Shown: piece after piece, positions 1 through 64,000 of the stretch
How positions within the stretch are numbered: position 1 is the stretch's first letter
Layout of the letters: each line of letters starts with the position of its first letter
Assembly: GCA_017465825.1 (NCBI GenBank)
Contig: JAFTVI010000034.1
Span: forward strand, 1-64,000
Reading direction: 5' to 3'
Length of the DNA stretch: 64,000 nt
Origin: Clostridia bacterium
Lineage (GTDB): Bacteria > Bacillota > Clostridia > Oscillospirales > Acutalibacteraceae
Made by a program: the position numbers and the translations under genes
The notes under the pieces: generated by a model
The model's database searches: none
Told to the model about the DNA's origin: nothing
Seen by the model: only the letters and a program-made list of their open reading frames with translations

Positions 1-172
1 AATCCTTATCCTTTAGTTCGTATGTTGTTTTTCCTTTGGCAATTACAGTGGTATCCCGACCATATCTTTGGTCCATTTTATAAACAAAGCAATTCTTACA
101 ACCCGGACTTACTTTTTTACATCCGTGCCATGGATTCCAGGAGATTGCTTTTTCAATTTCTGTATTCTGCAT
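1..172 (-). CDS. DUF5131 (phage Gp37/Gp68-like) protein, N-terminal 57 residues, cut by window edge
   Basis: Reading leftward from an ATG at 172, the frame is open to the window edge. The start is supported by an AGAGGTGA ribosome site just upstream. The N-terminus carries WNPWHGC at about residues 12-18 and then GCKNC, giving cysteines C18, C25 and C28 in a C-x6-C-x2-C arrangement, followed by RYGRD. The same motif block is in the complete DUF5131 gene at 5242-6066, so the family call is firm although most of the protein lies outside the window. From memory, the family is annotated as phage Gp37/Gp68-like, and the three-Cys motif has been taken to suggest an Fe-S or radical-SAM-like enzyme; no function is established here. 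The GNAT gene lies about 50 bp upstream on the same strand, so the two may be co-transcribed. Confidence 0.8.
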   Translation of the reverse strand, partial: MQNTEIEKAISWNPWHGCKKVSPGCKNCFVYKMDQRYGRDTTVIAKGKTTYELKDKD

Positions 173-223
173 AATATCACCTCTGCAAATTCTTATTTAT
201 CTAACTCTGCAAATTGGAATTTG

Positions 224-667
224 TTATATTGTTCTTTGCAGATAAACCATATCCACCAACTGAACGCCACACTCGAATATCGGGTGGGCGTAATTATCCG
301 TGAAAAAGTTCGGTATGCTATGGGAACGAATAAAACCGCACTTTTCGTAGAATGGAACTGTCAATGGACTATCACCCGTTACAACCTGTAAGACAAAATA
401 TTTACCACCATACTCTTTGGCAAGAAAATCAATCAAGGCTTTTGCATAACCATTACCTTGATAATCGGGAACGGTTGCAATGTTCTTTATCTCCAAGATA
501 CCGTTGCCCTCATCTGTAACAACACATTCGCTTTTTACACCGTTATCATTAAGCACATACATAGTACCCTTATCAATATATCGGTCTATCATATCTTCTT
601 GTTCATCTGCTAATAACAGCAAATCAAGATATTGTTTCTTGTTTTCTATGACCTCAATAATTTTCAT
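224..667 (-). CDS. GNAT family N-acetyltransferase
   Basis: The 147-residue protein has the single-domain GNAT layout. A central strand (ILEIKNIATVPDYQGNGYAK, about residues 57-76) contains the QGNGYA acetyl-CoA pyrophosphate loop, and near the C-terminus VPFYEKCGF is the usual FYxxxGF motif. The acceptor substrate cannot be predicted. I chose the ATG at 667, preceded by GGGTG, over an in-frame TTG at 682. The gene lies directly upstream of the cut-off DUF5131 gene on the same strand. The stretch just before its start (679-695) nearly repeats the stretch before that DUF5131 start (185-201), so the two genes share similar leaders. The gene sits back to back with a recombinase remnant, consistent with an accessory region. 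Confidence 0.85.
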   Translation of the reverse strand: MKIIEVIENKKQYLDLLLLADEQEDMIDRYIDKGTMYVLNDNGVKSECVVTDEGNGILEIKNIATVPDYQGNGYAKALIDFLAKEYGGKYFVLQVVTGDSPLTVPFYEKCGFIRSHSIPNFFTDNYAHPIFECGVQLVDMVYLQRTI

Positions 668-742
668 CAATCGCACCCGCAAATTCTTATTTGTCGAAAT
701 AATTATATCACATACTTACCAATCAAATCAACCCGAATACAT

Positions 743-1099
743 ATGCTTGATGCCATTCAGGATGGCATATACACGGCCTCTACAAAGCAAAGACTTGAAG
801 AGCTTGAAGCAAGAAAAGAAGATATCGAAGTACAGCTTGCTATGGAAGAATTAGGACGTACTAAAATCAATGAAGATATGCTTCATATGTGGTTTAACAA
901 AATGAAAAGTCTTGATATCGCAACATTGGATTACAAGCGTATGTTCTTCGATGCATTTGTAAACTCAGTATATGTTTTAGATGAGGGCATTGAGGTATTG
1001 CTAAACTATAAGGAGGGGACAAAAATTATCCCTTTTGAAGAAATTAATAAATTTTTTAATGAAGGTTCGGATTTATCTCCACCCGCTCGACCATATTGA
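743..1099 (+). pseudogene. C-terminal remnant of a large serine recombinase
   Basis: From about position 743 the frame encodes a 118-residue segment typical of the C-terminal coiled-coil end of clostridial large serine recombinases: MLDAIQDGI, then TKQRLEELEARKEDIE, then FFDAFVNSVYVLD, NYKEGTK, and a terminal GSDLSPPARPY. The catalytic resolvase domain, the recombinase domain and the zinc-ribbon part are missing, since a full-length member is usually 500 residues or more. The frame is open for another 100 bp to the left, but that translation does not look like the family, so the deletion end-point is near 740. No ribosome site fits the ATG at 743. It is most likely a dead relic of an integrated element whose end lay near here. 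The stop codon overlaps a strong terminator. Confidence 0.75.
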
Positions 1100-1140
1100 G
1101 TATTCATAAGGCATTTGACCTGTGAATACTCAATTTTTTT
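1096..1140 (+). terminator. Rho-independent terminator after recombinase remnant
   Basis: Perfect 11-bp arms TTGAGTATTCA (1096-1106) and TGAATACTCAA (1123-1133), followed by seven T. It overlaps the stop codon of the recombinase remnant, so it travelled with that gene. Confidence 0.85.
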
Positions 1141-1183
1141 GTCTGACGGCGCATAATAGTTCTAAATATGCATCATTTATTGC

Positions 1184-1242
1184 TTGACACAAAAATGCTG
1201 ACGAAGTATAATTGTTGCAAGAGCAATAGTTGCATATGCAAC
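1184..1242 (+). promoter_or_regulatory. Promoter and two-dyad operator of the MarR/ABC exporter operon
   Basis: TTGACA (1184-1189), 17-bp spacer, TATAAT (1207-1212). Immediately downstream are two dyads sharing TTGC/GCAA half-sites: TTGC-AAGA-GCAA (1215-1226) and the perfect 14-bp palindrome GTTGCATATGCAAC (1229-1242). Their position over the expected start of transcription fits autorepression by the MarR protein encoded next; that link is inferred. Confidence 0.85.
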
Positions 1243-1261
1243 GATTTTTATGGAGGCTATT

Positions 1262-1690
1262 ATGTCAAAAATAATGAAAAGCTTGAACAGTATAAGCCGA
1301 TGTCAGTCTACATACCGTAATGAAAAGCTGAAAGTTGACGGTATTTGCGCCTGTCATCACGCTTTCATACTGAATATTTCAAAAAATCCGGGGCAATCTC
1401 AGGAAGAGATTACGCGTAAGCTGTGTCTCAACAAAAGCACAATAACAAGAACCCTTACTCATCTTGAAAACTGCGGTTACATAACCCGAACACCTAACCC
1501 TGATGATAAGCGGCAGATACTTGTTTATCCGACAGATAAAATGCGTTCTATTCTGCCTGAGGTGAGAGCAATTGCAAAAGAATGGAACGACAAGCTTGTC
1601 GAAGATATTTCCGAAGATGAGCTCGAGATTTTTCACTCGGTTTTGCATAGACTGGAAAGTAAAGCAAAAAGCATAGTTCGGGAGTTGTGA
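1262..1690 (+). CDS. MarR family transcriptional regulator
   Basis: A 142-residue winged-helix regulator. The recognition-helix region KLCLNKSTITRTLTHLENCGYI and the wing NPDDKRQILVYPTDK are the MarR hallmarks. The ATG at 1262 is preceded by GGAGG at five-base spacing; an upstream in-frame ATG at 1250 lies inside that ribosome site and is rejected. The stop is one base from the start of the ABC transporter subunit, so this is the first gene of a three-gene operon (regulator, ABC1, ABC2). In this family the regulator usually represses its own exporter and releases DNA on binding a small, often toxic, ligand. The paired dyads at 1215-1242 are the likely operator. The ligand is unknown. Confidence 0.93.
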   Translation: MSKIMKSLNSISRCQSTYRNEKLKVDGICACHHAFILNISKNPGQSQEEITRKLCLNKSTITRTLTHLENCGYITRTPNPDDKRQILVYPTDKMRSILPEVRAIAKEWNDKLVEDISEDELEIFHSVLHRLESKAKSIVREL

Positions 1691-1691
1691 A

Positions 1692-3407
1692 ATGAAAAGA
1701 ATATTATCTTATCTCAAGCCATTCAGATTGCGGATGACAGTCGGTTTTTTCATTAAAGTGACGGGTACAATGGCAGAGCTTATTCTGCCGTATATTCTGA
1801 CGCATATTTTAGAAAATGTTATAATTCAGCAGAATGTGAGCAAAATCGTGTTTTACGGCATTATCATGGTGCTGTTCAGCATTGTTGCCTGTCTTGGAAA
1901 CATTATTGCAAACCGTATGGCGGCAAGAGTTACAACGAATTTTTCAAAGGCAATGCGAAAAGACCTTTTTACAAAAACGCTTTATCTTTCCTCTGCCGAT
2001 ACAGATGCATTCACCATACCTTCACTTGAATCACGCATAACTACAGATACATATAATGTACACAATTTCATCGGTATGATGCAGAGAATGGGTGTAAGAG
2101 CTCCGATACTGCTAATCGGGGGCATATCACTCACGCTGATTATGGACAGCGCTCTTGCACTTGTTATGATTGCAACATTGCCTGTTATTTTCATAACGGT
2201 TTACAGCATCTCACGTAAGGGTGTGCCGCTGTATACAAAGGTGCAGAAATCAGTGGATAATATGGTAAGAGTTGCGAGAGAGGATGTTCAGGGAATCAGG
2301 GTTATTAAGGCACTGTCCAAGAATGAGCACGAAAACCGCCGATATTACAAAGTTAATTCCGAGCTTTCAAAGCAGGAAAAGCACGCAGGCACTGTTATGG
2401 GAATTGTCAACCCTATTATGACTTTGCTTATGAATTTAGGTATTGCCGCAGTTGTTGCCGTCGCGGCAGTTAGAGTATCAAAAGGCTTGTCCTCCCCTGC
2501 AACCGTAATTGCTTTTATGCAGTATTTCACGCTTATTTCAATGGCGATGATGTCACTTTCCCGAATGTTTGTAACATATACAAAGTGTGCCGCCTCCGCA
2601 AACCGCATTGCCGAGGTGCTTGATACTCCCGATAAATTCACCATAACCGAAGATACACGCAAAGATGAAAATATTCACATTTGCTTTGACAATGTATCGT
2701 TTTCGTATTTCGGTAAGAAACAGAATCTTCAGAATATCTCTCTTTCACTGAAAAAAGGCGAACGTCTTGGAATTATCGGAGCAACGGGCAGCGGTAAATC
2801 TACTTTTATAAAGCTTCTGTTGAGATTTTACGAGCCTGAATCGGGTGAAATAAGAATTAACGGCAGAAATATAACATCCTACAGCCGTGAAGAGCTTTCC
2901 TCAATGTTCGGTGTTGCATTGCAGAACGATTTTATTTGTGCCGATACTATTGAAGAAAACATCCGTTTCGGCAGAGATATTTTAGAAGAGGATATAATCC
3001 GAGCCGCAAAAACTGCTCAGGCACACGATTTTATAACCGCAACAGAGAATGGTTATGCACATATGCTGTCTTCCAAGGGAACAAATATTTCAGGCGGACA
3101 AAGACAGCGAATTCTGATTTCACGCGCAATTGCATCGAATCCCGAAATACTGATACTTGACGATTCATCATCCGCACTTGATTACAAAACAGACGCAAAT
3201 CTGCGCCGTGCGCTTGATGAAAATATGGCAGAATCAACCGTTATCACCGTTGCACAGAGAGTAAGCTCAGTTAAAAACTGCGACCATATTCTTGTTTTAG
3301 AGGACGGCAAGGTTATCGGTCAGGGCAAGCACGAATGGTTGCTTGAAAACTGCGCTGAATACCGTGAAATCAGTGAATCACAGATGGGAGGTGCTTTTGT
3401 TGAATAA
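1692..3407 (+). CDS. ABC exporter half-transporter, degenerate-site subunit
   Basis: A 571-residue protein with an N-terminal six-helix exporter domain and a C-terminal ATPase. Walker A is GATGSGKST (about residue 365) and the signature is ISGGQRQR. Walker B reads LILDDSSSALD, so the catalytic Glu is replaced by Asp. The switch histidine is replaced by Gln (VAQRVSS, about residue 520). This is the pattern of the ATPase-degenerate member of heterodimeric exporters such as TM287/288, LmrCD or BmrCD. Its partner is the next gene, whose start overlaps this stop. Co-transcription behind a MarR gene suggests an inducible drug or peptide exporter; the substrate is not predictable. Confidence 0.93.
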   Translation: MKRILSYLKPFRLRMTVGFFIKVTGTMAELILPYILTHILENVIIQQNVSKIVFYGIIMVLFSIVACLGNIIANRMAARVTTNFSKAMRKDLFTKTLYLSSADTDAFTIPSLESRITTDTYNVHNFIGMMQRMGVRAPILLIGGISLTLIMDSALALVMIATLPVIFITVYSISRKGVPLYTKVQKSVDNMVRVAREDVQGIRVIKALSKNEHENRRYYKVNSELSKQEKHAGTVMGIVNPIMTLLMNLGIAAVVAVAAVRVSKGLSSPATVIAFMQYFTLISMAMMSLSRMFVTYTKCAASANRIAEVLDTPDKFTITEDTRKDENIHICFDNVSFSYFGKKQNLQNISLSLKKGERLGIIGATGSGKSTFIKLLLRFYEPESGEIRINGRNITSYSREELSSMFGVALQNDFICADTIEENIRFGRDILEEDIIRAAKTAQAHDFITATENGYAHMLSSKGTNISGGQRQRILISRAIASNPEILILDDSSSALDYKTDANLRRALDENMAESTVITVAQRVSSVKNCDHILVLEDGKVIGQGKHEWLLENCAEYREISESQMGGAFVE

Positions 3408-5187
3408 GACTGTACGTAAAAGAGACAACAAAGGCATTATGCTAAGGCTCGGAAGATATGTACTCAATCAATGGCATCTGTTTATTCCTGCCGTTATTTT
3501 TACATTGCTGTCAAACCAGCTTTCTCTTTTGGGGCCACGCTATTCGGGCGCGGCAATTGATGCAATTGAAGCACAGCAGGGTGTGAATTTTCCTGTTGTA
3601 TGGGAAAACGTTATTAAAATGATAGTTTGCTATGCGTTGTCTGCTATACTTTCCTATGTGCTTGCAGTAATAATGATTCATCTCAGCCAGAAAATCACCT
3701 ACAAAATGCGAAAGGAGCTTTTTGAAAAGCTCAATACCCTGCCCGTAGGCTATTTTGACACCCATCCCACAGGTGATATAATCAGCCATCTGTCTTATGA
3801 TATAGACACAATAAACAGCACGCTTTCACACGACCTTGTGCAGGTTATGACAAGCGTTTATACGGTTGTCGGTTCACTGATTTTTATGTGGCAGATTTCA
3901 AAACCGATGATACTGATTTTTGTTTTCACAGTTCCCGTATCTGTGTTTTTTACCCGTTACCGTTCTAAAAAAGTTCGTCCGCTGTTCCGTAAAAGGTCAA
4001 AAAAATACGGAGAGCTTAACGGCTACGCAGAAGAAATGCTGTCGGGCGCAAGAACAATTGAAGCCTACGGCAGACAGGATGTTATTTCTGACCGTTTCAA
4101 TGACCGTAACGAGTCGGCTATGAATGCATATTATGATGCAGAGTATAACGCGGCAATGCTTTTCCCCACAATCAACCTTATTAATAATGTTTCGATAGCG
4201 CTTGTTGCCATCTTCGGCGGAATTTTGTATATGTATTCCCAGAGCGGAGAGATTCTTGCAGGCTCTGCGTTCTTTATATCTCTTGGCGGAGTTGCTCAGT
4301 TCGTTCAGTATTCGCGCAAATTTGCAGGTCCGATTAATGAATTTTCTAATATTCTGCACGAGTTCCAGTCTGCATTCTCCGCCGCTGAACGTGTTTTCAG
4401 AATATTGGACGAAGCACCCGAACCTCTTGATCTGCCTGATGCAAAGGAACTGAAAGATGTTGACGGAAATGCGGAACTCGATAATATCACATTCGGTTAT
4501 ACACCCGAAAAGACTATACTGAAAAATGTTTCGGCATCTGCTCCGAAAGGTAAAACAGTGGCAATTGTAGGCCCTACGGGTGCCGGAAAAACGACGATTA
4601 TCAATCTTCTTATGAGATTTTATGACCCGCAGTCGGGTGAAATCCGTATTGATTCAATACCTTCGCTTAAAATCAAACGTTCCGATTTAAGACTTGCATT
4701 TACTATGGTTCTGCAGGACACGTGGCTTTTTCACGGAACGATTTACGATAATATCGTTTACGGCAGAGAAAATGCATCAATGGATGAAGTCAAAGCGGCT
4801 GCTGAAGCCGCAAGAATTGACGGTTACATAGAAAGTCTTCCTGACGGCTATAATACGGTTCTGTCGGATGACGGTGTAAACATCTCCAAAGGTCAGCGCC
4901 AGCTGATAACCATAGCAAGAGCATTTTTATCCGATGCTCCGATGCTGATTCTTGATGAGGCAACCTCAAATGTTGACTCAAGAACGGAAATTAAGATTCA
5001 GGATGCTATGAATGACCTGATGAAAGGCAGAACCTGCTTTGTGATTGCTCACCGACTTTCTACAATACAGAATGCAGACACAATTCTTGTTGTAAGGGAC
5101 GGTGAAATCACCGAACAAGGAAATCACGATGAGCTGATAAAGCTCGGCGGCTTCTACAGCACGCTTTATAATTCACAGTTTTCATAA
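3400..5187 (+). CDS. ABC exporter half-transporter, catalytic subunit
   Basis: Partner of the preceding subunit, 595 residues from the preferred TTG start at 3400, which follows GGGAGGTG and overlaps the upstream stop (TAA 3405-3407). The frame is open to an ATG at 3343, but that lies well inside the upstream gene and lacks a ribosome site. It has a six-helix membrane domain with GYFDTHPTGDIISHL in the first cytoplasmic region, then an ATPase with Walker A GPTGAGKTT, canonical Walker B and Glu (LILDEATSNVD) and switch His (IAHRLST). The signature is the non-consensus ISKGQRQL. In a head-to-tail heterodimer that signature faces the degenerate Walker site of the partner, so one composite site would be catalytic and the other mainly structural. 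Confidence 0.93.
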   Translation: MNKTVRKRDNKGIMLRLGRYVLNQWHLFIPAVIFTLLSNQLSLLGPRYSGAAIDAIEAQQGVNFPVVWENVIKMIVCYALSAILSYVLAVIMIHLSQKITYKMRKELFEKLNTLPVGYFDTHPTGDIISHLSYDIDTINSTLSHDLVQVMTSVYTVVGSLIFMWQISKPMILIFVFTVPVSVFFTRYRSKKVRPLFRKRSKKYGELNGYAEEMLSGARTIEAYGRQDVISDRFNDRNESAMNAYYDAEYNAAMLFPTINLINNVSIALVAIFGGILYMYSQSGEILAGSAFFISLGGVAQFVQYSRKFAGPINEFSNILHEFQSAFSAAERVFRILDEAPEPLDLPDAKELKDVDGNAELDNITFGYTPEKTILKNVSASAPKGKTVAIVGPTGAGKTTIINLLMRFYDPQSGEIRIDSIPSLKIKRSDLRLAFTMVLQDTWLFHGTIYDNIVYGRENASMDEVKAAAEAARIDGYIESLPDGYNTVLSDDGVNISKGQRQLITIARAFLSDAPMLILDEATSNVDSRTEIKIQDAMNDLMKGRTCFVIAHRLSTIQNADTILVVRDGEITEQGNHDELIKLGGFYSTLYNSQFS

Positions 5188-5189
5188 AC

Positions 5190-5230
5190 ACTAAAGCCTT
5201 GTTCTCAGTTTATGAGAGCAAGGCTTTAGT
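5190..5230. terminator. Bidirectional terminator between ABC exporter and DUF5131 genes
   Basis: A long hairpin with 18-base arms, ACTAAAGCCTTGTTCTCA and its near-perfect complement ending ...GGCTTTAGT, loop GTTTA, between convergent genes. There is no strong T-run on either side, so efficiency is uncertain. Confidence 0.75.
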
Positions 5231-5241
5231 AATTATTTTAT

Positions 5242-6066
5242 TCAGCACTGTGAATTATTCTTTTTCCACTTGAGTGCTTTCATTTTTTCTTTAGTTTCAA
5301 GAACGTGCTGAATCTCTGCATCTATATCTACCGGTGGATAGTGAAGTCCTGACTTGAGAGCCTGCACCATCTGGTCGGTGCGGTTGCGGATTTTATATTC
5401 TTTGCCGTCTTTAATGAATATATTGCCCGTCTGACCGAAAATAAGGTGAATATCATATTTTTTACATTGGTCGTGCAGTTTTTTTACCCATTCGTAATGA
5501 AGAGGTCTTGAACCGAGATAATTTTCACCGCCGGCAAGCACGGTTTCAATTTTACCCGTAGCAAGATATTTATCCAAATCCACTTCACCGATAAAGGGTT
5601 TTACGCTTATCCAGTTATGCTTTGAGGGAATTTCAAGAAGATATGGAATTCTTTCATCAACTCTTTTCTGATTTTCACAGGAAACGGCAAATTGAACGTG
5701 ATCCCAGCCCTCGCCCCAATCGGGTGGCAGACAGTCCTTGATTCTGTATGCTCTTTTTGTCAGCAAAGAAAATGTAACATCAGGTCTTTTTCTTATAAAA
5801 TCCCAAGCCTCTTTGCGCCATTCATCAGCTTCTTCAATAAAAAAGTCACTGGTCATACACACTCTTACAAAAGTGCCGCCGGGGAGCTTATAATTTCCGT
5901 TTTTGTCCTTCTTTACGGGATAGTTGAAGTTCGACTTGTTCTTTGCAACCTCATTTGTATCTCTACCATATCTTTTATCCAAAAAGAATGCGTAGCAGTT
6001 CTGACAACCCTCACTGCATTTGTGACAACCGTGCCAAGGGTTCCAGGTTAAATCGTGTATATCCAT
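5242..6066 (-). CDS. DUF5131 (phage Gp37/Gp68-like) protein
   Basis: A complete 274-residue member. The N-terminus has WNPWHGC (residues 8-14), SEGCQNCYA with C21 and C24, and RYGRD, giving C14-x6-C21-x2-C24 plus an extra C17. Later blocks are RVCMTSDFF, FSLLTKRAYRI, FAVSCENQKRVDERIPYL, and a C-terminal region with FGQTGN. The family has no settled activity; the three-Cys motif suggests a bound Fe-S cluster but this is inference. The ATG at 6066 is preceded by GGAGGAACAATT. It lies 11 bp downstream of a MarR gene in the same direction, so it is probably that regulator's target. A second copy of the family is cut off at the left window edge. Confidence 0.88.
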   Translation of the reverse strand: MDIHDLTWNPWHGCHKCSEGCQNCYAFFLDKRYGRDTNEVAKNKSNFNYPVKKDKNGNYKLPGGTFVRVCMTSDFFIEEADEWRKEAWDFIRKRPDVTFSLLTKRAYRIKDCLPPDWGEGWDHVQFAVSCENQKRVDERIPYLLEIPSKHNWISVKPFIGEVDLDKYLATGKIETVLAGGENYLGSRPLHYEWVKKLHDQCKKYDIHLIFGQTGNIFIKDGKEYKIRNRTDQMVQALKSGLHYPPVDIDAEIQHVLETKEKMKALKWKKNNSQC

Positions 6067-6077
6067 AATTGTTCCTC

Positions 6078-6497
6078 CTATTTTTCGTTCTCCAATATTT
6101 TCTGTGCATTGCTGACTAAATCAACCAATAAAGCAAACTTTTCATCGCCTAATTTATTTTCTATCGTTTTTAACTGCTCGTTAAGTTTTACTTCCGATTC
6201 ATTAACAAGTTTTTTTGCCTTTTCGGTAGGCATTACATAAAAACTTCTTTTGTCACTCGGTGAAAAATCCTTGTATATATACCCTTTTTCTTCAAGAGCT
6301 GAAATATGAGCAGCAACCATAGGCTTTGACACGCCTAAAAGCTCTGCTATCATTATAGGAGTAAATACCCCTTCACGTTTGGAGATTATATTCAAAACAC
6401 CCATTTCACTGGGTCTTATGGGCAAATCCTTTTTTAGCTCAATATAATCTCTGCTGAATTTTGAAAAAGCAATATTTGCATTCATATATTTATCCAT
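6078..6497 (-). CDS. MarR family transcriptional regulator
   Basis: A 139-residue MarR-type winged helix: LPIRPSEMGVLNIISKREG, recognition region LLGVSKPMVAAHISALEEKGYI, and wing SPSDKRSFYVMPTEKA. The start at 6497 follows AAAGGTG at five bases. It is the first gene of a two-gene operon with the DUF5131 enzyme. Its promoter region holds two near-identical dyads (6514-6531 and 6537-6554) sharing AGTTAAT/ATTAACT arms, one between -35 and -10 and one downstream of -10, where a bound repressor would block RNA polymerase. The inducing signal is unknown. Confidence 0.92.
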   Translation of the reverse strand: MDKYMNANIAFSKFSRDYIELKKDLPIRPSEMGVLNIISKREGVFTPIMIAELLGVSKPMVAAHISALEEKGYIYKDFSPSDKRSFYVMPTEKAKKLVNESEVKLNEQLKTIENKLGDEKFALLVDLVSNAQKILENEK

Positions 6498-6513
6498 AAA
6501 GCACCTTTAAATC

Positions 6514-6560
6514 AGTTAATCTGCATTAACTATTATAGTTCATCTGTATTAACTTGTCAA
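6514..6560 (-). promoter_or_regulatory. Promoter with twin operator dyads for the MarR-DUF5131 operon
   Basis: On the minus strand, TTGACA (6555-6560), 17-bp spacer, TATAAT (6532-6537). AGTTAATCTGCATTAACT (6514-6531) is a perfect dyad with seven-base arms. AGTTCATCTGTATTAACT (6537-6554) is the same dyad with one arm mismatch and fills the -35/-10 spacer. The centres are 23 bp apart, about two helical turns, so two dimers could sit on one DNA face. Confidence 0.88.
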
Positions 6561-6609
6561 CAGCAAGTGTACAAATTTTTTTAAGTATAAAAAAATATTG
6601 ATATTTTTA

Positions 6610-6638
6610 TTGACAATCAGTTTTTTTTGTGATATTAT
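6610..6638 (+). promoter_or_regulatory. Promoter of the T-box/trpB transcript
   Basis: TTGACA (6610-6615), 17-bp spacer, TATTAT (6633-6638). It lies just upstream of the T-box leader. Confidence 0.85.
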
Positions 6639-6644
6639 CAATTT

Positions 6645-6930
6645 AAATTTAATAACAACAAACCGTTGAGGCGGAGATAACGGCAATAATGCCTTCACAG
6701 AGAGCCTGTGTTGCTGAGAGTCAGGTAAGAAACAAGTTGTCAAATGGACCGCTGAGGGTGCAGTCAAATGGATTTTCCAAAGTATTCTGCAACGAGAAGA
6801 TATGCGTTAGTTATCGGGGATATAGTAGTATTCTGCTGAGTGTGTGAGGGCAACCTCACAAAACAAGGTGGCACCACGGATAAGTTTATTCGTCCTTGAC
6901 AGAAAAAGATTCTGTCGGGGACTTTTTATT
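6645..6930 (+). promoter_or_regulatory. T-box riboswitch, tryptophan specifier, with terminator
   Basis: A leader of nearly 300 bases. The distal part of stem I has the typical AGAGAGCC element near 6700. The specifier side has AAATGGACC, placing a UGG (Trp) codon at 6745-6747 followed by the usual purine. The conserved T-box sequence AAGGTGGCACCACGG is at 6865-6879. An intrinsic terminator follows: GTCCTTGACAGAA paired with TTCTGTCGGGGAC, then a T-run, 6892-6927. Uncharged tRNA-Trp should stabilise the antiterminator and allow trpB transcription. The specifier agrees with the downstream gene product. It fills most of the roughly 540-base gap between the MarR and trpB genes. Confidence 0.93.
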
Positions 6931-6947
6931 TTTCGGAGGAATGCATT

Positions 6948-6986
6948 ATGTTATTGACAAAGCGATGGCGTGACTTAGCCTGTTAA
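6948..6986 (+). CDS. Possible 12-residue leader peptide with a Trp codon
   Basis: Between the T-box terminator and trpB, a good ribosome site (CGGAGG at 6934-6939) sits eight bases before an ATG at 6948. It opens a short frame, MLLTKRWRDLAC, ending at TAA 6984-6986. One residue is Trp. It could be a translated leader acting after the T-box or a chance ORF; no alternative hairpin was clear by eye. Confidence 0.3.
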   Translation: MLLTKRWRDLAC

Positions 6987-7037
6987 ACTGATTTATTTAC
7001 TACAAAAAAATAAAACTATATATCGGAGGAATTAATT

Positions 7038-8255
7038 ATGAATTATAACGGCATTAATTTTGATACTTATTTAAAAAACTACCCTGATGACAACGGATAT
7101 TTCGGCAAATACGGCGGATCATACATTCCTGAAAATCTTCAGGCCGCTATGCAGGAAATTACAGAGGCTTATTTCACAATCTGCAAATCAAGCAAGTTTG
7201 TAAACGAGCTTCGCAGAATCCGCAGAGAATTCCAGGGCAGACCTACCCCCATTTCATATCTTGAAAGATTATCCGGCTCTTTAGGGAATGTGCAGATTTA
7301 CGTAAAGCGCGAGGATCTTAACCACACCGGTGCACATAAGCTTAACCACTGTATGGGTGAAGCACTTCTTGCAAAATATATGGGCAAAAAGAAGGTTATT
7401 GCCGAAACAGGCGCAGGTCAGCACGGCGTTGCTCTTGCAACAGCTGCTGCATATTTCGGTCTTGAATGTGACATTTATATGGGTTCTGTTGATATCAAGA
7501 AACAGGCTCCCAATGTAGCAAGAATGAAGATTCTCGGTGCTAATGTCGTTGAAGTAACTCACGGACTTGCAACCCTCAAAGAGGCTGTTGACTCTGCATT
7601 TGAAGCATACGCAAAAGATTATAAAGACTGCATATACTGTATCGGTTCAGTCGTCGGTCCTCACCCCTTCCCTATGATGGTAAGAGATTTCCAGAGTGTT
7701 GTAGGTATTGAAGCGAGAGAGCAGTTTATTGAGCTTACAGGTGAGCTTCCCGATGCAGTTGTTGCCTGTGTTGGCGGCGGTTCCAATGCGATGGGTATGT
7801 TCTCAGGTTTCCTAAATGACCCTGTAAACATCTACGGTGTTGAACCTCTCGGCAGAGGTGAAAAGCTCGGTGATCACGCCGCAAGTCTGAAATACGGCAC
7901 GGAAGGCATTATGCACGGCTTTAACAGCATTATGCTCAAGGATAAAAACGGCGAGCCTGCACCTGTTTATTCTGTTGCAAGCGGTCTCGACTACCCTTCT
8001 TCAGGTCCTGAGCACGCATTCCTTCACGATGCCGGCAGAGTAAAATACGATGTGGTAAACGATGAAGAAACAATTGATGCATTCTTCAAACTTTCAAGAC
8101 TTGAGGGTATCATCCCCGCAATCGAAAGCTCTCACGCTGTAGCTTACGCTATGAAGCTTGCAAAAGAAATGAACAAAGGCTCAATTCTTGTTAATCTTTC
8201 AGGCAGAGGCGACAAGGATATGGACTATATTATTGAAAATTACGGCATACGATAA
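7038..8255 (+). CDS. trpB: Tryptophan synthase beta chain (orphan TrpB)
   Basis: A 405-residue PLP enzyme that condenses indole with serine to make tryptophan. The PLP lysine is K101 in [10 protein letters not shown], where most TrpB have KINN. The phosphate-binding loop GGGSNAMG starts at about residue 246. GAGQHGVA, the glycine-rich PHPFP region, IESSHA and SGRGDKD are all present, and the length fits the TrpB1 type. The start follows CGGAGGAATTAATT. It is controlled by a Trp T-box. No trpA or other trp gene is in the window, so it may scavenge free indole or work with a distant alpha subunit. A hairpin terminator follows it. Confidence 0.93.
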
Positions 8256-8261
8256 CAAAAT

Positions 8262-8284
8262 AGCCACCGGTTGAACCGGTGGCT
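8262..8284. terminator. Bidirectional terminator after trpB
   Basis: AGCCACCGGTT / AACCGGTGGCT hairpin between the convergent trpB and XRE genes, followed by TTTAAATTTT on the plus strand. Confidence 0.75.
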
Positions 8285-8686
8285 TTAAATTTTATCAAGA
8301 ACCTCTTCTGTAAGGCTTTCAAACTGCTTTTTATAATGTTCATCAGCATATCTGTAAGCCAAAATAATACGGATTTCTTTCTCAGTCAGTGTATCGTTTT
8401 CCGGTTCACCGCCATTGCAATATGCCGAATCGCAACTTATCTGTTCGTCGTTGTTCTCCAGCAAATTATACAATTTCTGCGATATGCTGCCAGATGAATT
8501 ATCGTTTAAGATATCATCCTCAAAGCCGAGCATTCTTGACAAAAGCAAACAATCATCTTCATCAGGATTTTTCGCACCCGATTCATAGCTTTTGTATTTG
8601 CTGAGCTTCATATTTGCTGATTCAGCGGCATCTGCCTGAGACAGTTCCGAATACTTTCTGAGTAACAATAAATAGTCTTTTAACAT
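8285..8686 (-). CDS. XRE-type helix-turn-helix regulator
   Basis: A 133-residue protein whose first 65 residues fit a helix-turn-helix of the XRE class: MLKDYLLLLRKYSELSQADAAES, then KLSKYKSYESGAKNPDEDDC. The remaining part is acidic and Asn/Glu-rich with no recognised domain. The ATG at 8686 follows AGAGGTGA. It is transcribed divergently from the MacB-like permease gene 164 bp away, and the gap contains a perfect inverted repeat (8784-8821). It may therefore control that transporter; this is inferred from layout only. Confidence 0.75.
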   Translation of the reverse strand: MLKDYLLLLRKYSELSQADAAESANMKLSKYKSYESGAKNPDEDDCLLLSRMLGFEDDILNDNSSGSISQKLYNLLENNDEQISCDSAYCNGGEPENDTLTEKEIRIILAYRYADEHYKKQFESLTEEVLDKI

Positions 8687-8783
8687 ATATATTCACCTCT
8701 TATATTATACACATATGCAAACACAATTTCAAGTGGATCACATTCAAGATACATTTAAGGTTATGCGCATATAATTAGCAAAA

Positions 8784-8821
8784 ATTGTTTCCCGAGTAAA
8801 CTGTTGCAAACCGGAAACAAT
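8784..8821 (+). repeat. Inverted repeat in the 5' leader of the MacB-like transporter operon
   Basis: Perfect nine-base arms ATTGTTTCC (8784-8792) and GGAAACAAT (8813-8821) with a 20-base spacer, just downstream of a TATAAT-like box near 8770 and 29 bases before the permease start. It could be an operator or an RNA hairpin at the 5' end of the message. Confidence 0.6.
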
Positions 8822-8850
8822 AATAATTTAAGGGCAGAAAGGGTAAAACT

Positions 8851-10509
8851 ATGTACATTTTAAAAAATGCATTAAGATGCATCAGCCGTTCTAAGGGACG
8901 CAACATTTTAATCGGCATAATAACGCTTGTGATTGCTGTATCAGCTTGTCTGGGGCTTTCCATCCGACAGGCTGCTGAAAGCGCAAAAGAGGAAACACTT
9001 GCAGGGATGACAGTTACTGCAACGATATCATTTGACAGACAGTCAATGATGAATGATATGGATTTTTCAAAAGGTGAACAAGACGGAGGTTTTGACCGCA
9101 CGGAATTTGCCGATATGATGACGTCCGGTTCAACATTATCTCTTGAAGAATACAAAACATATGCGACAGCGGAAAGCGTAAAGGATTTTTATTATACTGT
9201 CAGCACATCATTCAACGGGACGGATGATTTTGAAGCGGTTACAACAGAAACATCGGAAGAAGAATCCGGTGAAGATTTGCAGAACAACGGCGAATTTCCC
9301 GATTTTGATGCAGACGGAGACAAAATGTTCGGCGGCGGCAAAATGAACAATATGATGGGGATGCAATTTTCCAGCGGTGATTTTACCGTTATAGGTTACA
9401 GCAGTGAAGTGGCTATGACAGAATTCCAAAGCGGAGTTGCTACTGTTTCAGACGGTACAGTTTTTGACGAATGTACGGAAAACTACGAATGTATAATATC
9501 GGAAGAGCTTGCTATTTTTAACTCAGTGGACGTAGGTAGCACTATAACATTGACAAATCCTGATAATGAAGAGGAATCATATGAACTTACAATTGTAGGT
9601 ATATATACTTCATCACAGTCAAATGATGCAACGATATCAATGTTCAGCACAAGTCAGGACCCTGCAAACAGAATTTATATGAGTGCAAATGCCTTGCAAA
9701 ATATTATTGACATTTCATCCGGAGAAACGGTTGAAGAAGAAAGTGAAACAGGATTAACCAAAACAGACGAATCCGACGAAGATGAAACATCATCAATAGC
9801 AGGTACAATTTCTGCAACATATTTATTTGAAGATGCAGCTGCATACGAGCGTTTTGAAGATGAAGCAAGAGCACTCGGACTTGACGATTCTTATACAGTA
9901 TCATCAACAGACATTTCTGCTTACGAGAGCAGTCTTACTCCGCTTAACACCCTGAGCACAATGGCAGGCTGGTTTCTGATTGTAATTCTTATTATCGGGG
10001 CAATAATTCTTATAGTTCTTAACATCTTCAACGTACGAGAAAGAAAATATCAGATCGGCGTTCTTACAGCTATGGGTATGAAAAAATCCAAGGTTGCATT
10101 ACAGTTCATTGCTGAAATTCTTATTGTTACAATGATAGCTGTTGTTCTCGGTGCCTGCATCGGCGCTGTAAGCTCAGTTCCCGTTACGAATGCACTGCTT
10201 GAAAATCAGGTGTCAAGTCAGGAATCCCAGTTCGAACAGATTGAAAACAACTTCGGCAGAGGTGAAATGCCTGATATGCTGGACAACGCTGAAAACGGTA
10301 ATAATCCCATGGGTGGCGGAATGAACTTTATGGAAGAATTCGGCAACAATGCAGCAGAATACATTACTAAGGTTGACTCAGCAATGAATCTGACAGTAGT
10401 AATACAGATGCTCGGCATAGGACTTCTGCTTACACTTATTGCAAGTGCATTCTCCGTACTTTTTGTAATGAGATATGACCCACTTAAGATTCTCGCAAAC
10501 CGTGACTGA
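8851..10509 (+). CDS. MacB/FtsX-family ABC transporter permease with Met/acid-rich exterior
   Basis: A 552-residue permease of the FtsX type: one N-terminal membrane helix (about 20-42), a large extracellular domain (about 43-370), then three C-terminal helices, the last near 510-540. The outer domain is strongly acidic and contains methionine clusters such as KMNNMMGMQF and, between the last helices, GEMPDMLD and NPMGGGMNFMEEF. Such runs are not part of the usual MacB periplasmic core and could bind metal or a cationic ligand; that is speculation. The ATPase gene follows 18 bp later. Family members export peptides, lipids or antibiotics or act as mechanotransmitters; the substrate here is unknown. 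Confidence 0.85.
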   Translation: MYILKNALRCISRSKGRNILIGIITLVIAVSACLGLSIRQAAESAKEETLAGMTVTATISFDRQSMMNDMDFSKGEQDGGFDRTEFADMMTSGSTLSLEEYKTYATAESVKDFYYTVSTSFNGTDDFEAVTTETSEEESGEDLQNNGEFPDFDADGDKMFGGGKMNNMMGMQFSSGDFTVIGYSSEVAMTEFQSGVATVSDGTVFDECTENYECIISEELAIFNSVDVGSTITLTNPDNEEESYELTIVGIYTSSQSNDATISMFSTSQDPANRIYMSANALQNIIDISSGETVEEESETGLTKTDESDEDETSSIAGTISATYLFEDAAAYERFEDEARALGLDDSYTVSSTDISAYESSLTPLNTLSTMAGWFLIVILIIGAIILIVLNIFNVRERKYQIGVLTAMGMKKSKVALQFIAEILIVTMIAVVLGACIGAVSSVPVTNALLENQVSSQESQFEQIENNFGRGEMPDMLDNAENGNNPMGGGMNFMEEFGNNAAEYITKVDSAMNLTVVIQMLGIGLLLTLIASAFSVLFVMRYDPLKILANRD

Positions 10510-10527
10510 TTGAAAGGAGTGCAACAA

Positions 10528-11181
10528 ATGGCTATTTTATCATTACAGAATATTTGTTTTTCATATGACAAAACTCCCGTGCTTAAAGATATTTCATATG
10601 ATTTTGAAAAGGGAAAAATGTATTGTATCGTCGGAAAATCAGGTGCAGGAAAAACTACTCTGCTCTCTCTCCTGTCAGGTCTTGCCGTACCGACAAGCGG
10701 TCAGATTCTCTACGACGGAAAAGATATTTCAAAAGTTGACAAATACACGTTCCGCAGTAAATACATCGGAGTAATTTTTCAAAGCTTCAATCTGATAACC
10801 ACCTACACAGCGGCAGAAAACGTCGTGCTGTCTATGGATATTTCCGGAAGTAAAATCAAAGACAAAAAAGCGCGTGCCGTTGAACTGCTCAAGAATGTGG
10901 GACTCGATGAAGACGAAGCAAACAGACGGATTTTAAAGCTTTCGGGCGGTCAGCAACAGAGAGTTGCCATTGCAAGAGCTTTATCATATGACCCCGATAT
11001 AATTCTTGCTGACGAACCGACAGGTAATCTGGACGGCGAAACACAGAATGAAATTATGGAAATATTCCGTGACCTTGCAGATAAAGGCAAGTGTGTTATT
11101 CTCGTAAGCCACTCCTCGGATGTTGCAGATATGTGCGACGAGCGTTATGAATTAGTAAAAATTTCAAATAAGAAGAACTGA
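10528..11181 (+). CDS. ABC transporter ATP-binding protein (MacB/LolD type)
   Basis: A 217-residue ATPase with Walker A GKSGAGKTT, Q-loop VIFQSFNLI, signature LSGGQQQRVAIARAL, Walker B IILADEPTGNLD and switch His in LVSHSSDVAD. The ADEPTGNLD sequence is characteristic of the LolD/MacB subfamily that pairs with FtsX-type permeases. The ATG at 10528 follows AAAGGAG; an in-frame TTG at 10510 is rejected. It forms an operon with the upstream permease and ends at a terminator (11188-11214). It powers that permease. Confidence 0.93.
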   Translation: MAILSLQNICFSYDKTPVLKDISYDFEKGKMYCIVGKSGAGKTTLLSLLSGLAVPTSGQILYDGKDISKVDKYTFRSKYIGVIFQSFNLITTYTAAENVVLSMDISGSKIKDKKARAVELLKNVGLDEDEANRRILKLSGGQQQRVAIARALSYDPDIILADEPTGNLDGETQNEIMEIFRDLADKGKCVILVSHSSDVADMCDERYELVKISNKKN

Positions 11182-11186
11182 CAAAA

Positions 11187-11215
11187 AAAGTCCGTACAAA
11201 TCAGTGCGGACTTTG
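11187..11215 (+). terminator. Terminator after the MacB-like operon
   Basis: AAAGTCCGTAC / GTGCGGACTTT hairpin with loop AAATCA, followed by a T-rich stretch. Confidence 0.75.
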
Positions 11216-11252
11216 ATTATTGTTAATTTTATAACAAAATTGACGTTTTGTC

Positions 11253-11281
11253 TTGACTTATTTTTACGATTTTAATATAAT
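11253..11281 (+). promoter_or_regulatory. Promoter of the flavin/Fe-S reductase gene
   Basis: TTGACT (11253-11258), 17-bp spacer, TATAAT (11276-11281), about 50 bp before the start codon. Confidence 0.8.
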
Positions 11282-11331
11282 TAATTTGTTATATTGGATA
11301 TTTGAAAAAATATCAAAAGGAAGTGTGTTTT

Positions 11332-13395
11332 ATGGATCAAAAGTATGAGGCATTGTTTACCCCTTGGAAGATAGGCAATGTTGAAATCAAAAACAGAATT
11401 GTTATGTGTCCTATGGGCGGTACATCTCTTTTCGGCTGGTTTGAGCTCGGCGGTTGTCATTTTGACAAAGAAGCTGCAAAACTCTTTATCGAAAGAGCGA
11501 ATAACAACGTAGGTCTTATTATCCCCGGTATCGCTCCCCTGCGTGATACTTTCTGGGGCAAATGGCTCTGGCAGAATCCCAAAATGTTTGAAGAGCTTAA
11601 AGAGTTTATGGATGAAATTCACAAGACAGGCGCAAAGCTGTTCGTTCAGCTTACCGCAGGTATGGGACGTTCCTGGGCTATTACCGAGCTCGTTGCTCCT
11701 CTTCATAAAAACAAAATTACACGCGCAATCGTAAAGCCGATTATTGATACATCTCACGAACTCGCTTCACCCAGCCCTCAGCCTTCGCGTTGGGCTCACG
11801 ATATCATCTGTCCCGAAATGACAGTTGAGCAGATTCACGAAATTATTGAAGCGTTTGCAAAAACTGCAAAGCTCTGCCGTGATGCAGGCGTTGACGGTGT
11901 TGAAGTTCACGCTGTTCACGAGGGTTACCTTCTTGACCAGTTTGCTATTGAGTTCTTTAACAAGCGTACAGACGAATACGGCGGCAGTTTTGAAAACAGA
12001 TACCGTTTTGCGGCAGAAGTTGTAAAAGCTATCAAGGAAGCTTGCGGTGACGATTATCCCGTATCACTGCGCTACTCCGTTGAGTCAAAGATGAAAGGCT
12101 TCTGCGAAGGTGCAATGCCCGGTGAAGAATATACAGAAGTTGGCCGCGATATGGCTGAATCAGAAAAAGCCGCCAAGTATCTGCAGGATGCAGGCTATGA
12201 TATGCTCAATGCGGATAACGGTACATACGATTCCTGGTACTGGGCACATCCTCCTATGTATATGCCTCAGAACTGCAACCTTGATGATGTTGCACACATC
12301 AAGAATTTTGTTGATATTCCCGTTGTTTGTGCAGGACGTATGGAACCTGACGTAGGTGCACAGGCAATTGCAGACGGTAAAATCGACGGTGTAGGTATTG
12401 CACGTCAGTTCCTTGTTGACCCTCAGTGGATTACCAAACTTATCGAGGACAGACTTGAAGACATCAAGCCCTGTATCTGCTGTCACAGCGGCTGTTTCAA
12501 CTTCTCATCATCAAAGGGACACGCCAACACTCAGGATCTCAAGGACACAATGGGACTTGCACGTTGCGCACTTAATCCCGAAACAATGCAGTCAAAGAAA
12601 TACAACATCAAGCCTGCAAAGAAGAGCAAGAGAATTGCCGTTATCGGCGGCGGTATCGGCGGTATGGAGGCTGCAATCGTTTGTGCAAAGCGTGGACACA
12701 AGGTTTCTCTTTATGAAAAGAGTGACAAGCTCGGCGGTGTATTTATCGCGGCGGCGGCTCCCTCTTTCAAAGAGAAGGATCGCGACCTTATCACCTGGTA
12801 CAAGCGCGAAATCAAGAAATATCCCATTAATGTAAGCCTTAATACGGAAATCAAGAACATTGAATCACTTCAGGCTGACGAAGTAATAATTGCTACCGGC
12901 TCTGTAGCAAACAGAATCCCCGTTAAGGGAGCAAACGACTTCGGCATTGAAGCTGTTGATTATCTTCTCGGTAACAAAACGGTCGGTGACAACGTTGTTG
13001 TTGTTGGCGGCGGTCTTACAGGCTGTGAAATTGCTTATGACCTTTATCTGCAGGGCAAGAACCCCACAATAGTTGAAATGCAGGATGACCTTATCACAAC
13101 GCCCGGTGTGGCTCTTGCTAACACAAGCTTCCTGCGCGATTTCTTCAAGTCAAATAAGGTACCCGTATATCTTGAAACAAAAACAACAGAAATCAGAGCT
13201 GACGGCGTTTCCGTTGCAACAAAGGACGGAAAAACTATCGACATTCCTGCTGACAGCGTAATTCTTTCAGTCGGCTATAAACCCGCTCCTCTTGCACCTA
13301 AAGCAAAGCACGTACACATTGTTGGTGATGCCGATAAGGTTGGTAATCTCCGTACTGTTATCTGGCAGGCTTGGGATGTAGCTATGAAGCTGTAA
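11332..13395 (+). CDS. NADH:flavin oxidoreductase / FAD-dependent enoate reductase family
   Basis: A 687-residue multidomain redox enzyme of the old-yellow-enzyme plus FAD type (2,4-dienoyl-CoA reductase, enoate reductase, BaiCD/BaiH). Residues 1-370 are a TIM barrel with LFTPWKIGNVEIKNRIV at the N-terminus and FNKRTDEYGGSFENR. A cysteine cluster CICCHSGC followed later by ARC binds a 4Fe-4S cluster, here with a longer gap before the last Cys than usual. The C-terminal half has two dinucleotide folds, AVIGGGIGGMEAA and VVVGGGLTGCEIA. The substrate is probably an activated C=C bond but cannot be named. The gene has its own promoter and terminator and no operon partners. The ATG at 11332 is preferred over a TTG at 11302. 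Confidence 0.88.
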   Translation: MDQKYEALFTPWKIGNVEIKNRIVMCPMGGTSLFGWFELGGCHFDKEAAKLFIERANNNVGLIIPGIAPLRDTFWGKWLWQNPKMFEELKEFMDEIHKTGAKLFVQLTAGMGRSWAITELVAPLHKNKITRAIVKPIIDTSHELASPSPQPSRWAHDIICPEMTVEQIHEIIEAFAKTAKLCRDAGVDGVEVHAVHEGYLLDQFAIEFFNKRTDEYGGSFENRYRFAAEVVKAIKEACGDDYPVSLRYSVESKMKGFCEGAMPGEEYTEVGRDMAESEKAAKYLQDAGYDMLNADNGTYDSWYWAHPPMYMPQNCNLDDVAHIKNFVDIPVVCAGRMEPDVGAQAIADGKIDGVGIARQFLVDPQWITKLIEDRLEDIKPCICCHSGCFNFSSSKGHANTQDLKDTMGLARCALNPETMQSKKYNIKPAKKSKRIAVIGGGIGGMEAAIVCAKRGHKVSLYEKSDKLGGVFIAAAAPSFKEKDRDLITWYKREIKKYPINVSLNTEIKNIESLQADEVIIATGSVANRIPVKGANDFGIEAVDYLLGNKTVGDNVVVVGGGLTGCEIAYDLYLQGKNPTIVEMQDDLITTPGVALANTSFLRDFFKSNKVPVYLETKTTEIRADGVSVATKDGKTIDIPADSVILSVGYKPAPLAPKAKHVHIVGDADKVGNLRTVIWQAWDVAMKL

Positions 13396-13403
13396 TTTAT
13401 TTT

Positions 13404-13434
13404 AAGACACTTGCTCCGGCAGGTGTCTTTTTTT
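13404..13434 (+). terminator. Terminator after the reductase gene
   Basis: AAGACACTTGC / GCAGGTGTCTT hairpin with loop TCCG and a long T-run. Confidence 0.85.
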
Positions 13435-13487
13435 GTAAAATACATAAAAATTTTTCATAATATCGTTATTTATTTATTATTATAATA

Positions 13488-13516
13488 TTGCATTTTAGGT
13501 TTTGTTTTTATATAAT
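13488..13516 (+). promoter_or_regulatory. Promoter of the fhs-his operon
   Basis: TTGCAT (13488-13493), 17-bp spacer, TATAAT (13511-13516), in a very AT-rich stretch upstream of fhs. No T-box or other leader structure was recognised between it and the gene. Confidence 0.75.
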
Positions 13517-13570
13517 ATAATATTATAATTCATCAAAAATGAATAAATATAAATTTACGGAGTGATCGTT

Positions 13571-15247
13571 ATGCTTACAGATGTAGAAATAGCTCAGGGT
13601 TGTAAAATGCTTCCCATAAAGGAAATTGCGGCAGATCTCGGCATCAGCGAGGATGAACTAGATTTGTACGGCAAGTACAAATCTAAGCTTAATGACGAGC
13701 TTTTCAGAAAAGTTGAAAACAACAAAAACGGAAAGCTTATTCTTGTTACCGCTATCAATCCCACACCTGCAGGTGAAGGTAAAACCACCGTTACCGTAGG
13801 TCTCGGTCAGGCTATGAAGGTTATCGGCAAAAATGCAATTATTGCACTTCGTGAGCCCTCACTCGGTCCCGTATTCGGCATCAAAGGCGGTGCCGCAGGC
13901 GGCGGATATTCTCAGGTCGTACCTATGGAAGATATAAATCTTCATTTTACCGGTGATATGCACGCAATCACGGCGGCTAACAATCTGCTTTGTGCTATTA
14001 TCGACAACCATCTTCAGCAAGGCAACACTCTGTGCATAGACCCGAGAAGAATCCTCTTCAAGCGTTGTATGGATATGAACGACAGGGCACTTCGTAATAT
14101 TGTTGTCGGTCTTGGCGGCAAGGTTTGCGGTGTTCCCAGGGAAGACGGCTTTAATATCACCGTTGCAAGTGAAATTATGGCAATACTCTGTCTTGCAAAA
14201 AATCTTACAGACCTTAAAGAGAGATTTGAAAATATTCTTGTTGCATATAATTACAGCGGTGAACCCGTTTATGCAAAGGATTTAGGTTGCGCAGGTGCTA
14301 TGACGCTTCTTATGAAGGATGCAATCAATCCTAACCTTGTACAGACACTTGAGCACACACCCGCAATCATTCACGGCGGACCTTTTGCCAACATAGCTCA
14401 CGGCTGCAACTCCGTAAGAGCAACTTCACTTGCACTCAAGCTTGCTGATTACACCATTACGGAAGCAGGCTTCGGTTCTGACCTTGGTGCAGAAAAGTTC
14501 CTTGATATCAAATGCCGCGCAGCAGGTCTTGAACCTTCCTGTATCGTTCTCGTTGCTACCTGCAGAGCACTCAAGTATAACGGCGGTGTAAAGAAAGAGG
14601 AAACATCAAAAGAAAACCTTGATGCTCTTGCAAAAGGTATTGTTAATCTCGGTGCTCATATTGAGAATATGCAGAAATACGGTGTACCCGTTGTCGTAGC
14701 AATAAACAAATTCTACGCAGACACAGACGCAGAGCTTGAATATGTAAATAATTATTGCAGTGAAAAAGGTGTTACGGCTTGTATTTCCGAAGGCTTTGCA
14801 AAAGGCGGCGAAGGTGCGTCTGAGCTTGCACAGACAGTTTGTGATACCATAGATGAATACGAAAACAAGACAAATTTCCGATTTATTTATGATACAAATC
14901 TCTCAATTAAAGAGAAAGTCAATGCAATCGCAAAGGAAATTTACAGAGCAGACGGTGTTATCTTTACTGCAGGCGCTGAAAAGTCAATTGCAGAAATTGA
15001 ACGTCTCGGCAGGGATAAACTCCCCGTTTGTATTGCAAAAACACAGTATTCCCTTTCGGATGATATGACAAAGCTCGGCAAACCCGAGAATTTTGAAATA
15101 ACGGTAAGAGATGTAAGACTTTACTCAGGTGCAGGATTTATAACTGTCCTCACAGGTGATATTCTTACAATGCCGGGACTTCCCAAGGTACCCAGTGCGC
15201 TTAAAATTGATATACACGAAGACGGAACAATTGAAGGATTGTTCTGA
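13571..15247 (+). CDS. fhs: Formate-tetrahydrofolate ligase
   Basis: A 558-residue protein, the normal length for this enzyme, which uses ATP to attach formate to tetrahydrofolate and give 10-formyl-THF. The P-loop is TPAGEGKTT at about residues 65-73, and other family blocks are [32 protein letters not shown] and [13 protein letters not shown]. The ATG at 13571 follows GGAG; an in-frame GTG at 13562 is rejected. Only 16 bp and no terminator separate it from hisZ, so it is the first gene of the his operon. The histidine pathway releases AICAR, which needs 10-formyl-THF to re-enter purine synthesis, so the pairing makes metabolic sense. Confidence 0.96.
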
Positions 15248-15263
15248 TTAGCAGGTGATTTTT

Positions 15264-16382
15264 TTGTCAGACAATTTAAATTTTCTATATAATGATGAGC
15301 TGTTAACACTTAAGCTCCGAAAGCTTTATGAATCGGCAGGTTTCAAGAAGTTCAGAATGAGCAAGTTTGAATCCTATGATTTTTATGCAAGAAACAAAGA
15401 CTTTTTACACGGTCAGCGAATCATAACATTCTCCGACCTTAACGGCAAGCTTATGGCGTTAAAACCCGATGTAACTCTCAGCATTGTAAAAAGCGCAGAC
15501 AACGCCGCAGGCAGACAAAAGCTCTATTATACTGAGAACGTATACAGAGAATCAAAGGATGTTCACGAATTCAAGGAAATTTCGCAGGTCGGTCTTGAAG
15601 TTCTCGGTGATATTGATTTATACCAGACTGTTGAGATAATTATTCTTGCAATAAAAAGTCTTTTAGAGATTGACCCTGATGCTATTCTTGATATTTCACA
15701 TATGGGATATACCGAGGGATTACTTGATTGTCTGACTGATGATATTGCTTTGAGAGCAGAGCTTCACAAACTTATCAGCGGTAAAAATGCGCACGATATA
15801 GTAAAATTGGCAAACAGTAATTCCCTGCCGATGAATCCTGTTAACACTGCAATTGGTCTTATGGTATCAAAAAATTCAAATGACGAGGCAATTGCAGATG
15901 CTGTTGCAAACGCTCTTAACGCCCGAATGCAAGGAGCCGTAAAGGAAATCAGCAGTATTTATGAGATTCTCAAAGCGCAAGGTCTTGAAAAACACATCAG
16001 AATTGATTTATCTGTTACGGGCGATCCGAACTATTATAACGGAATACTTATGCACGGATATATTCACGGTGTGCCGAGAGATGTGCTTTCAGGCGGCAGA
16101 TACGATATGCTGTTGAGTAAAATGGGCAAAGACTGCACAAATGCAATGGGTTTTGCAATTTATTTTGATGCTCTTGACAGACAGCTTCACAAGAAAACGG
16201 CTGACGATACACCTGTATACATTCTTTACGATGAAAGTTCGGATATTAATACACTCGTTTCACTTACGGAAACTTTACGGGAACAAGGCACATTTTTCAA
16301 TGCTGTCACATCACTCCCCTGTGATGCAAAAAGCAAAATTTACAAAATAAAAGGCAACACAACAGAGGAGGAAGAATTATGA
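15264..16382 (+). CDS. hisZ: ATP phosphoribosyltransferase regulatory subunit
   Basis: A 372-residue protein resembling the catalytic core of histidyl-tRNA synthetase. Its blocks include LLTLKLRKLYESAGFKKF, a motif-2-like YYTENVYRESK, and a C-terminal GGRYDMLLSKMG. It lacks the tRNA anticodon-binding domain and pairs with the short HisG encoded next. I prefer a TTG start at 15264, five bases after AGGTGA; a GTG at 15255 lies inside that ribosome site. The stop overlaps the hisG start by four bases (ATGA). Presence of both hisZ and a 207-residue HisG shows the hetero-octameric form of the enzyme. Confidence 0.9.
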   Translation: MSDNLNFLYNDELLTLKLRKLYESAGFKKFRMSKFESYDFYARNKDFLHGQRIITFSDLNGKLMALKPDVTLSIVKSADNAAGRQKLYYTENVYRESKDVHEFKEISQVGLEVLGDIDLYQTVEIIILAIKSLLEIDPDAILDISHMGYTEGLLDCLTDDIALRAELHKLISGKNAHDIVKLANSNSLPMNPVNTAIGLMVSKNSNDEAIADAVANALNARMQGAVKEISSIYEILKAQGLEKHIRIDLSVTGDPNYYNGILMHGYIHGVPRDVLSGGRYDMLLSKMGKDCTNAMGFAIYFDALDRQLHKKTADDTPVYILYDESSDINTLVSLTETLREQGTFFNAVTSLPCDAKSKIYKIKGNTTEEEEL

Positions 16383-17002
16383 TAAGCGTAGCTCTTCCGA
16401 AAGGCAGATTAGGCAATAAAGTTTTTGATATTTTCGCAAAAGTAGGTTACGATTGCGACGAAATGCATTCTGATTCCCGTCAGCTTGTTTTCACAAGTGA
16501 GGAAAACGGCATCAGCTACTTCCTTGTAAAACCTTCCGATGTCAGCATTTATGTTGAACACGGTGCGGCAGACATCGGCATTGTGGGCAAGGACATTCTT
16601 CTTGAATACGAGCCTGATGTGTACGAGTTGCTTGATTTAGGCATAGGAAAATGCAGAATGTGTGTTGCAGGAATGAGTGATTTTAAGGATAATCCCGATG
16701 TTGCTCTTCGCGTTGCAACAAAATTCGTGAATATTGCAAAATCATACTTTAAAAGCATTAACCGAAATATTGAAATTATCAAACTCAACGGCTCAATTGA
16801 GCTTGCTCCTATTCTCGATTTATCGGATGTAATCGTGGATATTGTTGAAACTGGCACAACTCTCAAGGAAAACAATCTTGCTGTTATTAATGAATTTTTA
16901 CCAATCAGCGCAAGACTTATTGCAAATAAGGCAAGCTATAAATTCAAGACAGAGGAAATCAACACAATCGTTACAAAATTCAGCGAGGAATTATCAAAAT
17001 GA
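16379..17002 (+). CDS. hisG: ATP phosphoribosyltransferase, short form
   Basis: A 207-residue catalytic subunit for the first step of histidine synthesis (ATP + PRPP). It is the short form lacking the C-terminal regulatory domain, so it depends on HisZ for activity and feedback control. Family blocks: ALPKGRLGNKVFDIF, AADIGIVGKDIL, LNGSIELAPILDLSDVIVDI and the PRPP loop VETGTTLKENNL. It overlaps hisZ and hisD by four bases on each side. Confidence 0.96.
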   Translation: MISVALPKGRLGNKVFDIFAKVGYDCDEMHSDSRQLVFTSEENGISYFLVKPSDVSIYVEHGAADIGIVGKDILLEYEPDVYELLDLGIGKCRMCVAGMSDFKDNPDVALRVATKFVNIAKSYFKSINRNIEIIKLNGSIELAPILDLSDVIVDIVETGTTLKENNLAVINEFLPISARLIANKASYKFKTEEINTIVTKFSEELSK

Positions 17003-18282
17003 TTAAAATTATAGATACTGCACAGGTGAAAGACTTTACGGTTTTTGCCCGTGAGGACGAAAAAAGAAACGAAGAAATTGAAAAAATTGTTGAAGAAATA
17101 ATCGATAATGTTAAGAAAAACGGCGACAAAGCTCTTTTTGAATATTGCGAAATGTTCGACAAATGCAAGCTCGATTCCCTTCTTGTTTCGGAAGAAGAAA
17201 TTGAAGAGGCATTCAGCCAGACAGATGATTATTTTATCGAAACACTGAAACAGGCAAGAGATAATATAGCCCAGTTTCACTCAAAACAGGTAAGAAACGA
17301 TTTCGTGCTTACAAAAGAGGACGGAATCGTTTTGGGGCAGAAAATAACTCCTGTTGACAGAGCAGGACTATATGTCCCCGGCGGCACAGCGGCATATCCG
17401 AGCACGGTGCTTATGGACGCTGTTCCCGCAAAAATTGCAGGCGTAAAGGAAATCGTTATGGTTACGCCTCCCTCAGCTGAAGGTAAAATCAATCCTGCAA
17501 TTCTTACAGCGGCAAAAATTGCAGGCGTTACAAAAATATTCAAGCTTGGCGGAGCTCAGGCTGTTGCTGCACTTGCTTACGGAACCGAAAGTGTGCCCAA
17601 GGTCGATAAAATCGTAGGACCGGGTAACATTTTTGTTGCAACAGCAAAAAAACAGGTTTTCGGCAAGGTCAGCATTGATATGATTGCGGGACCGAGTGAG
17701 ATTCTCGTAATTGCTGACCCGACCTGCGACGAAGCCAACGTGGCAGCTGATCTTCTCTCCCAGGCAGAGCACGACAGAATGGCAAGCTCTGTTCTTGTTA
17801 CAACAGATATGGATTTTGCAAAAAAAGTTGCAGATGAAATTGAACGTCAGCTCAAGCTCTTACCCCGTGAAGATATTGCAAGAACATCCATTGATAACAA
17901 CGGCAAGATCTTTGTAGTTGATTCAATCAGGACTGCTGTTGAATTAAGCAATGAAATTGCTCCCGAGCATCTTGAAGTGTGTGTTGACAACCCCTTTGAG
18001 ATTCTTCCGCTTATTAAGCACGCAGGCAGTATATTCCTCGGCAAAAACGTTCCCGAAGCATTGGGTGACTACTTCGCAGGTCCTAACCACACACTCCCCA
18101 CAAGCGGAACGGCAAAGTTCTCTTCTCCCCTTTCAGTTGACGATTTTATTAAAAAATCCTCATTTATTTACTATTCACAGGAAGCGCTCGAAAAATCCCA
18201 CGAGAGAATTGAGGATTTCGCGAACCGTGAAGGCTTACAGGCTCACGGTAAATCAATTGGTATAAGATTTAACAAATTTTAA
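16999..18282 (+). CDS. hisD: Histidinol dehydrogenase
   Basis: A 427-residue Zn enzyme for the last two oxidations from histidinol to histidine. Family blocks: GLYVPGGTAAYPSTVLM, GGAQAVAALAYGTESVP, VDKIVGPGNIFVATAKK, DMIAGPSEILVIAD, the LLSQAEHD block with metal and catalytic residues, and NEIAPEHLEV. Length and domain order are normal. Its ATG overlaps the hisG stop (ATGA). Confidence 0.97.
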   Translation: MIKIIDTAQVKDFTVFAREDEKRNEEIEKIVEEIIDNVKKNGDKALFEYCEMFDKCKLDSLLVSEEEIEEAFSQTDDYFIETLKQARDNIAQFHSKQVRNDFVLTKEDGIVLGQKITPVDRAGLYVPGGTAAYPSTVLMDAVPAKIAGVKEIVMVTPPSAEGKINPAILTAAKIAGVTKIFKLGGAQAVAALAYGTESVPKVDKIVGPGNIFVATAKKQVFGKVSIDMIAGPSEILVIADPTCDEANVAADLLSQAEHDRMASSVLVTTDMDFAKKVADEIERQLKLLPREDIARTSIDNNGKIFVVDSIRTAVELSNEIAPEHLEVCVDNPFEILPLIKHAGSIFLGKNVPEALGDYFAGPNHTLPTSGTAKFSSPLSVDDFIKKSSFIYYSQEALEKSHERIEDFANREGLQAHGKSIGIRFNKF

Positions 18283-18295
18283 GAAGTGTTTTTTA

Positions 18296-19360
18296 ATGTC
18301 AAGATTTTTATCAAACAGATATTCAAATATTGAACCGTACACACCGGGTGAACAGCCCAAGGTGTACAACTTAATCAAGCTTAATACAAACGAAAGTCCT
18401 TTTCCGCCGTCACCAAAGGTAATTGAAGCATTGAATAAAGCTGAAACAGAAAAGCTCAACCTTTACTCCGACCCTGACACAAAAGATGTCATAGATGCAA
18501 TAGCGTCAACTCTTAATGTAAAGAGCGAAAACATCATAATGGGTAACGGCTCGGATGAAATTTTAGCTTTTACTTTTCAGGCTTTTTGTGACAGCGAAAA
18601 TCAGCCCTGCTTTGCTGACATTACATACGGCTTTTACAAAGTATTTTGCGAGCTTTACGGTTTATCACCCGAAATAATTCCTTTGAGAGAAGACTTGTCT
18701 ATAGCTCCCGAGGACTATTATAACAAAGGTAAATCGATATTTATAGCGAATCCGAATGCTCCCACAGGTCTTGCTCTTTCACTTTCACAGATTGAAGATA
18801 TTATTAACCACAACAAAAACAGCATCATTCTTGTGGATGAAGCTTATGTTGATTTTGGTGCAGAATCTGCAATTTCACTTATTAATAAGTACGACAATCT
18901 TATTGTTTCAAGAACGTTCTCAAAATCAAGGAACTTAGCAGGAGCAAGGCTTGGGTTTGCTGTTGCAAATGCTGAAATCATTGCCGACCTTGCAAAAATG
19001 AAATTCTCATTCAATCCCTACAACATAAACAGGCTGTCAATTATCGCGGGCAAAGAGGCTATACTTGACACTGAATACTTTGAAAAATGCGTTTCTGTTA
19101 TAATAAAAAACAGAGAGTACACCGTTAATGAGCTAAAAAAAAGAGGCTTTACTACAATAGATTCAAAAACTAACTTTATTTTTACAAAGCTCAGTTCAAT
19201 CTCCGGAGCTGACTATTATAAGGCGCTTCGTGAGAAGAATATTCTTGTAAGACACTTCGGCAACGAACGAATCAAGGATTATGTAAGAATAACAATCGGC
19301 TCTCTTGAGCAGATGCAGGCATTAATTGACGCAACAGACGAAATTCTGAAAGGAGTTTAA
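18296..19360 (+). CDS. hisC: Histidinol-phosphate aminotransferase
   Basis: A 354-residue fold-type I PLP aminotransferase that converts imidazole-acetol phosphate to histidinol phosphate. Blocks: KLNTNESPFPPSP, GNGSDEIL, NPNAPTG, VDEAYVDFG and the PLP-lysine region SRTFSKSRNLAGARLGF (Lys near residue 209). It lies 13 bp after hisD with a weak ribosome site, fitting translation late in a polycistronic message. Confidence 0.96.
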   Translation: MSRFLSNRYSNIEPYTPGEQPKVYNLIKLNTNESPFPPSPKVIEALNKAETEKLNLYSDPDTKDVIDAIASTLNVKSENIIMGNGSDEILAFTFQAFCDSENQPCFADITYGFYKVFCELYGLSPEIIPLREDLSIAPEDYYNKGKSIFIANPNAPTGLALSLSQIEDIINHNKNSIILVDEAYVDFGAESAISLINKYDNLIVSRTFSKSRNLAGARLGFAVANAEIIADLAKMKFSFNPYNINRLSIIAGKEAILDTEYFEKCVSVIIKNREYTVNELKKRGFTTIDSKTNFIFTKLSSISGADYYKALREKNILVRHFGNERIKDYVRITIGSLEQMQALIDATDEILKGV

Positions 19361-19362
19361 AT

Positions 19363-19950
19363 ATGAGAGAATATTCAACCACAAGAAAAACAGCTGAAAC
19401 CGATATTTCTCTTTCACTGAACATTGACGGCTCAGGACTTTCTGAAATTGATACGGGATGCGGTTTTCTCGACCATATGCTGACTCTTTTTGCCAAGCAT
19501 TCAAGATTTGACCTTACAGTAAAGTGCAAAGGTGATACAAACGTTGATTATCACCACACAACTGAGGATATCGGCATCGTTCTCGGCACTGCTGTTTCCG
19601 AGTGCATCGGTGACAGCAAAGGAATCAACAGATACGGGCATATTATTCTCCCGATGGATGAAAGCCTTATTCTGTGTGCTGTTGATATGGGCGGAAGAGC
19701 TTATCTTAATTATGACCTGCACATTCCTGCACAAAAAGTCGGTGATTTTGATACCGAGCTTGTTGAAGAATTTATGTGTTCATTTGCAAGATGTGCAAAA
19801 ATGAATCTGCACGTGAAGCAGCTCGACGGAACTAATTCACATCACATCATTGAAGGTACATTCAAGGCACTTGCAAGAGCTTTGAAAACTGCAGTTACCA
19901 TTGATGAAAAATTCAAGGATGAAATCCCCTCTACGAAAGGTACAATATAA
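19363..19950 (+). CDS. hisB: Imidazoleglycerol-phosphate dehydratase
   Basis: A 195-residue monofunctional dehydratase, without the phosphatase domain found in enterobacterial HisB. Mn-binding motifs are present: DTGCGFLDHMLTLFAKHS, DYHHTTEDIGIVLG and GTNSHHIIEGTFKALARAL. The start follows AAAGGAG and is two bases after the hisC stop. As the protein lacks a phosphatase domain, histidinol-phosphate phosphatase must be encoded elsewhere. Confidence 0.97.
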   Translation: MREYSTTRKTAETDISLSLNIDGSGLSEIDTGCGFLDHMLTLFAKHSRFDLTVKCKGDTNVDYHHTTEDIGIVLGTAVSECIGDSKGINRYGHIILPMDESLILCAVDMGGRAYLNYDLHIPAQKVGDFDTELVEEFMCSFARCAKMNLHVKQLDGTNSHHIIEGTFKALARALKTAVTIDEKFKDEIPSTKGTI

Positions 19951-20568
19951 ATGACGGCTATTATAAATTACGGCGTCGGCAATCTCTTTTCGCTGACAGG
20001 TTCACTTAAACATCTCGGTATAGATGCTGTTGTAACCAATGATGCTGACGAAATAAGAAATGCAGAGAGAATTATTCTTCCGGGGGTAGGCGCATTTGCC
20101 GATGCAAAACAAAAGCTTCTAGATACGGGACTTGTACCTGTGCTGAATGAAGAAGTTAAAAACGGTAAGCCTCTTCTGGGCATATGCCTCGGTATGCAGA
20201 TGCTCTTTGAAAAGAGCTATGAATACGGCGAACACAGCGGTTTAGGCTATATCAAAGGTGATATCTGCCCTCTTAATGAAGATATTCCCGATGATATGAA
20301 GGTTCCTCATATCGGCTGGAACAAGCTGATTGTCAAAGATAAATCAAATCCTCTGCTCAGATACACCAACGAGGGGGATTATGTATATTATGTTCACTCC
20401 TTTTACGGCAAAAACTGTGATGACTCACTCGTTGCATATTCCGAATATTATGTAAACGTACCGGGGGTTGTATGCTACAAAAACGTTTTCGGCACACAGT
20501 TTCACCCCGAAAAAAGCGGTGAAGTGGGTCTTAAAATGTTAAAAGCATTCTGTGAGGTGACAGTATGA
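19951..20568 (+). CDS. hisH: Imidazole glycerol phosphate synthase, glutamine amidotransferase subunit
   Basis: A 205-residue class I glutamine amidotransferase that supplies ammonia to HisF. The nucleophile Cys is in LLGICLGMQMLFE and the His/Glu pair in TQFHPEKSG. N-terminal NYGVGNLFSL and LPGVGAFADA are typical. It starts directly after the hisB stop and overlaps hisA by four bases. Confidence 0.97.
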   Translation: MTAIINYGVGNLFSLTGSLKHLGIDAVVTNDADEIRNAERIILPGVGAFADAKQKLLDTGLVPVLNEEVKNGKPLLGICLGMQMLFEKSYEYGEHSGLGYIKGDICPLNEDIPDDMKVPHIGWNKLIVKDKSNPLLRYTNEGDYVYYVHSFYGKNCDDSLVAYSEYYVNVPGVVCYKNVFGTQFHPEKSGEVGLKMLKAFCEVTV

Positions 20569-21287
20569 GAATTTTTCCTGCAATTGATTTGAGGGACGGA
20601 AAAGTAGTCCGTCTTACACAGGGTGATTACTCACAGATGCAGACCTACGGTGATTCTCCTGTTGAAACAGCCAAAATGTTTGAGCAGATGGGCGCAAAGC
20701 ATCTGCACGTGGTAGACCTTGGCGCGGCTAAAGACGGCGGAAACGAAAACTTTGACGTTATATGCAAAATCGCTCAAAGTACAAATCTTTTTATTGAAAC
20801 AGGCGGCGGAATCCGAAGCGAAGATAAAATTAAAAGATATATAGATGCAGGCATTGACCGCCTGATTTTAGGTACAGCGGCGATAAACAACTTCCCTTTA
20901 CTCTGTGAAATGGTGCAGAAATACGGCGAACATATAGCTGTAGGTGTTGACGCAAAGGATTCAATGGTTGCCGTTAACGGTTGGCTTGATGTTACAAATG
21001 TAAATTCATTTGAATTCTGCGAAAAGCTCCGTGACAACGGAGTATCTACCGTTATCTACACCGATATTTCAAAAGACGGCAAGCTTGCAGGCACAAATGT
21101 TGAAGCTTATAAACAGCTTAAAAAGATTGAGAATCTTAATGTTATTGCGTCAGGCGGCATATCGTCAATGGATGATATCAAAGCACTGTGTGAATTTGAC
21201 TGCTACGGCGCTATTATCGGCAAAGCTATATATGAAAACAGAATTGACCTGAAAGAAGTTCTGGCTTATGCGGGTGACGAATTATGA
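20565..21287 (+). CDS. hisA: Phosphoribosylformimino-AICAR-phosphate isomerase
   Basis: A 240-residue beta/alpha-barrel that carries out the Amadori isomerisation in histidine synthesis. Blocks: FPAIDLRDGKVVRLTQGDY with the first catalytic Asp, HVVDLGAAKDGG, GGGIRSEDKI and TDISKDGKLAGTN with the second catalytic Asp. It overlaps hisH and hisF by four bases each (ATGA), indicating coupled translation. Confidence 0.97.
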   Translation: MRIFPAIDLRDGKVVRLTQGDYSQMQTYGDSPVETAKMFEQMGAKHLHVVDLGAAKDGGNENFDVICKIAQSTNLFIETGGGIRSEDKIKRYIDAGIDRLILGTAAINNFPLLCEMVQKYGEHIAVGVDAKDSMVAVNGWLDVTNVNSFEFCEKLRDNGVSTVIYTDISKDGKLAGTNVEAYKQLKKIENLNVIASGGISSMDDIKALCEFDCYGAIIGKAIYENRIDLKEVLAYAGDEL

Positions 21288-22042
21288 TTACAAAAAGAAT
21301 TATTCCCTGCCTTGACATAAGAAACGGCAGAGTTGTTAAAGGCGTAAATTTTGAAGGCATACAGGATGTTGAAGATCCTGTTGTACTTGCAAAGCACTAT
21401 AACGACAGCGGCGCTGATGAGCTTGTGTTTTACGATATTACGGCAAGCTTTGAGGGCAGAGGTCTGTTTGCAGACGTGCTGAAGGATGTTGCAAGCAACA
21501 TTTTTATTCCGCTTACCGTAGGCGGCAATATCAATTCACTTGACGATTTTGACAGAGTTCTAAAAAGCGGTGCGGACAAAGTAAGCGTCAACACCGGTGC
21601 TATAAAGAATCCTCTTCTTATCCGTGATGCGGCACAGAAATACGGCGATCAGTGTGTTGTTCTGTCTATGGATGTCAAGCGAGTTGACGGCAGATTTATG
21701 ATTTTTGCCAAAGGTGGCAGAGAAAATACCGGCATTGATGCTGTTGAATGGGCAAAAAAATGCACGTCCTACGGCGCAGGCGAAATCGTTGTAAATTCAA
21801 TCAACACTGACGGCGTAAAAAACGGATTTGATATTGAAATGCTGCAGGCAATTTGTGATGTTGTTTCAGTTCCTGTCATTGCATCAGGCGGTGCAGGAAG
21901 TATGGAGCATTTTAAAACATTATTCAATACCGTTCCCGGTGTGGATGCAGGTCTTGCTGCATCAATTTTCCACTTCGGTGAAATAAAAATTAACGACCTT
22001 AAAAAATATCTGATTTCTCAAAATATTGAAATGCGAATCTGA
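21284..22042 (+). CDS. hisF: Imidazole glycerol phosphate synthase, cyclase subunit
   Basis: A 252-residue barrel partner of HisH that forms imidazole glycerol phosphate and releases AICAR. Blocks: RIIPCLDIRNGRVVKGVNF with catalytic Asp, DELVFYDITAS, PLTVGGNINSLDD, GADKVSVNTGA, NSINTDGVKNGFD with the second Asp, and VPVIASGGAGS. The AICAR it releases links this operon to fhs. Confidence 0.97.
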   Translation: MITKRIIPCLDIRNGRVVKGVNFEGIQDVEDPVVLAKHYNDSGADELVFYDITASFEGRGLFADVLKDVASNIFIPLTVGGNINSLDDFDRVLKSGADKVSVNTGAIKNPLLIRDAAQKYGDQCVVLSMDVKRVDGRFMIFAKGGRENTGIDAVEWAKKCTSYGAGEIVVNSINTDGVKNGFDIEMLQAICDVVSVPVIASGGAGSMEHFKTLFNTVPGVDAGLAASIFHFGEIKINDLKKYLISQNIEMRI

Positions 22043-22051
22043 GGAGTAATT

Positions 22052-22705
22052 ATGAATTACGATATTATTGATAAACTTAAATTTGACGATAAGGGCTTGA
22101 TTCCCGCAGTTGTACAGGATTTCTACACAGGTGAGGTTCTTACTGTTGCTTATATGAATGAAGAGAGTCTGAAAATCACACTCGACGAAAAAATGACCTG
22201 TTTTTATTCCCGTTCAAGACAGGAGCTCTGGCGCAAGGGAGAAACAAGCGGAAACAGACAGCACATTGTTTCCGTTAAGGCAGACTGCGATTATGATGCT
22301 CTTGTCGTTAAGGTAATAAAAGACGGTCCTGCCTGTCACACAGGAAACGAAAGCTGTTTTTTCAACCTTCTTTATAAAAATGAAGAGCAGAATGACTTCT
22401 CAATTGATGCTCTTTACAAGCTTATTGAAGGCAGAAAAACTGAAATGAAAGAGGGCTCATACACAACCTATCTATTCACAAAAGGTCTTGATAAGATTAT
22501 GAAAAAGGTTGGCGAAGAATGTACTGAGGTCATTATCGGTGCGGCTAAACATTCTAAAGAAGAAACAATTTATGAAATATCCGATCTTGCGTATCACGTG
22601 CTTGTGCTTATGGTTGAAATGGGTATTTCTCTTGATGACATAAGAAATGAGCTTGACTCAAGGCACGTAATCGACCATAAAGTCAAGCAGGAAACTATGC
22701 AGTAG
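22052..22705 (+). CDS. hisI: Bifunctional phosphoribosyl-AMP cyclohydrolase / phosphoribosyl-ATP pyrophosphatase
   Basis: A 217-residue HisIE fusion. The N-terminal cyclohydrolase half has [29 protein letters not shown] and Zn-ligand cysteines around [10 protein letters not shown] and [12 protein letters not shown]. The C-terminal pyrophosphatase half has [17 protein letters not shown] and [12 protein letters not shown]. It is the last gene of the operon; its stop overlaps by 11 bp the end of a convergent membrane-protein gene. Confidence 0.96.
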
Positions 22706-23507
22706 TTTTATTACAATAGAAAACAACCGTTTTTTGCTGAGTATGCGCTTTCCGTGCATACTCAATTGTTTTATCTGTTACCAGTAAAAACTCTCTCGCA
22801 TCCGCAATCACACTCAATTGCGGAACAAAAATACCAAAAATTTTAAAAGGTAAGTGTTTCAATTTGCATTTCAGCAGTTTTCTGCACTTGAAATCCATAA
22901 GATAAATGCTGTGCAGCAATACATCTTTTACACTTCCGCCACTGAAAAGACAGTATTCTGCCAGATAATATCTTTGATTGACAATCAGCGCAAATGACAG
23001 ACCTGCAATAAAAAGCATCACACTTCCGACAAGAAAAACTAAAGCAACCGCGTCACTCATACCATTTTTTAAATTCGCATACAAAACCGTAAATAAAAAA
23101 GCAGACGGCAATAATGACAGAATAAATGTAACTGTTTTAACTGCAATTACCGAAAAACGAACTGCAATCAGTTTCAAAACAAGTGCTACGGATGTTTTAA
23201 TTTTTTCTGTATTCTGCATTTGCGCCCACAAAATGCGCTTAGCTGAAAAGCTATACCATTGAACGGCGGCAAATAATACAAATCCGACCAATGTTGAACC
23301 TGCGCATACTACAGCGGCGATATATTGATTTTCATAAAGTCCTATGCTGACGATAAACGATGTATCATATATTAGCAGATATGCAACCGAGAATGCATAC
23401 AACAGAAACATCAGCTTTAAAATCCTTGAAAAAGCAATTTTAAGCGAACAATAAAGAATTTTACCTCTCAGGCAATAAGAAACACTTTCACTGACTCTTT
23501 TATACAT
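22695..23507 (-). CDS. Membrane protein of unknown function
   Basis: A 270-residue protein with about four hydrophobic segments: residues around 30-48, 58-80, 108-140 as a long or double segment, and 150-175. It has a basic, Cys-containing N-terminus and a soluble, Lys-rich C-terminal third. I do not recognise a family. Its 3' end overlaps the hisI 3' end. The ribosome site (CGGAGG) lies in the 3' arm of a terminator-like hairpin that ends the upstream amidohydrolase operon, so translation may depend on how that hairpin folds. Confidence 0.7.
22738..22770 (+). terminator. Probable his-operon terminator inside the convergent gene
   Basis: Nine-base arms TGAGTATGC (22738-22746) and GCATACTCA (22756-22764), then ATTGTTTT. 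It lies within the coding region of the convergent membrane-protein gene, because no free spacer exists between the two genes. Confidence 0.55.
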
Positions 23508-23545
23508 AAAAAAAAGACCTCCGATTAAATTTTTGGAAGGTCTTT
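23508..23545 (-). terminator. Terminator-like hairpin containing the next gene's ribosome site
   Basis: On the minus strand, AAAGACCTTCC pairs with GGAGGTCTTT and is followed by eight T, immediately before the ATG at 23507. The GGAGG of the 3' arm is also the only good ribosome site for the membrane-protein gene, about ten bases from its ATG. Confidence 0.75.
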
Positions 23546-23558
23546 ATTATTTTATGCA

Positions 23559-24380
23559 TTAAAAATCAATATTTAATTCTCTTGCCAGGTTTTTGCCGAG
23601 TATTCCCTCTTTTGCTTCTTCGGGAATGTCAAGGTCAATAATACGCTGAATGGCTTTTTTGGTATAATCAGCCTTTTTGAAGGGGAAATCCAGTCCGAAT
23701 ATATGGCTGTAAGGTCCTGTCTGATGAACAAGATTTCTCAATTCTTCATCTGAATGACTCCAATAATCATAAAGACCGTTATCATTCATAGCAATCGATG
23801 TCCAACCTGCAAAAGCATTTATAATGTCATTTCTTGAGTTATTGACCATAACAGCAAGGCCCTCTTTAAAGAAATGATATCCGCCGAGATGCTCCATACT
23901 GAATCGCAGTTTCGGGAAATTATATGCAAGTTCATCATAAAGCAACATCTGATAATCAGCAAGTCTGTGCCAATGTATGCCTGTATGGAAAGAGAGAAAA
24001 AGATTCTTATCCTGTGCGGCGGCGTAAACTCTTTGCGCCTTTTCGCCCATAATATTAAATTCCTGATATGCAGGATGAAGCTTTATACCGTAAAAACCGA
24101 GCGAAGCAATTTTGTCAACCTGTTCTTCAAGATTATCATAATCAAAATCAATAACACCAAAGCCGTAAAGATTGGCGTGCGGAGCAATCTCTTTTGCAAG
24201 GAATTCATTTGTGTCCTCTGTTATGCCGTTTTCTTTAAGCTTATCCGCAAAAGTGGCAAAACAGACACATTTTTCAATTTCACACTCATCCATCAATTCA
24301 AGAAGTGCATCAACACATCCGTTTTCACGCAGGTATTTAGGATATATATGTGCGTGATTCGCAAAAATTTTGTATTTCAT
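23559..24380 (-). CDS. Amidohydrolase family (TIM-barrel metal hydrolase)
   Basis: A 273-residue amidohydrolase of the COG2159 type. The N-terminal ANHAHIYP gives the HxH metal motif. Later blocks are FYGIKLHPAYQ, LFLSFHTGIHWHRL, RFSMEHLGGYHF with a further His ligand, and IFGLDFPFKK with a C-terminal Asp. The ATG at 24380 follows AAAGGTGA; an upstream GTG overlaps the previous stop. It is the last gene of an operon with a SIS isomerase and a ROK kinase, so a sugar lactone or an acylated sugar derivative is a reasonable guess at substrate, no more. Confidence 0.8.
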   Translation of the reverse strand: MKYKIFANHAHIYPKYLRENGCVDALLELMDECEIEKCVCFATFADKLKENGITEDTNEFLAKEIAPHANLYGFGVIDFDYDNLEEQVDKIASLGFYGIKLHPAYQEFNIMGEKAQRVYAAAQDKNLFLSFHTGIHWHRLADYQMLLYDELAYNFPKLRFSMEHLGGYHFFKEGLAVMVNNSRNDIINAFAGWTSIAMNDNGLYDYWSHSDEELRNLVHQTGPYSHIFGLDFPFKKADYTKKAIQRIIDLDIPEEAKEGILGKNLARELNIDF

Positions 24381-24385
24381 ATCTA

Positions 24386-25012
24386 TCACCTTTCAAAGAA
24401 GTAGTCTTCAACTTCAGCACATATGTAATGATATACGGGCAGATGCAATTCCTGAATTTTATATGTTTCAGTTTCAGGTACGCAGATGCTGATATCTGAC
24501 AAGGTCTTCAGCTTTCCACCTATATCACCCGTAAGTGCAATAACCTTTACACCTAATCCCTTTGCTACCTTTACAGCATCGACTACATTTTTTGAATTTC
24601 CCGATGTACTGAGTGCTATCAGAATATCATTTTTATCAGCCATAGCAAAAACAGCCTGAGCATATACAAGCTGAGCATCAACGTCATTGCAGAATGCTGT
24701 ATTTAAAGCGGTAAAAGAGGGCAAAGATACAGCAGGCAGACCGCATTGAAGATTATCAAGAACAGAATCGTCAAGACAGTTACAGCGGTTTTTCATTTCT
24801 GCTTTTTTATCGGGTGAAACAGGTCTTTTTTTCAAGTACCCCTTCATCAACTCACCTGCTATATGGTCACAATCTGCACAACTGCCGCCGTTACCGCAAA
24901 GTAACAGCTTTCCGCCGTTTTTAAAGCATTCAATTATAGCATTTTTTGAACTCTCAATGTCATCAGCACATACACACAGCGCAGGATAGCGTTTTAATAA
25001 GTCGTTAAGCAT
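24386..25012 (-). CDS. SIS-domain phosphosugar isomerase, GmhA-like
   Basis: A 208-residue SIS-domain protein. GKLLLCGNGGSCADCDHIAGEL closely matches the sedoheptulose-7-phosphate isomerase (GmhA) signature, and LIALSTSGNSKNVVDAV is the second phosphosugar loop. There is a Cys-containing insertion around residues 63-90 (KNRCNCLDDS...). GmhA homologues outside LPS pathways often act on other phosphosugars. It lies between the ROK kinase (11 bp upstream) and the amidohydrolase (5 bp downstream), so the kinase product could be its substrate. Confidence 0.82.
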   Translation of the reverse strand: MLNDLLKRYPALCVCADDIESSKNAIIECFKNGGKLLLCGNGGSCADCDHIAGELMKGYLKKRPVSPDKKAEMKNRCNCLDDSVLDNLQCGLPAVSLPSFTALNTAFCNDVDAQLVYAQAVFAMADKNDILIALSTSGNSKNVVDAVKVAKGLGVKVIALTGDIGGKLKTLSDISICVPETETYKIQELHLPVYHYICAEVEDYFFER

Positions 25013-25023
25013 AACAATTCTCC

Positions 25024-25971
25024 TTACAGCAGAGCCGTAGCTACTGCCGCATAATCACCAATATTTTCCCCGAGTTCAGCAGGAACAACCTTGCAGCAGG
25101 ATGCCGAAATTGCAAGCGCTTCACGTTTTATCACATTTTCGGCGGAATCCCATAAAAGATTTTTACTCCTTGCAAAAATACTACCGAGAACTATAACCTC
25201 AGGATTGAGCAAATCAATAACAATCGATAAGCCTTTGCCAAGATATTCACCGCAAATGCGATAAACCTCAATTGCAGTTTCATCGCCGTTATTGGCGGCA
25301 TCTGCAATTGATTTAGCCGTTACATCTGACTGTGTCATTCCTTTTTGGAAGTATTCAGGATAATGCCCTGTCTGCACCTTTTCAAGTGCTTTCAGATAGC
25401 CGAGCTGAGCAATACCGCCGCCACTGCAGAAGCCTTCAAATGAACCAGCTTTACCGTAACCGACAGGCCCGAAATTATCAAGTCTTATATGACCTAATTC
25501 ACCTGCATTGTCATTTGTTCCGCTGTAAAGCTTGCCGTCCAGAATAAGACCTGCTCCGAGACCTGTACCGAATGTCATAAAAATCATATTCTGACTTCCC
25601 TTGCCTGCACCGAATTTCCATTCTGCAACAGCACAGGCGTTTGCATCATTCTGCAAGCGGGTTACAACACCGTAGTGAGTCTGAATCTGTTTTACGATTT
25701 CTACATTATCCCATCCCGCAAGATTTGGCGGTGACATTATAACTCCCTTTTTGCTGTCAAGAGGACCTCCACAGGATATTCCTATTGAATCCGGTGTGCA
25801 GTCAAGAATGGAATCCGCCATATTAATAAGCCTGTCTATCATTTCCGACGGACTGATGCTCAAGTCAGTTTCACATTTTTCTTTTCTGAGAAGACTTATA
25901 TTTTCTCCGTCCCACTCTGCTGTTACAACAGCGCATTTTGTGCCGCCGATGTCAAAACCTAAGATATACAT
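25024..25971 (-). CDS. ROK family sugar kinase
   Basis: A 315-residue ROK protein without a DNA-binding domain, so a kinase and not a repressor. The N-terminal ATP loop is LGFDIGGTKCAVV. GELGHI and the substrate-site block TFGTGLGAGLILDGKLY are present. The usual CxCGxxGC zinc site is not evident; a shorter FCSGGGIAQLG stands at the equivalent place. The ATG at 25971 follows CGGTGAT. It is the first gene of the operon with the SIS isomerase and amidohydrolase, from a TTGCAA-N17-TATAAT promoter. The sugar is unknown. Confidence 0.87.
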   Translation of the reverse strand: MYILGFDIGGTKCAVVTAEWDGENISLLRKEKCETDLSISPSEMIDRLINMADSILDCTPDSIGISCGGPLDSKKGVIMSPPNLAGWDNVEIVKQIQTHYGVVTRLQNDANACAVAEWKFGAGKGSQNMIFMTFGTGLGAGLILDGKLYSGTNDNAGELGHIRLDNFGPVGYGKAGSFEGFCSGGGIAQLGYLKALEKVQTGHYPEYFQKGMTQSDVTAKSIADAANNGDETAIEVYRICGEYLGKGLSIVIDLLNPEVIVLGSIFARSKNLLWDSAENVIKREALAISASCCKVVPAELGENIGDYAAVATALL

Positions 25972-25988
25972 AATTATCACCGACAATA

Positions 25989-26017
25989 ATTATACAACAA
26001 GTGATTTCAGTTTGCAA
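25989..26017 (-). promoter_or_regulatory. Promoter of the ROK-SIS-amidohydrolase operon
   Basis: Minus strand TTGCAA (26012-26017), 17-bp spacer, TATAAT (25989-25994), in the gap to the divergent ADP-ribosylglycohydrolase gene. Confidence 0.7.
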
Positions 26018-26075
26018 TATTTACTTGTTTTCTTTTATCGTTTGTGTTACTATAAATCGGAAAGCAGGTGTTCTT

Positions 26076-27425
26076 ATGACAAAGATTAAAATGGATTATA
26101 AAAATCTGCAGGAATGGGATTTTTATACAAACGATATTTCAACTGAGCTTACACAGCTTATTGCTGAGGGTAAGGATATTGACGAATTCATACCGATTTT
26201 TGAAAGCGTTGCAAAATTGTCAAACAGCGAGCATAAGTCGGAATTATGTGATGTTTTATATAAAATCGCTATGGATGCGAAAATCCGTGATGATTACAAA
26301 TACTATGAACCCTCAGATCTGGACGGCATAAAAAAATTAAGAAAACAGCATAAAATCAACGGCACAGTGCCGGATGCTGATTTATTGAAAAAGAAAATTC
26401 ACGGCGCGTGGACTGGCAGGATTGCAGGCTGTCTTTTAGGAAAACCTCTTGAGGGCATCCGCACGAATGAGCTTATACCTCTGCTTAAGGAAACGGGAAA
26501 TTATCCGATGAGCAGATATGTATTGAAGCGCGACATTACCGAGGAAATGTGCAATAGATTCAAATTCAATTTGCGGGATAAATGCTTTGCAGACACAGTT
26601 GACGGTATGCCCGTTGACGATGATACCAATTACACAGCTCTTTATCAACTGCTCATTGAAAAATACGGCAGAGATTTCACGCCCGAAAATGTTGCTCGGT
26701 TATGGCTTGGTTCACAGAGCAGAGATGCATATTTTACCGCTGAAAGAGTTGCATTTGGCAACTTTGTAAGAGGCTATGCACCACCTGAATCAGCAATATA
26801 CAAAAATCCTTACAGAGAGTGGATCGGTGCACAGATAAGAGCCGATTATTTCGGCTATATCAACCCCGGCAAGCCTGAAATTGCCGCTGAAATGGCGTAC
26901 AGAGATGCAAGCATCTCTCACATCAAGAACGGAATTTACGGTGAAATGTTTGCTGCCGCTATGCTTGCCTGTGCCGCTGTTACCGATGATATCAACGAAA
27001 TTATTATGGGCGGACTTGCTGAAATTCCGCACACATCAAGGCTGTATGAAGCTGTGACAGGCATTATCAATATGCATAACAGCGGAAAAAGCATTAACGA
27101 TTGTTATAAACATATCCATTCTGAATTTGATGAACATACAGGCTACGGCTGGTGTCATACAATATCAAACGCAATGATTGTTACAACAGGTCTGCTTTAC
27201 GGCGAGGGTGACTTGGGTAAGTCAATATGCATTGCAGTTGAAGCAGGATTTGATACTGACTGCAACGGCGCAACAGTCGGCTCTGTAATAGGAATGCGAA
27301 ACGGAATAGATTGCATAGGAGAAGAGTGGACAAAACCGCTTAATGACACACTTCATACATCAATTTTCGGTATCGGAACGGTTAAAATATCCGAACTCGC
27401 TGAAAAAACTCTCAAGCATATATAA
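26076..27425 (+). CDS. ADP-ribosylglycohydrolase family protein
   Basis: A 449-residue protein. An approximately 110-residue helical N-terminal region precedes the ADP-ribosylglycohydrolase fold, which opens with KIHGAWTGRIAGCLLGKPLEG. The metal-site motifs are DDTNYT and, near the C-terminus, EAGFDTDCNGATVGSVIGM (DTD). In known members these Asp residues hold two Mg ions used to cleave an N- or O-glycosidic bond to ADP-ribose or a related ribosyl group. The ATG at 26076 follows AGCAGGTG; the frame is open further upstream but without a ribosome site. It is divergent from the ROK operon and convergent with xylB, suggesting a carbohydrate role and not protein de-ADP-ribosylation. Confidence 0.85.
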   Translation: MTKIKMDYKNLQEWDFYTNDISTELTQLIAEGKDIDEFIPIFESVAKLSNSEHKSELCDVLYKIAMDAKIRDDYKYYEPSDLDGIKKLRKQHKINGTVPDADLLKKKIHGAWTGRIAGCLLGKPLEGIRTNELIPLLKETGNYPMSRYVLKRDITEEMCNRFKFNLRDKCFADTVDGMPVDDDTNYTALYQLLIEKYGRDFTPENVARLWLGSQSRDAYFTAERVAFGNFVRGYAPPESAIYKNPYREWIGAQIRADYFGYINPGKPEIAAEMAYRDASISHIKNGIYGEMFAAAMLACAAVTDDINEIIMGGLAEIPHTSRLYEAVTGIINMHNSGKSINDCYKHIHSEFDEHTGYGWCHTISNAMIVTTGLLYGEGDLGKSICIAVEAGFDTDCNGATVGSVIGMRNGIDCIGEEWTKPLNDTLHTSIFGIGTVKISELAEKTLKHI

Positions 27426-27431
27426 CAGCAA

Positions 27432-27466
27432 CACCCTAAGGTTTCATACCTTAGGGTGAAATTTTT
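27432..27466. terminator. Bidirectional terminator between ARH-like gene and xylB
   Basis: CACCCTAAGGT / ACCTTAGGGTG perfect 11-bp stem with loop TTCAT and a T-run on the plus side. Confidence 0.85.
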
Positions 27467-28934
27467 ATTTAATCAAACCAAACACATCTTTTACGGCAGG
27501 ATAAATGTTTTTGAATTTATTGTACTGTTGTTCGTACCTTGCGGCAATTTCAGCATCGGGAGTAACTACACAGGCTGTTTTTGCAAAAGATTCTGCACAG
27601 TCTTTTACTGATTCAAAGTCACCGTTGCCTACCATTGCAAGCAAAGCACCGCCAAAGCTGGGTCCTTCCTCCGTAACGGGAATTTCGAGAGTTATATTAA
27701 GCACATTTGCAAGGATTTTTCGCCATAAAGCAGACTTTGCACCGCCGCCGCAAAAACCGCTTTTTTCTATACTTATGCCTGCATTTTTTACAATTTCAAT
27801 ATTATCCCTTATAGCAAACGCAACGCCTTCAAGCACAGCCTGCACCATACTCTCGCGTTTTGTGTCAAGACTCATACCAATAAAAGTACCTCTTGCATCG
27901 GTATTATTGATAGGACTGCGCTCACCCATAAGATATGGCAAAAAGTATACATTATTATTGCCAAGCATATCATCGCTGATTCCGATCTGTTCAGCTGAAT
28001 AATCATCAGTGCCGAGAATATCGGTACAGAACCATTTGTTGCAAACTGCAGCAGAAAGAATACAGCCCATTATGTGCCAACCGCCGTCTGCGTGGCAGAA
28101 TGTGTGAATAGCTTTATTTGTAAGCTCAGGGAATTTTTCAGATGAAATAAACACCGTACCTGACGTACCCAATGAAATGTTGCATTTGCCGTCGGACACG
28201 GTAGCACTGCCCACAGCCGCGCCAGCATTATCACCTGCACCTGCAACTACTTTTACACTGTCGGGCAAGCCTAAAAGTGCTGCAATATCGGCCTTGATTG
28301 TACCTATAACATCGTAGCTATCAAAAAGATGCGGCATCTGCTGTTCGGTAATGCCGCAAATTTGAAGCATTTCCTTTGACCAGCATTTATTTTTCACATC
28401 AAGCAAGAGCATTCCCGACGCATCTGAATAATCTGTACAATGAACACCAGTTAGCAGATAATTTATATAGTCTTTGGGCAACATTATTTTGCTGATTTTA
28501 TTGAAATTATCCGGCTCATTTTCTTTAAGCCAAAGAATTTTGGGGGCTGTAAAGCCTGCAAACGCCATGTTTGCAGTATAATCCGCAAGCTCCTTAACTG
28601 TGTTAAGATATGCAGTTTCTTTGTCCGTTCTGCCGTCGTTCCACAGGATAGCATTGCGGATGACATTATCATTTTCATCAAGAATCACAAGACCGTGCAT
28701 CTGCCCTGCGATGCCAAGACTGCAGACGGACGATGCGTCAATATCTGCCACAAGCTCCCTTATGCCCTCAACAAATGCAAGCCACCAATCACGCGGATTC
28801 TGCTCACTCCAGCCGACCTGAGGATAAAAAAGGTCGTAAGATTTTGAAACCGAGTTTACAATTTCACCTTTAACATTTACAAGTGATAGCTTCAATGATG
28901 ATGTGCCTAAATCCGCACCGATATAATAATTCAT
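27465..28934 (-). CDS. xylB: Xylulokinase (FGGY family)
   Basis: A 489-residue FGGY kinase, phosphorylating D-xylulose to xylulose 5-phosphate. ADLGTSSLKLSLV is the first phosphate loop; GWSEQNPRDWW, CSLGIAGQMHGLV, NAILWNDGRTDKE, SLGTSGTVF and GVAFAIRDN are close to xylulokinase. The start follows AAGGAGTAATTAT. No xylose isomerase, transporter or XylR is adjacent, so the true substrate could be another ketose. An inverted repeat (28992-29025) abuts its -35 box. Confidence 0.88.
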   Translation of the reverse strand: MNYYIGADLGTSSLKLSLVNVKGEIVNSVSKSYDLFYPQVGWSEQNPRDWWLAFVEGIRELVADIDASSVCSLGIAGQMHGLVILDENDNVIRNAILWNDGRTDKETAYLNTVKELADYTANMAFAGFTAPKILWLKENEPDNFNKISKIMLPKDYINYLLTGVHCTDYSDASGMLLLDVKNKCWSKEMLQICGITEQQMPHLFDSYDVIGTIKADIAALLGLPDSVKVVAGAGDNAGAAVGSATVSDGKCNISLGTSGTVFISSEKFPELTNKAIHTFCHADGGWHIMGCILSAAVCNKWFCTDILGTDDYSAEQIGISDDMLGNNNVYFLPYLMGERSPINNTDARGTFIGMSLDTKRESMVQAVLEGVAFAIRDNIEIVKNAGISIEKSGFCGGGAKSALWRKILANVLNITLEIPVTEEGPSFGGALLAMVGNGDFESVKDCAESFAKTACVVTPDAEIAARYEQQYNKFKNIYPAVKDVFGLIK

Positions 28935-28962
28935 ATAATTACTCCTTGAAAGAATTTATTAT

Positions 28963-28991
28963 ATATTATCATATCAGTAAGAAATTGGCAA
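28963..28991 (-). promoter_or_regulatory. Promoter of xylB
   Basis: Minus strand TTGCCA (28986-28991), 17-bp spacer, TAATAT (28963-28968). Confidence 0.65.
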
Positions 28992-29025
28992 GTGCTTACA
29001 ATAAGAATAAATTTATTGCAAGCAC
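28992..29025. repeat. Inverted repeat between the CFI-box operon end and xylB promoter
   Basis: Thirteen-base arms GTGCTTACAATAA (28992-29004) and TTATTGCAAGCAC (29013-29025) with one G-U-compatible mismatch. It directly abuts the xylB -35 box. It may terminate the upstream CFI-box operon or act as an operator for xylB; a clear T-run is lacking. Confidence 0.6.
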
Positions 29026-29044
29026 CTATTACTTAATTTTTTAT

Positions 29045-30118
29045 TTAATCATAATATGGTGTTGATTCAACTCCATCTGCTTGTAAGTCAGCAATCATTC
29101 GATCTAACTTACCTTTCCACATTTTTTTAAACCATTCAGTATGTCCAAACCATTTTACGATAGTGGGACTGATTGCATAATATGTTTTAATAAATGTTCT
29201 ACCATACCAAGTTTTTGCAAGAGTGTAATCACGATAACGACGAAGTGTCCAAACTTCGGGACAATCATACGAACCATATACTGAGGTTGCCACATAGCAA
29301 CCTCCTTTTTTGTCAGATCTCTGTTCTTTATTTTTATTAGTATTCTCAGTATTATTTTGAACTGAATCCGATTTAAATCCACATTGCTTTACTATATAAT
29401 CATCTAAATTCTGAACAAGCATATTATGATAAGCAAGTTTATTATTATACAATACTACTCCTGTTGTTACAAAACAAGGAAGTCTATCCTCAAAAGCATT
29501 AGTTGATGGTAATGTTTTTTTACAAGTACTTAATCTTTTGATTTCATTATATTCAGATTTTATAGTATTTATCGGTAAAGAAGGTATAGAAGAAATAATT
29601 TTCACCCATTCACACATCAATCCTGCGATATAAGGTCCACTATTTGTTGGTAAATCTGTAGCATTTTTCAGCAAAGCAAATATTTGTGCCTTTAAAGACT
29701 TATATATATCTAGTGCAACATTTCCCTTATCATCAGCGAGTGCGACAGCACGCTTTGCATACGCTAATGCTTTGTCAAGTTTTGGATCTTTCAAACTTGA
29801 TTCCCAGCCAGCTGATTTTGCCATTAACAAATATCCTTCACATCTATCAGAATCTAATTCAAGGATTTTTTCTGCATATTTGATAACACTGGTAGAATCT
29901 TTTCCCTCTACGGCAACTTCCGCTAACAACATAAAGTTTGCAATCGATTTTGAGTTATCAACTTTTATTGTACTGCCTGATACATCAACAGTACCCTCAA
30001 TCATCATTTTCTTTGCTTCTTCTACAGAATATTTCATTCCGCAGTTTTGGCATACAAACACACCATCCTGCTTAATAAGTTCTGTTCCTCCGCACATTTC
30101 ACAAGTTAATTGTTTCAT
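29045..30118 (-). CDS. Zinc-ribbon / helical-repeat / CFI-box C-terminal domain protein
   Basis: A 357-residue protein. Residues 6-26 form a zinc ribbon (CEMC...CQNC, C6, C9, C23, C26). The middle, about 60-150, looks like TPR helices (KYAEKILELDSDRCEGYLLM, ALAYAKRAVALADDKG). A polar linker with many Asn and Lys follows. The last 84 residues begin CYVATSVYGSYDCPEV and continue LRRYRDYTLAKTWYGR, which I recognise as a CFI-box (C-[FY]-[IV]-A-T-x2-YG) C-terminal domain, with amphipathic or hydrophobic stretches suggesting membrane contact. It is the last gene of the SPFH operon, 15 bp after the 70-aa gene. Function unknown. Confidence 0.8.
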   Translation of the reverse strand: MKQLTCEMCGGTELIKQDGVFVCQNCGMKYSVEEAKKMMIEGTVDVSGSTIKVDNSKSIANFMLLAEVAVEGKDSTSVIKYAEKILELDSDRCEGYLLMAKSAGWESSLKDPKLDKALAYAKRAVALADDKGNVALDIYKSLKAQIFALLKNATDLPTNSGPYIAGLMCEWVKIISSIPSLPINTIKSEYNEIKRLSTCKKTLPSTNAFEDRLPCFVTTGVVLYNNKLAYHNMLVQNLDDYIVKQCGFKSDSVQNNTENTNKNKEQRSDKKGGCYVATSVYGSYDCPEVWTLRRYRDYTLAKTWYGRTFIKTYYAISPTIVKWFGHTEWFKKMWKGKLDRMIADLQADGVESTPYYD

Positions 30119-30133
30119 TTTTTTACCTCTCTT

Positions 30134-30346
30134 TTATATTATAATTTCAAGTAAACCTTTTCCGCTTACTTTTATGTTTTTAAAAATTTTTAATTCATTT
30201 AAAATTTTTATACACTCACTATTACCTTCACTAGAATTAGGAAAACCATAATCATTTGGTCGTATCCATAACTGACCATCGTTGTTATTTGATGCTTTTC
30301 TATAAATGTCATCTATCATTTTCTGCTTTTGTTCCTCGGTAATCAT
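30134..30346 (-). CDS. Small protein of unknown function (70 aa)
   Basis: A 70-residue soluble, mixed-charge protein (MITEEQKQKMIDDIYRK at the start, GKGLLEIII at the end). I recognise no domain. It starts two bases after the stop of the four-TM protein and 15 bp before the CFI-box gene, so it is translated as part of the SPFH operon. The tight spacing is the main support for it being real. Confidence 0.65.
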   Translation of the reverse strand: MITEEQKQKMIDDIYRKASNNNDGQLWIRPNDYGFPNSSEGNSECIKILNELKIFKNIKVSGKGLLEIII

Positions 30347-30348
30347 TT

Positions 30349-31023
30349 TTATTCACCCTTTAATAATTTTACTTTTTTATTTCTCTCTGTCAAAAGCGTT
30401 TCTATTTCTTTTACGCTTTCGGTTTTTTTATCGGTTATTTTGAGTTCTGCTATTTTGCTGTTAATTTCTATTTCAATATCAATAAGTTCATTATTGCTCA
30501 TAGGGTCGCTGAAACGTATTTTTTCGGCAAGCTGCTTCAGCAATTCCCTCATATCTTCGTCAATTTCGTTCTCGGCAATCATTTCAACATCAGTCTGAAG
30601 TGATTTGATATAAAAAACTTTCTTTTCAATCTTTGGTTCAACTCGGTTGATTTCATTTTTACCGACTTCTGTTCCAATCAAGAATATTGCTGAGATTCCG
30701 AGTATAAAGGCACATACTACAACAGCAATCCACATCTGTGTCAACGGATAAGCCATAAATACAGAGAAAGCAATAATCTGAATAATTAAATATATAATTC
30801 CGACAGCAACAAGCGGAATACCAAGAAATTTACTTTTAATTTTATCTGAGCCTTTGAATGCATAGATCCAAACACCAATTTGCAATACAAACGCTATAAC
30901 AGTAAATACATAAGCAATCCAAAAAGTTGATGTTTTTGCAGTGGGAATAACAAATGCAATCACATTGAATAATATAAACACAACGCCTAACGCGGCATAA
31001 CACATTACTTTATTTTTTCTCAT
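30349..31023 (-). CDS. Four-TM membrane protein with cytoplasmic coiled-coil tail
   Basis: A 224-residue protein with four hydrophobic helices in the first 120 residues (about 8-27, 35-55, 68-90, 97-117), then a charged helical tail with heptad-like Leu/Ile spacing (IDEDMRELLKQLAEKIRF, IDIEIEINSKIAELKI). No enzyme motif is visible. The ATG at 31023 lies three bases after the SPFH stop, whose 3' end supplies a GGGAG ribosome site. It is probably the membrane anchor or partner of the SPFH protein. Confidence 0.8.
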   Translation of the reverse strand: MRKNKVMCYAALGVVFILFNVIAFVIPTAKTSTFWIAYVFTVIAFVLQIGVWIYAFKGSDKIKSKFLGIPLVAVGIIYLIIQIIAFSVFMAYPLTQMWIAVVVCAFILGISAIFLIGTEVGKNEINRVEPKIEKKVFYIKSLQTDVEMIAENEIDEDMRELLKQLAEKIRFSDPMSNNELIDIEIEINSKIAELKITDKKTESVKEIETLLTERNKKVKLLKGE

Positions 31024-31026
31024 TAA

Positions 31027-32193
31027 TTAACTCTCCCTTTTCGTACCGCACTTAGGGCAGAACTTGCCCGGTTTGATAAACTTAAATCCGCAGTTGCTGC
31101 AATTATCGGGAGATGACTGCGGCGTTCCGCACTCATCACAATATGCTGCACCGGGTGTTAGTTTTGCTCCACAGTTTTCGCAAAAGAGATTCCCTGCTTG
31201 CGGTTGTGTCGGAACTGCAACAAATGCATCATTTACTGCACCGCTGACCATACCGCCTACTGTGCCGCCGATTCCTGACATAACACCAAGACCGATACCC
31301 ATATTTGTAAATTCTCCAACACCTTCGTTTTGTGCGGCTTGTTCAGCGACATCAAAACCTCGCTCCTGCTGATATGTATAGCCTTCAGTCGCACGCTTCT
31401 GCGCCAATGCCTGTGACTCAATAACGGTCTTTTGGGCTTCAGTCTGCGCATAAATTACATCGGTCTGTTGTTTTAACCTTGCTTCTGCAATATCTGCATA
31501 CTGACGGAAATGCAGCTCCTTGAATTTTTCATATTGAGGATCACCGTCAGGTTTTACTATGGTAGTTACAAAGAAGCGATTTAACGTAACGCCATATTCT
31601 TCAAAATCACCAATCAAACGAGCCTGTATGCCTTTGGAGAAAATTTCAAGTCTTTCATCAATTTCAAAAATATTGATAGCGCTCGCTTTCATTTCCTGAG
31701 CTATGTAGGTTTTTACCCTTGCCATCAAGAATGCACGGAAGAATGTTGTGAGTTGATTTCTGTCAAGAATACATTCTGTGCCTACAAGTTTTATTAATAA
31801 TTTGCGAGAGTCCTCAACACTGAGAGACATTTCACCGGATGCGCCAATGGATAACGGAAACTTGTACGTAGGTTCAACATACTGTACCTTGCTGTCAGTT
31901 CCCCACTTAATAGCCATTTGCTCTGTTTTGTTTATAAAATAGACTTCGCAATGAAATGGTGTTTCACCATCGGTAGGAATATTAATAAATTTACGAATCA
32001 GCGGAATATTTTGTGTTTCAAGAGTATGACGCCCCGGACCAAACAAGTCGAGTGCCTGTCCGTTCATAAAAAATATTGATTCCTGACTTTCGTGTACTAT
32101 CAACTGTGTTGTAGTGTTAAAATCCTCGCACGGATGCTTCCAGATAAATGTACTGTTATCTCCTTCGTATTTAATTATTTGGGAAATATGCAA
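31027..32193 (-). CDS. SPFH-domain protein with C-terminal double zinc ribbon (YdjI-like)
   Basis: A 388-residue protein. Residues 1-250 match the SPFH class of the YdjI / 'virion core protein' type: ESQESIFFMNGQALDLFGPG, HTLETQNIPLIRKF and FFRAFLMARVKTYIAQEM. Then come a coiled-coil (QYADIAEARLKQQTDVIYAQ), a Gly-rich segment, and two zinc ribbons (CENC...CDEC, CSNC...CPKC) from residue 338. SPFH proteins oligomerise on membranes. I assign a TTG start at 32193 nine bases after GGAG; an ATG seven bases upstream is out of frame. It heads a four-gene operon from a consensus promoter and is divergent from an XRE gene. Confidence 0.88.
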   Translation of the reverse strand: MHISQIIKYEGDNSTFIWKHPCEDFNTTTQLIVHESQESIFFMNGQALDLFGPGRHTLETQNIPLIRKFINIPTDGETPFHCEVYFINKTEQMAIKWGTDSKVQYVEPTYKFPLSIGASGEMSLSVEDSRKLLIKLVGTECILDRNQLTTFFRAFLMARVKTYIAQEMKASAINIFEIDERLEIFSKGIQARLIGDFEEYGVTLNRFFVTTIVKPDGDPQYEKFKELHFRQYADIAEARLKQQTDVIYAQTEAQKTVIESQALAQKRATEGYTYQQERGFDVAEQAAQNEGVGEFTNMGIGLGVMSGIGGTVGGMVSGAVNDAFVAVPTQPQAGNLFCENCGAKLTPGAAYCDECGTPQSSPDNCSNCGFKFIKPGKFCPKCGTKRES

Positions 32194-32222
32194 TTTTCAT
32201 CACTCCTGCCACAAAACGACAA

Positions 32223-32290
32223 ATTCTTATCTTTAACACAATTATAAGTCAAAAAAATGTTAATGTCAAGATATATTCCTATCTTTAACA
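32223..32290 (-). promoter_or_regulatory. SPFH-operon promoter bracketed by operator-like direct repeats
   Basis: Minus strand TTGACA (32264-32269), 17-bp spacer, TATAAT (32241-32246). ATTCTTATCTTTAACA (32223-32238) lies just downstream of -10, and ATTCCTATCTTTAACA (32275-32290), identical at 15 of 16 bases, lies six bases upstream of -35. The repeats are 52 bp apart, about five helical turns. They sit between the SPFH operon and the XRE gene, so the XRE protein is the obvious candidate ligand. Confidence 0.8.
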
Positions 32291-32309
32291 TATCGGAGAT
32301 GAAAATCAT

Positions 32310-32549
32310 ATGAAAATCTATGACTACAACGGTAAAAAAAACATATGCGGTGACAGAGTTCACGAAGCAAGATGTAAGTTAAGATTGACTCAAAGTGATT
32401 TAGCTGCTCAACTGCAAATCAACGGAATCAATATTGAACGCGACAGTGTTTCAAGAATTGAAATCGGAACAAGATTTGTTGCTGATTATGAATTACGAGA
32501 ACTGTCAAAAATTTTAAAAGTTTCTGTCGATTGGTTATTGGGAGATTGA
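32310..32549 (+). CDS. XRE family transcriptional regulator (79 aa)
   Basis: A 79-residue protein made almost entirely of one XRE helix-turn-helix: GDRVHEARCKLRLTQSDLAAQL, INIERDSVSRIEIGTRFVAD, LRELSKILKVSVDWLLGD. There is no sensor domain. The start follows CGGAG at about 11 bases. It is divergent from the SPFH operon, and the shared gap contains the paired 16-base repeats. It ends at a terminator shared with spoIVB. Confidence 0.9.
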   Translation: MKIYDYNGKKNICGDRVHEARCKLRLTQSDLAAQLQINGINIERDSVSRIEIGTRFVADYELRELSKILKVSVDWLLGD

Positions 32550-32554
32550 TTAAG

Positions 32555-32588
32555 AAAACAGCAAGTCGGTTGGCTTGCTGTTTTATAT
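32555..32588. terminator. Bidirectional terminator between XRE gene and spoIVB
   Basis: Perfect 11-bp stem AAAACAGCAAG / CTTGCTGTTTT, loop TCGGTTGG, with T-runs on both strands. Confidence 0.9.
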
Positions 32589-33808
32589 TACCGTTTTTCA
32601 ACATCTATAATACTGTCCGCTGTATCAATCATTGTTTCTGCGAAGATTGCGTAGCCTCTGGTCGGGTCGTTAAGGAAGACGTGGGTTACTGCGCCGATGA
32701 GCATTCCGTCCTGCACGATGGGACTGCCGCTCATTCCCTGCACGATGCCGCCTGTTGTGTTCAATAATTCGTCATCTGTTATCTCTATAACCATTGAACG
32801 TGACTGTTTTTCGGCACTGTAAGAAATTTTTTCAATTTCAATATCGTAATATTTCACGCCGTTACCGTCAATATTACACAATATCTGCGCATCCCCTGCT
32901 TTTATTTCCGTCTGCGTTGCAACAGCCATAAGCTCCCCTGTCAATTCATCGTTTTCCGAATAAGTGCCGTACACTCCGAATTCATTATTTTCAATCAATT
33001 CTCCCAATGTTTTATCGGCAAACGAACCAAGGAGCTGACCTGTCGCGCCTTTTTCACCTTTTGTTATACCTGTTACCGTTGCGGTAAGTATATCTCCATC
33101 ACCTACGGTCAGAACAGACTGAGTTTCGCTGTCACATATAGAATGTCCCAACGCCGCAAAAACGCCCGATTCGGGGTCAACAAATGTCATTGTGCCGATT
33201 CCTGCTGTTGAATCTCGTAGCCACAGTCCGCAACGGTATTTATCTTCCGATTCGCAATATGCAGGAGTAAGAGAGAAATATAATGTTTTATTATCACGCA
33301 CAGCGGTTATGCTTACGGAATTTCCTTTTGAATTTGTAATATACTGTGAAAAATCAGCTACAGAAACGACCTTTTCATCATTTACCTGAGTAATTATATC
33401 TCCCGTCTGCAAGCCGCATACAGTTGCAGGACTTACGTTTCCGTCTTCCGTTACAACATCTTCCACCCCGACAATCAGCAAACCGTCTGTATAAAGGCAA
33501 ATTCCGATTATATCACCGCTGACATTGACATATTTTCGCTCGCCGTTTTCCGCTTTAACAGTTCTTACGGGAATAATACCTAACAGACTTGCTTCGGCAA
33601 CAGAATTTTCAGTTCCGTTTGTTGATACGCTCATAACGCTGTCATCGGTTTTATTTACAGTAAAAACTTCATACAGAGTTGTTTTTTCATTGCCGTCAAA
33701 AAATACTACCTTATCAGGCAGATATATCTGTCCCAGTGCAACAAGACAAAACACAACAGAACAGAACACTGACAGCACTATATCAAATTGTTTTATAAAT
33801 TTTTTCAT
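32588..33808 (-). CDS. spoIVB: SpoIVB peptidase (stage IV sporulation serine protease)
   Basis: A 406-residue S55-family protease. It has an N-terminal membrane anchor (about 8-28), a PDZ domain (ATVCGLQTGDIITQVNDEKV), and a trypsin-like domain with the catalytic His in ALGHSICD (near residue 220) and the Ser in GMSGSPIVQDGMLIGAV (near 360). In Bacillus, SpoIVB is made in the forespore and cuts SpoIVFA to trigger sigma-K processing. Its presence shows the organism carries a sporulation programme. The start follows CGGAGGTGCATT. I see no clear sigma-A promoter upstream, consistent with a forespore sigma factor, but I could not fix that promoter. Confidence 0.93.
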   Translation of the reverse strand: MKKFIKQFDIVLSVFCSVVFCLVALGQIYLPDKVVFFDGNEKTTLYEVFTVNKTDDSVMSVSTNGTENSVAEASLLGIIPVRTVKAENGERKYVNVSGDIIGICLYTDGLLIVGVEDVVTEDGNVSPATVCGLQTGDIITQVNDEKVVSVADFSQYITNSKGNSVSITAVRDNKTLYFSLTPAYCESEDKYRCGLWLRDSTAGIGTMTFVDPESGVFAALGHSICDSETQSVLTVGDGDILTATVTGITKGEKGATGQLLGSFADKTLGELIENNEFGVYGTYSENDELTGELMAVATQTEIKAGDAQILCNIDGNGVKYYDIEIEKISYSAEKQSRSMVIEITDDELLNTTGGIVQGMSGSPIVQDGMLIGAVTHVFLNDPTRGYAIFAETMIDTADSIIDVEKR

Positions 33809-33893
33809 AATGCACCTCCGATAATTTTAACGCACAATGTTAATGTTCCATTCTGACACAGTTTTATTATCGGATTTTAATTTAACAGAAAAG

Positions 33894-33928
33894 GCAAAAA
33901 AACAACGCCCGAAAAATCGTGCGTTGTT
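33894..33928 (-). terminator. Terminator after prmA
   Basis: Eight-base arms AACAACGC / GCGTTGTT (33901-33908 and 33921-33928) followed on the minus strand by seven T. Confidence 0.85.
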
Positions 33929-33946
33929 AAAAATTTTTATAAAAAT

Positions 33947-34870
33947 TTATTTTTTCATACATTCAAAGCACAGCCAGCCGCCATCTTCGTAGCGTGCGGT
34001 GATTTTAAAGCCGTAGGAATCAAGAGCCGATACAACCTCCTGCTCTCTTAAATCAATGATACCTGATACGATGTAAACGCTGTTTTCATTCATAAAAGCA
34101 TCTACACCCTTTGAGAGCATAATGATAGCATCTGCAACGATATTTGCGGCTATAACATCAAATTTACCGCTGATCTTATCCGTAAGATTGCCGCAGAGAA
34201 CAGTATACTGTTTTTCGTCAAAGCCGTTTCGGTTTGCATTTTCCATAGCAGTTTTAACAGCCAGCTTATCAATATCAACACCTACAGCTGACTCAGCACC
34301 TAAAAGAAGTGATGCGATGGACAAAATACCGCTGCCGCAACCGATATCGAGCATTTTACAGCCTTTTGTGATATGTTTCTCAATAGCGGCAAGACAAAGG
34401 CGTGTTGTTTCGTGAGAGCCTGAGCCGAAAGCGAGACCGGGCTCAAGATTTAACACAACTCTGTCACCTGCATCTACATTGTCCTTCCATATAGGCTGAA
34501 TAAGGAGCTTTTCGCCTACAGGCATAGGCTTGAAATACTTTTTCCAATTATTTTCCCAATCTGCGTTTTTACATTCTGCGCTGTCTATTTCAAAAGGAAT
34601 ACTCTCGCTGTCCAGACGTTCTTTTATAAATGAAATTGCCTCTGCGGGATTCTCCTCAGGAGAAATATACACGTGTACAATGCCTTTTGTTCGGTCACGG
34701 GCAAGAAGGTCCTCATCAATAAGGTCAATATGTGCAATTTCAAGCACGGCGTCCTCCATATCGGAATAATCCTCAATGTAAATACCGTAAGGTACTGTCA
34801 TTGATACTATTGCGCCTGTCTCGTCAACACGCTCAACGGGTACTGTTACTTTAATTTCGGTCCAATCCAT
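33947..34870 (-). CDS. prmA: Ribosomal protein L11 methyltransferase
   Basis: A 307-residue SAM-dependent methyltransferase that trimethylates ribosomal protein L11. The N-terminal substrate domain starts MDWTEIKVTVPVE. WKKYFKPMPVGEKLLIQPIW and GLAFGSGSHETTRLCL precede the SAM loop LDIGCGSGILSIAS; DVIAANIVADAI and GGWLCFECMKK close the protein. The ATG at 34870 follows AAAGGA; an upstream TTG at 34891 overlaps the previous stop. It is the last gene of the gtrA-yhaM-prmA run and ends at a terminator. Confidence 0.94.
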   Translation of the reverse strand: MDWTEIKVTVPVERVDETGAIVSMTVPYGIYIEDYSDMEDAVLEIAHIDLIDEDLLARDRTKGIVHVYISPEENPAEAISFIKERLDSESIPFEIDSAECKNADWENNWKKYFKPMPVGEKLLIQPIWKDNVDAGDRVVLNLEPGLAFGSGSHETTRLCLAAIEKHITKGCKMLDIGCGSGILSIASLLLGAESAVGVDIDKLAVKTAMENANRNGFDEKQYTVLCGNLTDKISGKFDVIAANIVADAIIMLSKGVDAFMNENSVYIVSGIIDLREQEVVSALDSYGFKITARYEDGGWLCFECMKK

Positions 34871-34887
34871 TTTATATCTGTCCTTTA

Positions 34888-35856
34888 TCAATCAAGATTT
34901 ACTTTTGTTTCGGGCACTTTTCTGCCGTGATTGTAGAATTTTCTGTCGTGCAGTGCCCACTGACGGTTACTGAACTCCTTGGGAGCAACATCTGCAAGAC
35001 AGCTCTCAATTTCATAAATATTTGCATCAAGAGAGTCAAGCTCGGAAAGTATCTCTGCCTCGAGGAACAGCGGTCTTGTTGCCGCACCGAATTCGGGCTC
35101 ACCGTGATGAGAAATAAGCATATGCTCAAGAAGCATAGAAGTATCCTTGCTGATATTATTTTCTCTTGCAATGCGGTCAACAGCAATTGCCCCCATTACA
35201 AGATGACCTACAAGATGACCTTCGGGAGTGTATCCCTCAACAAGACCTGAGCTTGAAATGATAAATTCATCAGTCTTGCAAACGTCGTGAAGAATTGCAC
35301 CGGAAATAAGCAGCTCCCTGTCTACAGTAGGATATATTGATGCAACACATTCACACATTTTTACAATTGAGAGGGTGTGCATAAGCAATCCGCCTCTTAT
35401 GGCGTGATGAAGCCTGAATGCAGCAGGACAATCCGTCATTTTATCGCCGTATTCATCAAGCACAGCATTGACAAGCTTTTTAAGCTCTGCGTTTTCAAAT
35501 GCATTCACCTTGTTGCGCACAGTCTGCATCATATATTTGCCCTCATAATCAGCAGAGGGAATTATATCTGCCATATTGACATTGTCGTTATCCCATACAA
35601 CTCTTGCTCTGTCGACCCTGAGCTGAGGAGTTCCGTTATAAACGGACATAACACCTCTTATTTTTATTATTGAATTTACTTCCGGCAAAAATGCACCCTC
35701 ACGCCAGTCCCACATTTTTGCATTGATCTCACCTGCTTTGTCTGCAAGTGTCATATCTATATAGGTTGAACCGTTTTTGGCTGATTTTTTATCACAGCTT
35801 TTAACAAGCACAAAACCCTCTACGGTACCGTTGTTATCTAATTCTTTAAGATTCAT
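34888..35856 (-). CDS. YhaM-like 3'-5' exoribonuclease (OB-fold plus HD domain)
   Basis: A 322-residue protein with an N-terminal OB-fold (residues 1-100; YIDMTLADKAGEINAKMWDW) and a C-terminal HD domain: FRLHHAIRGGLLMHTLSIVKM, ISGAILHDVCKTDEF and LLEHMLISHHGEPEFG supply metal-binding His/Asp. This is the layout of YhaM, a Mn-dependent 3'-5' exoribonuclease and DNase of Firmicutes. The ATG at 35856 lies 12 bases after AAAGGAGG; an ATG at 35868 is too close to it. The start overlaps the end of gtrA. Confidence 0.87.
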   Translation of the reverse strand: MNLKELDNNGTVEGFVLVKSCDKKSAKNGSTYIDMTLADKAGEINAKMWDWREGAFLPEVNSIIKIRGVMSVYNGTPQLRVDRARVVWDNDNVNMADIIPSADYEGKYMMQTVRNKVNAFENAELKKLVNAVLDEYGDKMTDCPAAFRLHHAIRGGLLMHTLSIVKMCECVASIYPTVDRELLISGAILHDVCKTDEFIISSSGLVEGYTPEGHLVGHLVMGAIAVDRIARENNISKDTSMLLEHMLISHHGEPEFGAATRPLFLEAEILSELDSLDANIYEIESCLADVAPKEFSNRQWALHDRKFYNHGRKVPETKVNLD

Positions 35857-36409
35857 TATCTGCTTCATCCTCCTTTTTGAAAATAAAAAGCTTACTCATA
35901 ATATAATTAAACAATATAACAAACACTGCAATAGAAAACTTTGCAACCCACTTTGTAACTACATCTGATTCAAATACATTGTAATTAAGAAGGAAGTTAC
36001 GCACAAGCATAAAGCCGAGTAATTCAAAAACAAGGAACGATACTATTCTTGTGCCGACGAAGGAAAACAGTTCACGCAAAGCAACGGAGATTTTCCAGCT
36101 TCTGCTCTCAAATACCCATATTTTATTTACAACAAAGGCAAACAAGACTGATACAATCCAGGCAATAAGGGTGGATACATCCTCCATTGTAATGAGTATG
36201 CGGTGAGAGAACAACTGAAAATCTGCAAAGCTGGTATTACCGAGAGCCTTATCACACAGGTAAAACGTTGTAAGATTTACCAATGTTGTACCAACACCGA
36301 ACAGTGCGTATAAAATAAACTCATATGTCAGCAGTTTTGACAAAACAGGCAATTCCCTGAGCTTATTGAAAAATTTTATTTCAAATATTTTATCATATAA
36401 ATACTTCAA
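35846..36409 (-). CDS. GtrA-family membrane protein
   Basis: A 187-residue protein with four membrane helices, matching GtrA: EFILYALFGVGTTLVNLTTFYL (first helix), WIVSVLFAFVVNKIWVFESRSW (third region) and VFVILFNYIMSKLFIF at the end. GtrA proteins are thought to flip or bind undecaprenyl-linked sugars for cell-surface glycosylation. The start is probably TTG at 36409, nine bases after AAGGAG; the frame is open further but without a ribosome site. Its last codons contain the ribosome site of the YhaM-like gene. Confidence 0.85.
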   Translation of the reverse strand: MKYLYDKIFEIKFFNKLRELPVLSKLLTYEFILYALFGVGTTLVNLTTFYLCDKALGNTSFADFQLFSHRILITMEDVSTLIAWIVSVLFAFVVNKIWVFESRSWKISVALRELFSFVGTRIVSFLVFELLGFMLVRNFLLNYNVFESDVVTKWVAKFSIAVFVILFNYIMSKLFIFKKEDEADNES

Positions 36410-36541
36410 CGCATTTATCTCCTTATTTAATATAAGATATGATACCACTATTTAAAAAAATTTGCAACAGAAAAAAGGGATAATTTATCGTGATACGGTA
36501 AATATAAAAATGACATCGGATTCGGAAAGGGTGAAAAAGCT

Positions 36542-36724
36542 ATGACAAAAAAAGTAACAATGGCAACAAAAACTATCGGTGCAGTAATGGCAATCGGCGG
36601 TGCAGCGGCACTTATTTCATCGGCTGCAGGCAGTTCCTCATCTAAAAGACAAATGAAAAAGAAAGCAGACAAAGCTGTTAAAACCATTACAGGTATTGTA
36701 GAAAGCATACAGTCTGTGATGTAA
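36542..36724 (+). CDS. Small hydrophobic protein, YtxH-like
   Basis: A 60-residue protein with one small-residue-rich hydrophobic stretch (TIGAVMAIGGAAALISSAAG) and a basic amphipathic tail (KRQMKKKADKAVKTI). The ATG follows AAAGGGTG at seven bases, which supports it being expressed. It resembles short YtxH-type stress proteins but is too short for a firm call. It is divergent from gtrA. A small GGCGG/CCGCC hairpin follows the stop. Confidence 0.6.
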   Translation: MTKKVTMATKTIGAVMAIGGAAALISSAAGSSSSKRQMKKKADKAVKTITGIVESIQSVM

Positions 36725-36802
36725 TCAGGGCGGAATATCCGCCTTACATAAATTTGTATTTGCTTTTGCGACAAAATGTGATATTATATTAAAGGTGATG
36801 TT

Positions 36803-37789
36803 ATGAAAAAATTTATCTGCTTTATTACAGCGTTATTTATAGGATTCTCTTTTACCGCCTGCAATACGGATGAAAAAAATGTCTCTCTCTCTCCCACCGG
36901 AGAAGCAGACACAAGAGAACAGAGCACAACCGAAGAGAAATCCGATGAACAAACAACGGAAAATAGTACAAATTCAGGTGCAAAGATTGTTTACGGAGAA
37001 AATACGGGTACAGACAAAACCTATACTGGACTTGAGCCTTTGCCCTGTGTTGACTTTGAAGTAAGTGACCCTGACAATGCAAAAGGATTATCAACAGTTA
37101 AAATAAGTCACAGCTTCGGTGTGGCAAGAAACGAAACTGCTCACGAGATTTCACAAAGCAGCCAACAGCATTTTGACGAGGGCGGCTTTGACGCAATCAC
37201 TCTTGACACCGTGACTGATGAAAAAGTCGTATATCTTACGTTTGATGTAGGCTATGACAACGGCTACACAGGTATGATTCTTGACACACTGAAAGAAAAA
37301 AATGTAACTGCGGCATTTTTCTGCACGGTGGATGAAATGGAATCAGATCCCGAATCTATTGCAAGGATGATAAATGAAGGTCATATAGTCGGCAATCATA
37401 CCGATACACATCCTTCAATGGATGAGCTTACAAGAACACAGATGATGGAAGAAATTAAGGGCTTTGATGATTATATAAGAACCAATTTCGGATATTCATC
37501 ACTTTATTTCCGTTTTCCTAAGGGTGAATACTCAGACTGTGCGCTCGATTTATTAGGTTCATTAGGCTACACAAGCGTTTTCTGGTCGCTGGCATATTCC
37601 GACTGGGACACATCAAATCAGAAAGGCGCACAATACGCTCTTGAAACAGTTACAGCAAGGATTCATCCCGGCGCGGTGATTCTCCTTCACGCAGTATCAA
37701 GCGACAATGCGCAGGCACTCGGGGATATAATTGATACTGTAAGAAATATGGGATATGAGTTCAGAAGTCTTGAAGATTACAAAAAATAA
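36803..37789 (+). CDS. Lipoprotein polysaccharide deacetylase, PdaA-like
   Basis: A 328-residue NodB-family protein with a lipoprotein signal (FTAC, lipid Cys at residue 20), a Glu/Thr/Ser-rich linker (21-60) and a deacetylase domain from about 140. YLTFDVGYDNGYTGMILDTL closely follows the PdaA pattern, as do TAAFFCT and HPGAVILLHAVS. The metal His pair is H199/H203 (NHTDTH). The second Asp of the usual TFDDGY is Val here (TFD148-V149), so catalysis may differ. PdaA makes the muramic-delta-lactam of spore cortex, which would fit the sporulation genes nearby. The start follows AAAGGTGATGTT. Confidence 0.85.
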   Translation: MKKFICFITALFIGFSFTACNTDEKNVSLSPTGEADTREQSTTEEKSDEQTTENSTNSGAKIVYGENTGTDKTYTGLEPLPCVDFEVSDPDNAKGLSTVKISHSFGVARNETAHEISQSSQQHFDEGGFDAITLDTVTDEKVVYLTFDVGYDNGYTGMILDTLKEKNVTAAFFCTVDEMESDPESIARMINEGHIVGNHTDTHPSMDELTRTQMMEEIKGFDDYIRTNFGYSSLYFRFPKGEYSDCALDLLGSLGYTSVFWSLAYSDWDTSNQKGAQYALETVTARIHPGAVILLHAVSSDNAQALGDIIDTVRNMGYEFRSLEDYKK

Positions 37790-37822
37790 TGCTATAATAA
37801 TCAAACGAAAGGACGATGTTTT

Positions 37823-38737
37823 ATGCTTAAAGATATACAGCAGGAAATTTTAAAATTAAAGAAGGAAAAGGATATCTGTATTCTTGCTCACAGCTATCAG
37901 AGCGAGGATATACTTGAAATTGCCGATTTTGCAGGTGATTCCTATGCACTGAGCGTTAAAGCGGCAAAAGCACCAAACAAAACGCTCATTATGTGCGGCG
38001 TACGCTTTATGGCAGAAACTGCAAAGCTCCTCTCTCCCGAAAAAACTGTTTTTCTTGCAAATCCCGAAGCAGGTTGCCCTATGGCTGAGCAGTTTACAAA
38101 GGAATACATTCAAAAACTGCGTGACAATGAATACAAGGACTATGCTGTCGTTGCATACATAAATACCACTACGGACTTAAAAACTGTTTGTGATGTATGC
38201 GTTACATCATCATCTGCCGTTAAGATTGTTAAGAAGATGCCTGAGAAAGACATTCTGTTTATTCCGGACTGCAATCTGGGTGCATACGTTGCCGAACAGT
38301 GCCCCGAAAAGAATATCAAACTCCTCGACGGCGGTTGCCCCGTTCACTCGGCAATAAAGGCTGAAGAAGCAATGGAAGCTAAGAAAAAACATCCCGACGC
38401 ACTTCTGCTTGTTCATCCCGAATGTAAAAAGGAAGTAACCGCTCTTGCAGATTTTGCAGGTTCAACTGCTGATATTATGAAATTTGCAAAAGAAAGCGAT
38501 GCAAAAGAATTTATTATCGGCACAGAAAACAGCATTATTCAGCATCTGCAGATTATGTGTCCCGATAAGAAGTTCTATGCAATGTCAAAGAATCTTGTAT
38601 GCAACGATATGAAGCTGACAACGATTATGGATGTTTACAACACCGTTAAAGGTATCGGCGGCGAAGAAATCGTTATGAGTGAGGACACTATGACAAAAGC
38701 CGTTGCCTGCATTAACAAAATGATTGAATTAGGATAA
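37823..38737 (+). CDS. nadA: Quinolinate synthase
   Basis: A 304-residue 4Fe-4S enzyme that condenses iminoaspartate with dihydroxyacetone phosphate to give quinolinate for NAD. Repeated NadA blocks: ILAHSYQSEDILEIADFAGDS, CGVRFMAETAKLLSP, NPEAGCPMA (candidate cluster Cys85), HPECKKEV and GTENSIIQHL. nadB and nadC, its usual neighbours, are absent here. The start follows AAAGGACGATG. A TATAAT at 37793-37798 suggests its own promoter. mnmA follows six bases later. Confidence 0.95.
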   Translation: MLKDIQQEILKLKKEKDICILAHSYQSEDILEIADFAGDSYALSVKAAKAPNKTLIMCGVRFMAETAKLLSPEKTVFLANPEAGCPMAEQFTKEYIQKLRDNEYKDYAVVAYINTTTDLKTVCDVCVTSSSAVKIVKKMPEKDILFIPDCNLGAYVAEQCPEKNIKLLDGGCPVHSAIKAEEAMEAKKKHPDALLLVHPECKKEVTALADFAGSTADIMKFAKESDAKEFIIGTENSIIQHLQIMCPDKKFYAMSKNLVCNDMKLTTIMDVYNTVKGIGGEEIVMSEDTMTKAVACINKMIELG

Positions 38738-38743
38738 ATTTAT

Positions 38744-39808
38744 ATGACAAAAGCACTTATTGCGATGAGCGGCGGAGTTGACAGCTCCGTCACAGCGCAT
38801 ATTTTAAAAGAAAAAGGCTATGACTGCATCGGCGTTACATTTAAAATGTTTGATAAAACGAGCAATCTGTTTGGCTTTGACAAATCAACCGCAGACAACG
38901 ATATCAACGATGCAAAAGCAGTATGTGACAGAATCGGTATTCCGTTTTATGCAGTTGATGCATCTGAGCAATTCAAAAAATACGTAATTGATAATTTTAT
39001 TACAACCTACGAACAGGGCGGCACGCCCAACCCCTGTATTCAATGCAACAGATTTGTAAAATTCAAGCTGCTTTACGACCTTGCCGATGAGTACGGATGT
39101 GATATTATTGCTACAGGTCACTATGCCCGTACAGGGTTTGATGAAACAAGCGGCAGATACTACATAAAAAAGGCGCTTGATTTATCAAAAGACCAGAGTT
39201 ATGTATTGTACTCACTCACACAGGAGCAGATCGCTCGCACTGTTTTTCCGCTGAGTGAATTTTCTAAGGAAGAAGCAAGAAAAATAGCAGAGAATATCGG
39301 CTTTGTGAATGCACGTAAAGGTGACAGTCAGGATATCTGCTTTATTCCCGACGGTGACTACGCATCTTTTATTATGAGGGCAACAGACAAGAAATATCCT
39401 GCAGGTAATTTTGTTGATACAAAATACAACATTCTTGGTAAGCACAAGGGCATTATCAACTATACGGTAGGTCAGCGCAGAGGTCTTGAGATTGTGCTGA
39501 ATCAGCGGATGTACGTAAAATGCAAAAACATTGAGGACAATACGGTTATGCTCTCTACAGATAAGGAACTGTATGAGAAGAAAATTGAGCTTGACCATTT
39601 TAACTGCGTAAACAGAACAGATTTTGACGCACCTGTGAGATGTACAGCAAAAATACGGTACAGTCACAAGGAAAATCCTGCTGTCGCTTATAAAAACGGC
39701 GATAAGTTGATTCTTGAATTTGACGAACCGCAACGCGCACCTACAAAAGGACAGTCTGCCGTGCTTTACGACGGTGACATTGTTCTCGGCGGCGGAATTA
39801 TCATTTAA
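38744..39808 (+). CDS. mnmA: tRNA-uridine 2-sulfurtransferase
   Basis: A 354-residue PP-loop enzyme that inserts sulfur at U34 of tRNA-Glu/Gln/Lys. The ATP pyrophosphatase loop is SGGVDS at residues 9-14. The catalytic Cys pair is C98 (NPCIQC) and C199 (DSQDICF). IATGHYAR and NYTVGQRRGL are typical. The ribosome site is weak and the gene lies six bases after nadA, indicating coupled expression. Both enzymes depend on cysteine-desulfurase products, a possible reason for the pairing. Confidence 0.95.
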   Translation: MTKALIAMSGGVDSSVTAHILKEKGYDCIGVTFKMFDKTSNLFGFDKSTADNDINDAKAVCDRIGIPFYAVDASEQFKKYVIDNFITTYEQGGTPNPCIQCNRFVKFKLLYDLADEYGCDIIATGHYARTGFDETSGRYYIKKALDLSKDQSYVLYSLTQEQIARTVFPLSEFSKEEARKIAENIGFVNARKGDSQDICFIPDGDYASFIMRATDKKYPAGNFVDTKYNILGKHKGIINYTVGQRRGLEIVLNQRMYVKCKNIEDNTVMLSTDKELYEKKIELDHFNCVNRTDFDAPVRCTAKIRYSHKENPAVAYKNGDKLILEFDEPQRAPTKGQSAVLYDGDIVLGGGIII

Positions 39809-39819
39809 GAAAATATTTA

Positions 39820-39845
39820 TGCTCCTACGGAAATCCGCAGGAGCA
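39820..39845. terminator. Hairpin between convergent mnmA and glycoside hydrolase genes
   Basis: TGCTCCT-A-CGG and CCG-C-AGGAGCA arms with loop AAAT. No strong T-run, so a weak bidirectional terminator. Confidence 0.55.
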
Positions 39846-39849
39846 ACAT

Positions 39850-41931
39850 TTATATCAACACGTAAGTTGTGTCTGGCTGAGTTTTAAATTCTATATAATT
39901 ATCAGTGATTTTATACTTTATTTTTTTACCGTCAGTCTGTTTTACCGTTACCGGAATATTTCCCGGAAGCTGAATTCTGCATACTCTGCCTGCCAGGCTT
40001 TTAATTGAAAGGCTTTTGACTTTCCCATTCTCTAACTGCGATGAAACAAGAAATGCACCGTCAGCTCGCAGATTATTGAATTCTGCATTCATACTCCCAT
40101 TCCAACAGGGGAATATTCGGATTATTCCCTCGTGACTTTGCATCAGCATTTCGTTAACCGTTGCAGGAACGGTAGAAAAATGCTCAATACAACCACCCGC
40201 ACGATTAAAAAACAGATTAGGCAGACCGAATTCTTTAATATTAAGCTTAATGCCTTCAATGAGATACTGCGGATCAACGCCCAATCTTGCACCGCAAGGA
40301 AGATACGAAACAGAACCGTTATCGTCAAGACGTCTGTCATTAATAAAATATGTATTTCTTGCGATTTTCAATAATTTTTTGTCCGATGAAAGACCGACCT
40401 GTGATGCCGGATAGATATGTTGCAGTCCTACAGAGTTCTCAGGGCGCCAGCTGATACCTTTTTCCGAATACCTGAAGCATCTTTTTCCTCGCTTGATGAA
40501 TGTGGGGAATTCACTTATGTTGGCAAGTATATCCTGCCACACAGGCAGTTTATCACTGTCAATTCCCAATTCCTTTGACATATCAATGATACACTTAAAA
40601 ACCATTCGGACAAGTCCCAAAGACAGGATATTGTTTTTAGCTTCAATCTGATTTTTGTGTGTAATATACCTGAACTTATCCCCTCTGTAATAAGGAATCT
40701 CGTGTACGGCATCGTTTTTTATAATGTATCTGCCTTTTTCCTTGACAAGATAGTCCTCCCAAAAAGCTGCCACTTCTTTTATGTATGGATAAAGATTTTT
40801 GATAGCAAAGTCATTATCATAAGTAGCATACCAATGCATTACGGGGATAACTGCCGCATATGCCGCATTACTTTTCTGTCCTAAAAAGAGAATTCCGTGT
40901 TCCTTGACATCCTTCTGGGTGTAATAGTCAACACCTTTCGGGCCTAAACTTACAGGAAAGTAAACGCCTTTACAATTTTCAAACCCTGCAAAGTATTTTC
41001 CCTTGTCAAGAGAATCGTATAACGGTTGCATATATGACGCCGTATATTCGGGATGATTGGAAGAAAACAGACAATAAAACGGTGCTTCATAATTATAATT
41101 AAGGTGATAATCACTTTTCCAGGGCATATCATCACAAGTGATAAAATTACCGAAAAGTCCCGGCGGAAAATGGGGATTTCCCATACAGCAACCAAGATAA
41201 TAAAGTGATGAATTATAATATTTTTCAATTTCTTTATCTTCAAGCACCACACTTGATGCATTGAAATAGTTGCGCCAGAATTTCTCAGTTGCAATTCTGT
41301 CTCTCTCAATATCGCTGTCAACAGAAAGCTGAATGCTTTTACTTATATAATCTTTGGTATCAAAATTTGCAGCAACACCAAGGCAGAATACAACCTTTTT
41401 GATGCCGTCCGATATTTCGGCAGTCATTCTGCGGCAACACACGGCAACAGCTGATTCTCTTTCAACTGATGAACCGTCAAATTTGCGCAGATACCACTTC
41501 ATTCCTTTATCTGAATATTCAAAATTATTTGAATTACAGTCGGTGGGAATCTCAACATCAAAAGACGGATATTTACCGTTATCGGGTGCAGACAGCGTAA
41601 TATAAATAAGGTTGTCAACTGCAGTAAATATTTCTATATCCGCATTACCGAAACGGCAACTGACAAGCCCCTTCTTGAAATACTGCGTTACATTGTATGT
41701 ATCGAGTCCGCAATTGCTGATTCTGACCTGACCGACAGCTTTTATGCCGCCGTCTTCCCTGGCACCCGGGGTAAATTTCCAAAAATCGCTCTTGCCGATG
41801 TGTATAATCAGATCGTCATTTTCATCATCAAGAACAACAGCAAGATCACCGTTGCCGCAAATTGCGCCGCGAGGAATCTTACTGTCAGTTTTTTCAGGTC
41901 TTTTATTTATTTTATTAACAAACGTATCCAT
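39850..41931 (-). CDS. Glycoside hydrolase, six-hairpin (GH95-like)
   Basis: A 693-residue protein with an N-terminal beta-sandwich (GAICGNGDLAVVLDD, HIGKSDFW) and an (alpha/alpha)6-type catalytic region (KSDYHLNYNYEAPFYCLF, FPVSLGPKGVDYYTQK, AYAAVIPVMHWYATY). The C-terminal block NEMLMQSHEGIIRIFPCWNG plus FLVSSQLENGKVKSL is typical of GH95 and related families, which include alpha-fucosidases and alpha-galactosidases. No signal peptide is visible, so it may act in the cytoplasm on imported oligosaccharides. The ATG at 41931 follows GCGGTG. It is the last gene behind recA-recX-rimO-pgsA, an unexpected place for a glycosidase. Confidence 0.75.
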   Translation of the reverse strand: MDTFVNKINKRPEKTDSKIPRGAICGNGDLAVVLDDENDDLIIHIGKSDFWKFTPGAREDGGIKAVGQVRISNCGLDTYNVTQYFKKGLVSCRFGNADIEIFTAVDNLIYITLSAPDNGKYPSFDVEIPTDCNSNNFEYSDKGMKWYLRKFDGSSVERESAVAVCCRRMTAEISDGIKKVVFCLGVAANFDTKDYISKSIQLSVDSDIERDRIATEKFWRNYFNASSVVLEDKEIEKYYNSSLYYLGCCMGNPHFPPGLFGNFITCDDMPWKSDYHLNYNYEAPFYCLFSSNHPEYTASYMQPLYDSLDKGKYFAGFENCKGVYFPVSLGPKGVDYYTQKDVKEHGILFLGQKSNAAYAAVIPVMHWYATYDNDFAIKNLYPYIKEVAAFWEDYLVKEKGRYIIKNDAVHEIPYYRGDKFRYITHKNQIEAKNNILSLGLVRMVFKCIIDMSKELGIDSDKLPVWQDILANISEFPTFIKRGKRCFRYSEKGISWRPENSVGLQHIYPASQVGLSSDKKLLKIARNTYFINDRRLDDNGSVSYLPCGARLGVDPQYLIEGIKLNIKEFGLPNLFFNRAGGCIEHFSTVPATVNEMLMQSHEGIIRIFPCWNGSMNAEFNNLRADGAFLVSSQLENGKVKSLSIKSLAGRVCRIQLPGNIPVTVKQTDGKKIKYKITDNYIEFKTQPDTTYVLI

Positions 41932-41941
41932 TTTTTCACCG

Positions 41942-42505
41942 CTATTCAGAAAAATCAATTACCTTTAAGCTGTCTTTAACATAGACAATACCTGAAAATA
42001 TTGTAATCAAAGCTGTTATCCAGAGAAGAATGTTTGAAATCAGGCTGAGATGCTCTACGATAAATATCCCCTCACTGTCAAGCACCAAAGCAAGCATAAT
42101 CAGTATTGAAAATACCATTTGCGTGACGGTTTTGATTTTTCCGTAAATGTTTGCAGGTATGACCGCACCTTGTGACGCGGCTGTTATTCTTATTGCAGAA
42201 ACTGTAAATTCCCTTGTAAGAATAATAAGAACTATCCATATACTGCACAGATTCTGTTGCAAAAAGCAAAGCAACACGGATGTAGTTAGGATTTTGTCCG
42301 CAATAGGGTCAGCAATTTTACCGAAATTGGTAACAATGTTATTATTCCTTGCGATTTTTCCGTCCATTGCATCGGTAACGGACGCAACGATAAACACTAT
42401 CAATGCAAACAGATAATTATGGGGAATAAATTCTGCGCAGAACAAAAACAAAAATACAGGTGTAAGCACAATTCTGACAATTGTGAGTTTATTTGGTAAA
42501 TTCAT
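41942..42505 (-). CDS. pgsA: CDP-diacylglycerol-glycerol-3-phosphate 3-phosphatidyltransferase
   Basis: A 187-residue integral membrane enzyme that makes phosphatidylglycerol phosphate. The CDP-alcohol phosphotransferase motif is complete: DG-x2-AR-x8-G-x3-D-x3-D in DAMDGKIARNN...GKIADPIADK. N-terminal MNLPNKLTIVRIVLTPVFLF is characteristic, and about five hydrophobic segments are present. Its start overlaps the rimO stop by four bases. Confidence 0.95.
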   Translation of the reverse strand: MNLPNKLTIVRIVLTPVFLFLFCAEFIPHNYLFALIVFIVASVTDAMDGKIARNNNIVTNFGKIADPIADKILTTSVLLCFLQQNLCSIWIVLIILTREFTVSAIRITAASQGAVIPANIYGKIKTVTQMVFSILIMLALVLDSEGIFIVEHLSLISNILLWITALITIFSGIVYVKDSLKVIDFSE

Positions 42506-43830
42506 TCTACTATTTCACCTAACAGGTCATAATCGTTAATATCAAAAATTTCAACATCAACTATATCACCTTCATTATACTCCTTTTTACCTGTAAAATA
42601 TACAAAAGAATCAATTTCAGGTGCATCGCGCCAGGTTCTGCCGAAGTAGCTGTCTGTGTAAGGGTCGTATCCCTCAACGATACATTCAACTGTTTCACCG
42701 ATGAGAAGCTTCTGTTTATATTGGAATATATCAAACTGCTGTTCCATTACAACATCAGCACGGTGCTTTTTGATTTCGTCATCAATCTGATTAGGTAATT
42801 CAGCGGCAGGGGTATCCTCCTCGGCTGAATAAGCAAAGCAACCAAGACGGTCAAACTGAATATCGTCGGCAAACTCGGCAAGGTTTGTAAATGCCTCTGC
42901 ATCCTCACCGGGGAAGCCTGTTATAAAAGTAGTTCTTAAAACGATATCAGGCATTTTATCCCTTATTTTATCAATCAATGCGGTAAGAGATTCCCTGTCA
43001 CCCGTTCTGTTCATAGCCTTGAGAACATTGCCGTCAGCGTGCTGAAGAGGTAAATCAATATAATGAAGCACTTTTTTACACTCTGCCATAGTGTCAAGCA
43101 ATTCGTCTGTGATTCTGTCCGGATAGCAATAAAGAAGTCTTATCCATTCTATACCGTCAATATCATTAAGCTGACGGAGTAAGGCAGGCAATTTAAGCTC
43201 TCCGTACAAATCAAGACCGTAACGGGTTGTGTCCTGTGCGATAACGATAATCTCTTTGGTGCCGTCTGCCGCAAGCTGACGAGCCTCAGCAACGATATCC
43301 TCCATAGGTCTTGAACGGAATTCACCCCTTATTAGGGGAATTGCACAATAGGTACAGCAATTTGAACAACCGTCTGCAACCTTGAGATATGCCCAATGCT
43401 GAGGTGTGGTAAGCAATCTTTCTCCGCCTAAGGGCATTAATTTCTTATCGGGATAGTTTTCCACCTTTTCATCTGCCATAAGTGCGTTGATTGCATCAAC
43501 AATGTCAGAATTAGCACCAAGTCCCATTACGCCGTCAACTTCGGGGAGTTCTGTAAAAATTTCGTCCTTATATCTCTCAGCAAGACAGCCTGTAACGAGG
43601 ATTTTTTTGATTTCTCCGTCTTTTTTGAGTTCTGCCATTTCGAGGATATTTTCGATTGATTCCTTTTTTGCATCCTCAATAAATCCGCAGGTATTGACTA
43701 CAACAACATCAGCCTCATATGCAACGTCAACAATGTTGAAGCCTGCATTCTGAAGCTTTGCAAGCATAAGCTCTGCATCAACCTGATTTTTTGGGCATCC
43801 GAGAGAAATAAACCCCACATTAATACTCAT
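42502..43830 (-). CDS. rimO: Ribosomal protein S12 methylthiotransferase
   Basis: A 442-residue radical-SAM enzyme that methylthiolates Asp of ribosomal protein S12. Auxiliary-cluster Cys are C12, C48 and C82; the radical-SAM motif C155-x3-C159-x2-C162 (CSNCCTYC) is followed by AIPLIRG. The C-terminal TRAM domain ends the protein (GETVECIVEGYD, EGDIVDVEI). The N-terminal [20 protein letters not shown] is diagnostic. The ATG at 43830 lies ten bases after GGAGG, inside the recX 3' end. Confidence 0.95.
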   Translation of the reverse strand: MSINVGFISLGCPKNQVDAELMLAKLQNAGFNIVDVAYEADVVVVNTCGFIEDAKKESIENILEMAELKKDGEIKKILVTGCLAERYKDEIFTELPEVDGVMGLGANSDIVDAINALMADEKVENYPDKKLMPLGGERLLTTPQHWAYLKVADGCSNCCTYCAIPLIRGEFRSRPMEDIVAEARQLAADGTKEIIVIAQDTTRYGLDLYGELKLPALLRQLNDIDGIEWIRLLYCYPDRITDELLDTMAECKKVLHYIDLPLQHADGNVLKAMNRTGDRESLTALIDKIRDKMPDIVLRTTFITGFPGEDAEAFTNLAEFADDIQFDRLGCFAYSAEEDTPAAELPNQIDDEIKKHRADVVMEQQFDIFQYKQKLLIGETVECIVEGYDPYTDSYFGRTWRDAPEIDSFVYFTGKKEYNEGDIVDVEIFDINDYDLLGEIVE

Positions 43831-44443
43831 TTTCACTGTCCTCCGGCAATTCATAATCTGAAAGGGCAGATTTTATGTCACTGTAAGAAAACCCCAAGCG
43901 CATAAGTCCTGCTATCATTCGGCGTTTGCCTTTTTCGTCGTTAAGGCAATTGCTGTATTTTTTTTGTATAACATCAATAATACTGACAGAATAATCCACT
44001 TCAAGCGAATTTATGACATCATCAATAATTTCGCGGTCTATTCCTTTTAAATTAAGCTCCTGACGTATGCGTGTGGCACCGTACTTTTTTCGCTCAGCTA
44101 ACTCTTTTGCATAACAGGATGCAAAATCCGCATCGTCAAGAAATCCCAGTTCTCTGCATTTTTCGATTGCATAACGTGCTGAGATGTGACTGTGTTTTTT
44201 GAGGAGCTTATTATATAATTCTTTTTCGGAATGTGAGCGGAGCGTAAGAAAACGCAGAGCCTGGGAGTACGCTAATCTTGCATTAACAAGGTCTTTGAGC
44301 GCGTCAAGCTCGTCGTTATCTATTTCGCATCCGTTGGTATAATCGAGTGAATACCATATATCGGCGTCGATTGACATTATGTATTCACCGTCGGCATACA
44401 ATGCCAACCGTCCGCCCTTGGAAATTTCTGTTTTGATTATCAT
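43820..44443 (-). CDS. recX: Regulatory protein RecX
   Basis: A 207-residue helical protein that binds RecA filaments and limits recombinase activity. The three-helix repeats are visible ([57 protein letters not shown]). Its ATG overlaps the recA stop by four bases, the classical recA-recX arrangement. Confidence 0.92.
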
Positions 44444-45522
44444 TCGTCGTCATCAACTGTAACATCAAGCCTTGCTTTTGCGTTAGAAGCTGATTTGGGT
44501 CTTGATGTTTCTTTTTTTGCAGAAGCGGAAGATGCGTTATCAGCCTGTGCGGCACGGATTTTTGCCTCGATTTCAGCGGCAAATTCGGGATTTTCATCAA
44601 AGTAAATCTTAACATTCTCTCTACCCTGACCAAGACGCATATCACCGTATGAGAACCAGGCGCCGCTCTTGTTTATGATACCCAAATCTACGCCGATGTC
44701 TACCATTTCGCCTGTCTTTGATATACCGCAACCGTACATAATATCAAATTCTGCAGTTTTGAAAGGAGGTGCAACCTTATTCTTAACAACCTTACATTTT
44801 GTTCTTGAGCCTAAGATTTCTGTACCTGAACCCTTGATCTGCTCGCTCTTTCTGACTTCAATACGGATTGTTGAATAGAATTTGAGCGCTCTGCCGCCTG
44901 TTGTTACCTCGGGATTGCCGTAAATAACGCCGACCTTTTCACGAAGCTGATTGATAAAGATAACAAGTGTATTGGATTTTGCTATTGCACCTGCGAGCTT
45001 ACGCAGAGCCTGAGACATAAGTCTTGCGTGCAGACCGACGTGTGAATCACCCATATCACCTTCGATTTCAGCCTTCGGAACAAGAGCAGCAACAGAGTCA
45101 ACAATAATAACATCAATAGCACCCGAGCGAGCAAGAGCCTCTGTAATTTCAAGAGCCTGTTCACCGTTGTCGGGCTGAGAAACAAGAAGCGAATCAACAT
45201 CTACACCTAATTTCTCTGCATAAACAGGGTCAAGTGCGTGCTCAGCATCAACGAATGCCGCCTCTCCGCCCATTTTCTGAGCTTCTGCAACGCAGTGAAG
45301 TGCAAGAGTAGTTTTACCTGACGATTCAGGACCGTAAATCTCAACAATACGTCCTCTGGGTAAGCCGCCGATGCCTGTCGCGGCATCAAGAGTGATTGAA
45401 CCTGTTGAAATTGCTTCAACGTTCATTGTATTTGCCTCGCCCAGACGCATAACTGCGCCTTTACCGTATTTTTTTTCAATCTGTGAAAGTGCGGTTTCAA
45501 GAGCTTTCTGCTTGTCTGCCAT
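44440..45522 (-). CDS. recA: Recombinase RecA
   Basis: A 360-residue RecA. Walker A is GPESSGKTT (residues 64-72), Walker [20 protein letters not shown], with the L1/L2 region TNTLV...[29 protein letters not shown]. It has an acidic C-terminal tail. It drives strand exchange and LexA self-cleavage. It is the first gene of a chain recA-recX-rimO-pgsA-glycosidase with overlapping or nearly touching ends. The promoter is TTGCAA-N17-TATAAT with a near-consensus LexA box downstream. Confidence 0.98.
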
Positions 45523-45553
45523 ATTAAATTACATCCTTTCGGGAAATAGATAT

Positions 45554-45602
45554 TGTACAAATGTTCGATAAATATTATATATTATTTTACTTTCTTTTGC
45601 AA
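45554..45602 (-). promoter_or_regulatory. recA promoter with LexA-like box
   Basis: Minus strand TTGCAA (45597-45602), 17-bp spacer, TATAAT (45574-45579). CGAACATTTGTACA (45554-45567) matches the Gram-positive SOS box GAAC-N4-GTTC at all but one base and lies just after -10. Confidence 0.75.
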
Positions 45603-45681
45603 GCAATTTTTTTAAATTATATAAAAATTTTTATTAAGAAATAAAAAATGATGTTTTTTTCAAAATATTTATAAAAAGCAC

Positions 45682-45710
45682 TTGAAATTGCAGAACAAAT
45701 CTGTTATTAT
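45682..45710 (+). promoter_or_regulatory. rpmB promoter
   Basis: TTGAAA (45682-45687), 17-bp spacer, TATTAT (45705-45710). A leader of about 80 bases follows. Confidence 0.75.
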
Positions 45711-45739
45711 ATAGTGCGTAAAATATGTTCAATTACAAG

Positions 45740-45773
45740 ATGTGGTGTTGTACGGTTTGCTGTATGCCCACAT
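45740..45773 (+). promoter_or_regulatory. Leader hairpin upstream of rpmB
   Basis: ATGTGG (45740-45745) pairs with CCACAT (45768-45773), enclosing a GT-rich loop region, ten bases before the rpmB ribosome site. The same stretch is also an 11-codon frame with four Cys codons, without a ribosome site. It could be a ribosomal-protein leader; not identified. Confidence 0.4.
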
Positions 45774-45799
45774 AATCAGCAAAAGGAGGTGCATTCCGC

Positions 45800-45988
45800 A
45801 TGGCAAAATGTGATATCTGCGGAAAAGATGTTGCTTTCGGTATCAAGGTATCTCACTCACACAGAAGATCCAACAGAACCTGGAAGCCCAATGTTATGAA
45901 AGTTAAAGCTGTTGTTAACGGCACACCTAAGAGAATCCACGTATGCAGCCGTTGCCTTCGTTCAGGCAAGGTTACAAGAGCTGTTTAA
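45800..45988 (+). CDS. rpmB: 50S ribosomal protein L28
   Basis: A 62-residue ribosomal protein. MAKCDICGK at the start and HVCSRCLRSGKV near the end form the CxxC...CxxC zinc-binding version; SHSHRRSNRTWKPNV is the conserved basic core. The start follows AAAAGGAGGTG. It is a single-gene transcript ending in a bidirectional terminator. Confidence 0.97.
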   Translation: MAKCDICGKDVAFGIKVSHSHRRSNRTWKPNVMKVKAVVNGTPKRIHVCSRCLRSGKVTRAV

Positions 45989-46012
45989 TTCAGTAGTTGA
46001 TTTGCAAAAAAT

Positions 46013-46045
46013 AAGCCACCGATTTTACTCGGTGGTTTTGTTTTT
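46013..46045. terminator. Bidirectional terminator between rpmB and rpiB
   Basis: AAGCCACCGA / TCGGTGGTTTT stem with loop TTTTAC and a T-run on the plus strand. Confidence 0.85.
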
Positions 46046-46484
46046 ATGCATTTTCAATTTCTGTTATAAGGTCTACCCTTCTCTGATGTCTGCCGCCTTC
46101 AAAATCCGTTGTAAGGAACACATCAACAAGCTCCATTGCCGCACCTGCACCGATAACTCTTGCGCCCATACAGAGAACATTCGCATCGTTATGCAGTCTT
46201 GTATACTTTGCGCTGAAATAATCGGAACAGCAAGCCGCTCTGATGCCTTTGACCTTATTTGCCGCCATAGAAATTCCTATGCCTGTTCCGCAACAGAGAA
46301 TACCTCTCTCACACTCACCTGATGTGATTTTTTCACAGGTTGCCTTTGCCTGCAAGGGATAATCGGCAGATGATGAATCATACACACCGCAGTCAACGTA
46401 TTCAACACCGATTTCACCAAGATGTTTTCTGATTTCTTCTTTAAGAGGGAAACCAGCGTGATCTGAGCCTATTGCAATTTTCAT
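46044..46484 (-). CDS. rpiB: Ribose-5-phosphate isomerase B
   Basis: A 146-residue RpiB/LacAB-type isomerase interconverting ribose 5-phosphate and ribulose 5-phosphate. IGSDHAGFPLKEEI, ADYPLQA and ILCCGTGIGISMAANK hold the active site, with C65 as the likely base. It overlaps tsaB by four bases and is the third gene of the tsaE-tsaB-rpiB operon. Confidence 0.95.
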   Translation of the reverse strand: MKIAIGSDHAGFPLKEEIRKHLGEIGVEYVDCGVYDSSSADYPLQAKATCEKITSGECERGILCCGTGIGISMAANKVKGIRAACCSDYFSAKYTRLHNDANVLCMGARVIGAGAAMELVDVFLTTDFEGGRHQRRVDLITEIENA

Positions 46485-47191
46485 TTTTTATTCTCCTTTT
46501 TAAGTTTCAATTCACGCTCCGCCTGAGGAAGTCTTAAATACGTGGGCGTAAGCTGAGAATATGAAAGTATATTTTCGTTTTTATTTATATTCTGTTCGGC
46601 GATAAATGCTACGGATGATGCGTGCTGATATCTGAGTGCAGGATTTGCAACCGAAACATTAAGATTCTTATCTTTCAGGTGTTCATAAGCAATATCTGCG
46701 CCGTCGCCTGCAAGAACAACTTTTTTTGTGAATGACGAAATTTTTTCTGCAAGAACTTCAAAAGAAAATGCATCGTCATCAGTAAGTCTAGTAATTTTAC
46801 CGTTTTCTGCAAGGAAAAATGCGCCGTAGACCTGTCTGCACCTTGCATCCATTACCGATGCAACAATACAGTCGCTGTCGGAGAACGGATATGCTATAGC
46901 TTCGAGTGTAGACACGGGTATGCATTTTTTGTCTGCCGGCTGTGCAATGCCTTTTGCAAGTGAAACTCCGATTCTTACACCCGTAAACGACCCGGGACCG
47001 CTGTTTACTGCTACGGCATCAACATCATCAACCGAAAGTTCAGCCAGCTCCAATGCGTTTTTTACAAGCGGTAAAAGTGTTACGGAATGGGTAAGTCCCA
47101 CATTCAGAAACATTTCTGACAACAGCTTACCGTCCTCTACAACAGCCGCCGAAGCTGAAGGCGCGGTGCTTTCAAGTGCAAGTATTACCAT
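46481..47191 (-). CDS. tsaB: tRNA threonylcarbamoyladenosine biosynthesis protein TsaB
   Basis: A 236-residue protein with the ASKHA fold (ILALESTAPSASAAVV, NSGPGSFTGVRIGVSLAKGIA). It forms the TsaB-TsaD-TsaE complex that makes t6A37 in ANN-decoding tRNAs; TsaB is the scaffold that lacks catalytic activity. It overlaps the tsaE end by seven bases. tsaD is not in the window. Confidence 0.94.
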   Translation of the reverse strand: MVILALESTAPSASAAVVEDGKLLSEMFLNVGLTHSVTLLPLVKNALELAELSVDDVDAVAVNSGPGSFTGVRIGVSLAKGIAQPADKKCIPVSTLEAIAYPFSDSDCIVASVMDARCRQVYGAFFLAENGKITRLTDDDAFSFEVLAEKISSFTKKVVLAGDGADIAYEHLKDKNLNVSVANPALRYQHASSVAFIAEQNINKNENILSYSQLTPTYLRLPQAERELKLKKENKK

Positions 47192-47616
47192 CTTCCGTCA
47201 CCTCCGCTGACAGTAATTTTTCTGCAATTATCGTCCTCTCCCCTTTCAAAATCAACGAAGATTGTATTATCGGGAAGTACGCTTTCTATATTTTCGCTCC
47301 ATTCAATAAAGAGTATGGAGCTGTCATTCATATAATCAAAAAAGCCTGTGGAATAGAGTGAATCCCAGCTTTCAACCCTGTACATATCAAAATGATACAG
47401 ATTGATTTTGCCGCCGTAATCGTTAACAATTGCAAACGTGGGACTGCTGACATATGAATCGTTTCCGAGTGCCTTTACACACCCACGCGTAAACACGGTT
47501 TTCCCCATACCCATACCGCCGCGAAAGGCGACAACATCTCCGCCTTTGAGCAATGCGGCAAATTCACGGGCAATATTCAAAGTATCGTTTTCACTGAAGG
47601 ATTCAAAAATTTTCAT
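47185..47616 (-). CDS. tsaE: tRNA threonylcarbamoyladenosine biosynthesis ATPase TsaE
   Basis: A 143-residue P-loop ATPase. Walker A is GGMGMGKT (about 33-40), and FAIVNDYGGKINLYHFDMYRVE and FIEWSENIE are typical TsaE blocks. It stimulates TsaBD turnover in t6A synthesis. I place the start at the ATG at 47616 (MKIFESF); the frame extends to 47640 without a better ribosome site. It is the first gene of its operon and divergent from the SEDS gene. Confidence 0.93.
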   Translation of the reverse strand: MKIFESFSENDTLNIAREFAALLKGGDVVAFRGGMGMGKTVFTRGCVKALGNDSYVSSPTFAIVNDYGGKINLYHFDMYRVESWDSLYSTGFFDYMNDSSILFIEWSENIESVLPDNTIFVDFERGEDDNCRKITVSGGDGRW

Positions 47617-47634
47617 ACAAAACAGCCTTTTTAC

Positions 47635-47663
47635 TTGCAAATAAACAATAATGATATTATAAT
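47635..47663 (+). promoter_or_regulatory. Promoter of the SEDS-family gene
   Basis: TTGCAA (47635-47640), 17-bp spacer, TATAAT (47658-47663), 39 bp before the start. Confidence 0.75.
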
Positions 47664-47702
47664 ATTAGAAAATGATAAATAATCTTAGGGAAGATACAAT
47701 TT

Positions 47703-48878
47703 ATGGGTAGTATTATATCACAAACAAAACGCTTTATCAAGGAAACTGACAAAATTTTATTGTTTTTGTGCGTTGTAATTTCCGCGTTCGGTATACTGAA
47801 CGTTTCAAGCGCAACACACACGGAAGAATCTCTCTTCTCCCGTAACGCAAAGGTTATGCTGATAGCTGTTGCGGCAGGTATAATTATGGCTTTGATCATA
47901 TCAATAATCGACTACAATTTTATTGTTAAGCTATGGCCTGTTATAGGTGCTGTATGCGTTATATTTATGCTGTTGCTGTTTATTCCGAATGTTGGTGTCG
48001 GCCCCGAATCAAGACCTGATGTTAAAACCTGGATAAAGCTTGGCAGTTCGGGATTGTTCTTTCAGCCGTCCGAGATTGTAAAGATCGGTTTTATAATAAC
48101 ATTCGGCGTACACATAGACACAGTGCACGACAATATAAATTCGTTAAAGAATATTCTTCTGCTGTGTATACACGGCGCAATACCCGTTGTGCTGGTTATG
48201 GTTACGGGCGATATGGGTTCTGCATTGATATTCCTTATAATATTTGTTGCTATGCTTTTTGCGGCAAACGTGCATATAAAATATTTTGCAATCGGTGCTG
48301 TTGCCGTTGCCGCCGCGATTCCTGTTATGTGGAATTTTGTTATGACGAGCATTCAGAAAGACAGAATACTTGCACTATTCAATCCCGAAGAATATGCAGA
48401 TATTATGTATCAGCAGGAACAGGGATTACAAGCAATCAAAAACGGCGGAATGTTCGGTATGGGCGCATTCAGCGGCAAATACACACAGGCAGGTCTGGTA
48501 CCTGAAAACGAAAACGATATGGTGTTTTCTGTTATAGGCGAAGAATACGGTCTGGTCGGCTGTATTCTGACTCTTATAGTTTTTGCATTGATCGTAATTA
48601 AGATATTATCCGTCGGCAAAAAGAGCAAGGACAGCACGGCTAACATCATCTGCAACGGTGTGGCGGCTATGATTGCGGCACAGGTTATAGTCAACATAGG
48701 AATGTGTGTTGAATTGCTCCCTGTTGTAGGTATTACACTTCCCTTTTTAAGTGCCGGTGGCTCGTCTAACCTTTGCATATACATCGCAATAGGTCTTATA
48801 CTCAGCCTTCGCCGACACACTCTTGAAAGAGAAATTGTAAATTTCAGATACAGAAACATAAGCAAAACATTTAATTAA
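47703..48878 (+). CDS. SEDS-family peptidoglycan polymerase (FtsW/RodA/SpoVE)
   Basis: A 391-residue protein with about ten membrane helices. Signature blocks are KTWIKLGSSGLFFQPSEIVK, the loop ALFNPEEYADIMYQQEQGLQAIKNG with GKYTQAGLVPENENDMVFSVIGEEYG, and the C-terminal PVVGITLPFLSAGGSSNLCIY. SEDS proteins polymerise lipid II with a partner PBP. The sequence is closest in my judgement to RodA, but FtsW or SpoVE is possible, as no PBP gene is adjacent to decide it. Confidence 0.9.
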   Translation: MGSIISQTKRFIKETDKILLFLCVVISAFGILNVSSATHTEESLFSRNAKVMLIAVAAGIIMALIISIIDYNFIVKLWPVIGAVCVIFMLLLFIPNVGVGPESRPDVKTWIKLGSSGLFFQPSEIVKIGFIITFGVHIDTVHDNINSLKNILLLCIHGAIPVVLVMVTGDMGSALIFLIIFVAMLFAANVHIKYFAIGAVAVAAAIPVMWNFVMTSIQKDRILALFNPEEYADIMYQQEQGLQAIKNGGMFGMGAFSGKYTQAGLVPENENDMVFSVIGEEYGLVGCILTLIVFALIVIKILSVGKKSKDSTANIICNGVAAMIAAQVIVNIGMCVELLPVVGITLPFLSAGGSSNLCIYIAIGLILSLRRHTLEREIVNFRYRNISKTFN

Positions 48879-48887
48879 ATATTTAAG

Positions 48888-48926
48888 CTCCGCATATCGT
48901 CTTTGGATATACGGAGCAATTTTTTA
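48888..48926. terminator. Bidirectional terminator after the SEDS gene
   Basis: GCTCCG-C-ATATC / GATAT-A-CGGAGC stem followed by AATTTTTT, between convergent genes. Confidence 0.85.
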
Positions 48927-49874
48927 AAGATATTTTTCAACAAAGCTGAACACTGCGGGATAATAAATCTCGGGATGAACCTCGTTTGATTCGGCGTGGT
49001 ATGCATCGGGAACGGGCAATTTCTGCTTATCTGACGTACAGGCATCGTATACCTTATCGAGCATATAAGGCGGTACAAGCTTATCCTTTTCACCGTGAAT
49101 GAACAAAGTGGGTGTTTTTGAGTTTGCAACAGCTTTAACGGGGGCTGACTTCCTGAAATCAAAATTACCTCTGAGCTTTGAAACGGTGTTCGCCGCATAC
49201 ATAAAGGGGAAAATCGGAGCCTTATAGGTATTTTTCATTTCATAACCCATTTCTTCCCACCAGCTGGTGTAGCCGCAGTCTGCAATTGCACACTTAACAT
49301 TGGAGGGCAAATCAGATTCACCCGTAAGGAGCATTGTGGTTGCACTGCCCATTGAAACACCTAAAACGGCAATACGCGCAGTTGAATCAAGATTTATGAT
49401 ATATGCAATCCATTCCTTTACATAATCCTTATCATAATAACCCATAGATGCGTATTTTTCCTCGTCAAGACCGAATGAAACAAGGTGAGGCATAAGCACG
49501 TTAAAGCCATTTTTATAAAAATGATGTGCCTGGTCAGCAAGTGCTCTGGGACAGCTTGTGTACCCGTGAACAACCACTGCCCATTTATCCGTATATTCCT
49601 TCTGCATAAAAATGTTTGCGTGCATTGTTTTACCGCGGGAGTTTACAAGCGTAGTATCTTCGGGACGCATTGCAACAAACCAGGCATCGCCGTCAATCTG
49701 GTCTTCCGGCTTGCCGTAATAATCATAAAGTTCTTCATTTACCTCGCGGCGCAAATTCTTCATCTGCGTATATTTTTTGCCGAGTACAACCTCATATACC
49801 GCCTCGCCCACGGCAAGATAGGATGCTCCTGCAACAACGGCAAATTTCAGCAAAGATTTAACCCTTTTATTCAT
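48924..49874 (-). CDS. Membrane-anchored alpha/beta hydrolase
   Basis: A 316-residue protein with an N-terminal helix (SLLKFAVVAGASYLAVGEAVY) and an alpha/beta hydrolase domain: VVVHGYTSCPRA (oxyanion region), VLGVSMGSATTMLL (nucleophile elbow GVSMG), LFIHGEKDKLVP (acid region) and DAYHAESNEVHPEIYYPAVF (catalytic His). This group resembles the YqkD-type hydrolases of Firmicutes, whose substrate is unknown. The ATG at 49874 follows AGGAGGTAATATT; the frame upstream is promoter DNA. Confidence 0.85.
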   Translation of the reverse strand: MNKRVKSLLKFAVVAGASYLAVGEAVYEVVLGKKYTQMKNLRREVNEELYDYYGKPEDQIDGDAWFVAMRPEDTTLVNSRGKTMHANIFMQKEYTDKWAVVVHGYTSCPRALADQAHHFYKNGFNVLMPHLVSFGLDEEKYASMGYYDKDYVKEWIAYIINLDSTARIAVLGVSMGSATTMLLTGESDLPSNVKCAIADCGYTSWWEEMGYEMKNTYKAPIFPFMYAANTVSKLRGNFDFRKSAPVKAVANSKTPTLFIHGEKDKLVPPYMLDKVYDACTSDKQKLPVPDAYHAESNEVHPEIYYPAVFSFVEKYL

Positions 49875-49904
49875 AATATTACCTCCTGAGAAGAATACAG
49901 ATAA

Positions 49905-49933
49905 ATTATAACTCAGTATACGTAAAAAATCAA
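49905..49933 (-). promoter_or_regulatory. Promoter of the alpha/beta hydrolase gene
   Basis: Minus strand TTGATT (49928-49933), 17-bp spacer, TATAAT (49905-49910). Confidence 0.75.
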
Positions 49934-49957
49934 GGATTATCAATATATATTTTTTAC

Positions 49958-49986
49958 TTGAACTGAATGACCGATAATGATATAAT
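49958..49986 (+). promoter_or_regulatory. Promoter of the DivIVA-like/pcrA operon
   Basis: TTGAAC (49958-49963), 17-bp spacer, TATAAT (49981-49986), 33 bp before the start. Confidence 0.75.
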
Positions 49987-50019
49987 GTATTGAAATTAAA
50001 AAATTAAAGGAGAATTTAT

Positions 50020-50631
50020 ATGTCTTCCGATTATATTTTCAGAAATGCCGCATTCGGCGGATTCAATAAGAGCGACGTTATGCAGTACATAGCAAGTCTT
50101 AAGGAAAAAGAGGCAAAAATCGAAGCTGAAAAGTCCGAAATGTTAAAAGAACTCAATCAGTTAAAAACAGAAAATGCCGAGTATTCACAGAGAATTACCG
50201 CATTTGAACAGAGTGAAGCTGATAATATTGCAGAAATTGACAGCTTGAAAGCTGAGCTTGATGCATTACGCGCCGAGTACGAAGAAAAACTCAGCAATTG
50301 CATAGCTGACCGTTCAGTTGAAGAGGCTGTTGGCTCAGCTATGATTGATGTAAGACGGTATGCAGATATGCTTTTACAGGAAACCTGCGACAAGATTGAC
50401 ACAATGTCCGAAAATGCTGATGATGCGGCGGCAAAAACACTTACAAGAGTGCTTGATATCACATCCGGAATACAGACGTTCTCTGACAAATTAAACACAA
50501 TTCTTGCGGATATTATCAATGAAAATGAAAAAATCTGCAGAGATCTTACAAGCTTCAAGGGGTCACTCAAGCTTCCCTTTGAAACAGCGGCAGGCAAGCT
50601 TGAAACAGAAATACTGTTAAAGGACAATTAA
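50020..50631 (+). CDS. DivIVA-like coiled-coil protein
   Basis: A 203-residue protein. A short N-terminal globular part (DYIFRNAAFGGFNKSDVMQYI) resembles the DivIVA lipid-binding N-terminus. It is followed by a long coiled-coil (residues about 25-95: KEKEAKIEAEKSEMLKELNQ onward) and a second helical region. DivIVA proteins sense negative membrane curvature and recruit division or polarity factors. It starts after AAAGGAGAATTTAT and its stop is immediately followed by the pcrA start, so the two are translationally coupled. The call is by motif and shape only. Confidence 0.65.
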   Translation: MSSDYIFRNAAFGGFNKSDVMQYIASLKEKEAKIEAEKSEMLKELNQLKTENAEYSQRITAFEQSEADNIAEIDSLKAELDALRAEYEEKLSNCIADRSVEEAVGSAMIDVRRYADMLLQETCDKIDTMSENADDAAAKTLTRVLDITSGIQTFSDKLNTILADIINENEKICRDLTSFKGSLKLPFETAAGKLETEILLKDN

Positions 50632-53028
50632 ATGATTACAGACGCAAAAACACTAAGAAATAAAATAATAGAAAAGCAATTTTCACGAATGAACGATATG
50701 CAGTTTGATGCTGTTACAACAGTAAAAGGTCCTCTGCTGATTCTTGCCGGTGCAGGCAGCGGTAAAACCACCGTGCTTGTTAACAGAATTGCATATCTTA
50801 TAAACTACGGAAACGCATACAACAACAATAATTTCAGATTTCCTTTAAACAATGAGGACATTGAGCTTCTCAACAGATATTACGAGGGTGATACATCGCT
50901 CGAGAGAGAGGCAAAACAGCTTCTCGCCTACGGTGCGCCAAAGCCCTGGGAGATTCTTGCTATTACGTTCACAAACAAAGCCGCAAATGAGCTTAAAGAG
51001 CGTCTTGCTAAGCTTTTGGGCGAGGATGACGGCAACAGCATCTGGGCAAGCACATTTCATTCCTGTTGTGTGCGTATTTTAAGGCGTGACGGTGAAAAGC
51101 TCGGTTATTCATCTCATTTTACAATTTACGATACCGACGATTCAAAACGAGTAATCAAAGAATGTCAGCGACTTCTGAATTTTGACGACAAATACATTCA
51201 GGCTAAGACCATTCTGGGTGAAATAAGCAGGGCAAAGGATTCTCTTATGACGCCTGCTGAATATCTCGACGAAAATCAGGCAGACCCGAGAAAAACAATA
51301 ATCGGCAGAGCTTATGAAAAATATCAGGAACTGCTCAAAAGTGCCGATGCTATGGACTTTGACGATATAATCGTAAACACGGTTAAGCTTCTTACCGAGC
51401 ATCCCGAAGTAAGAGAATATTATCAACACAAGTTCAAATATGTTATGGTTGACGAGTACCAGGATACAAACCACGCACAGTACAAGCTCACTTCACTGCT
51501 TGCAGGCGGCTATAAAAACATTTGTGTCGTTGGTGACGACGACCAGAGTATTTACAAATTCAGAGGCGCGACCATTGAAAACATACTGAAATTTGAGTTT
51601 CAGTACGACAATGCAAAAACCATAAGACTTGAGCAGAATTACCGCTCAACACAGAACATTCTTGATGCCGCAAACGCCGTTATTTCCAACAACTCCGAGC
51701 GTAAGGGCAAGACTCTGTGGACAGATAACGGTTCAGGCGAAAAATTGCTTATAAAAACATTATCCGATGATATAACTGAGGGTACGTTTGTAGCATCAAG
51801 CATTATGGATTCATCCTCAAAAGGCAAAAACTGGAGTGACCACGCAGTTCTTTACAGAATGAATGCCCAGTCTGCTACAATAGAACGTGCACTCGTAAGG
51901 GCAGGTATTCCCTACCGCATTATCGGCGGTCACCGTTTCTACGAGCGTAAGGAAGTCAAGGATATAGTTGCTTATCTTTCCGTCATATGCAACCCCAACG
52001 ATACTGTAAGGCTCAGAAGAATTATCAATGAGCCGAAAAGAGGTATCGGCGAGAGCACGATGAACAATGCGGCACGGATTGCGGATGCATTGGGCATAAG
52101 CCTTTACGAAGTTATAAGCCACGCAGACGAATATCCTGCGCTTGGCAGAGCGGCGGCTAAGCTGAATCAGTTTACAATGATGATTGATGAACTGCATAGC
52201 CTGAGAGAAACATTATCTCCGACCGAGCTTTACGAGCTGCTTTTAAGCAAAATCGGATATATTGAATTCCTTGCACTCGATAAGGACACATTCACGGACA
52301 GACTTGCAAACATCAACGAATTGGAGTCTAACATTCAGCGTTATATTGAGGAAAACCCCGACGAAGCAACGCTTGACGCATTCCTTGAGGATGTTGCGCT
52401 TATGTCCGACATTGACAATTACAATACTGATTCCGATGCGGTTGTGCTTATGACGCTCCATTCCGCAAAAGGACTTGAATTCCCTGTTGTATTCATTCCC
52501 GGAATGGAAAACGGAATTTTCCCCGGTATGCAGTCGATGTACAGCACTGCCGATATGGAAGAGGAACGCAGACTTGCGTATGTAGGCATAACGAGAGCAA
52601 AGGAAAAGCTTATTCTTTCCAACGCAAAAACAAGAATGCTTCACGGACAGACATCCTACAATCCGCCCTCCTGTTTCCTTGAAGAAATTCCGCCCGAGCT
52701 GACGATTGTTGAAAAACCGGCAAATCACTCGTATTCATTCGGCAGTTCTTCTTCATATCAGAACAGCGGCTACTCTGCAAAAAGCAGCACTTCATCAACC
52801 GGTGCAACACAAAGAACAGGCTATTCAGCAAGTCTTTATTCACAGAAACCGAAAGCTGCACCCTCTGTTGATTACAAAATCGGCGAAAAGGTCAGGCATA
52901 AAAAATTCGGCACAGGTATGATACTGTCCGTATCAAAAATGGGTAATGATATGCTGCTTGAAATAGCTTTTGACGAGGTTGGCACTAAAAAACTTATGGC
53001 AAAGGTTGCTCCGCTTGAAAAAATTTAA
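50632..53028 (+). CDS. pcrA: UvrD/PcrA-type DNA helicase
   Basis: A 798-residue superfamily 1 helicase. Motif I is AGAGSGKTT (39-47); Ia AITFTNKAANELKERL; II VDEYQDTN; III VVGDDDQSIYKFRGA; IV RLEQNYRST; V MTLHSAKGLEFPVVFIPGME; VI EEERRLAYVGITRAKE. A roughly 35-residue Asn-rich insertion lies between motifs I and Ia (about 60-97). The Ser/Tyr-rich linker and a C-terminal tudor-like domain (GEKVRHKKFGTGMILSV) match PcrA. It starts directly after the DivIVA-like stop and ends at a terminator. Confidence 0.95.
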   Translation: MITDAKTLRNKIIEKQFSRMNDMQFDAVTTVKGPLLILAGAGSGKTTVLVNRIAYLINYGNAYNNNNFRFPLNNEDIELLNRYYEGDTSLEREAKQLLAYGAPKPWEILAITFTNKAANELKERLAKLLGEDDGNSIWASTFHSCCVRILRRDGEKLGYSSHFTIYDTDDSKRVIKECQRLLNFDDKYIQAKTILGEISRAKDSLMTPAEYLDENQADPRKTIIGRAYEKYQELLKSADAMDFDDIIVNTVKLLTEHPEVREYYQHKFKYVMVDEYQDTNHAQYKLTSLLAGGYKNICVVGDDDQSIYKFRGATIENILKFEFQYDNAKTIRLEQNYRSTQNILDAANAVISNNSERKGKTLWTDNGSGEKLLIKTLSDDITEGTFVASSIMDSSSKGKNWSDHAVLYRMNAQSATIERALVRAGIPYRIIGGHRFYERKEVKDIVAYLSVICNPNDTVRLRRIINEPKRGIGESTMNNAARIADALGISLYEVISHADEYPALGRAAAKLNQFTMMIDELHSLRETLSPTELYELLLSKIGYIEFLALDKDTFTDRLANINELESNIQRYIEENPDEATLDAFLEDVALMSDIDNYNTDSDAVVLMTLHSAKGLEFPVVFIPGMENGIFPGMQSMYSTADMEEERRLAYVGITRAKEKLILSNAKTRMLHGQTSYNPPSCFLEEIPPELTIVEKPANHSYSFGSSSSYQNSGYSAKSSTSSTGATQRTGYSASLYSQKPKAAPSVDYKIGEKVRHKKFGTGMILSVSKMGNDMLLEIAFDEVGTKKLMAKVAPLEKI

Positions 53029-53033
53029 CAAAA

Positions 53034-53064
53034 AAAATTTCCCTCTGATTTCAGAGGGATTTTT
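53034..53064. terminator. Bidirectional terminator between pcrA and clpX
   Basis: TCCCTCTGA / TCAGAGGGA with loop TT, flanked by A-run and T-run, so usable on both strands. Confidence 0.9.
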
Positions 53065-53072
53065 GTTATTGA

Positions 53073-54368
53073 TTATGCGCCAGCGACAGAGGGTTTCTGT
53101 CTGTTTTCGATTCTTGACATATCGTGCTCAATTTCGGGCTGTACGCCGTCTGTGATACACTCTTTAGTGATTACGATACGGGAAACAGTCACATCTGACG
53201 GTACTGTATACATAATATCAAGAAGTGCTTTTTCCATAATGGCTCTCAGTCCGCGCGCGCCTGTTTTCTTTTCGAGTGCAAGCTCGGCAACTGCCTCAAG
53301 TGCATCATCATTGAACTCAATATCAACCTTATCCATTGCAAAAAGCTGTGTATACTGCTTGACAAGTGAGTTTTTAGGCTCTCTGAGTATGCGGACGAGT
53401 GATTCCTTATTGAGATTTTCAAGCGATGCCAGCACGGGAACACGACCGACAAGCTCTGGTATAAGACCGAATTTTACAAGGTCCTGAGGAATAACCTGTG
53501 ACATTACGTAATCGTAATCAAGCTCAGCCTTTGTTTTAACATCAGCCTCGAAGCCTAAAACTGAATTGCCGGTTCTCTTTTCAATAATCTTTTCAATTCC
53601 GTCAAACGCACCGCCGCAGATAAACAGGATATTGGTTGTATTGATCTGTATAAAATCCTGCTGAGGATGCTTTCTGCCGCCCTGAGGAGGAACATTTGCA
53701 ACCGTTCCTTCAAGAATCTTAAGAAGTGCCTGCTGAACGCCCTCACCGCTTACATCCCTTGTGATAGAGGGATTTTCACTGCGACGTGAAATTTTGTCGA
53801 TTTCATCAACATATATAATGCCTCTCTCGGCTCTTTCTATATCAAAATCAGCGGCCTGAATAAGGCGGAGAAGGATATTTTCAACGTCCTCACCTACATA
53901 GCCTGCTTCGGTAAGAGTTGTAGCGTCTGCAATAGCAAAAGGTACATCGAGAATCTTTGCAAGAGTCTGGGCAAGCATAGTTTTACCCACACCTGTGGGA
54001 CCGAGCATAAGAACGTTGCTCTTCTGTATATCAACATCACAGTTCTGTGAAAAATATATTCTCTTATAATGGTTATATACTGCAACAGAAAGGGCAACCT
54101 TGGCGTTATCCTGACCGATTACATATTCGTCGAGCTTTGCCTTGATTTCGTGAGGTTTGGGAAGATTTCTTCTTGAAACTGTGCCGCTTTTCTTTTTCGG
54201 TGCATCATAGAATTCTTCTTCCTCAACGATGGCTGTGCAAAGCATTGTACACTCATCGCAGATATAAACATTTTTCGGGCCTGCTATCATTTTACGAACC
54301 ATATCCTGAGTTTTGCCGCAAAACGAACAGCGAACCTCATTTTCTCTTGAATCATCATTTTTAGCCAA
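53073..54368 (-). CDS. clpX: ATP-dependent Clp protease ATP-binding subunit ClpX
   Basis: A 431-residue AAA+ unfoldase. The N-terminal zinc domain uses C14, C17, C37 and C40. Walker A is GPTGVGKT, Walker [11 protein letters not shown], and the pore loop region [15 protein letters not shown] is intact. It feeds substrates to ClpP, the upstream gene. The start is probably the TTG at 54368, 11 bases after AGGAG; no in-frame ATG fits. A hairpin with a short T-run lies between clpP and clpX. Confidence 0.96.
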
Positions 54369-54408
54369 TGAAAATCCAACTCCTAACAACAATATAATAA
54401 TGCAAGTC

Positions 54409-54439
54409 AAAAGTCGGGTAAACGAGAAATCTACCCGAC
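54409..54439 (-). terminator. Attenuator-like hairpin between clpP and clpX
   Basis: Minus strand GTCGGGTA / TACCCGAC stem followed by TTTT only; likely partial termination separating clpP and clpX levels. Confidence 0.6.
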
Positions 54440-54448
54440 CTGCTGATT

Positions 54449-55030
54449 TTATCTGTTTTTGATAACCTTATCTATAAGGCCGTAATCGAGAGCTTCCTGC
54501 GCAGTCATATAATTGTCACGCTCAGTATCTCTGTAGATTTCCTCAATAGATCTGCCTGTATTTTCGGCAAGGATTCTGTTGAGGTTTTCTTTAGTTTTGA
54601 GTATCTGTTTTGCCATAATTTCAATTTCTGTAGCCTGACCCTGAGCACCGCCGAGAGGCTGGTGAATCATAATCAGACTGTTGGGAAGAGAAAACCTCTT
54701 GCCCTTAGCGCCGGAGGAGAGAAGGAATGCGCCCATTGAAGCGGCCATACCCATACAGATTGTTGAAACATCGCACTTGATGTACTGCATTGTATCATAG
54801 ATAGCCATACCTGCAGATACAGAGCCGCCGGGGCTGTTGATGTAAAGACTGATGTCCTTATCTGCATCCTGACCTTCAAGGAAAAGCAGCTGTGCAACAA
54901 CAAGACTTGCAGTTGCGTCATTTACTTCGTCGGAAAGAACGATGATTCTGTCATTGAGCAAGCGGGAATAGATATCGTACGCACGCTCGCCTCTGTTTGT
55001 CTGTTCAATAACGGTAGGTACTAATGCCAT
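54449..55030 (-). CDS. clpP: ATP-dependent Clp protease proteolytic subunit
   Basis: A 193-residue serine protease with the triad S98 ([10 protein letters not shown]), H123 (MIHQPLGG) and D172 ([10 protein letters not shown]). [18 protein letters not shown] is the conserved oligomerisation and head region. It forms tetradecamers with ClpX or other Clp ATPases. It lies 57 bp downstream of tig, in the standard tig-clpP-clpX order. The start follows AGGAGGTTAATTTATT. Confidence 0.97.
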
Positions 55031-55087
55031 AATAAATTAACCTCCTATATCTCAGATTATAGCACTTAAACTCAAATAATATTCAGA

Positions 55088-56461
55088 TTATTCAGCTGTT
55101 GCTTCAGAATTTTCCTCTGCGGGAGCTTCTGCCTTGTCAGCAGCCTTCTTTGTTGACTTCTTAGCAGCTGTCTTTCTGGGTTTTGTTGCCTTTGCGCTTG
55201 AAACGATAAGCTCAATAGCCTTCTGTGAAGTGATGTCGCCCTTAGCTGTCTTTTCAGGAATCATTGACTTGATCTGATCAAGCTCGATGCCGTAGCCGTC
55301 AGCAAACTTCTGGTAGTGAGCTTCGATTTCCTCTGCTGTAGCTTCGATACCTTCAAGAGCAACGATCTTCTCGATAGCGAGAACAAGCTTAACGTCCTTT
55401 TCAGCCTGTGCCTTGTATGTTTCTCTTACAGCCTTTTCATCCATACCGATGTACTTGATGTATGTCTTGAAATCAAGACCCTGCATCTGAAGTCTGTAAT
55501 CCATATCGTTAATCATATCGTCGATTGCTTTTTCAACCATACAATCGGGAATCTCGCCCTTAACTGATTCGCAAACCATATCAAGAAGCTTTGATTCAAA
55601 AGCCTTGTCAGCAGAAGCCTGCTTGGATTCTGTCATTTTCTTTTCGATGTCTGCCTTGAGTTCATCAACTGTGTCGAACTCGCTTACATCCTTAACGAAC
55701 TCGTCATCAAGCTCGGGGATTTCCTTAACCTTGATACCGTGAATCTTGATTTTGAATACTACGGGCTTGCCTGCAAGATCCTCTGCGTGATACTCCTCGG
55801 GGAATGTAACGTTAATGTCGAACTCTTCGCCGATATTGTGACCGATGATCTGTTCCTCAAAGCCGGGGATAAACTGACCGCCGCCGATCTCAAGGTCAAA
55901 TTCTTCTGCCTTGCCGCCGTCGAATGCTACGCCGTCGTTGAAGCCTTCATAGTCGATTGTTGCGATGTCGCCGTTTTCAACAGCTCTGTCATCAACGTCA
56001 ACAATTCTTGCGTTATCTTCAAGCTTCTTTGTGATTTCAGCCTGAACTTCTTCTGCTGTAACTGTAACAGACTCTTTCTCTGCCTTAAGACCTTTGTACT
56101 CGCCGATCTCAACCTCAGGCTTTACTGTAACCTTACAGGAGAGCTCAACGCCTTCTTTGCCTACAGACTTGATATCAAAATCAAAGGGATTTGATACAGC
56201 GTCGATACCTGCTTCTTCTACTGCTGCTTCGTATGCATCGGGAAATGCAATTTCAAGCGCATCATCATAAAAAACGCCTTCGCCGTAATACTTCTCAATA
56301 AAAGCTTTGGGAGCTTTACCCTTTCTGAAACCGGGAACTGCAATCTGACCCTTTACCTTATTGTAAGCCTTGGTGCAAGCAGAAGCAAATGCTTCGCCGT
56401 CGATAGAAAGCTCAATGGTAACTTCATTTGTACCGGTTTTTTCACAAGATTTTAAACTCAT
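55088..56461 (-). CDS. tig: Trigger factor
   Basis: A 457-residue ribosome-bound chaperone and prolyl isomerase. The N-terminal ribosome-binding signature is VPGFRKGKAPKAFIEKYYGEGVF; the FKBP-type domain follows (ENGDIATIDYEGFNDGVAFD), then the helical chaperone region. The last 40 residues are a Lys/Ala/Glu-rich tail (TKPRKTAAKKSTKKAADKAE) not found in standard trigger factor. The start follows GGAGG at ten bases. A TGGAAA-N17-TATAAT promoter lies upstream, with a palindrome (56479-56495) in the leader. Confidence 0.96.
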   Translation of the reverse strand: MSLKSCEKTGTNEVTIELSIDGEAFASACTKAYNKVKGQIAVPGFRKGKAPKAFIEKYYGEGVFYDDALEIAFPDAYEAAVEEAGIDAVSNPFDFDIKSVGKEGVELSCKVTVKPEVEIGEYKGLKAEKESVTVTAEEVQAEITKKLEDNARIVDVDDRAVENGDIATIDYEGFNDGVAFDGGKAEEFDLEIGGGQFIPGFEEQIIGHNIGEEFDINVTFPEEYHAEDLAGKPVVFKIKIHGIKVKEIPELDDEFVKDVSEFDTVDELKADIEKKMTESKQASADKAFESKLLDMVCESVKGEIPDCMVEKAIDDMINDMDYRLQMQGLDFKTYIKYIGMDEKAVRETYKAQAEKDVKLVLAIEKIVALEGIEATAEEIEAHYQKFADGYGIELDQIKSMIPEKTAKGDITSQKAIELIVSSAKATKPRKTAAKKSTKKAADKAEAPAEENSEATAE

Positions 56462-56581
56462 TTCTGATTTTCCTCCATTCTCATATGATATGAGAGTTTT
56501 TAACTTGTATATTATAACAAATCCAATACCAAATTTCCACTATTTTTTTAAAAATAATAAAAAAAATATATTATTTATTTG

Positions 56582-57268
56582 TTACTTTTCTATTAACTTT
56601 GGACAAAATTTTAAATAATCTGCTGAAATCAATGAAAATTTTATACCGTCACGGACAAAATTTTCGAATCTGCCTGTTGTATCACCGTGAATGTGTCCGA
56701 AATAGCATCTTTTAATTTCATACTCTGTCAAGACGGAATAAATTTCTTCGCAAACTCTGTCATCAAACACCGGCGGATAGTGCAAAAATACTATGGGTTC
56801 TTTATCCTCTGCCAGACCGCCTTCAATGGAGCGTCTTAATCTTTCTCTTTCGCGAAGTATGACTTTTTTATCACTCTCGGGTGAATCGTAAAACCAGCCT
56901 CTTGTGCCGCAGATTGAATAATCACCGTATGTGTACGAATTATTAAACAGGAAGCTTATCGTATCAAAATTGTTATCACGGATATAATTATTCATTTTGG
57001 TGAGCGATTCCCACCAGTAGTCGTGATTTCCTTTGAGAATTATCTTACTGCCGTTGAGCCTGTTTATAAAATCAAAATCCGAATAGCAATCTTTCAGATG
57101 CATTGCCCAGGAAATATCACCGTTTATCACAACGGTATCTTTTTCGCTGACAACAGCATTCCACTGCTTTTCAAGACGTTCAACATAGTTGTCCCACCCA
57201 CGGAATATATCCATCGGTTTATCTTCACCCAGAGATAAATGTGTGTCGCCGATTGCAAACAATGCCAT
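56582..57268 (-). CDS. Calcineurin-like metallophosphoesterase
   Basis: A 228-residue phosphoesterase with the full dinuclear metal motif set: FAIGDTHLS, VVINGDISWAM, ILKGNHDYWW, VFLHYPPVF and CYFGHIHGDTTG. Substrate unknown. The ATG at 57268 follows AAAGGAGGCTTCGTA; the frame extends to 57286 without support. It is a single gene between tig and the DUF1540 gene. Confidence 0.88.
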   Translation of the reverse strand: MALFAIGDTHLSLGEDKPMDIFRGWDNYVERLEKQWNAVVSEKDTVVINGDISWAMHLKDCYSDFDFINRLNGSKIILKGNHDYWWESLTKMNNYIRDNNFDTISFLFNNSYTYGDYSICGTRGWFYDSPESDKKVILRERERLRRSIEGGLAEDKEPIVFLHYPPVFDDRVCEEIYSVLTEYEIKRCYFGHIHGDTTGRFENFVRDGIKFSLISADYLKFCPKLIEK

Positions 57269-57386
57269 TACGAAGCCTCCTTTCAAAGGAAAAAATTAAC
57301 AATAATATCTGCCTATGCAACAGTCATAATATGAACGAGAGATGTCTCTTTAATATACAGACCGAAGGGTCAAAAGGTGTTGCTTT

Positions 57387-57557
57387 ATGAATAAAAACGG
57401 TAACCAGATTAAATGCGAAGCTAAAAACTGCATTCATCACGAGGGCAAGGACACTTGCACAGCAAACTGCATTCAGGTAGGCACATACAATGCCTGCGCT
57501 TGCGGCGAAACAGTTTGTTCAACTTTTGAACTTAACCAGAATGCTGTAAACGGCTAA
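57387..57557 (+). CDS. DUF1540 cysteine-rich small protein
   Basis: A 56-residue protein with seven cysteines (C10, C15, C24, C28, C37, C39, C44), including CEAKNC, CTANCIQVGTY and CACGETVCSTF. This spacing is the DUF1540 pattern, common in spore-forming Clostridia and possibly metal-binding. The ATG follows AAAGGTG at eight bases and a terminator follows the stop. No function is known. Confidence 0.85.
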   Translation: MNKNGNQIKCEAKNCIHHEGKDTCTANCIQVGTYNACACGETVCSTFELNQNAVNG

Positions 57558-57568
57558 GCAAGCAACAA

Positions 57569-57600
57569 AGAGGGCGGCACAAACCGTCCTCTGAGTTTTT
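57569..57600. terminator. Bidirectional terminator between DUF1540 gene and thrC
   Basis: AGAGG-G-CGG / CCG-T-CCTCT stem with loop CACAAA, followed by GAGTTTTT. Confidence 0.8.
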
Positions 57601-57609
57601 ACATAATAA

Positions 57610-59109
57610 TCATCCGATACCGAGCATATTGAAAACGACTTTTCTCATACTGTCGGAATCCTTATCGCAAACGTTGGTGAATCTTACTTCTTTATCTTTA
57701 AGACCGCTGAGCTGAGCAGGAGCGGAAACCTTTGTAAGCTCTTCAAGCTCTTTAACCATTTCAAACTCATCGCCGTCAGCTTTGCCTGTAAGAGCAGAAA
57801 GAACGCTTGCACCGAACTTGTAAGGACTTGCAGTTGATGCGATAACAACAGGTGTCATATCGCCTGTTTCATTACGGTAGTCTTCACATACCTTGATTGC
57901 AACAGCAGTATGTGTATCGCTGAGATAATTGTACTTTTCGTATACATCGTGGATAGTCTGCTTTGTTTCTTCGTCGGAGCAACAGCCTGCAGAGTAAACT
58001 TCATTGATTTTTGCAAGAACATCAGCTGAAATTTCAAACGTGCCGTTTTCCTTAAGTGATGCATAAAGAGCATTTACAGCGCCGTCGTCCTCATCGTGAA
58101 GCATAAACATAAGTCTTTCAAGGTTGGAAGAAATAAGGATATCCATTGAGGGAGATATTGTTGCATAAAAATCTCTGTTTTTATCGTATTTACCTGTTTT
58201 AATAAAGTCGGTAAGCACATTATTCGCATTGGATGCACAGATAAGCTTTTCAAGAGGAAGTCCCATTTTCATAGCGTAATTTGCGGCAAGGATATTGCCG
58301 AAGTTACCTGTGGGAACAACTACGTTGATTTTGTCACCAAGCTCGATCTTACCCTGCTTTAACATATCGCAGTATGCAGAGAAGTAGTATACAATCTGGG
58401 GAACAAGTCTGCCCCAGTTGATTGAGTTTGCAGAGGAGAAAACAAGGTTATTTTCAGCAAAAACCTTTTTGATTTCATCATCAGTAAAGATAGCCTTAAC
58501 ACCCGACTGCGCATCGTCAAAGTTGCCGTTGATAGCGCAAACGCCTACGTTATTACCCTCCTGTGTGCACATCTGACGCTTCTGCATAGGGCTTACACCG
58601 TCTTCGGGATAGAAAACGAGAATCTTTGTGGAGTCAACATCCTTGAAGCCTTCAAGAGCGGCTTTACCTGTATCGCCCGAAGTTGCAACGAGAATTACAA
58701 TTTCCTTATCCTTGAGTGTCTTTTTGGATGAACCTATAAGCAGATGAGGAAGGAGCTGAAGAGCCATATCCTTGAATGCACAGGTAGGACCGTGCCACAG
58801 CTCGAGAATATTGACATTGTCGTGAAGATTTACAACGGGAGCAACCTCTGCGGAGGAGAATTTACCCTCTTTGTATGCGCCTTCAACAAATGCAGAAATT
58901 TCATCTTCAGAAAAATCTGTAAGGTAAAGAGCAAGAACCTTTTTTGCTCTTTCAATATAAGTCATATCCTTCATTGAAGCTATAAAATCAAGAGAAACCT
59001 GAGGAATTTCACAGGGCACGAAAAGACCGCCCTCAGCTGAAATACCTCTTGTGATTGCTTCGGCAGAAGTAACTTTAAGTGATTTGTCACGAGTTGATGT
59101 ATAAATCAT
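57610..59109 (-). CDS. thrC: Threonine synthase
   Basis: A 499-residue PLP enzyme converting phosphohomoserine to threonine. The PLP lysine is K113 in LWHGPTCAFKDMALQ. ATSGDTGKAALEGF, SSANSINWGRLVPQIVYYF and PTGNFGNILAANYA are typical of the long ThrC class. It has its own promoter, so it is a single-gene unit here, without hom or thrB next to it. The start follows AAAGGA at about ten bases. Confidence 0.96.
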   Translation of the reverse strand: MIYTSTRDKSLKVTSAEAITRGISAEGGLFVPCEIPQVSLDFIASMKDMTYIERAKKVLALYLTDFSEDEISAFVEGAYKEGKFSSAEVAPVVNLHDNVNILELWHGPTCAFKDMALQLLPHLLIGSSKKTLKDKEIVILVATSGDTGKAALEGFKDVDSTKILVFYPEDGVSPMQKRQMCTQEGNNVGVCAINGNFDDAQSGVKAIFTDDEIKKVFAENNLVFSSANSINWGRLVPQIVYYFSAYCDMLKQGKIELGDKINVVVPTGNFGNILAANYAMKMGLPLEKLICASNANNVLTDFIKTGKYDKNRDFYATISPSMDILISSNLERLMFMLHDEDDGAVNALYASLKENGTFEISADVLAKINEVYSAGCCSDEETKQTIHDVYEKYNYLSDTHTAVAIKVCEDYRNETGDMTPVVIASTASPYKFGASVLSALTGKADGDEFEMVKELEELTKVSAPAQLSGLKDKEVRFTNVCDKDSDSMRKVVFNMLGIG

Positions 59110-59155
59110 TGTTAATACATCCTTTCATTAAGTGTCATAAATTAAATCAAATGCA

Positions 59156-59184
59156 AGTATAGCAGAATTTTAATTATTTGTAAA
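59156..59184 (-). promoter_or_regulatory. thrC promoter
   Basis: Minus strand TTTACA (59179-59184), 17-bp spacer, TATACT (59156-59161). Confidence 0.7.
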
Positions 59185-59203
59185 TAGCTGTTTTATAAAA
59201 AAA

Positions 59204-59557
59204 TCAAAAAGCGTTTTCAATATGTCGGACCGCGTATTTATCATCCGTTAAAATGATTTCGATAATATCATAACGGACGAGCTTTACTATGTTGTATGCT
59301 GAAATAAAAGCCGCCGCCGCTGATTTGACATTTTCCTCTTTTTTATAATCTACAGCATCCGACGGAGGAAACATACCGCCCTCTCTGCGTGTTTTGACCT
59401 CAATTATACAAAGCAAATTATCAAGCTCAGCAATAATATCAATTTCGCCCGTTTTGGTTTTGTAGTTTGCCGCTACAATCGTATATCCCTTACGGCGGAG
59501 ATACTGCGCCGCACGCATTTCTCCGATAAGACCTGTTTTTCTCGGTTCAGCTATCAT
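59204..59557 (-). CDS. yraN: YraN/UPF0102 family nuclease-fold protein
   Basis: A 117-residue protein with the restriction-endonuclease-like core of UPF0102: GLIGEMRAAQYLRRKGY, YKTKTGEIDIIAE and LLCIIEVKTRR (E...D...E-x-K). It is consistently next to rnhB in bacteria and may act in DNA or Holliday-junction processing; activity is not established. It overlaps the rnhB stop by four bases and is the last gene of the rbgA-rnhB-yraN operon. Confidence 0.92.
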   Translation of the reverse strand: MIAEPRKTGLIGEMRAAQYLRRKGYTIVAANYKTKTGEIDIIAELDNLLCIIEVKTRREGGMFPPSDAVDYKKEENVKSAAAAFISAYNIVKLVRYDIIEIILTDDKYAVRHIENAF

Positions 59558-60153
59558 TTATCAAGAATCTTTTTAAGAAATGATTTTCTGTGGTCGGGCA
59601 AAATGCCGTACTGTTCAATCTTTTCATAGTGAAGCTTCGTGCCGTAGCCTTTATGCTTTTCGAACTCATACTCGGGATGTCTTTCGGCTAATTCACGCAT
59701 ATATCTGTCCCTGCTGACTTTTGCAAGAATGGATGCTGCCGAAATTGAAATTGATTTCGCATCACCTTTGACTATTGTGGTTTCTTCATATCCCGTGCAC
59801 GGCTTTCTGTTGCCGTCAACAAGCACAAGGTCGGGTTCTACACCCATATTTTCAACCGCCCTCTTCATAGCAAGAAATGTGGCGTTGAGAATATTTATTT
59901 GGTCAATTTCCGTTTCGGTTGCAAAGCCTATACCGTATGCGACTGCGTTTTCAATGATCGTATCAAAAATCTGCTCACGCTTTTTTTCGCTGATTTTTTT
60001 TGAATCGTTGATGCCCATATTCTCAAGTCCGTCGGGAAGGATTACGGCAGCAGCGTAGACGGGTCCTGCAAGCGGACCTCTGCCTGCTTCATCCACACCG
60101 CAGACGATTTTATATCCGTCAAGATGTGCCTGTTTTTCAAATTCGTATGTCAT
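59554..60153 (-). CDS. rnhB: Ribonuclease HII
   Basis: A 199-residue enzyme that removes ribonucleotides embedded in DNA. The acidic site begins with D21-E22 in GVDEAGRGPLAGPVYAAAV; NDSKKISEKKRE, VDGNRKP and SAASILAKVSRDRYM are conserved. The start codon overlaps the rbgA stop (ATGA), with GGAGTGGG as ribosome site. Confidence 0.96.
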   Translation of the reverse strand: MTYEFEKQAHLDGYKIVCGVDEAGRGPLAGPVYAAAVILPDGLENMGINDSKKISEKKREQIFDTIIENAVAYGIGFATETEIDQINILNATFLAMKRAVENMGVEPDLVLVDGNRKPCTGYEETTIVKGDAKSISISAASILAKVSRDRYMRELAERHPEYEFEKHKGYGTKLHYEKIEQYGILPDHRKSFLKKILDK

Positions 60154-61016
60154 TTTACCCACTCCAAAGTAAGTCTGCCGAGCTTGCCGCCTCTGTATTC
60201 ATCAAGAACGGCAACGGATGCTCTCATTGTATCAATTTCGCCGCCGCGAATCATCATACCGCGTTTTTTGCCTATCAATTCCAGAATTTCATAAGGCTCC
60301 ATATCCTCGAAACCGCTGATTTTATAACGCTCTGTAAGCTTCTCAGGATAATTGTCACGCATAACGGTAAGAAAACGGACAGCAAGAGTTTCAATATCGA
60401 GAATCTGGTCTTTGATGCCGCCTGTAAATGCAAGCTTATCGCCGACCTCGGGATCCTCAAATTTGGGCCACAGCACGCCGGGGGTGTCGAGCATTTCAAT
60501 TCCGCCGCCGATAACAAACCACTGATTATTTCTTGTTACGCCTGCTCTGTCCTCAACCTTTGCTTTACCGCTTGCTCCCATCTTATTGATAAATGAGGAT
60601 TTGCCCGTATTGGGTATACCGATAACCATAATTCTCAGAGGCTTACCGGGCATACCTCTTTCTTCATTTTTGCTGATAACATCAGCTAATACTTCCCTTA
60701 CAAGAGGGCGGAATTTATTAAGTCCTTTGCCGCTTCTGCAGTCAATCTCCAGTGCCGCCGCTCCCCTGCTTTCGTAATATTCAATCCATTGCTTTGTAGC
60801 TCGCGGGTCAGCAAGGTCAGACTTATTGAAAAGAATTATTTTCGGTTTGCCTTCGGTAAGCGAATCAATTTCGGGATTCTTACTGCTTTCGGGAATTCTT
60901 GCATCAAGAAGCATTGTAACAGCATCAACCTGTCTGAGCTGTTCTTTTATAAGACGGCGTGTTTTCGCCATATGACCGGGAAACCACTGCACCTGCTGTT
61001 TAATTGAATCTGCCAT
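60150..61016 (-). CDS. rbgA: Ribosome biogenesis GTPase A
   Basis: A 288-residue circularly permuted GTPase for late 50S assembly. QWFPGHMAKTRRLIKE opens the protein; G4 (LFNKSDLADP) precedes G1 (GIPNTGKSSFINKM) and G3 (DTPGVLWP), the permuted order. The ATG at 61016 follows AGGTGATATTT. It overlaps rnhB downstream and is separated from the signal peptidase cluster by a terminator. Confidence 0.96.
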   Translation of the reverse strand: MADSIKQQVQWFPGHMAKTRRLIKEQLRQVDAVTMLLDARIPESSKNPEIDSLTEGKPKIILFNKSDLADPRATKQWIEYYESRGAAALEIDCRSGKGLNKFRPLVREVLADVISKNEERGMPGKPLRIMVIGIPNTGKSSFINKMGASGKAKVEDRAGVTRNNQWFVIGGGIEMLDTPGVLWPKFEDPEVGDKLAFTGGIKDQILDIETLAVRFLTVMRDNYPEKLTERYKISGFEDMEPYEILELIGKKRGMMIRGGEIDTMRASVAVLDEYRGGKLGRLTLEWVK

Positions 61017-61027
61017 AAATATCACCT

Positions 61028-61055
61028 AAAAACGGGACTGAAACATCCAGCCCCG
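61028..61055 (-). terminator. Terminator between signal peptidase cluster and rbgA
   Basis: Minus strand CGGGGCTG / CAGTCCCG stem, loop GATGTTT, followed by five T. Confidence 0.8.
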
Positions 61056-61071
61056 AAAATTATCATAAATT

Positions 61072-61641
61072 TCAAAACGAAGTAAACTCAAAGCCTGTTT
61101 CCTGTGAGTAAACTCTGTAAAAAGCTTTGCCGAGTACGTAATCTTCGTCGATAAAACCAACCATATACGAACGGCTGTCCGTTGAATTGTTGCGGTTATC
61201 GCCCATTACAAAGAGCATTCCTTCGGGTACTTGTACGGGATACTCATTTGCATCATCAAAATTGCGATCCGAAGCCGGTTCAAGTATATAATCCTCATTG
61301 AGTGCAATCATTGAATCGGGAGAATCACCGACATAAACAAGGCCGTTATCATAATCAACATTCACCCATTGACCGCCTGTTGCGACAACGCGCTTTACAA
61401 GGGGTTCATTGAGTACGCCCGGCTGAACGATTATTACAATATCCTCATATTCATAATCGGACTGCGATGCTGATACCACAAGTTTATCACCGTCGGTGAG
61501 CGTAGGATTCATTGAATCACCGCTTACACCTGTGATTCTGAAAAGGAACACAAACACAAGTGTTATACAGACAATCGCGGCGGCTACAACCGAAAACAGT
61601 TCAAAAAGCAACTCAACTGCTTTGTTATATAATTTGCGCAT
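61072..61641 (-). CDS. lepB: Signal peptidase I (third tandem copy)
   Basis: A 189-residue S26 peptidase with one N-terminal membrane helix (about 13-35). Nucleophile S43 (GDSMNPTL), general base K83 (PLVKRVVATGG), and the MGDNRNNSTDSRSY box are intact. It is most similar to the copy just upstream, sharing the YEYEDIVI/YEYKDIVI and VDYDNGLVYVGD stretches, so the pair looks recently duplicated. The ATG lies three bases after the upstream stop; ribosome site weak, so translation is probably coupled. Confidence 0.93.
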   Translation of the reverse strand: MRKLYNKAVELLFELFSVVAAAIVCITLVFVFLFRITGVSGDSMNPTLTDGDKLVVSASQSDYEYEDIVIIVQPGVLNEPLVKRVVATGGQWVNVDYDNGLVYVGDSPDSMIALNEDYILEPASDRNFDDANEYPVQVPEGMLFVMGDNRNNSTDSRSYMVGFIDEDYVLGKAFYRVYSQETGFEFTSF

Positions 61642-61643
61642 AA

Positions 61644-62189
61644 TCAATAAATACTGCCGAAGGGTGAAAGACGGAATATTGCCTTGCCGAGAATATAGCT
61701 TTCGTCAACAAAACCGACGTAGTATGCGCGGCTGTCCGTTGAATTATTACGGTTATCGCCCATACAGAAGTAGCTGTTTTCGGGAACCTGAATGGGATAT
61801 TCGTTTGTATCAAACCAAGGTTTTTCGTTTGTAAGTGAGGCGGTATAATCCTCATCAAGAGCATTCATCGTATCAACGGTATCGCCTACATAAACAAGAC
61901 CTGAATCATAATCAACCGTTACCCATTGACCTTCAGTTGCAATAACACGCTTTACGAGAGGCTCATAGAGCTCTTCATTAGGCTCTACAACAATAACTAT
62001 ATCCTTATATTCGTATGTGTCGGAGTATGCGGTAGTGATAAGCTTGTCCTCGTGATACAAGGTAGGCTGCATTGATTTGCCGCTTACGGTAGTCAATCTG
62101 AAAAAGAGTGTAAAGATAACTGCAATAGCGACAACTGCGCTTGTGACTACAGACATAAATTCAAACAAGCCTTCTGTAAGCTTTTTCAT
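61644..62189 (-). CDS. lepB: Signal peptidase I (second tandem copy)
   Basis: A 181-residue S26 peptidase with an N-terminal helix (about 10-32). Nucleophile S39 (GKSMQPTL), base K80 (PLVKRVIATEGQ), and MGDNRNNSTDSRAYYVGF are intact. It lies 15 bp after the first copy and directly before the third. Three active-looking copies in a row suggest different substrate preferences; this is inferred. Confidence 0.93.
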   Translation of the reverse strand: MKKLTEGLFEFMSVVTSAVVAIAVIFTLFFRLTTVSGKSMQPTLYHEDKLITTAYSDTYEYKDIVIVVEPNEELYEPLVKRVIATEGQWVTVDYDSGLVYVGDTVDTMNALDEDYTASLTNEKPWFDTNEYPIQVPENSYFCMGDNRNNSTDSRAYYVGFVDESYILGKAIFRLSPFGSIY

Positions 62190-62204
62190 AATCTTCCCCG
62201 TCCT

Positions 62205-62795
62205 TTAGTAAATTTTATAATCGGATGAAATGCGAAAAACAACCTTTCCGAGTACGTAATCGGCATCAATGTCACCGATTGCCGTGCTTCTGCTGTCTTT
62301 GGATGAATTACGGTTATCACCCATTAAAAACAGGCATCCGTCCTGAACTGTGTGCGGATATTCAATTTCATCATCGTGAGGTTCAATATCCTCACTGTAA
62401 AGATATGCTTCATTCAATGCAGAGGAATCAACATACACAGTATCATTGTCATAATCAACAGCAACTGTTTGTCCGTCCTTCGCGATAACGCGCTTTACAA
62501 GAACAGTACCGTCTGCATAATCACTTTCGGCAACGATAATGTCACCCGCCTCGGGAGTGTAATTGAAAGTGTAAACAATAACCTTATCTCCGTCCTCAAG
62601 AGTCGGCAGCATTGAACCGCCGTCAACCTCAATTACGCGGAAAAACATACTCCACAGCAGAATGATGACTGCTAACAAGCCCACTATAACCGCAAGCCAG
62701 TTAAAAACCGACTTCCAGGCTGTTTCTATAATTTCTTCTTTTTCGGTTTTTTTATGAAAATCATAGTAAATATAACCGTTTGCTTTATCACGCAT
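62205..62795 (-). CDS. lepB: Signal peptidase I (first tandem copy)
   Basis: A 196-residue S26 peptidase, the most divergent of the three. It has a longer charged N-terminus (residues 1-28, DFHKKTEKEEIIE) before its membrane helix (about 33-52). Nucleophile S61 (GGSMLPTL), base K101 (VLVKRVIAKDGQ), and MGDNRNSSKDSRS are intact. The ATG at 62795 follows CGGTG at seven bases. It follows rplS after a terminator, the usual rplS-lepB order in Firmicutes, so this is probably the ancestral copy. Confidence 0.93.
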   Translation of the reverse strand: MRDKANGYIYYDFHKKTEKEEIIETAWKSVFNWLAVIVGLLAVIILLWSMFFRVIEVDGGSMLPTLEDGDKVIVYTFNYTPEAGDIIVAESDYADGTVLVKRVIAKDGQTVAVDYDNDTVYVDSSALNEAYLYSEDIEPHDDEIEYPHTVQDGCLFLMGDNRNSSKDSRSTAIGDIDADYVLGKVVFRISSDYKIY

Positions 62796-62834
62796 AAAAA
62801 ACACCGACCAAATGCATTTTTTTTGTATCAATGC

Positions 62835-62859
62835 AAAAAAGGGACATTACTGCCCCTTT
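62835..62859 (-). terminator. Terminator after rplS
   Basis: Minus strand AAAGGGGCA / TGTCCCTTT stem, loop GTAA, six T. Confidence 0.8.
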
Positions 62860-62873
62860 CGCTGATTGAATAC

Positions 62874-63218
62874 TTATCTGATCTGCTCTTTAACCTTGGC
62901 TGCCTTACCAACTCTGCCGCGAAGATAATAGAGCTTAGCTCTGCGAACTTTACCGCTTCTGATTACATCAACCTTAGCAACATTGGGGGAATGAACAGGG
63001 AAAACTCTTTCAACACCAACACCGTAAGAAACACGTCTTACTGTGAATGTTTCAGCAACGCCGCTGCCCTTGCGAGCAATAACTGTGCCTTCGAATACCT
63101 GAATTCTTTCCTTTTCGCCCTCACGGATCTTTACGTGAACCTTAACGGTGTCACCAACCTTGAACTGAGGTGCTTCAGCCTTTAAGCTGTCCTGAGCAAT
63201 AAGCTTTAATGCGTCCAT
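62874..63218 (-). CDS. rplS: 50S ribosomal protein L19
   Basis: A 114-residue ribosomal protein at the 30S/50S interface. [47 protein letters not shown] and the basic end [22 protein letters not shown] are characteristic. The start follows AGGAGGTTAAATT. A leader of over 100 bases precedes it from a TTGCAA-N17-TATTAT promoter. Confidence 0.98.
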
Positions 63219-63378
63219 AATTTAACCTCCTGATAATTTTCAGCCGTTCTTAACAAAACTGACAGAGGACCGACCGCTTTAATGTACGCTGTGTGCATTA
63301 ATCGCCATTTACGCGCAAAAACGCCGTAAACGCAAAAGAACGCCTATACATAATATCACAATGAAATTGAATTTGCAA
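63219..63378 (-). promoter_or_regulatory. rplS promoter and structured leader
   Basis: Minus strand TTGCAA (63373-63378), 17-bp spacer, TATTAT (63350-63355). The leader of about 120 bases includes a TTTACG/CGTAAA stem enclosing GCG-rich repeats. Autoregulatory L19 leaders are known in Firmicutes; I cannot confirm this belongs to that class. Confidence 0.6.
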
Positions 63379-63444
63379 GTGTTTTTTTAAATTTTTCAAA
63401 AATATTATTCCGATTAACAGCAGTGTGCAGAAACCATAATAATT

Positions 63445-63765
63445 TCAGATCAAATCAATCAGATTTATTATCGCTTGTTTCTTATTTTCAGGCAAGACCG
63501 CTATTTTTTCGTAAAGAGAATCATTCAGATTAATTTCAGTTTTTGAGCCAAACATTAGTTCGGATTCATCAATACAAAATATATCACTAATCTTTTCTAT
63601 AAGAGTTATACTGGGGCGAAACGAACCGTTCTCTATACGGCTAAGATGTTCAATTGAGATATCGAGCATTTCAGCAAGCTTTTCCTGCGTCAAGGATTTA
63701 TCTTTTCGCAGATTTTTGATTCGCATTCCGATTGCCTTAAAATTTATCATTCTATAATCACTCAC
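63445..63765 (-). CDS. XRE family transcriptional regulator
   Basis: A 106-residue protein with a canonical XRE helix-turn-helix (GMRIKNLRKDKSLTQEKLAEML, ISIEHLSRIENGSFRPS) and a short C-terminal helix (PENKKQAIINLIDLI). The start is either GTG at 63765 or ATG at 63750; neither has a strong ribosome site. It is divergent from a cut-off gene at the right edge and may regulate it. Confidence 0.87.
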   Translation of the reverse strand: MSDYRMINFKAIGMRIKNLRKDKSLTQEKLAEMLDISIEHLSRIENGSFRPSITLIEKISDIFCIDESELMFGSKTEINLNDSLYEKIAVLPENKKQAIINLIDLI

Positions 63766-63828
63766 ATTTTCCTTTTGATTAAATATATCAAGTTTTAAGG
63801 AAGTAATTAATGATGTATAAAATTAATA

Positions 63829-63857
63829 TTGACATTTAATATCAATTATGATACTAT
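63829..63857 (+). promoter_or_regulatory. Promoter of the right-edge gene
   Basis: TTGACA (63829-63834), 17-bp spacer, TACTAT (63852-63857), in the gap divergent from the XRE gene. Confidence 0.7.
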
Positions 63858-63901
63858 AAATTCAGTTGCTAACAACAAATTTCTGAAAAAGAGGTATGGG
63901 T

Positions 63902-64000
63902 ATGAATTCAGCAATGCGGAAAACAATCAAGGAAATCAAGAAAAGAGAAAAGGTAAAACAGAATGCTTTGGAAAAAGGTTGGAGGTCAAGATGGACACTG
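63902..64000 (+). CDS. Cut-off ORF of unknown function at right edge
   Basis: An ATG at 63902, seven bases after AGAGG, opens a Lys-rich frame (MNSAMRKTIKEIKKREKVKQ) to the window edge. Within it, GGAGG at 63981-63985 is five bases before a second, out-of-frame ATG at 63991. The first frame could therefore be a short upstream ORF and 63991 the true gene start. Too little is visible to decide. Confidence 0.4.
   Translation, partial: MNSAMRKTIKEIKKREKVKQNALEKGWRSRWTL

What the first reader, a model, noticed from the sequence alone, without database searches (positions are those of the whole stretch)
29045..32549. XRE-controlled SPFH / zinc-ribbon / four-TM / CFI-box operon: candidate undescribed membrane system
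Four genes in one direction with 2-15 bp gaps encode an SPFH protein ending in two zinc ribbons, a four-helix membrane protein with a coiled-coil tail, a 70-aa protein, and a protein with an N-terminal zinc ribbon, TPR-like helices and a C-terminal CFI-box domain. A minimal XRE regulator faces them. The nearest known parallel is the Bacillus YdjFGHI set, where a YdjI-type SPFH protein works with PspA and zinc-ribbon membrane partners in envelope stress. PspA is absent here, and the CFI-box protein and 70-aa protein have no counterpart I know. Two zinc-ribbon proteins plus an oligomeric membrane scaffold suggest an envelope-stress or phage-sensing complex; that role is speculation.
Basis: partly seen in the sequence, partly recalled or inferred. 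Interest (0 to 1): 0.75.

Follow-up and report, generated by a model that had tools for sequence, protein, structure and literature searches.

The report
Membrane scaffold operon with swappable effectors
A four-gene bacterial operon belongs to a widespread family, not described in the papers we searched, in which the same two membrane-associated proteins are nearly always followed by an adaptor whose far end is swapped, which suggests a membrane-based conflict or defence system.

Summary
SPFH, four-TM, 70-aa and zinc ribbon-CFI-box genes lie 2-15 nt apart, facing an XRE gene. A 12-of-12 sigma-70 promoter is overlapped by XRE-type boxes conserved in two other loci. In the 80 best of 491 related genome loci, the four-TM gene starts within 150 nt of the SPFH gene's end in 78 and a zinc-ribbon "slot 3" gene is present in 74. 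Slot 3 is polymorphic: 21 CFI-box, 14 TIR, 1 TIR+CFI fusion, 38 other or cut. Its class switches repeatedly on the SPFH tree, mainly between CFI and other; TIR is nearly confined to neighbouring clades. Neighbouring genes include HEPN, SIR2, caspase, RES, Shedu, Mrr and HipA domains; some copies lie beside phage genes or on a plasmid. Best reading: an XRE-repressed, membrane-tethered conflict (perhaps anti-phage) cassette with exchangeable ends. No function is shown, the CFI-box's role is unknown, and a defence-gene tally showed no enrichment over control genes. My paper searches found no description.

The parts
32310..32549 (+). XRE-family HTH regulator, 79 aa, divergent from the operon
   Evidence: HTH_3; 87% identical homologue in the same place in L079 (same contig as L123) and a close one in L138
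32228..32290 (-). Promoter-operator region: TTGACA-17-TATAAT (32269-32241) with two exact TGTTAAAGATA boxes (32280-32290, 32228-32238) on either side and one inverted, imperfect box over the -35
   Evidence: 12 of 12 promoter match; the two exact boxes are the only exact ones in the window; layout conserved in L123 and L138, which carry the same XRE type
31027..32193 (-). SPFH (Band_7_1, YdjI-like) protein ending in a double zinc ribbon, 388 aa, TTG start; no strongly hydrophobic stretch
30349..31023 (-). Four-TM protein with a conserved hydrophilic tail, 224 aa
   Evidence: no Pfam family above its cut-off
30134..30346 (-). 70-aa protein in the variable small-gene position between four-TM and slot 3
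   Evidence: homologues in the same place in L140 and L171; no family
29045..30118 (-). Slot-3 protein: N-terminal zinc ribbon, TPR-like helices, C-terminal CFI-box (residues about 272-357), 357 aa
   Evidence: NF041770; alignments; TPR match
28989..29028 (-). Hairpin just after the last gene, candidate terminator with a weak T tract
   Evidence: 16-pair stem with only 4 G-C pairs

Best explanation
The operon is one allele of an SPFH/four-TM conflict cassette. Shown by sequence: a strong promoter overlapped by boxes conserved beside the same XRE type; an SPFH protein without a clear TM; a nearly constant four-TM partner; a zinc-ribbon protein whose C-terminal part is exchanged between loci. 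Inferred: the XRE protein represses the promoter; the four-TM protein anchors SPFH oligomers at the inner face of the membrane, as YdjG/H do for YdjI; the highly conserved zinc ribbon of slot 3 docks on this scaffold (perhaps on the SPFH zinc ribbons); the exchangeable part is the effector or its partner-binding part (TIR, probably NAD-consuming, in some loci; CFI-box here); a membrane or intracellular cue such as phage infection assembles or frees it. In the window the CFI-box end sits where TIR sits in other loci.
For: Four-TM within 150 nt of SPFH in 78 of 80 loci; L153 has slot 3 in between and L137 has no four-TM. From the four-TM side, SPFH is directly adjacent at 14 of 18 places in 118 relatives (window included) and 5 of 7 further places in 398 genomes of the phylum. 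Slot-3 type ORFs: 83 within -3.5/+5 kb of SPFH (664 kb), 1 outside (445 kb). TIR_2 in all 9 TIR candidates given; motif WVKNEW in 15 of 16 TIR proteins. TIR and CFI-box in one chain in L100 and L153. Slot-3 class needs 17 changes on the SPFH tree with cut proteins left out; for CFI at least 10 are forced by well-supported branches. Mosaic identity along slot 3. Neighbouring genes by Pfam: caspase, RES, SIR2_2, SduA_C, Mrr_cat, HipA_C, HEPN, most of them in loci with CFI or other ends. Phage structural families among 34 ORFs of four viral loci; in L200 the operon lies among ORFs that I read as terminase, portal and head genes. Plasmid pNP21 copy beside a restriction S subunit and YoeB. Four-TM found in 8 of 398 genomes (at most 7 candidates a genome were scored, so a lower bound). 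Promoter-operator conserved in 3 loci.
Against: No functional data. PADLOC models match cargo (57 proteins, 32 families) and, in more families, control genes of the same loci (67 proteins, 91 families): no enrichment. In Pfam 6 of 57 cargo proteins carry a conflict-type domain at 1e-5; the control list shows 25 of 91 families, so that comparison is incomplete. CFI-box ends also lie under genes annotated as cold-shock, calcium-binding and CAP proteins on plasmids of other bacteria and behind TIR, which suits an accessory domain as well as an effector. The largest slot-3 class has no known effector domain. The window copy has no cargo effector. A divergent HTH was found in only 15 of 73 loci, with a model built from 13 of these 15.
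Confidence: 0.5

Rival explanations
1. A PspA-less envelope-stress complex: like YdjGHI, the SPFH/four-TM pair organises membrane domains, and the zinc-ribbon TPR proteins are adaptors for membrane repair or protein traffic.
For: The SPFH protein is Band_7_1 with C-terminal zinc ribbons, and YdjI has a C-terminal zinc finger, no membrane anchor and two membrane partners (PMC8581546). The commonest slot-3 class shows no enzyme domain. TIR is absent from the window's own SPFH clade.
Against: No PspA found in the genome; patchy distribution, copies beside phage genes and on a plasmid, exchanged ends and caspase, HEPN, SIR2, RES and Shedu neighbours are unusual for a housekeeping stress operon.
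Confidence: 0.28
2. A selfish exclusion cassette: prophages and plasmids carry it to keep out competitors, so the host benefit is secondary.
For: Copies beside phage genes (L200, L202) and on a 20-kb plasmid with a toxin-antitoxin pair.
Against: Only 5 loci of viral contigs encode a relative; annotated phage records hold only 2 weak matches and plasmid records 1 close match among 22, whereas genome contigs hold 491 (whether these are chromosomal was not checked).
Confidence: 0.15
3. The genes are neighbours without shared function; SPFH and zinc-ribbon TPR families are simply common in gut Clostridia.
For: Zinc-ribbon/CFI proteins also occur away from SPFH/four-TM in relatives.
Against: 83 slot-3 type ORFs near the operon against 1 elsewhere in the same loci, and 78 of 80 SPFH/four-TM adjacency.
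Confidence: 0.02

Closest known systems
Bacillus subtilis YdjFGHI (PspA-YdjG-YdjH-YdjI)
   Same: YdjI is an SPFH protein with a zinc-finger motif near its C-terminus and no membrane anchor, encoded beside two membrane proteins; the abstract says these help bring PspA to the membrane (PMC8581546: abstract and first part of Results read; PMC11237479: abstract and passages)
   Different: No PspA found in the genome; YdjG has zinc ribbons and an NTF2-like domain and YdjH a TPM domain, whereas here the partner is a four-TM protein without Pfam family, followed by a polymorphic slot 3; XRE-type operator, whereas pspA is sigma-W controlled
TIR-based bacterial immune systems (Thoeris, TIR-NLR and others; recalled)
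   Same: Slot 3 carries TIR_2 with a conserved glutamate-bearing motif in 15 of 80 loci
   Different: The TIR sits behind a zinc ribbon and is paired with SPFH/four-TM; the window allele and its SPFH clade have no TIR
Conflict systems with conserved core and variable effector-like components (eLife 2020, PMC7159879; four passages seen)
   Same: [quoted passage not shown] zinc ribbons and TM components frequent
   Different: Those are NTP-dependent (for example GTPase-centred); the one SPFH mention in that text is in its reference list
CFI-box-CTERM domain (NF041770)
   Same: The window protein scores 73.8 bits against a cut-off of 40
   Different: NF041770 names a domain only; the term 'CFI-box' occurs in no held paper

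Membership tests
YdjFGHI / PSP system | SPFH (Band_7) protein with C-terminal zinc ribbon | tested here: met
   PF13421 and PF12773
YdjFGHI / PSP system | PspA homologue encoded with it | tested here: not met
   PF04012: 0 matches in the genome (87% complete), control positive in B. subtilis
YdjFGHI / PSP system | YdjH-type TPM domain and YdjG-type zinc-ribbon membrane partner | tested here: not met
   No such Pfam family on the four-TM, 70-aa or CFI protein at E 0.1
TIR immune effector operon | TIR domain protein in the operon | tested here: not met
   No TIR in the window proteins; present in 15 of 80 related loci counting one fusion
TIR immune effector operon | NADase activity on phage infection | not testable with these tools
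   Conserved motif only, in other loci
CFI-box-CTERM (NF041770) | C-terminal domain above curated cut-off | tested here: met
   73.8 bits, cut-off 40
XRE regulator | HTH_3 domain above cut-off | tested here: met
   25.3 bits, cut-off 23
XRE regulator | Binds operators at the divergent promoter | tested here: inconclusive
   Boxes conserved in 3 loci with the same XRE type; binding not testable here
SPFH/four-TM/slot-3 cassette defined here | Four-TM gene directly after SPFH and a zinc-ribbon slot-3 gene | tested here: met
   (L032 is the window locus)

The most novel reading that the evidence does not exclude
A new class of bacterial immunity in which a flotillin-like SPFH assembly, anchored by a dedicated four-TM protein, works as a membrane sensor and docks exchangeable effectors (TIR, CFI-box and others) through a common N-terminal zinc ribbon, with the CFI-box as a previously unrecognised effector or effector-activating domain.
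Probability: 0.28. Interest if true: 0.9.

Novelty: new variant of a known kind. Interest (0 to 1): 0.72.

Why it matters
As far as I know, bacterial SPFH proteins are mostly studied in membrane fluidity and envelope stress. A constant SPFH/four-TM pair whose cytosolic partner carries swappable ends, TIR among them, would tie this old membrane scaffold to cell defence and give a testable membrane platform for effector domains. It would also give a functional setting for the CFI-box, a name that occurs in none of the papers searched.

Tried and rejected
Sequence profiles against the PDB: the CFI protein matched mainly designed TPR proteins, plus weak matches to sliding clamps (E 0.037-0.04) and an HA2 chain (0.098); four-TM one weak coiled-coil design (E 0.018); the HEPN-like set one adhesin fragment (E 0.0046). 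I judged the non-TPR ones chance.

PADLOC on the five window proteins gave nothing for SPFH, the 70-aa and the CFI protein, weak hits for four-TM and generic HTH hits for XRE. The PADLOC comparison of cargo and control showed no enrichment. Cargo were 57 unlabelled genes of at least 90 aa, the control one random draw of 67 genes; some cargo ORFs are mechanical calls and may not be genes (for example in L166 and L193), and L152/L199 appear twice.

An empty-site comparison failed: prmA lies next to spoIVB in 5 of 8 stretches from the genus, and xylB was found near spoIVB in 0 of 8.

That CFI-box and TIR are strict alternatives was weakened by two fusions (L100, L153). That slot-3 classes switch freely was mended: CFI and other ends switch often, TIR seldom. 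The zinc ribbon-TIR part had no plasmid match. 'Tir' in the PSP paper is the CesT/Tir chaperone.

The HEPN reading of nine small proteins rests on a shared RNxxAH motif; only L119 passes the Pfam cut-off, L200 falls below it, L139 has no match. My SIR2/AbiH-like reading of the 505-aa protein in L152/L199 has no Pfam support, nor has L157's. Single phage ORFs in L199-L203 are read by inspection; one search gives families, not which ORF bears them.
Full report
What is there. On the minus strand the window carries an SPFH protein with a double zinc ribbon (31027-32193), a four-TM protein (30349-31023), a 70-aa protein (30134-30346) and a zinc ribbon-TPR-CFI-box protein (29045-30118), spaced 3, 2 and 15 nt apart. 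A 79-aa XRE gene (32310-32549) diverges from them. Families: Band_7_1 and DZR for SPFH and HTH_3 for XRE, CFI_box_CTERM for the last gene; none for the 70-aa protein, none above cut-off for four-TM. Flanks are an FGGY sugar kinase and SpoIVB. The genome is a 2.2-Mb assembly in 37 contigs, 87% complete.

Control region. Between XRE and SPFH lies the only 12-of-12 sigma-70 match of the scanned stretch 28900-32700: TTGACA-17-TATAAT at 32269-32241 on the minus strand. Two exact TGTTAAAGATA boxes lie on either side, the only exact ones in the window; an inverted imperfect copy overlaps the -35. The layout is conserved in L123 (same contig as L079) and, with box changes, in L138, which carry the same XRE type. 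This supports, without proving, direct repression. Near-consensus promoters (at most one mismatch, spacer 16-18) lie within 180 nt upstream of 19 of 78 related SPFH genes, against 0.33% of mononucleotide shuffles. A divergent HTH gene lies upstream in 15 of 73 evaluable loci, with 13 other hits in 964 kb; the model was built from 13 of these 15, so the count is biased.

Conserved core. In 118 relatives the four-TM protein matches 17 genomes at 18 places, the window's included. SPFH is directly adjacent at 14, two ORFs away at one (L037/L088), out of view at contig ends at two (L043, L045) and not found at one (L046/L230). In 398 genomes of the phylum the four-TM profile matches 8, the window's included, with at most 7 candidates scored a genome; of the 7 others 5 have SPFH adjacent. 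A scan of GTDB species genomes with the SPFH alignment found 491 relatives, of which the best 80 were held (L119-L198). The four-TM match starts within 150 nt of the SPFH end in 78; in L153 the slot-3 gene lies between, and L137 has no four-TM. In nine loci four-TM is a short form without the tail (profile match ends at 134-135). Zinc ribbons close the SPFH protein in 83 of 85 loci, viral ones included. Most titles name Clostridia or families of them; a few name Chloroflexi, Gastranaerophilales, Tannerellaceae and Desulfobulbaceae, some perhaps through misbinning, since the Desulfobulbaceae locus L152 and viral contig L199 share the SPFH sequence. L134 and L136 are near-copies.

Polymorphic slot 3. 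A slot-3 type gene is present in 74 of 80 loci: 21 CFI-box, 14 TIR, 1 TIR+CFI, 36 other zinc ribbon proteins and 2 with the TIR-type N-terminus only; 6 had none. L158 and L196 (other) and L179 (N-terminus only) are cut by contig ends, so their class is open. Of the 6, L167 and L190 end within 100 nt after four-TM, L126 has 609 nt, L184 and L189 encode a protein with a different zinc ribbon at its start, L194 has none. Slot-3 type ORFs number 83 within -3.5/+5 kb of SPFH (664 kb) and 1 outside (445 kb). TIR_2 matches all nine TIR candidates given; the tenth protein there (L079) was a non-TIR one. WVKNEW occurs in 15 of 16 TIR proteins; that its glutamate is the NADase residue is recalled. Some TIR proteins carry further ends (L7/L12 C-terminal domain, DUF6273, RCC1). 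Of 34 slot-3 proteins without TIR or CFI, TPR_1 matches 9 and the L7/L12 domain 2, and no enzyme family was found; their consensus ends in charged, probably coiled-coil sequence.

Exchange. On a quick tree of 85 SPFH rows the three slot-3 classes need 18 changes, shuffled mean 33.0 (77 labelled rows), or 17 against 32.3 with the cut proteins left out (74 labelled rows): the label is clustered but repeatedly switched. CFI needs 15 changes, at least 10 forced by well-supported branches; TIR only 3. The 61-row clade that holds the window has CFI and other ends and no TIR. Along slot 3, the 14 pairs that I chose among near neighbours share 82-97% identity over the first 40 residues and then fall in part to 35% or less; in the four CFI-CFI pairs identity rises again to 92-100% in the best window of the CFI end. 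That is the pattern of a conserved docking end and swappable parts.

Small-gene position and cargo. The 70-aa position holds other proteins elsewhere: the window family (L140, L171), DUF1413 (L147 by Pfam; others by likeness), HTH_17 (L142 by Pfam), wHTH-like and HEPN-like proteins. Among genes next to the core Pfam finds Peptidase_C14 (L174), RES (L120, just over cut-off), SIR2_2 (L141), SduA_C (L131), Mrr_cat (L129), HipA_C (L182) and HEPN pEK499_p136 (L119); all but L182 stand in loci with CFI or other ends. Nine small proteins share an RNxxAH motif. At 1e-5, 6 of 57 cargo proteins carry such a domain. The control of 67 genes shows resolvases in 5 and AAA_21 in 2 among the 25 of 91 families listed. 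PADLOC matched more families in the control than in the cargo. I rest the conflict reading on the kinds of domain and their place, not on a tally.

Mobility. Five loci of viral contigs encode relatives; L203 has no four-TM. Among 34 ORFs of L199, L200, L202 and L203, PHROGs finds terminase, portal, major head, endolysin and integrase families. By my reading L200 has SPFH, four-TM, HEPN-like and CFI between terminase/portal-like and head/tail-like genes, near an abortive-infection-like gene, and L202 has SPFH, four-TM, HEPN-like and TIR after tail-like, endolysin-like and invertase-like genes. Annotated phage records gave two weak SPFH matches. Plasmid pNP21 of Butyrivibrio fibrisolvens carries SPFH, a four-TM gene split in two frames and a zinc-ribbon slot 3, near a restriction S subunit, a recombinase and a YoeB toxin.

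Mechanism proposed. Shown: gene order, conserved core, promoter-operator conservation, modular ends. Inferred from YdjI (PMC8581546, abstract and first part of Results read): four-TM anchors SPFH. Inferred from the conserved N-terminus: zinc ribbon docking. Inferred from TIR and neighbours: effector function. The CFI-box is least understood: highly conserved over about 85 residues, but also under plasmid genes annotated as cold-shock, calcium-binding and CAP proteins and behind TIR, so it may be an accessory or binding module rather than a toxin.

Known or new. Nine searches of the held papers listed no paper that I could see to describe this cassette. Seen in passages: PMC7159879, PMC11237479 (also abstract), PMC3581485, PMC13239085. 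Most subscription papers and all preprints are outside that library, so a description elsewhere is possible. The operon is not a member of YdjFGHI (no PspA found, other membrane partner) but may share its membrane logic.

Noticed in passing
L100:8717-10876 and L153:10184-11902: Single proteins that join zinc ribbon, TIR and a C-terminal CFI-box; in L153 the gene sits between SPFH and four-TM.
   Followed up: partly
L115:8004-13792 and L116:2834-8634: A more distant SPFH-zinc ribbon gene lies beside a gene of about 1.5 kaa that I read as EssC-like (type VII secretion) in two genomes, without four-TM match.
   Followed up: no
L152 and L199: A Desulfobulbaceae MAG contig and an IMG/VR contig encode an identical SPFH sequence and the same operon layout; perhaps the same mobile element or a misbinned contig.
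   Followed up: no
L237:7868-8646 (plasmid pNP21): The four-TM gene of the plasmid copy is split over two reading frames.
   Followed up: no
L150:9759-11282 and L126:10850-11434: A family starting MNFDAV directly after four-TM in two near relatives of the window operon; no Pfam match for the 508-aa L150 protein.
   Followed up: no
window 6657-6900 (+): T-box leader (Rfam RF00230, 98 bits), the only Rfam match in the window at gathering threshold.
   Followed up: no
L121:3627-4085 and L122:4420-4875: Similar proteins of about 150 aa right after the CFI gene in two close relatives of the window operon; no Pfam match for L121's.
   Followed up: no
CP069348.1:30711-30929 (phages collection): The CFI-box tail has one match among annotated phage records, in a Clostridioides element named pCD1602_4, 46.6% identical.
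   Followed up: no
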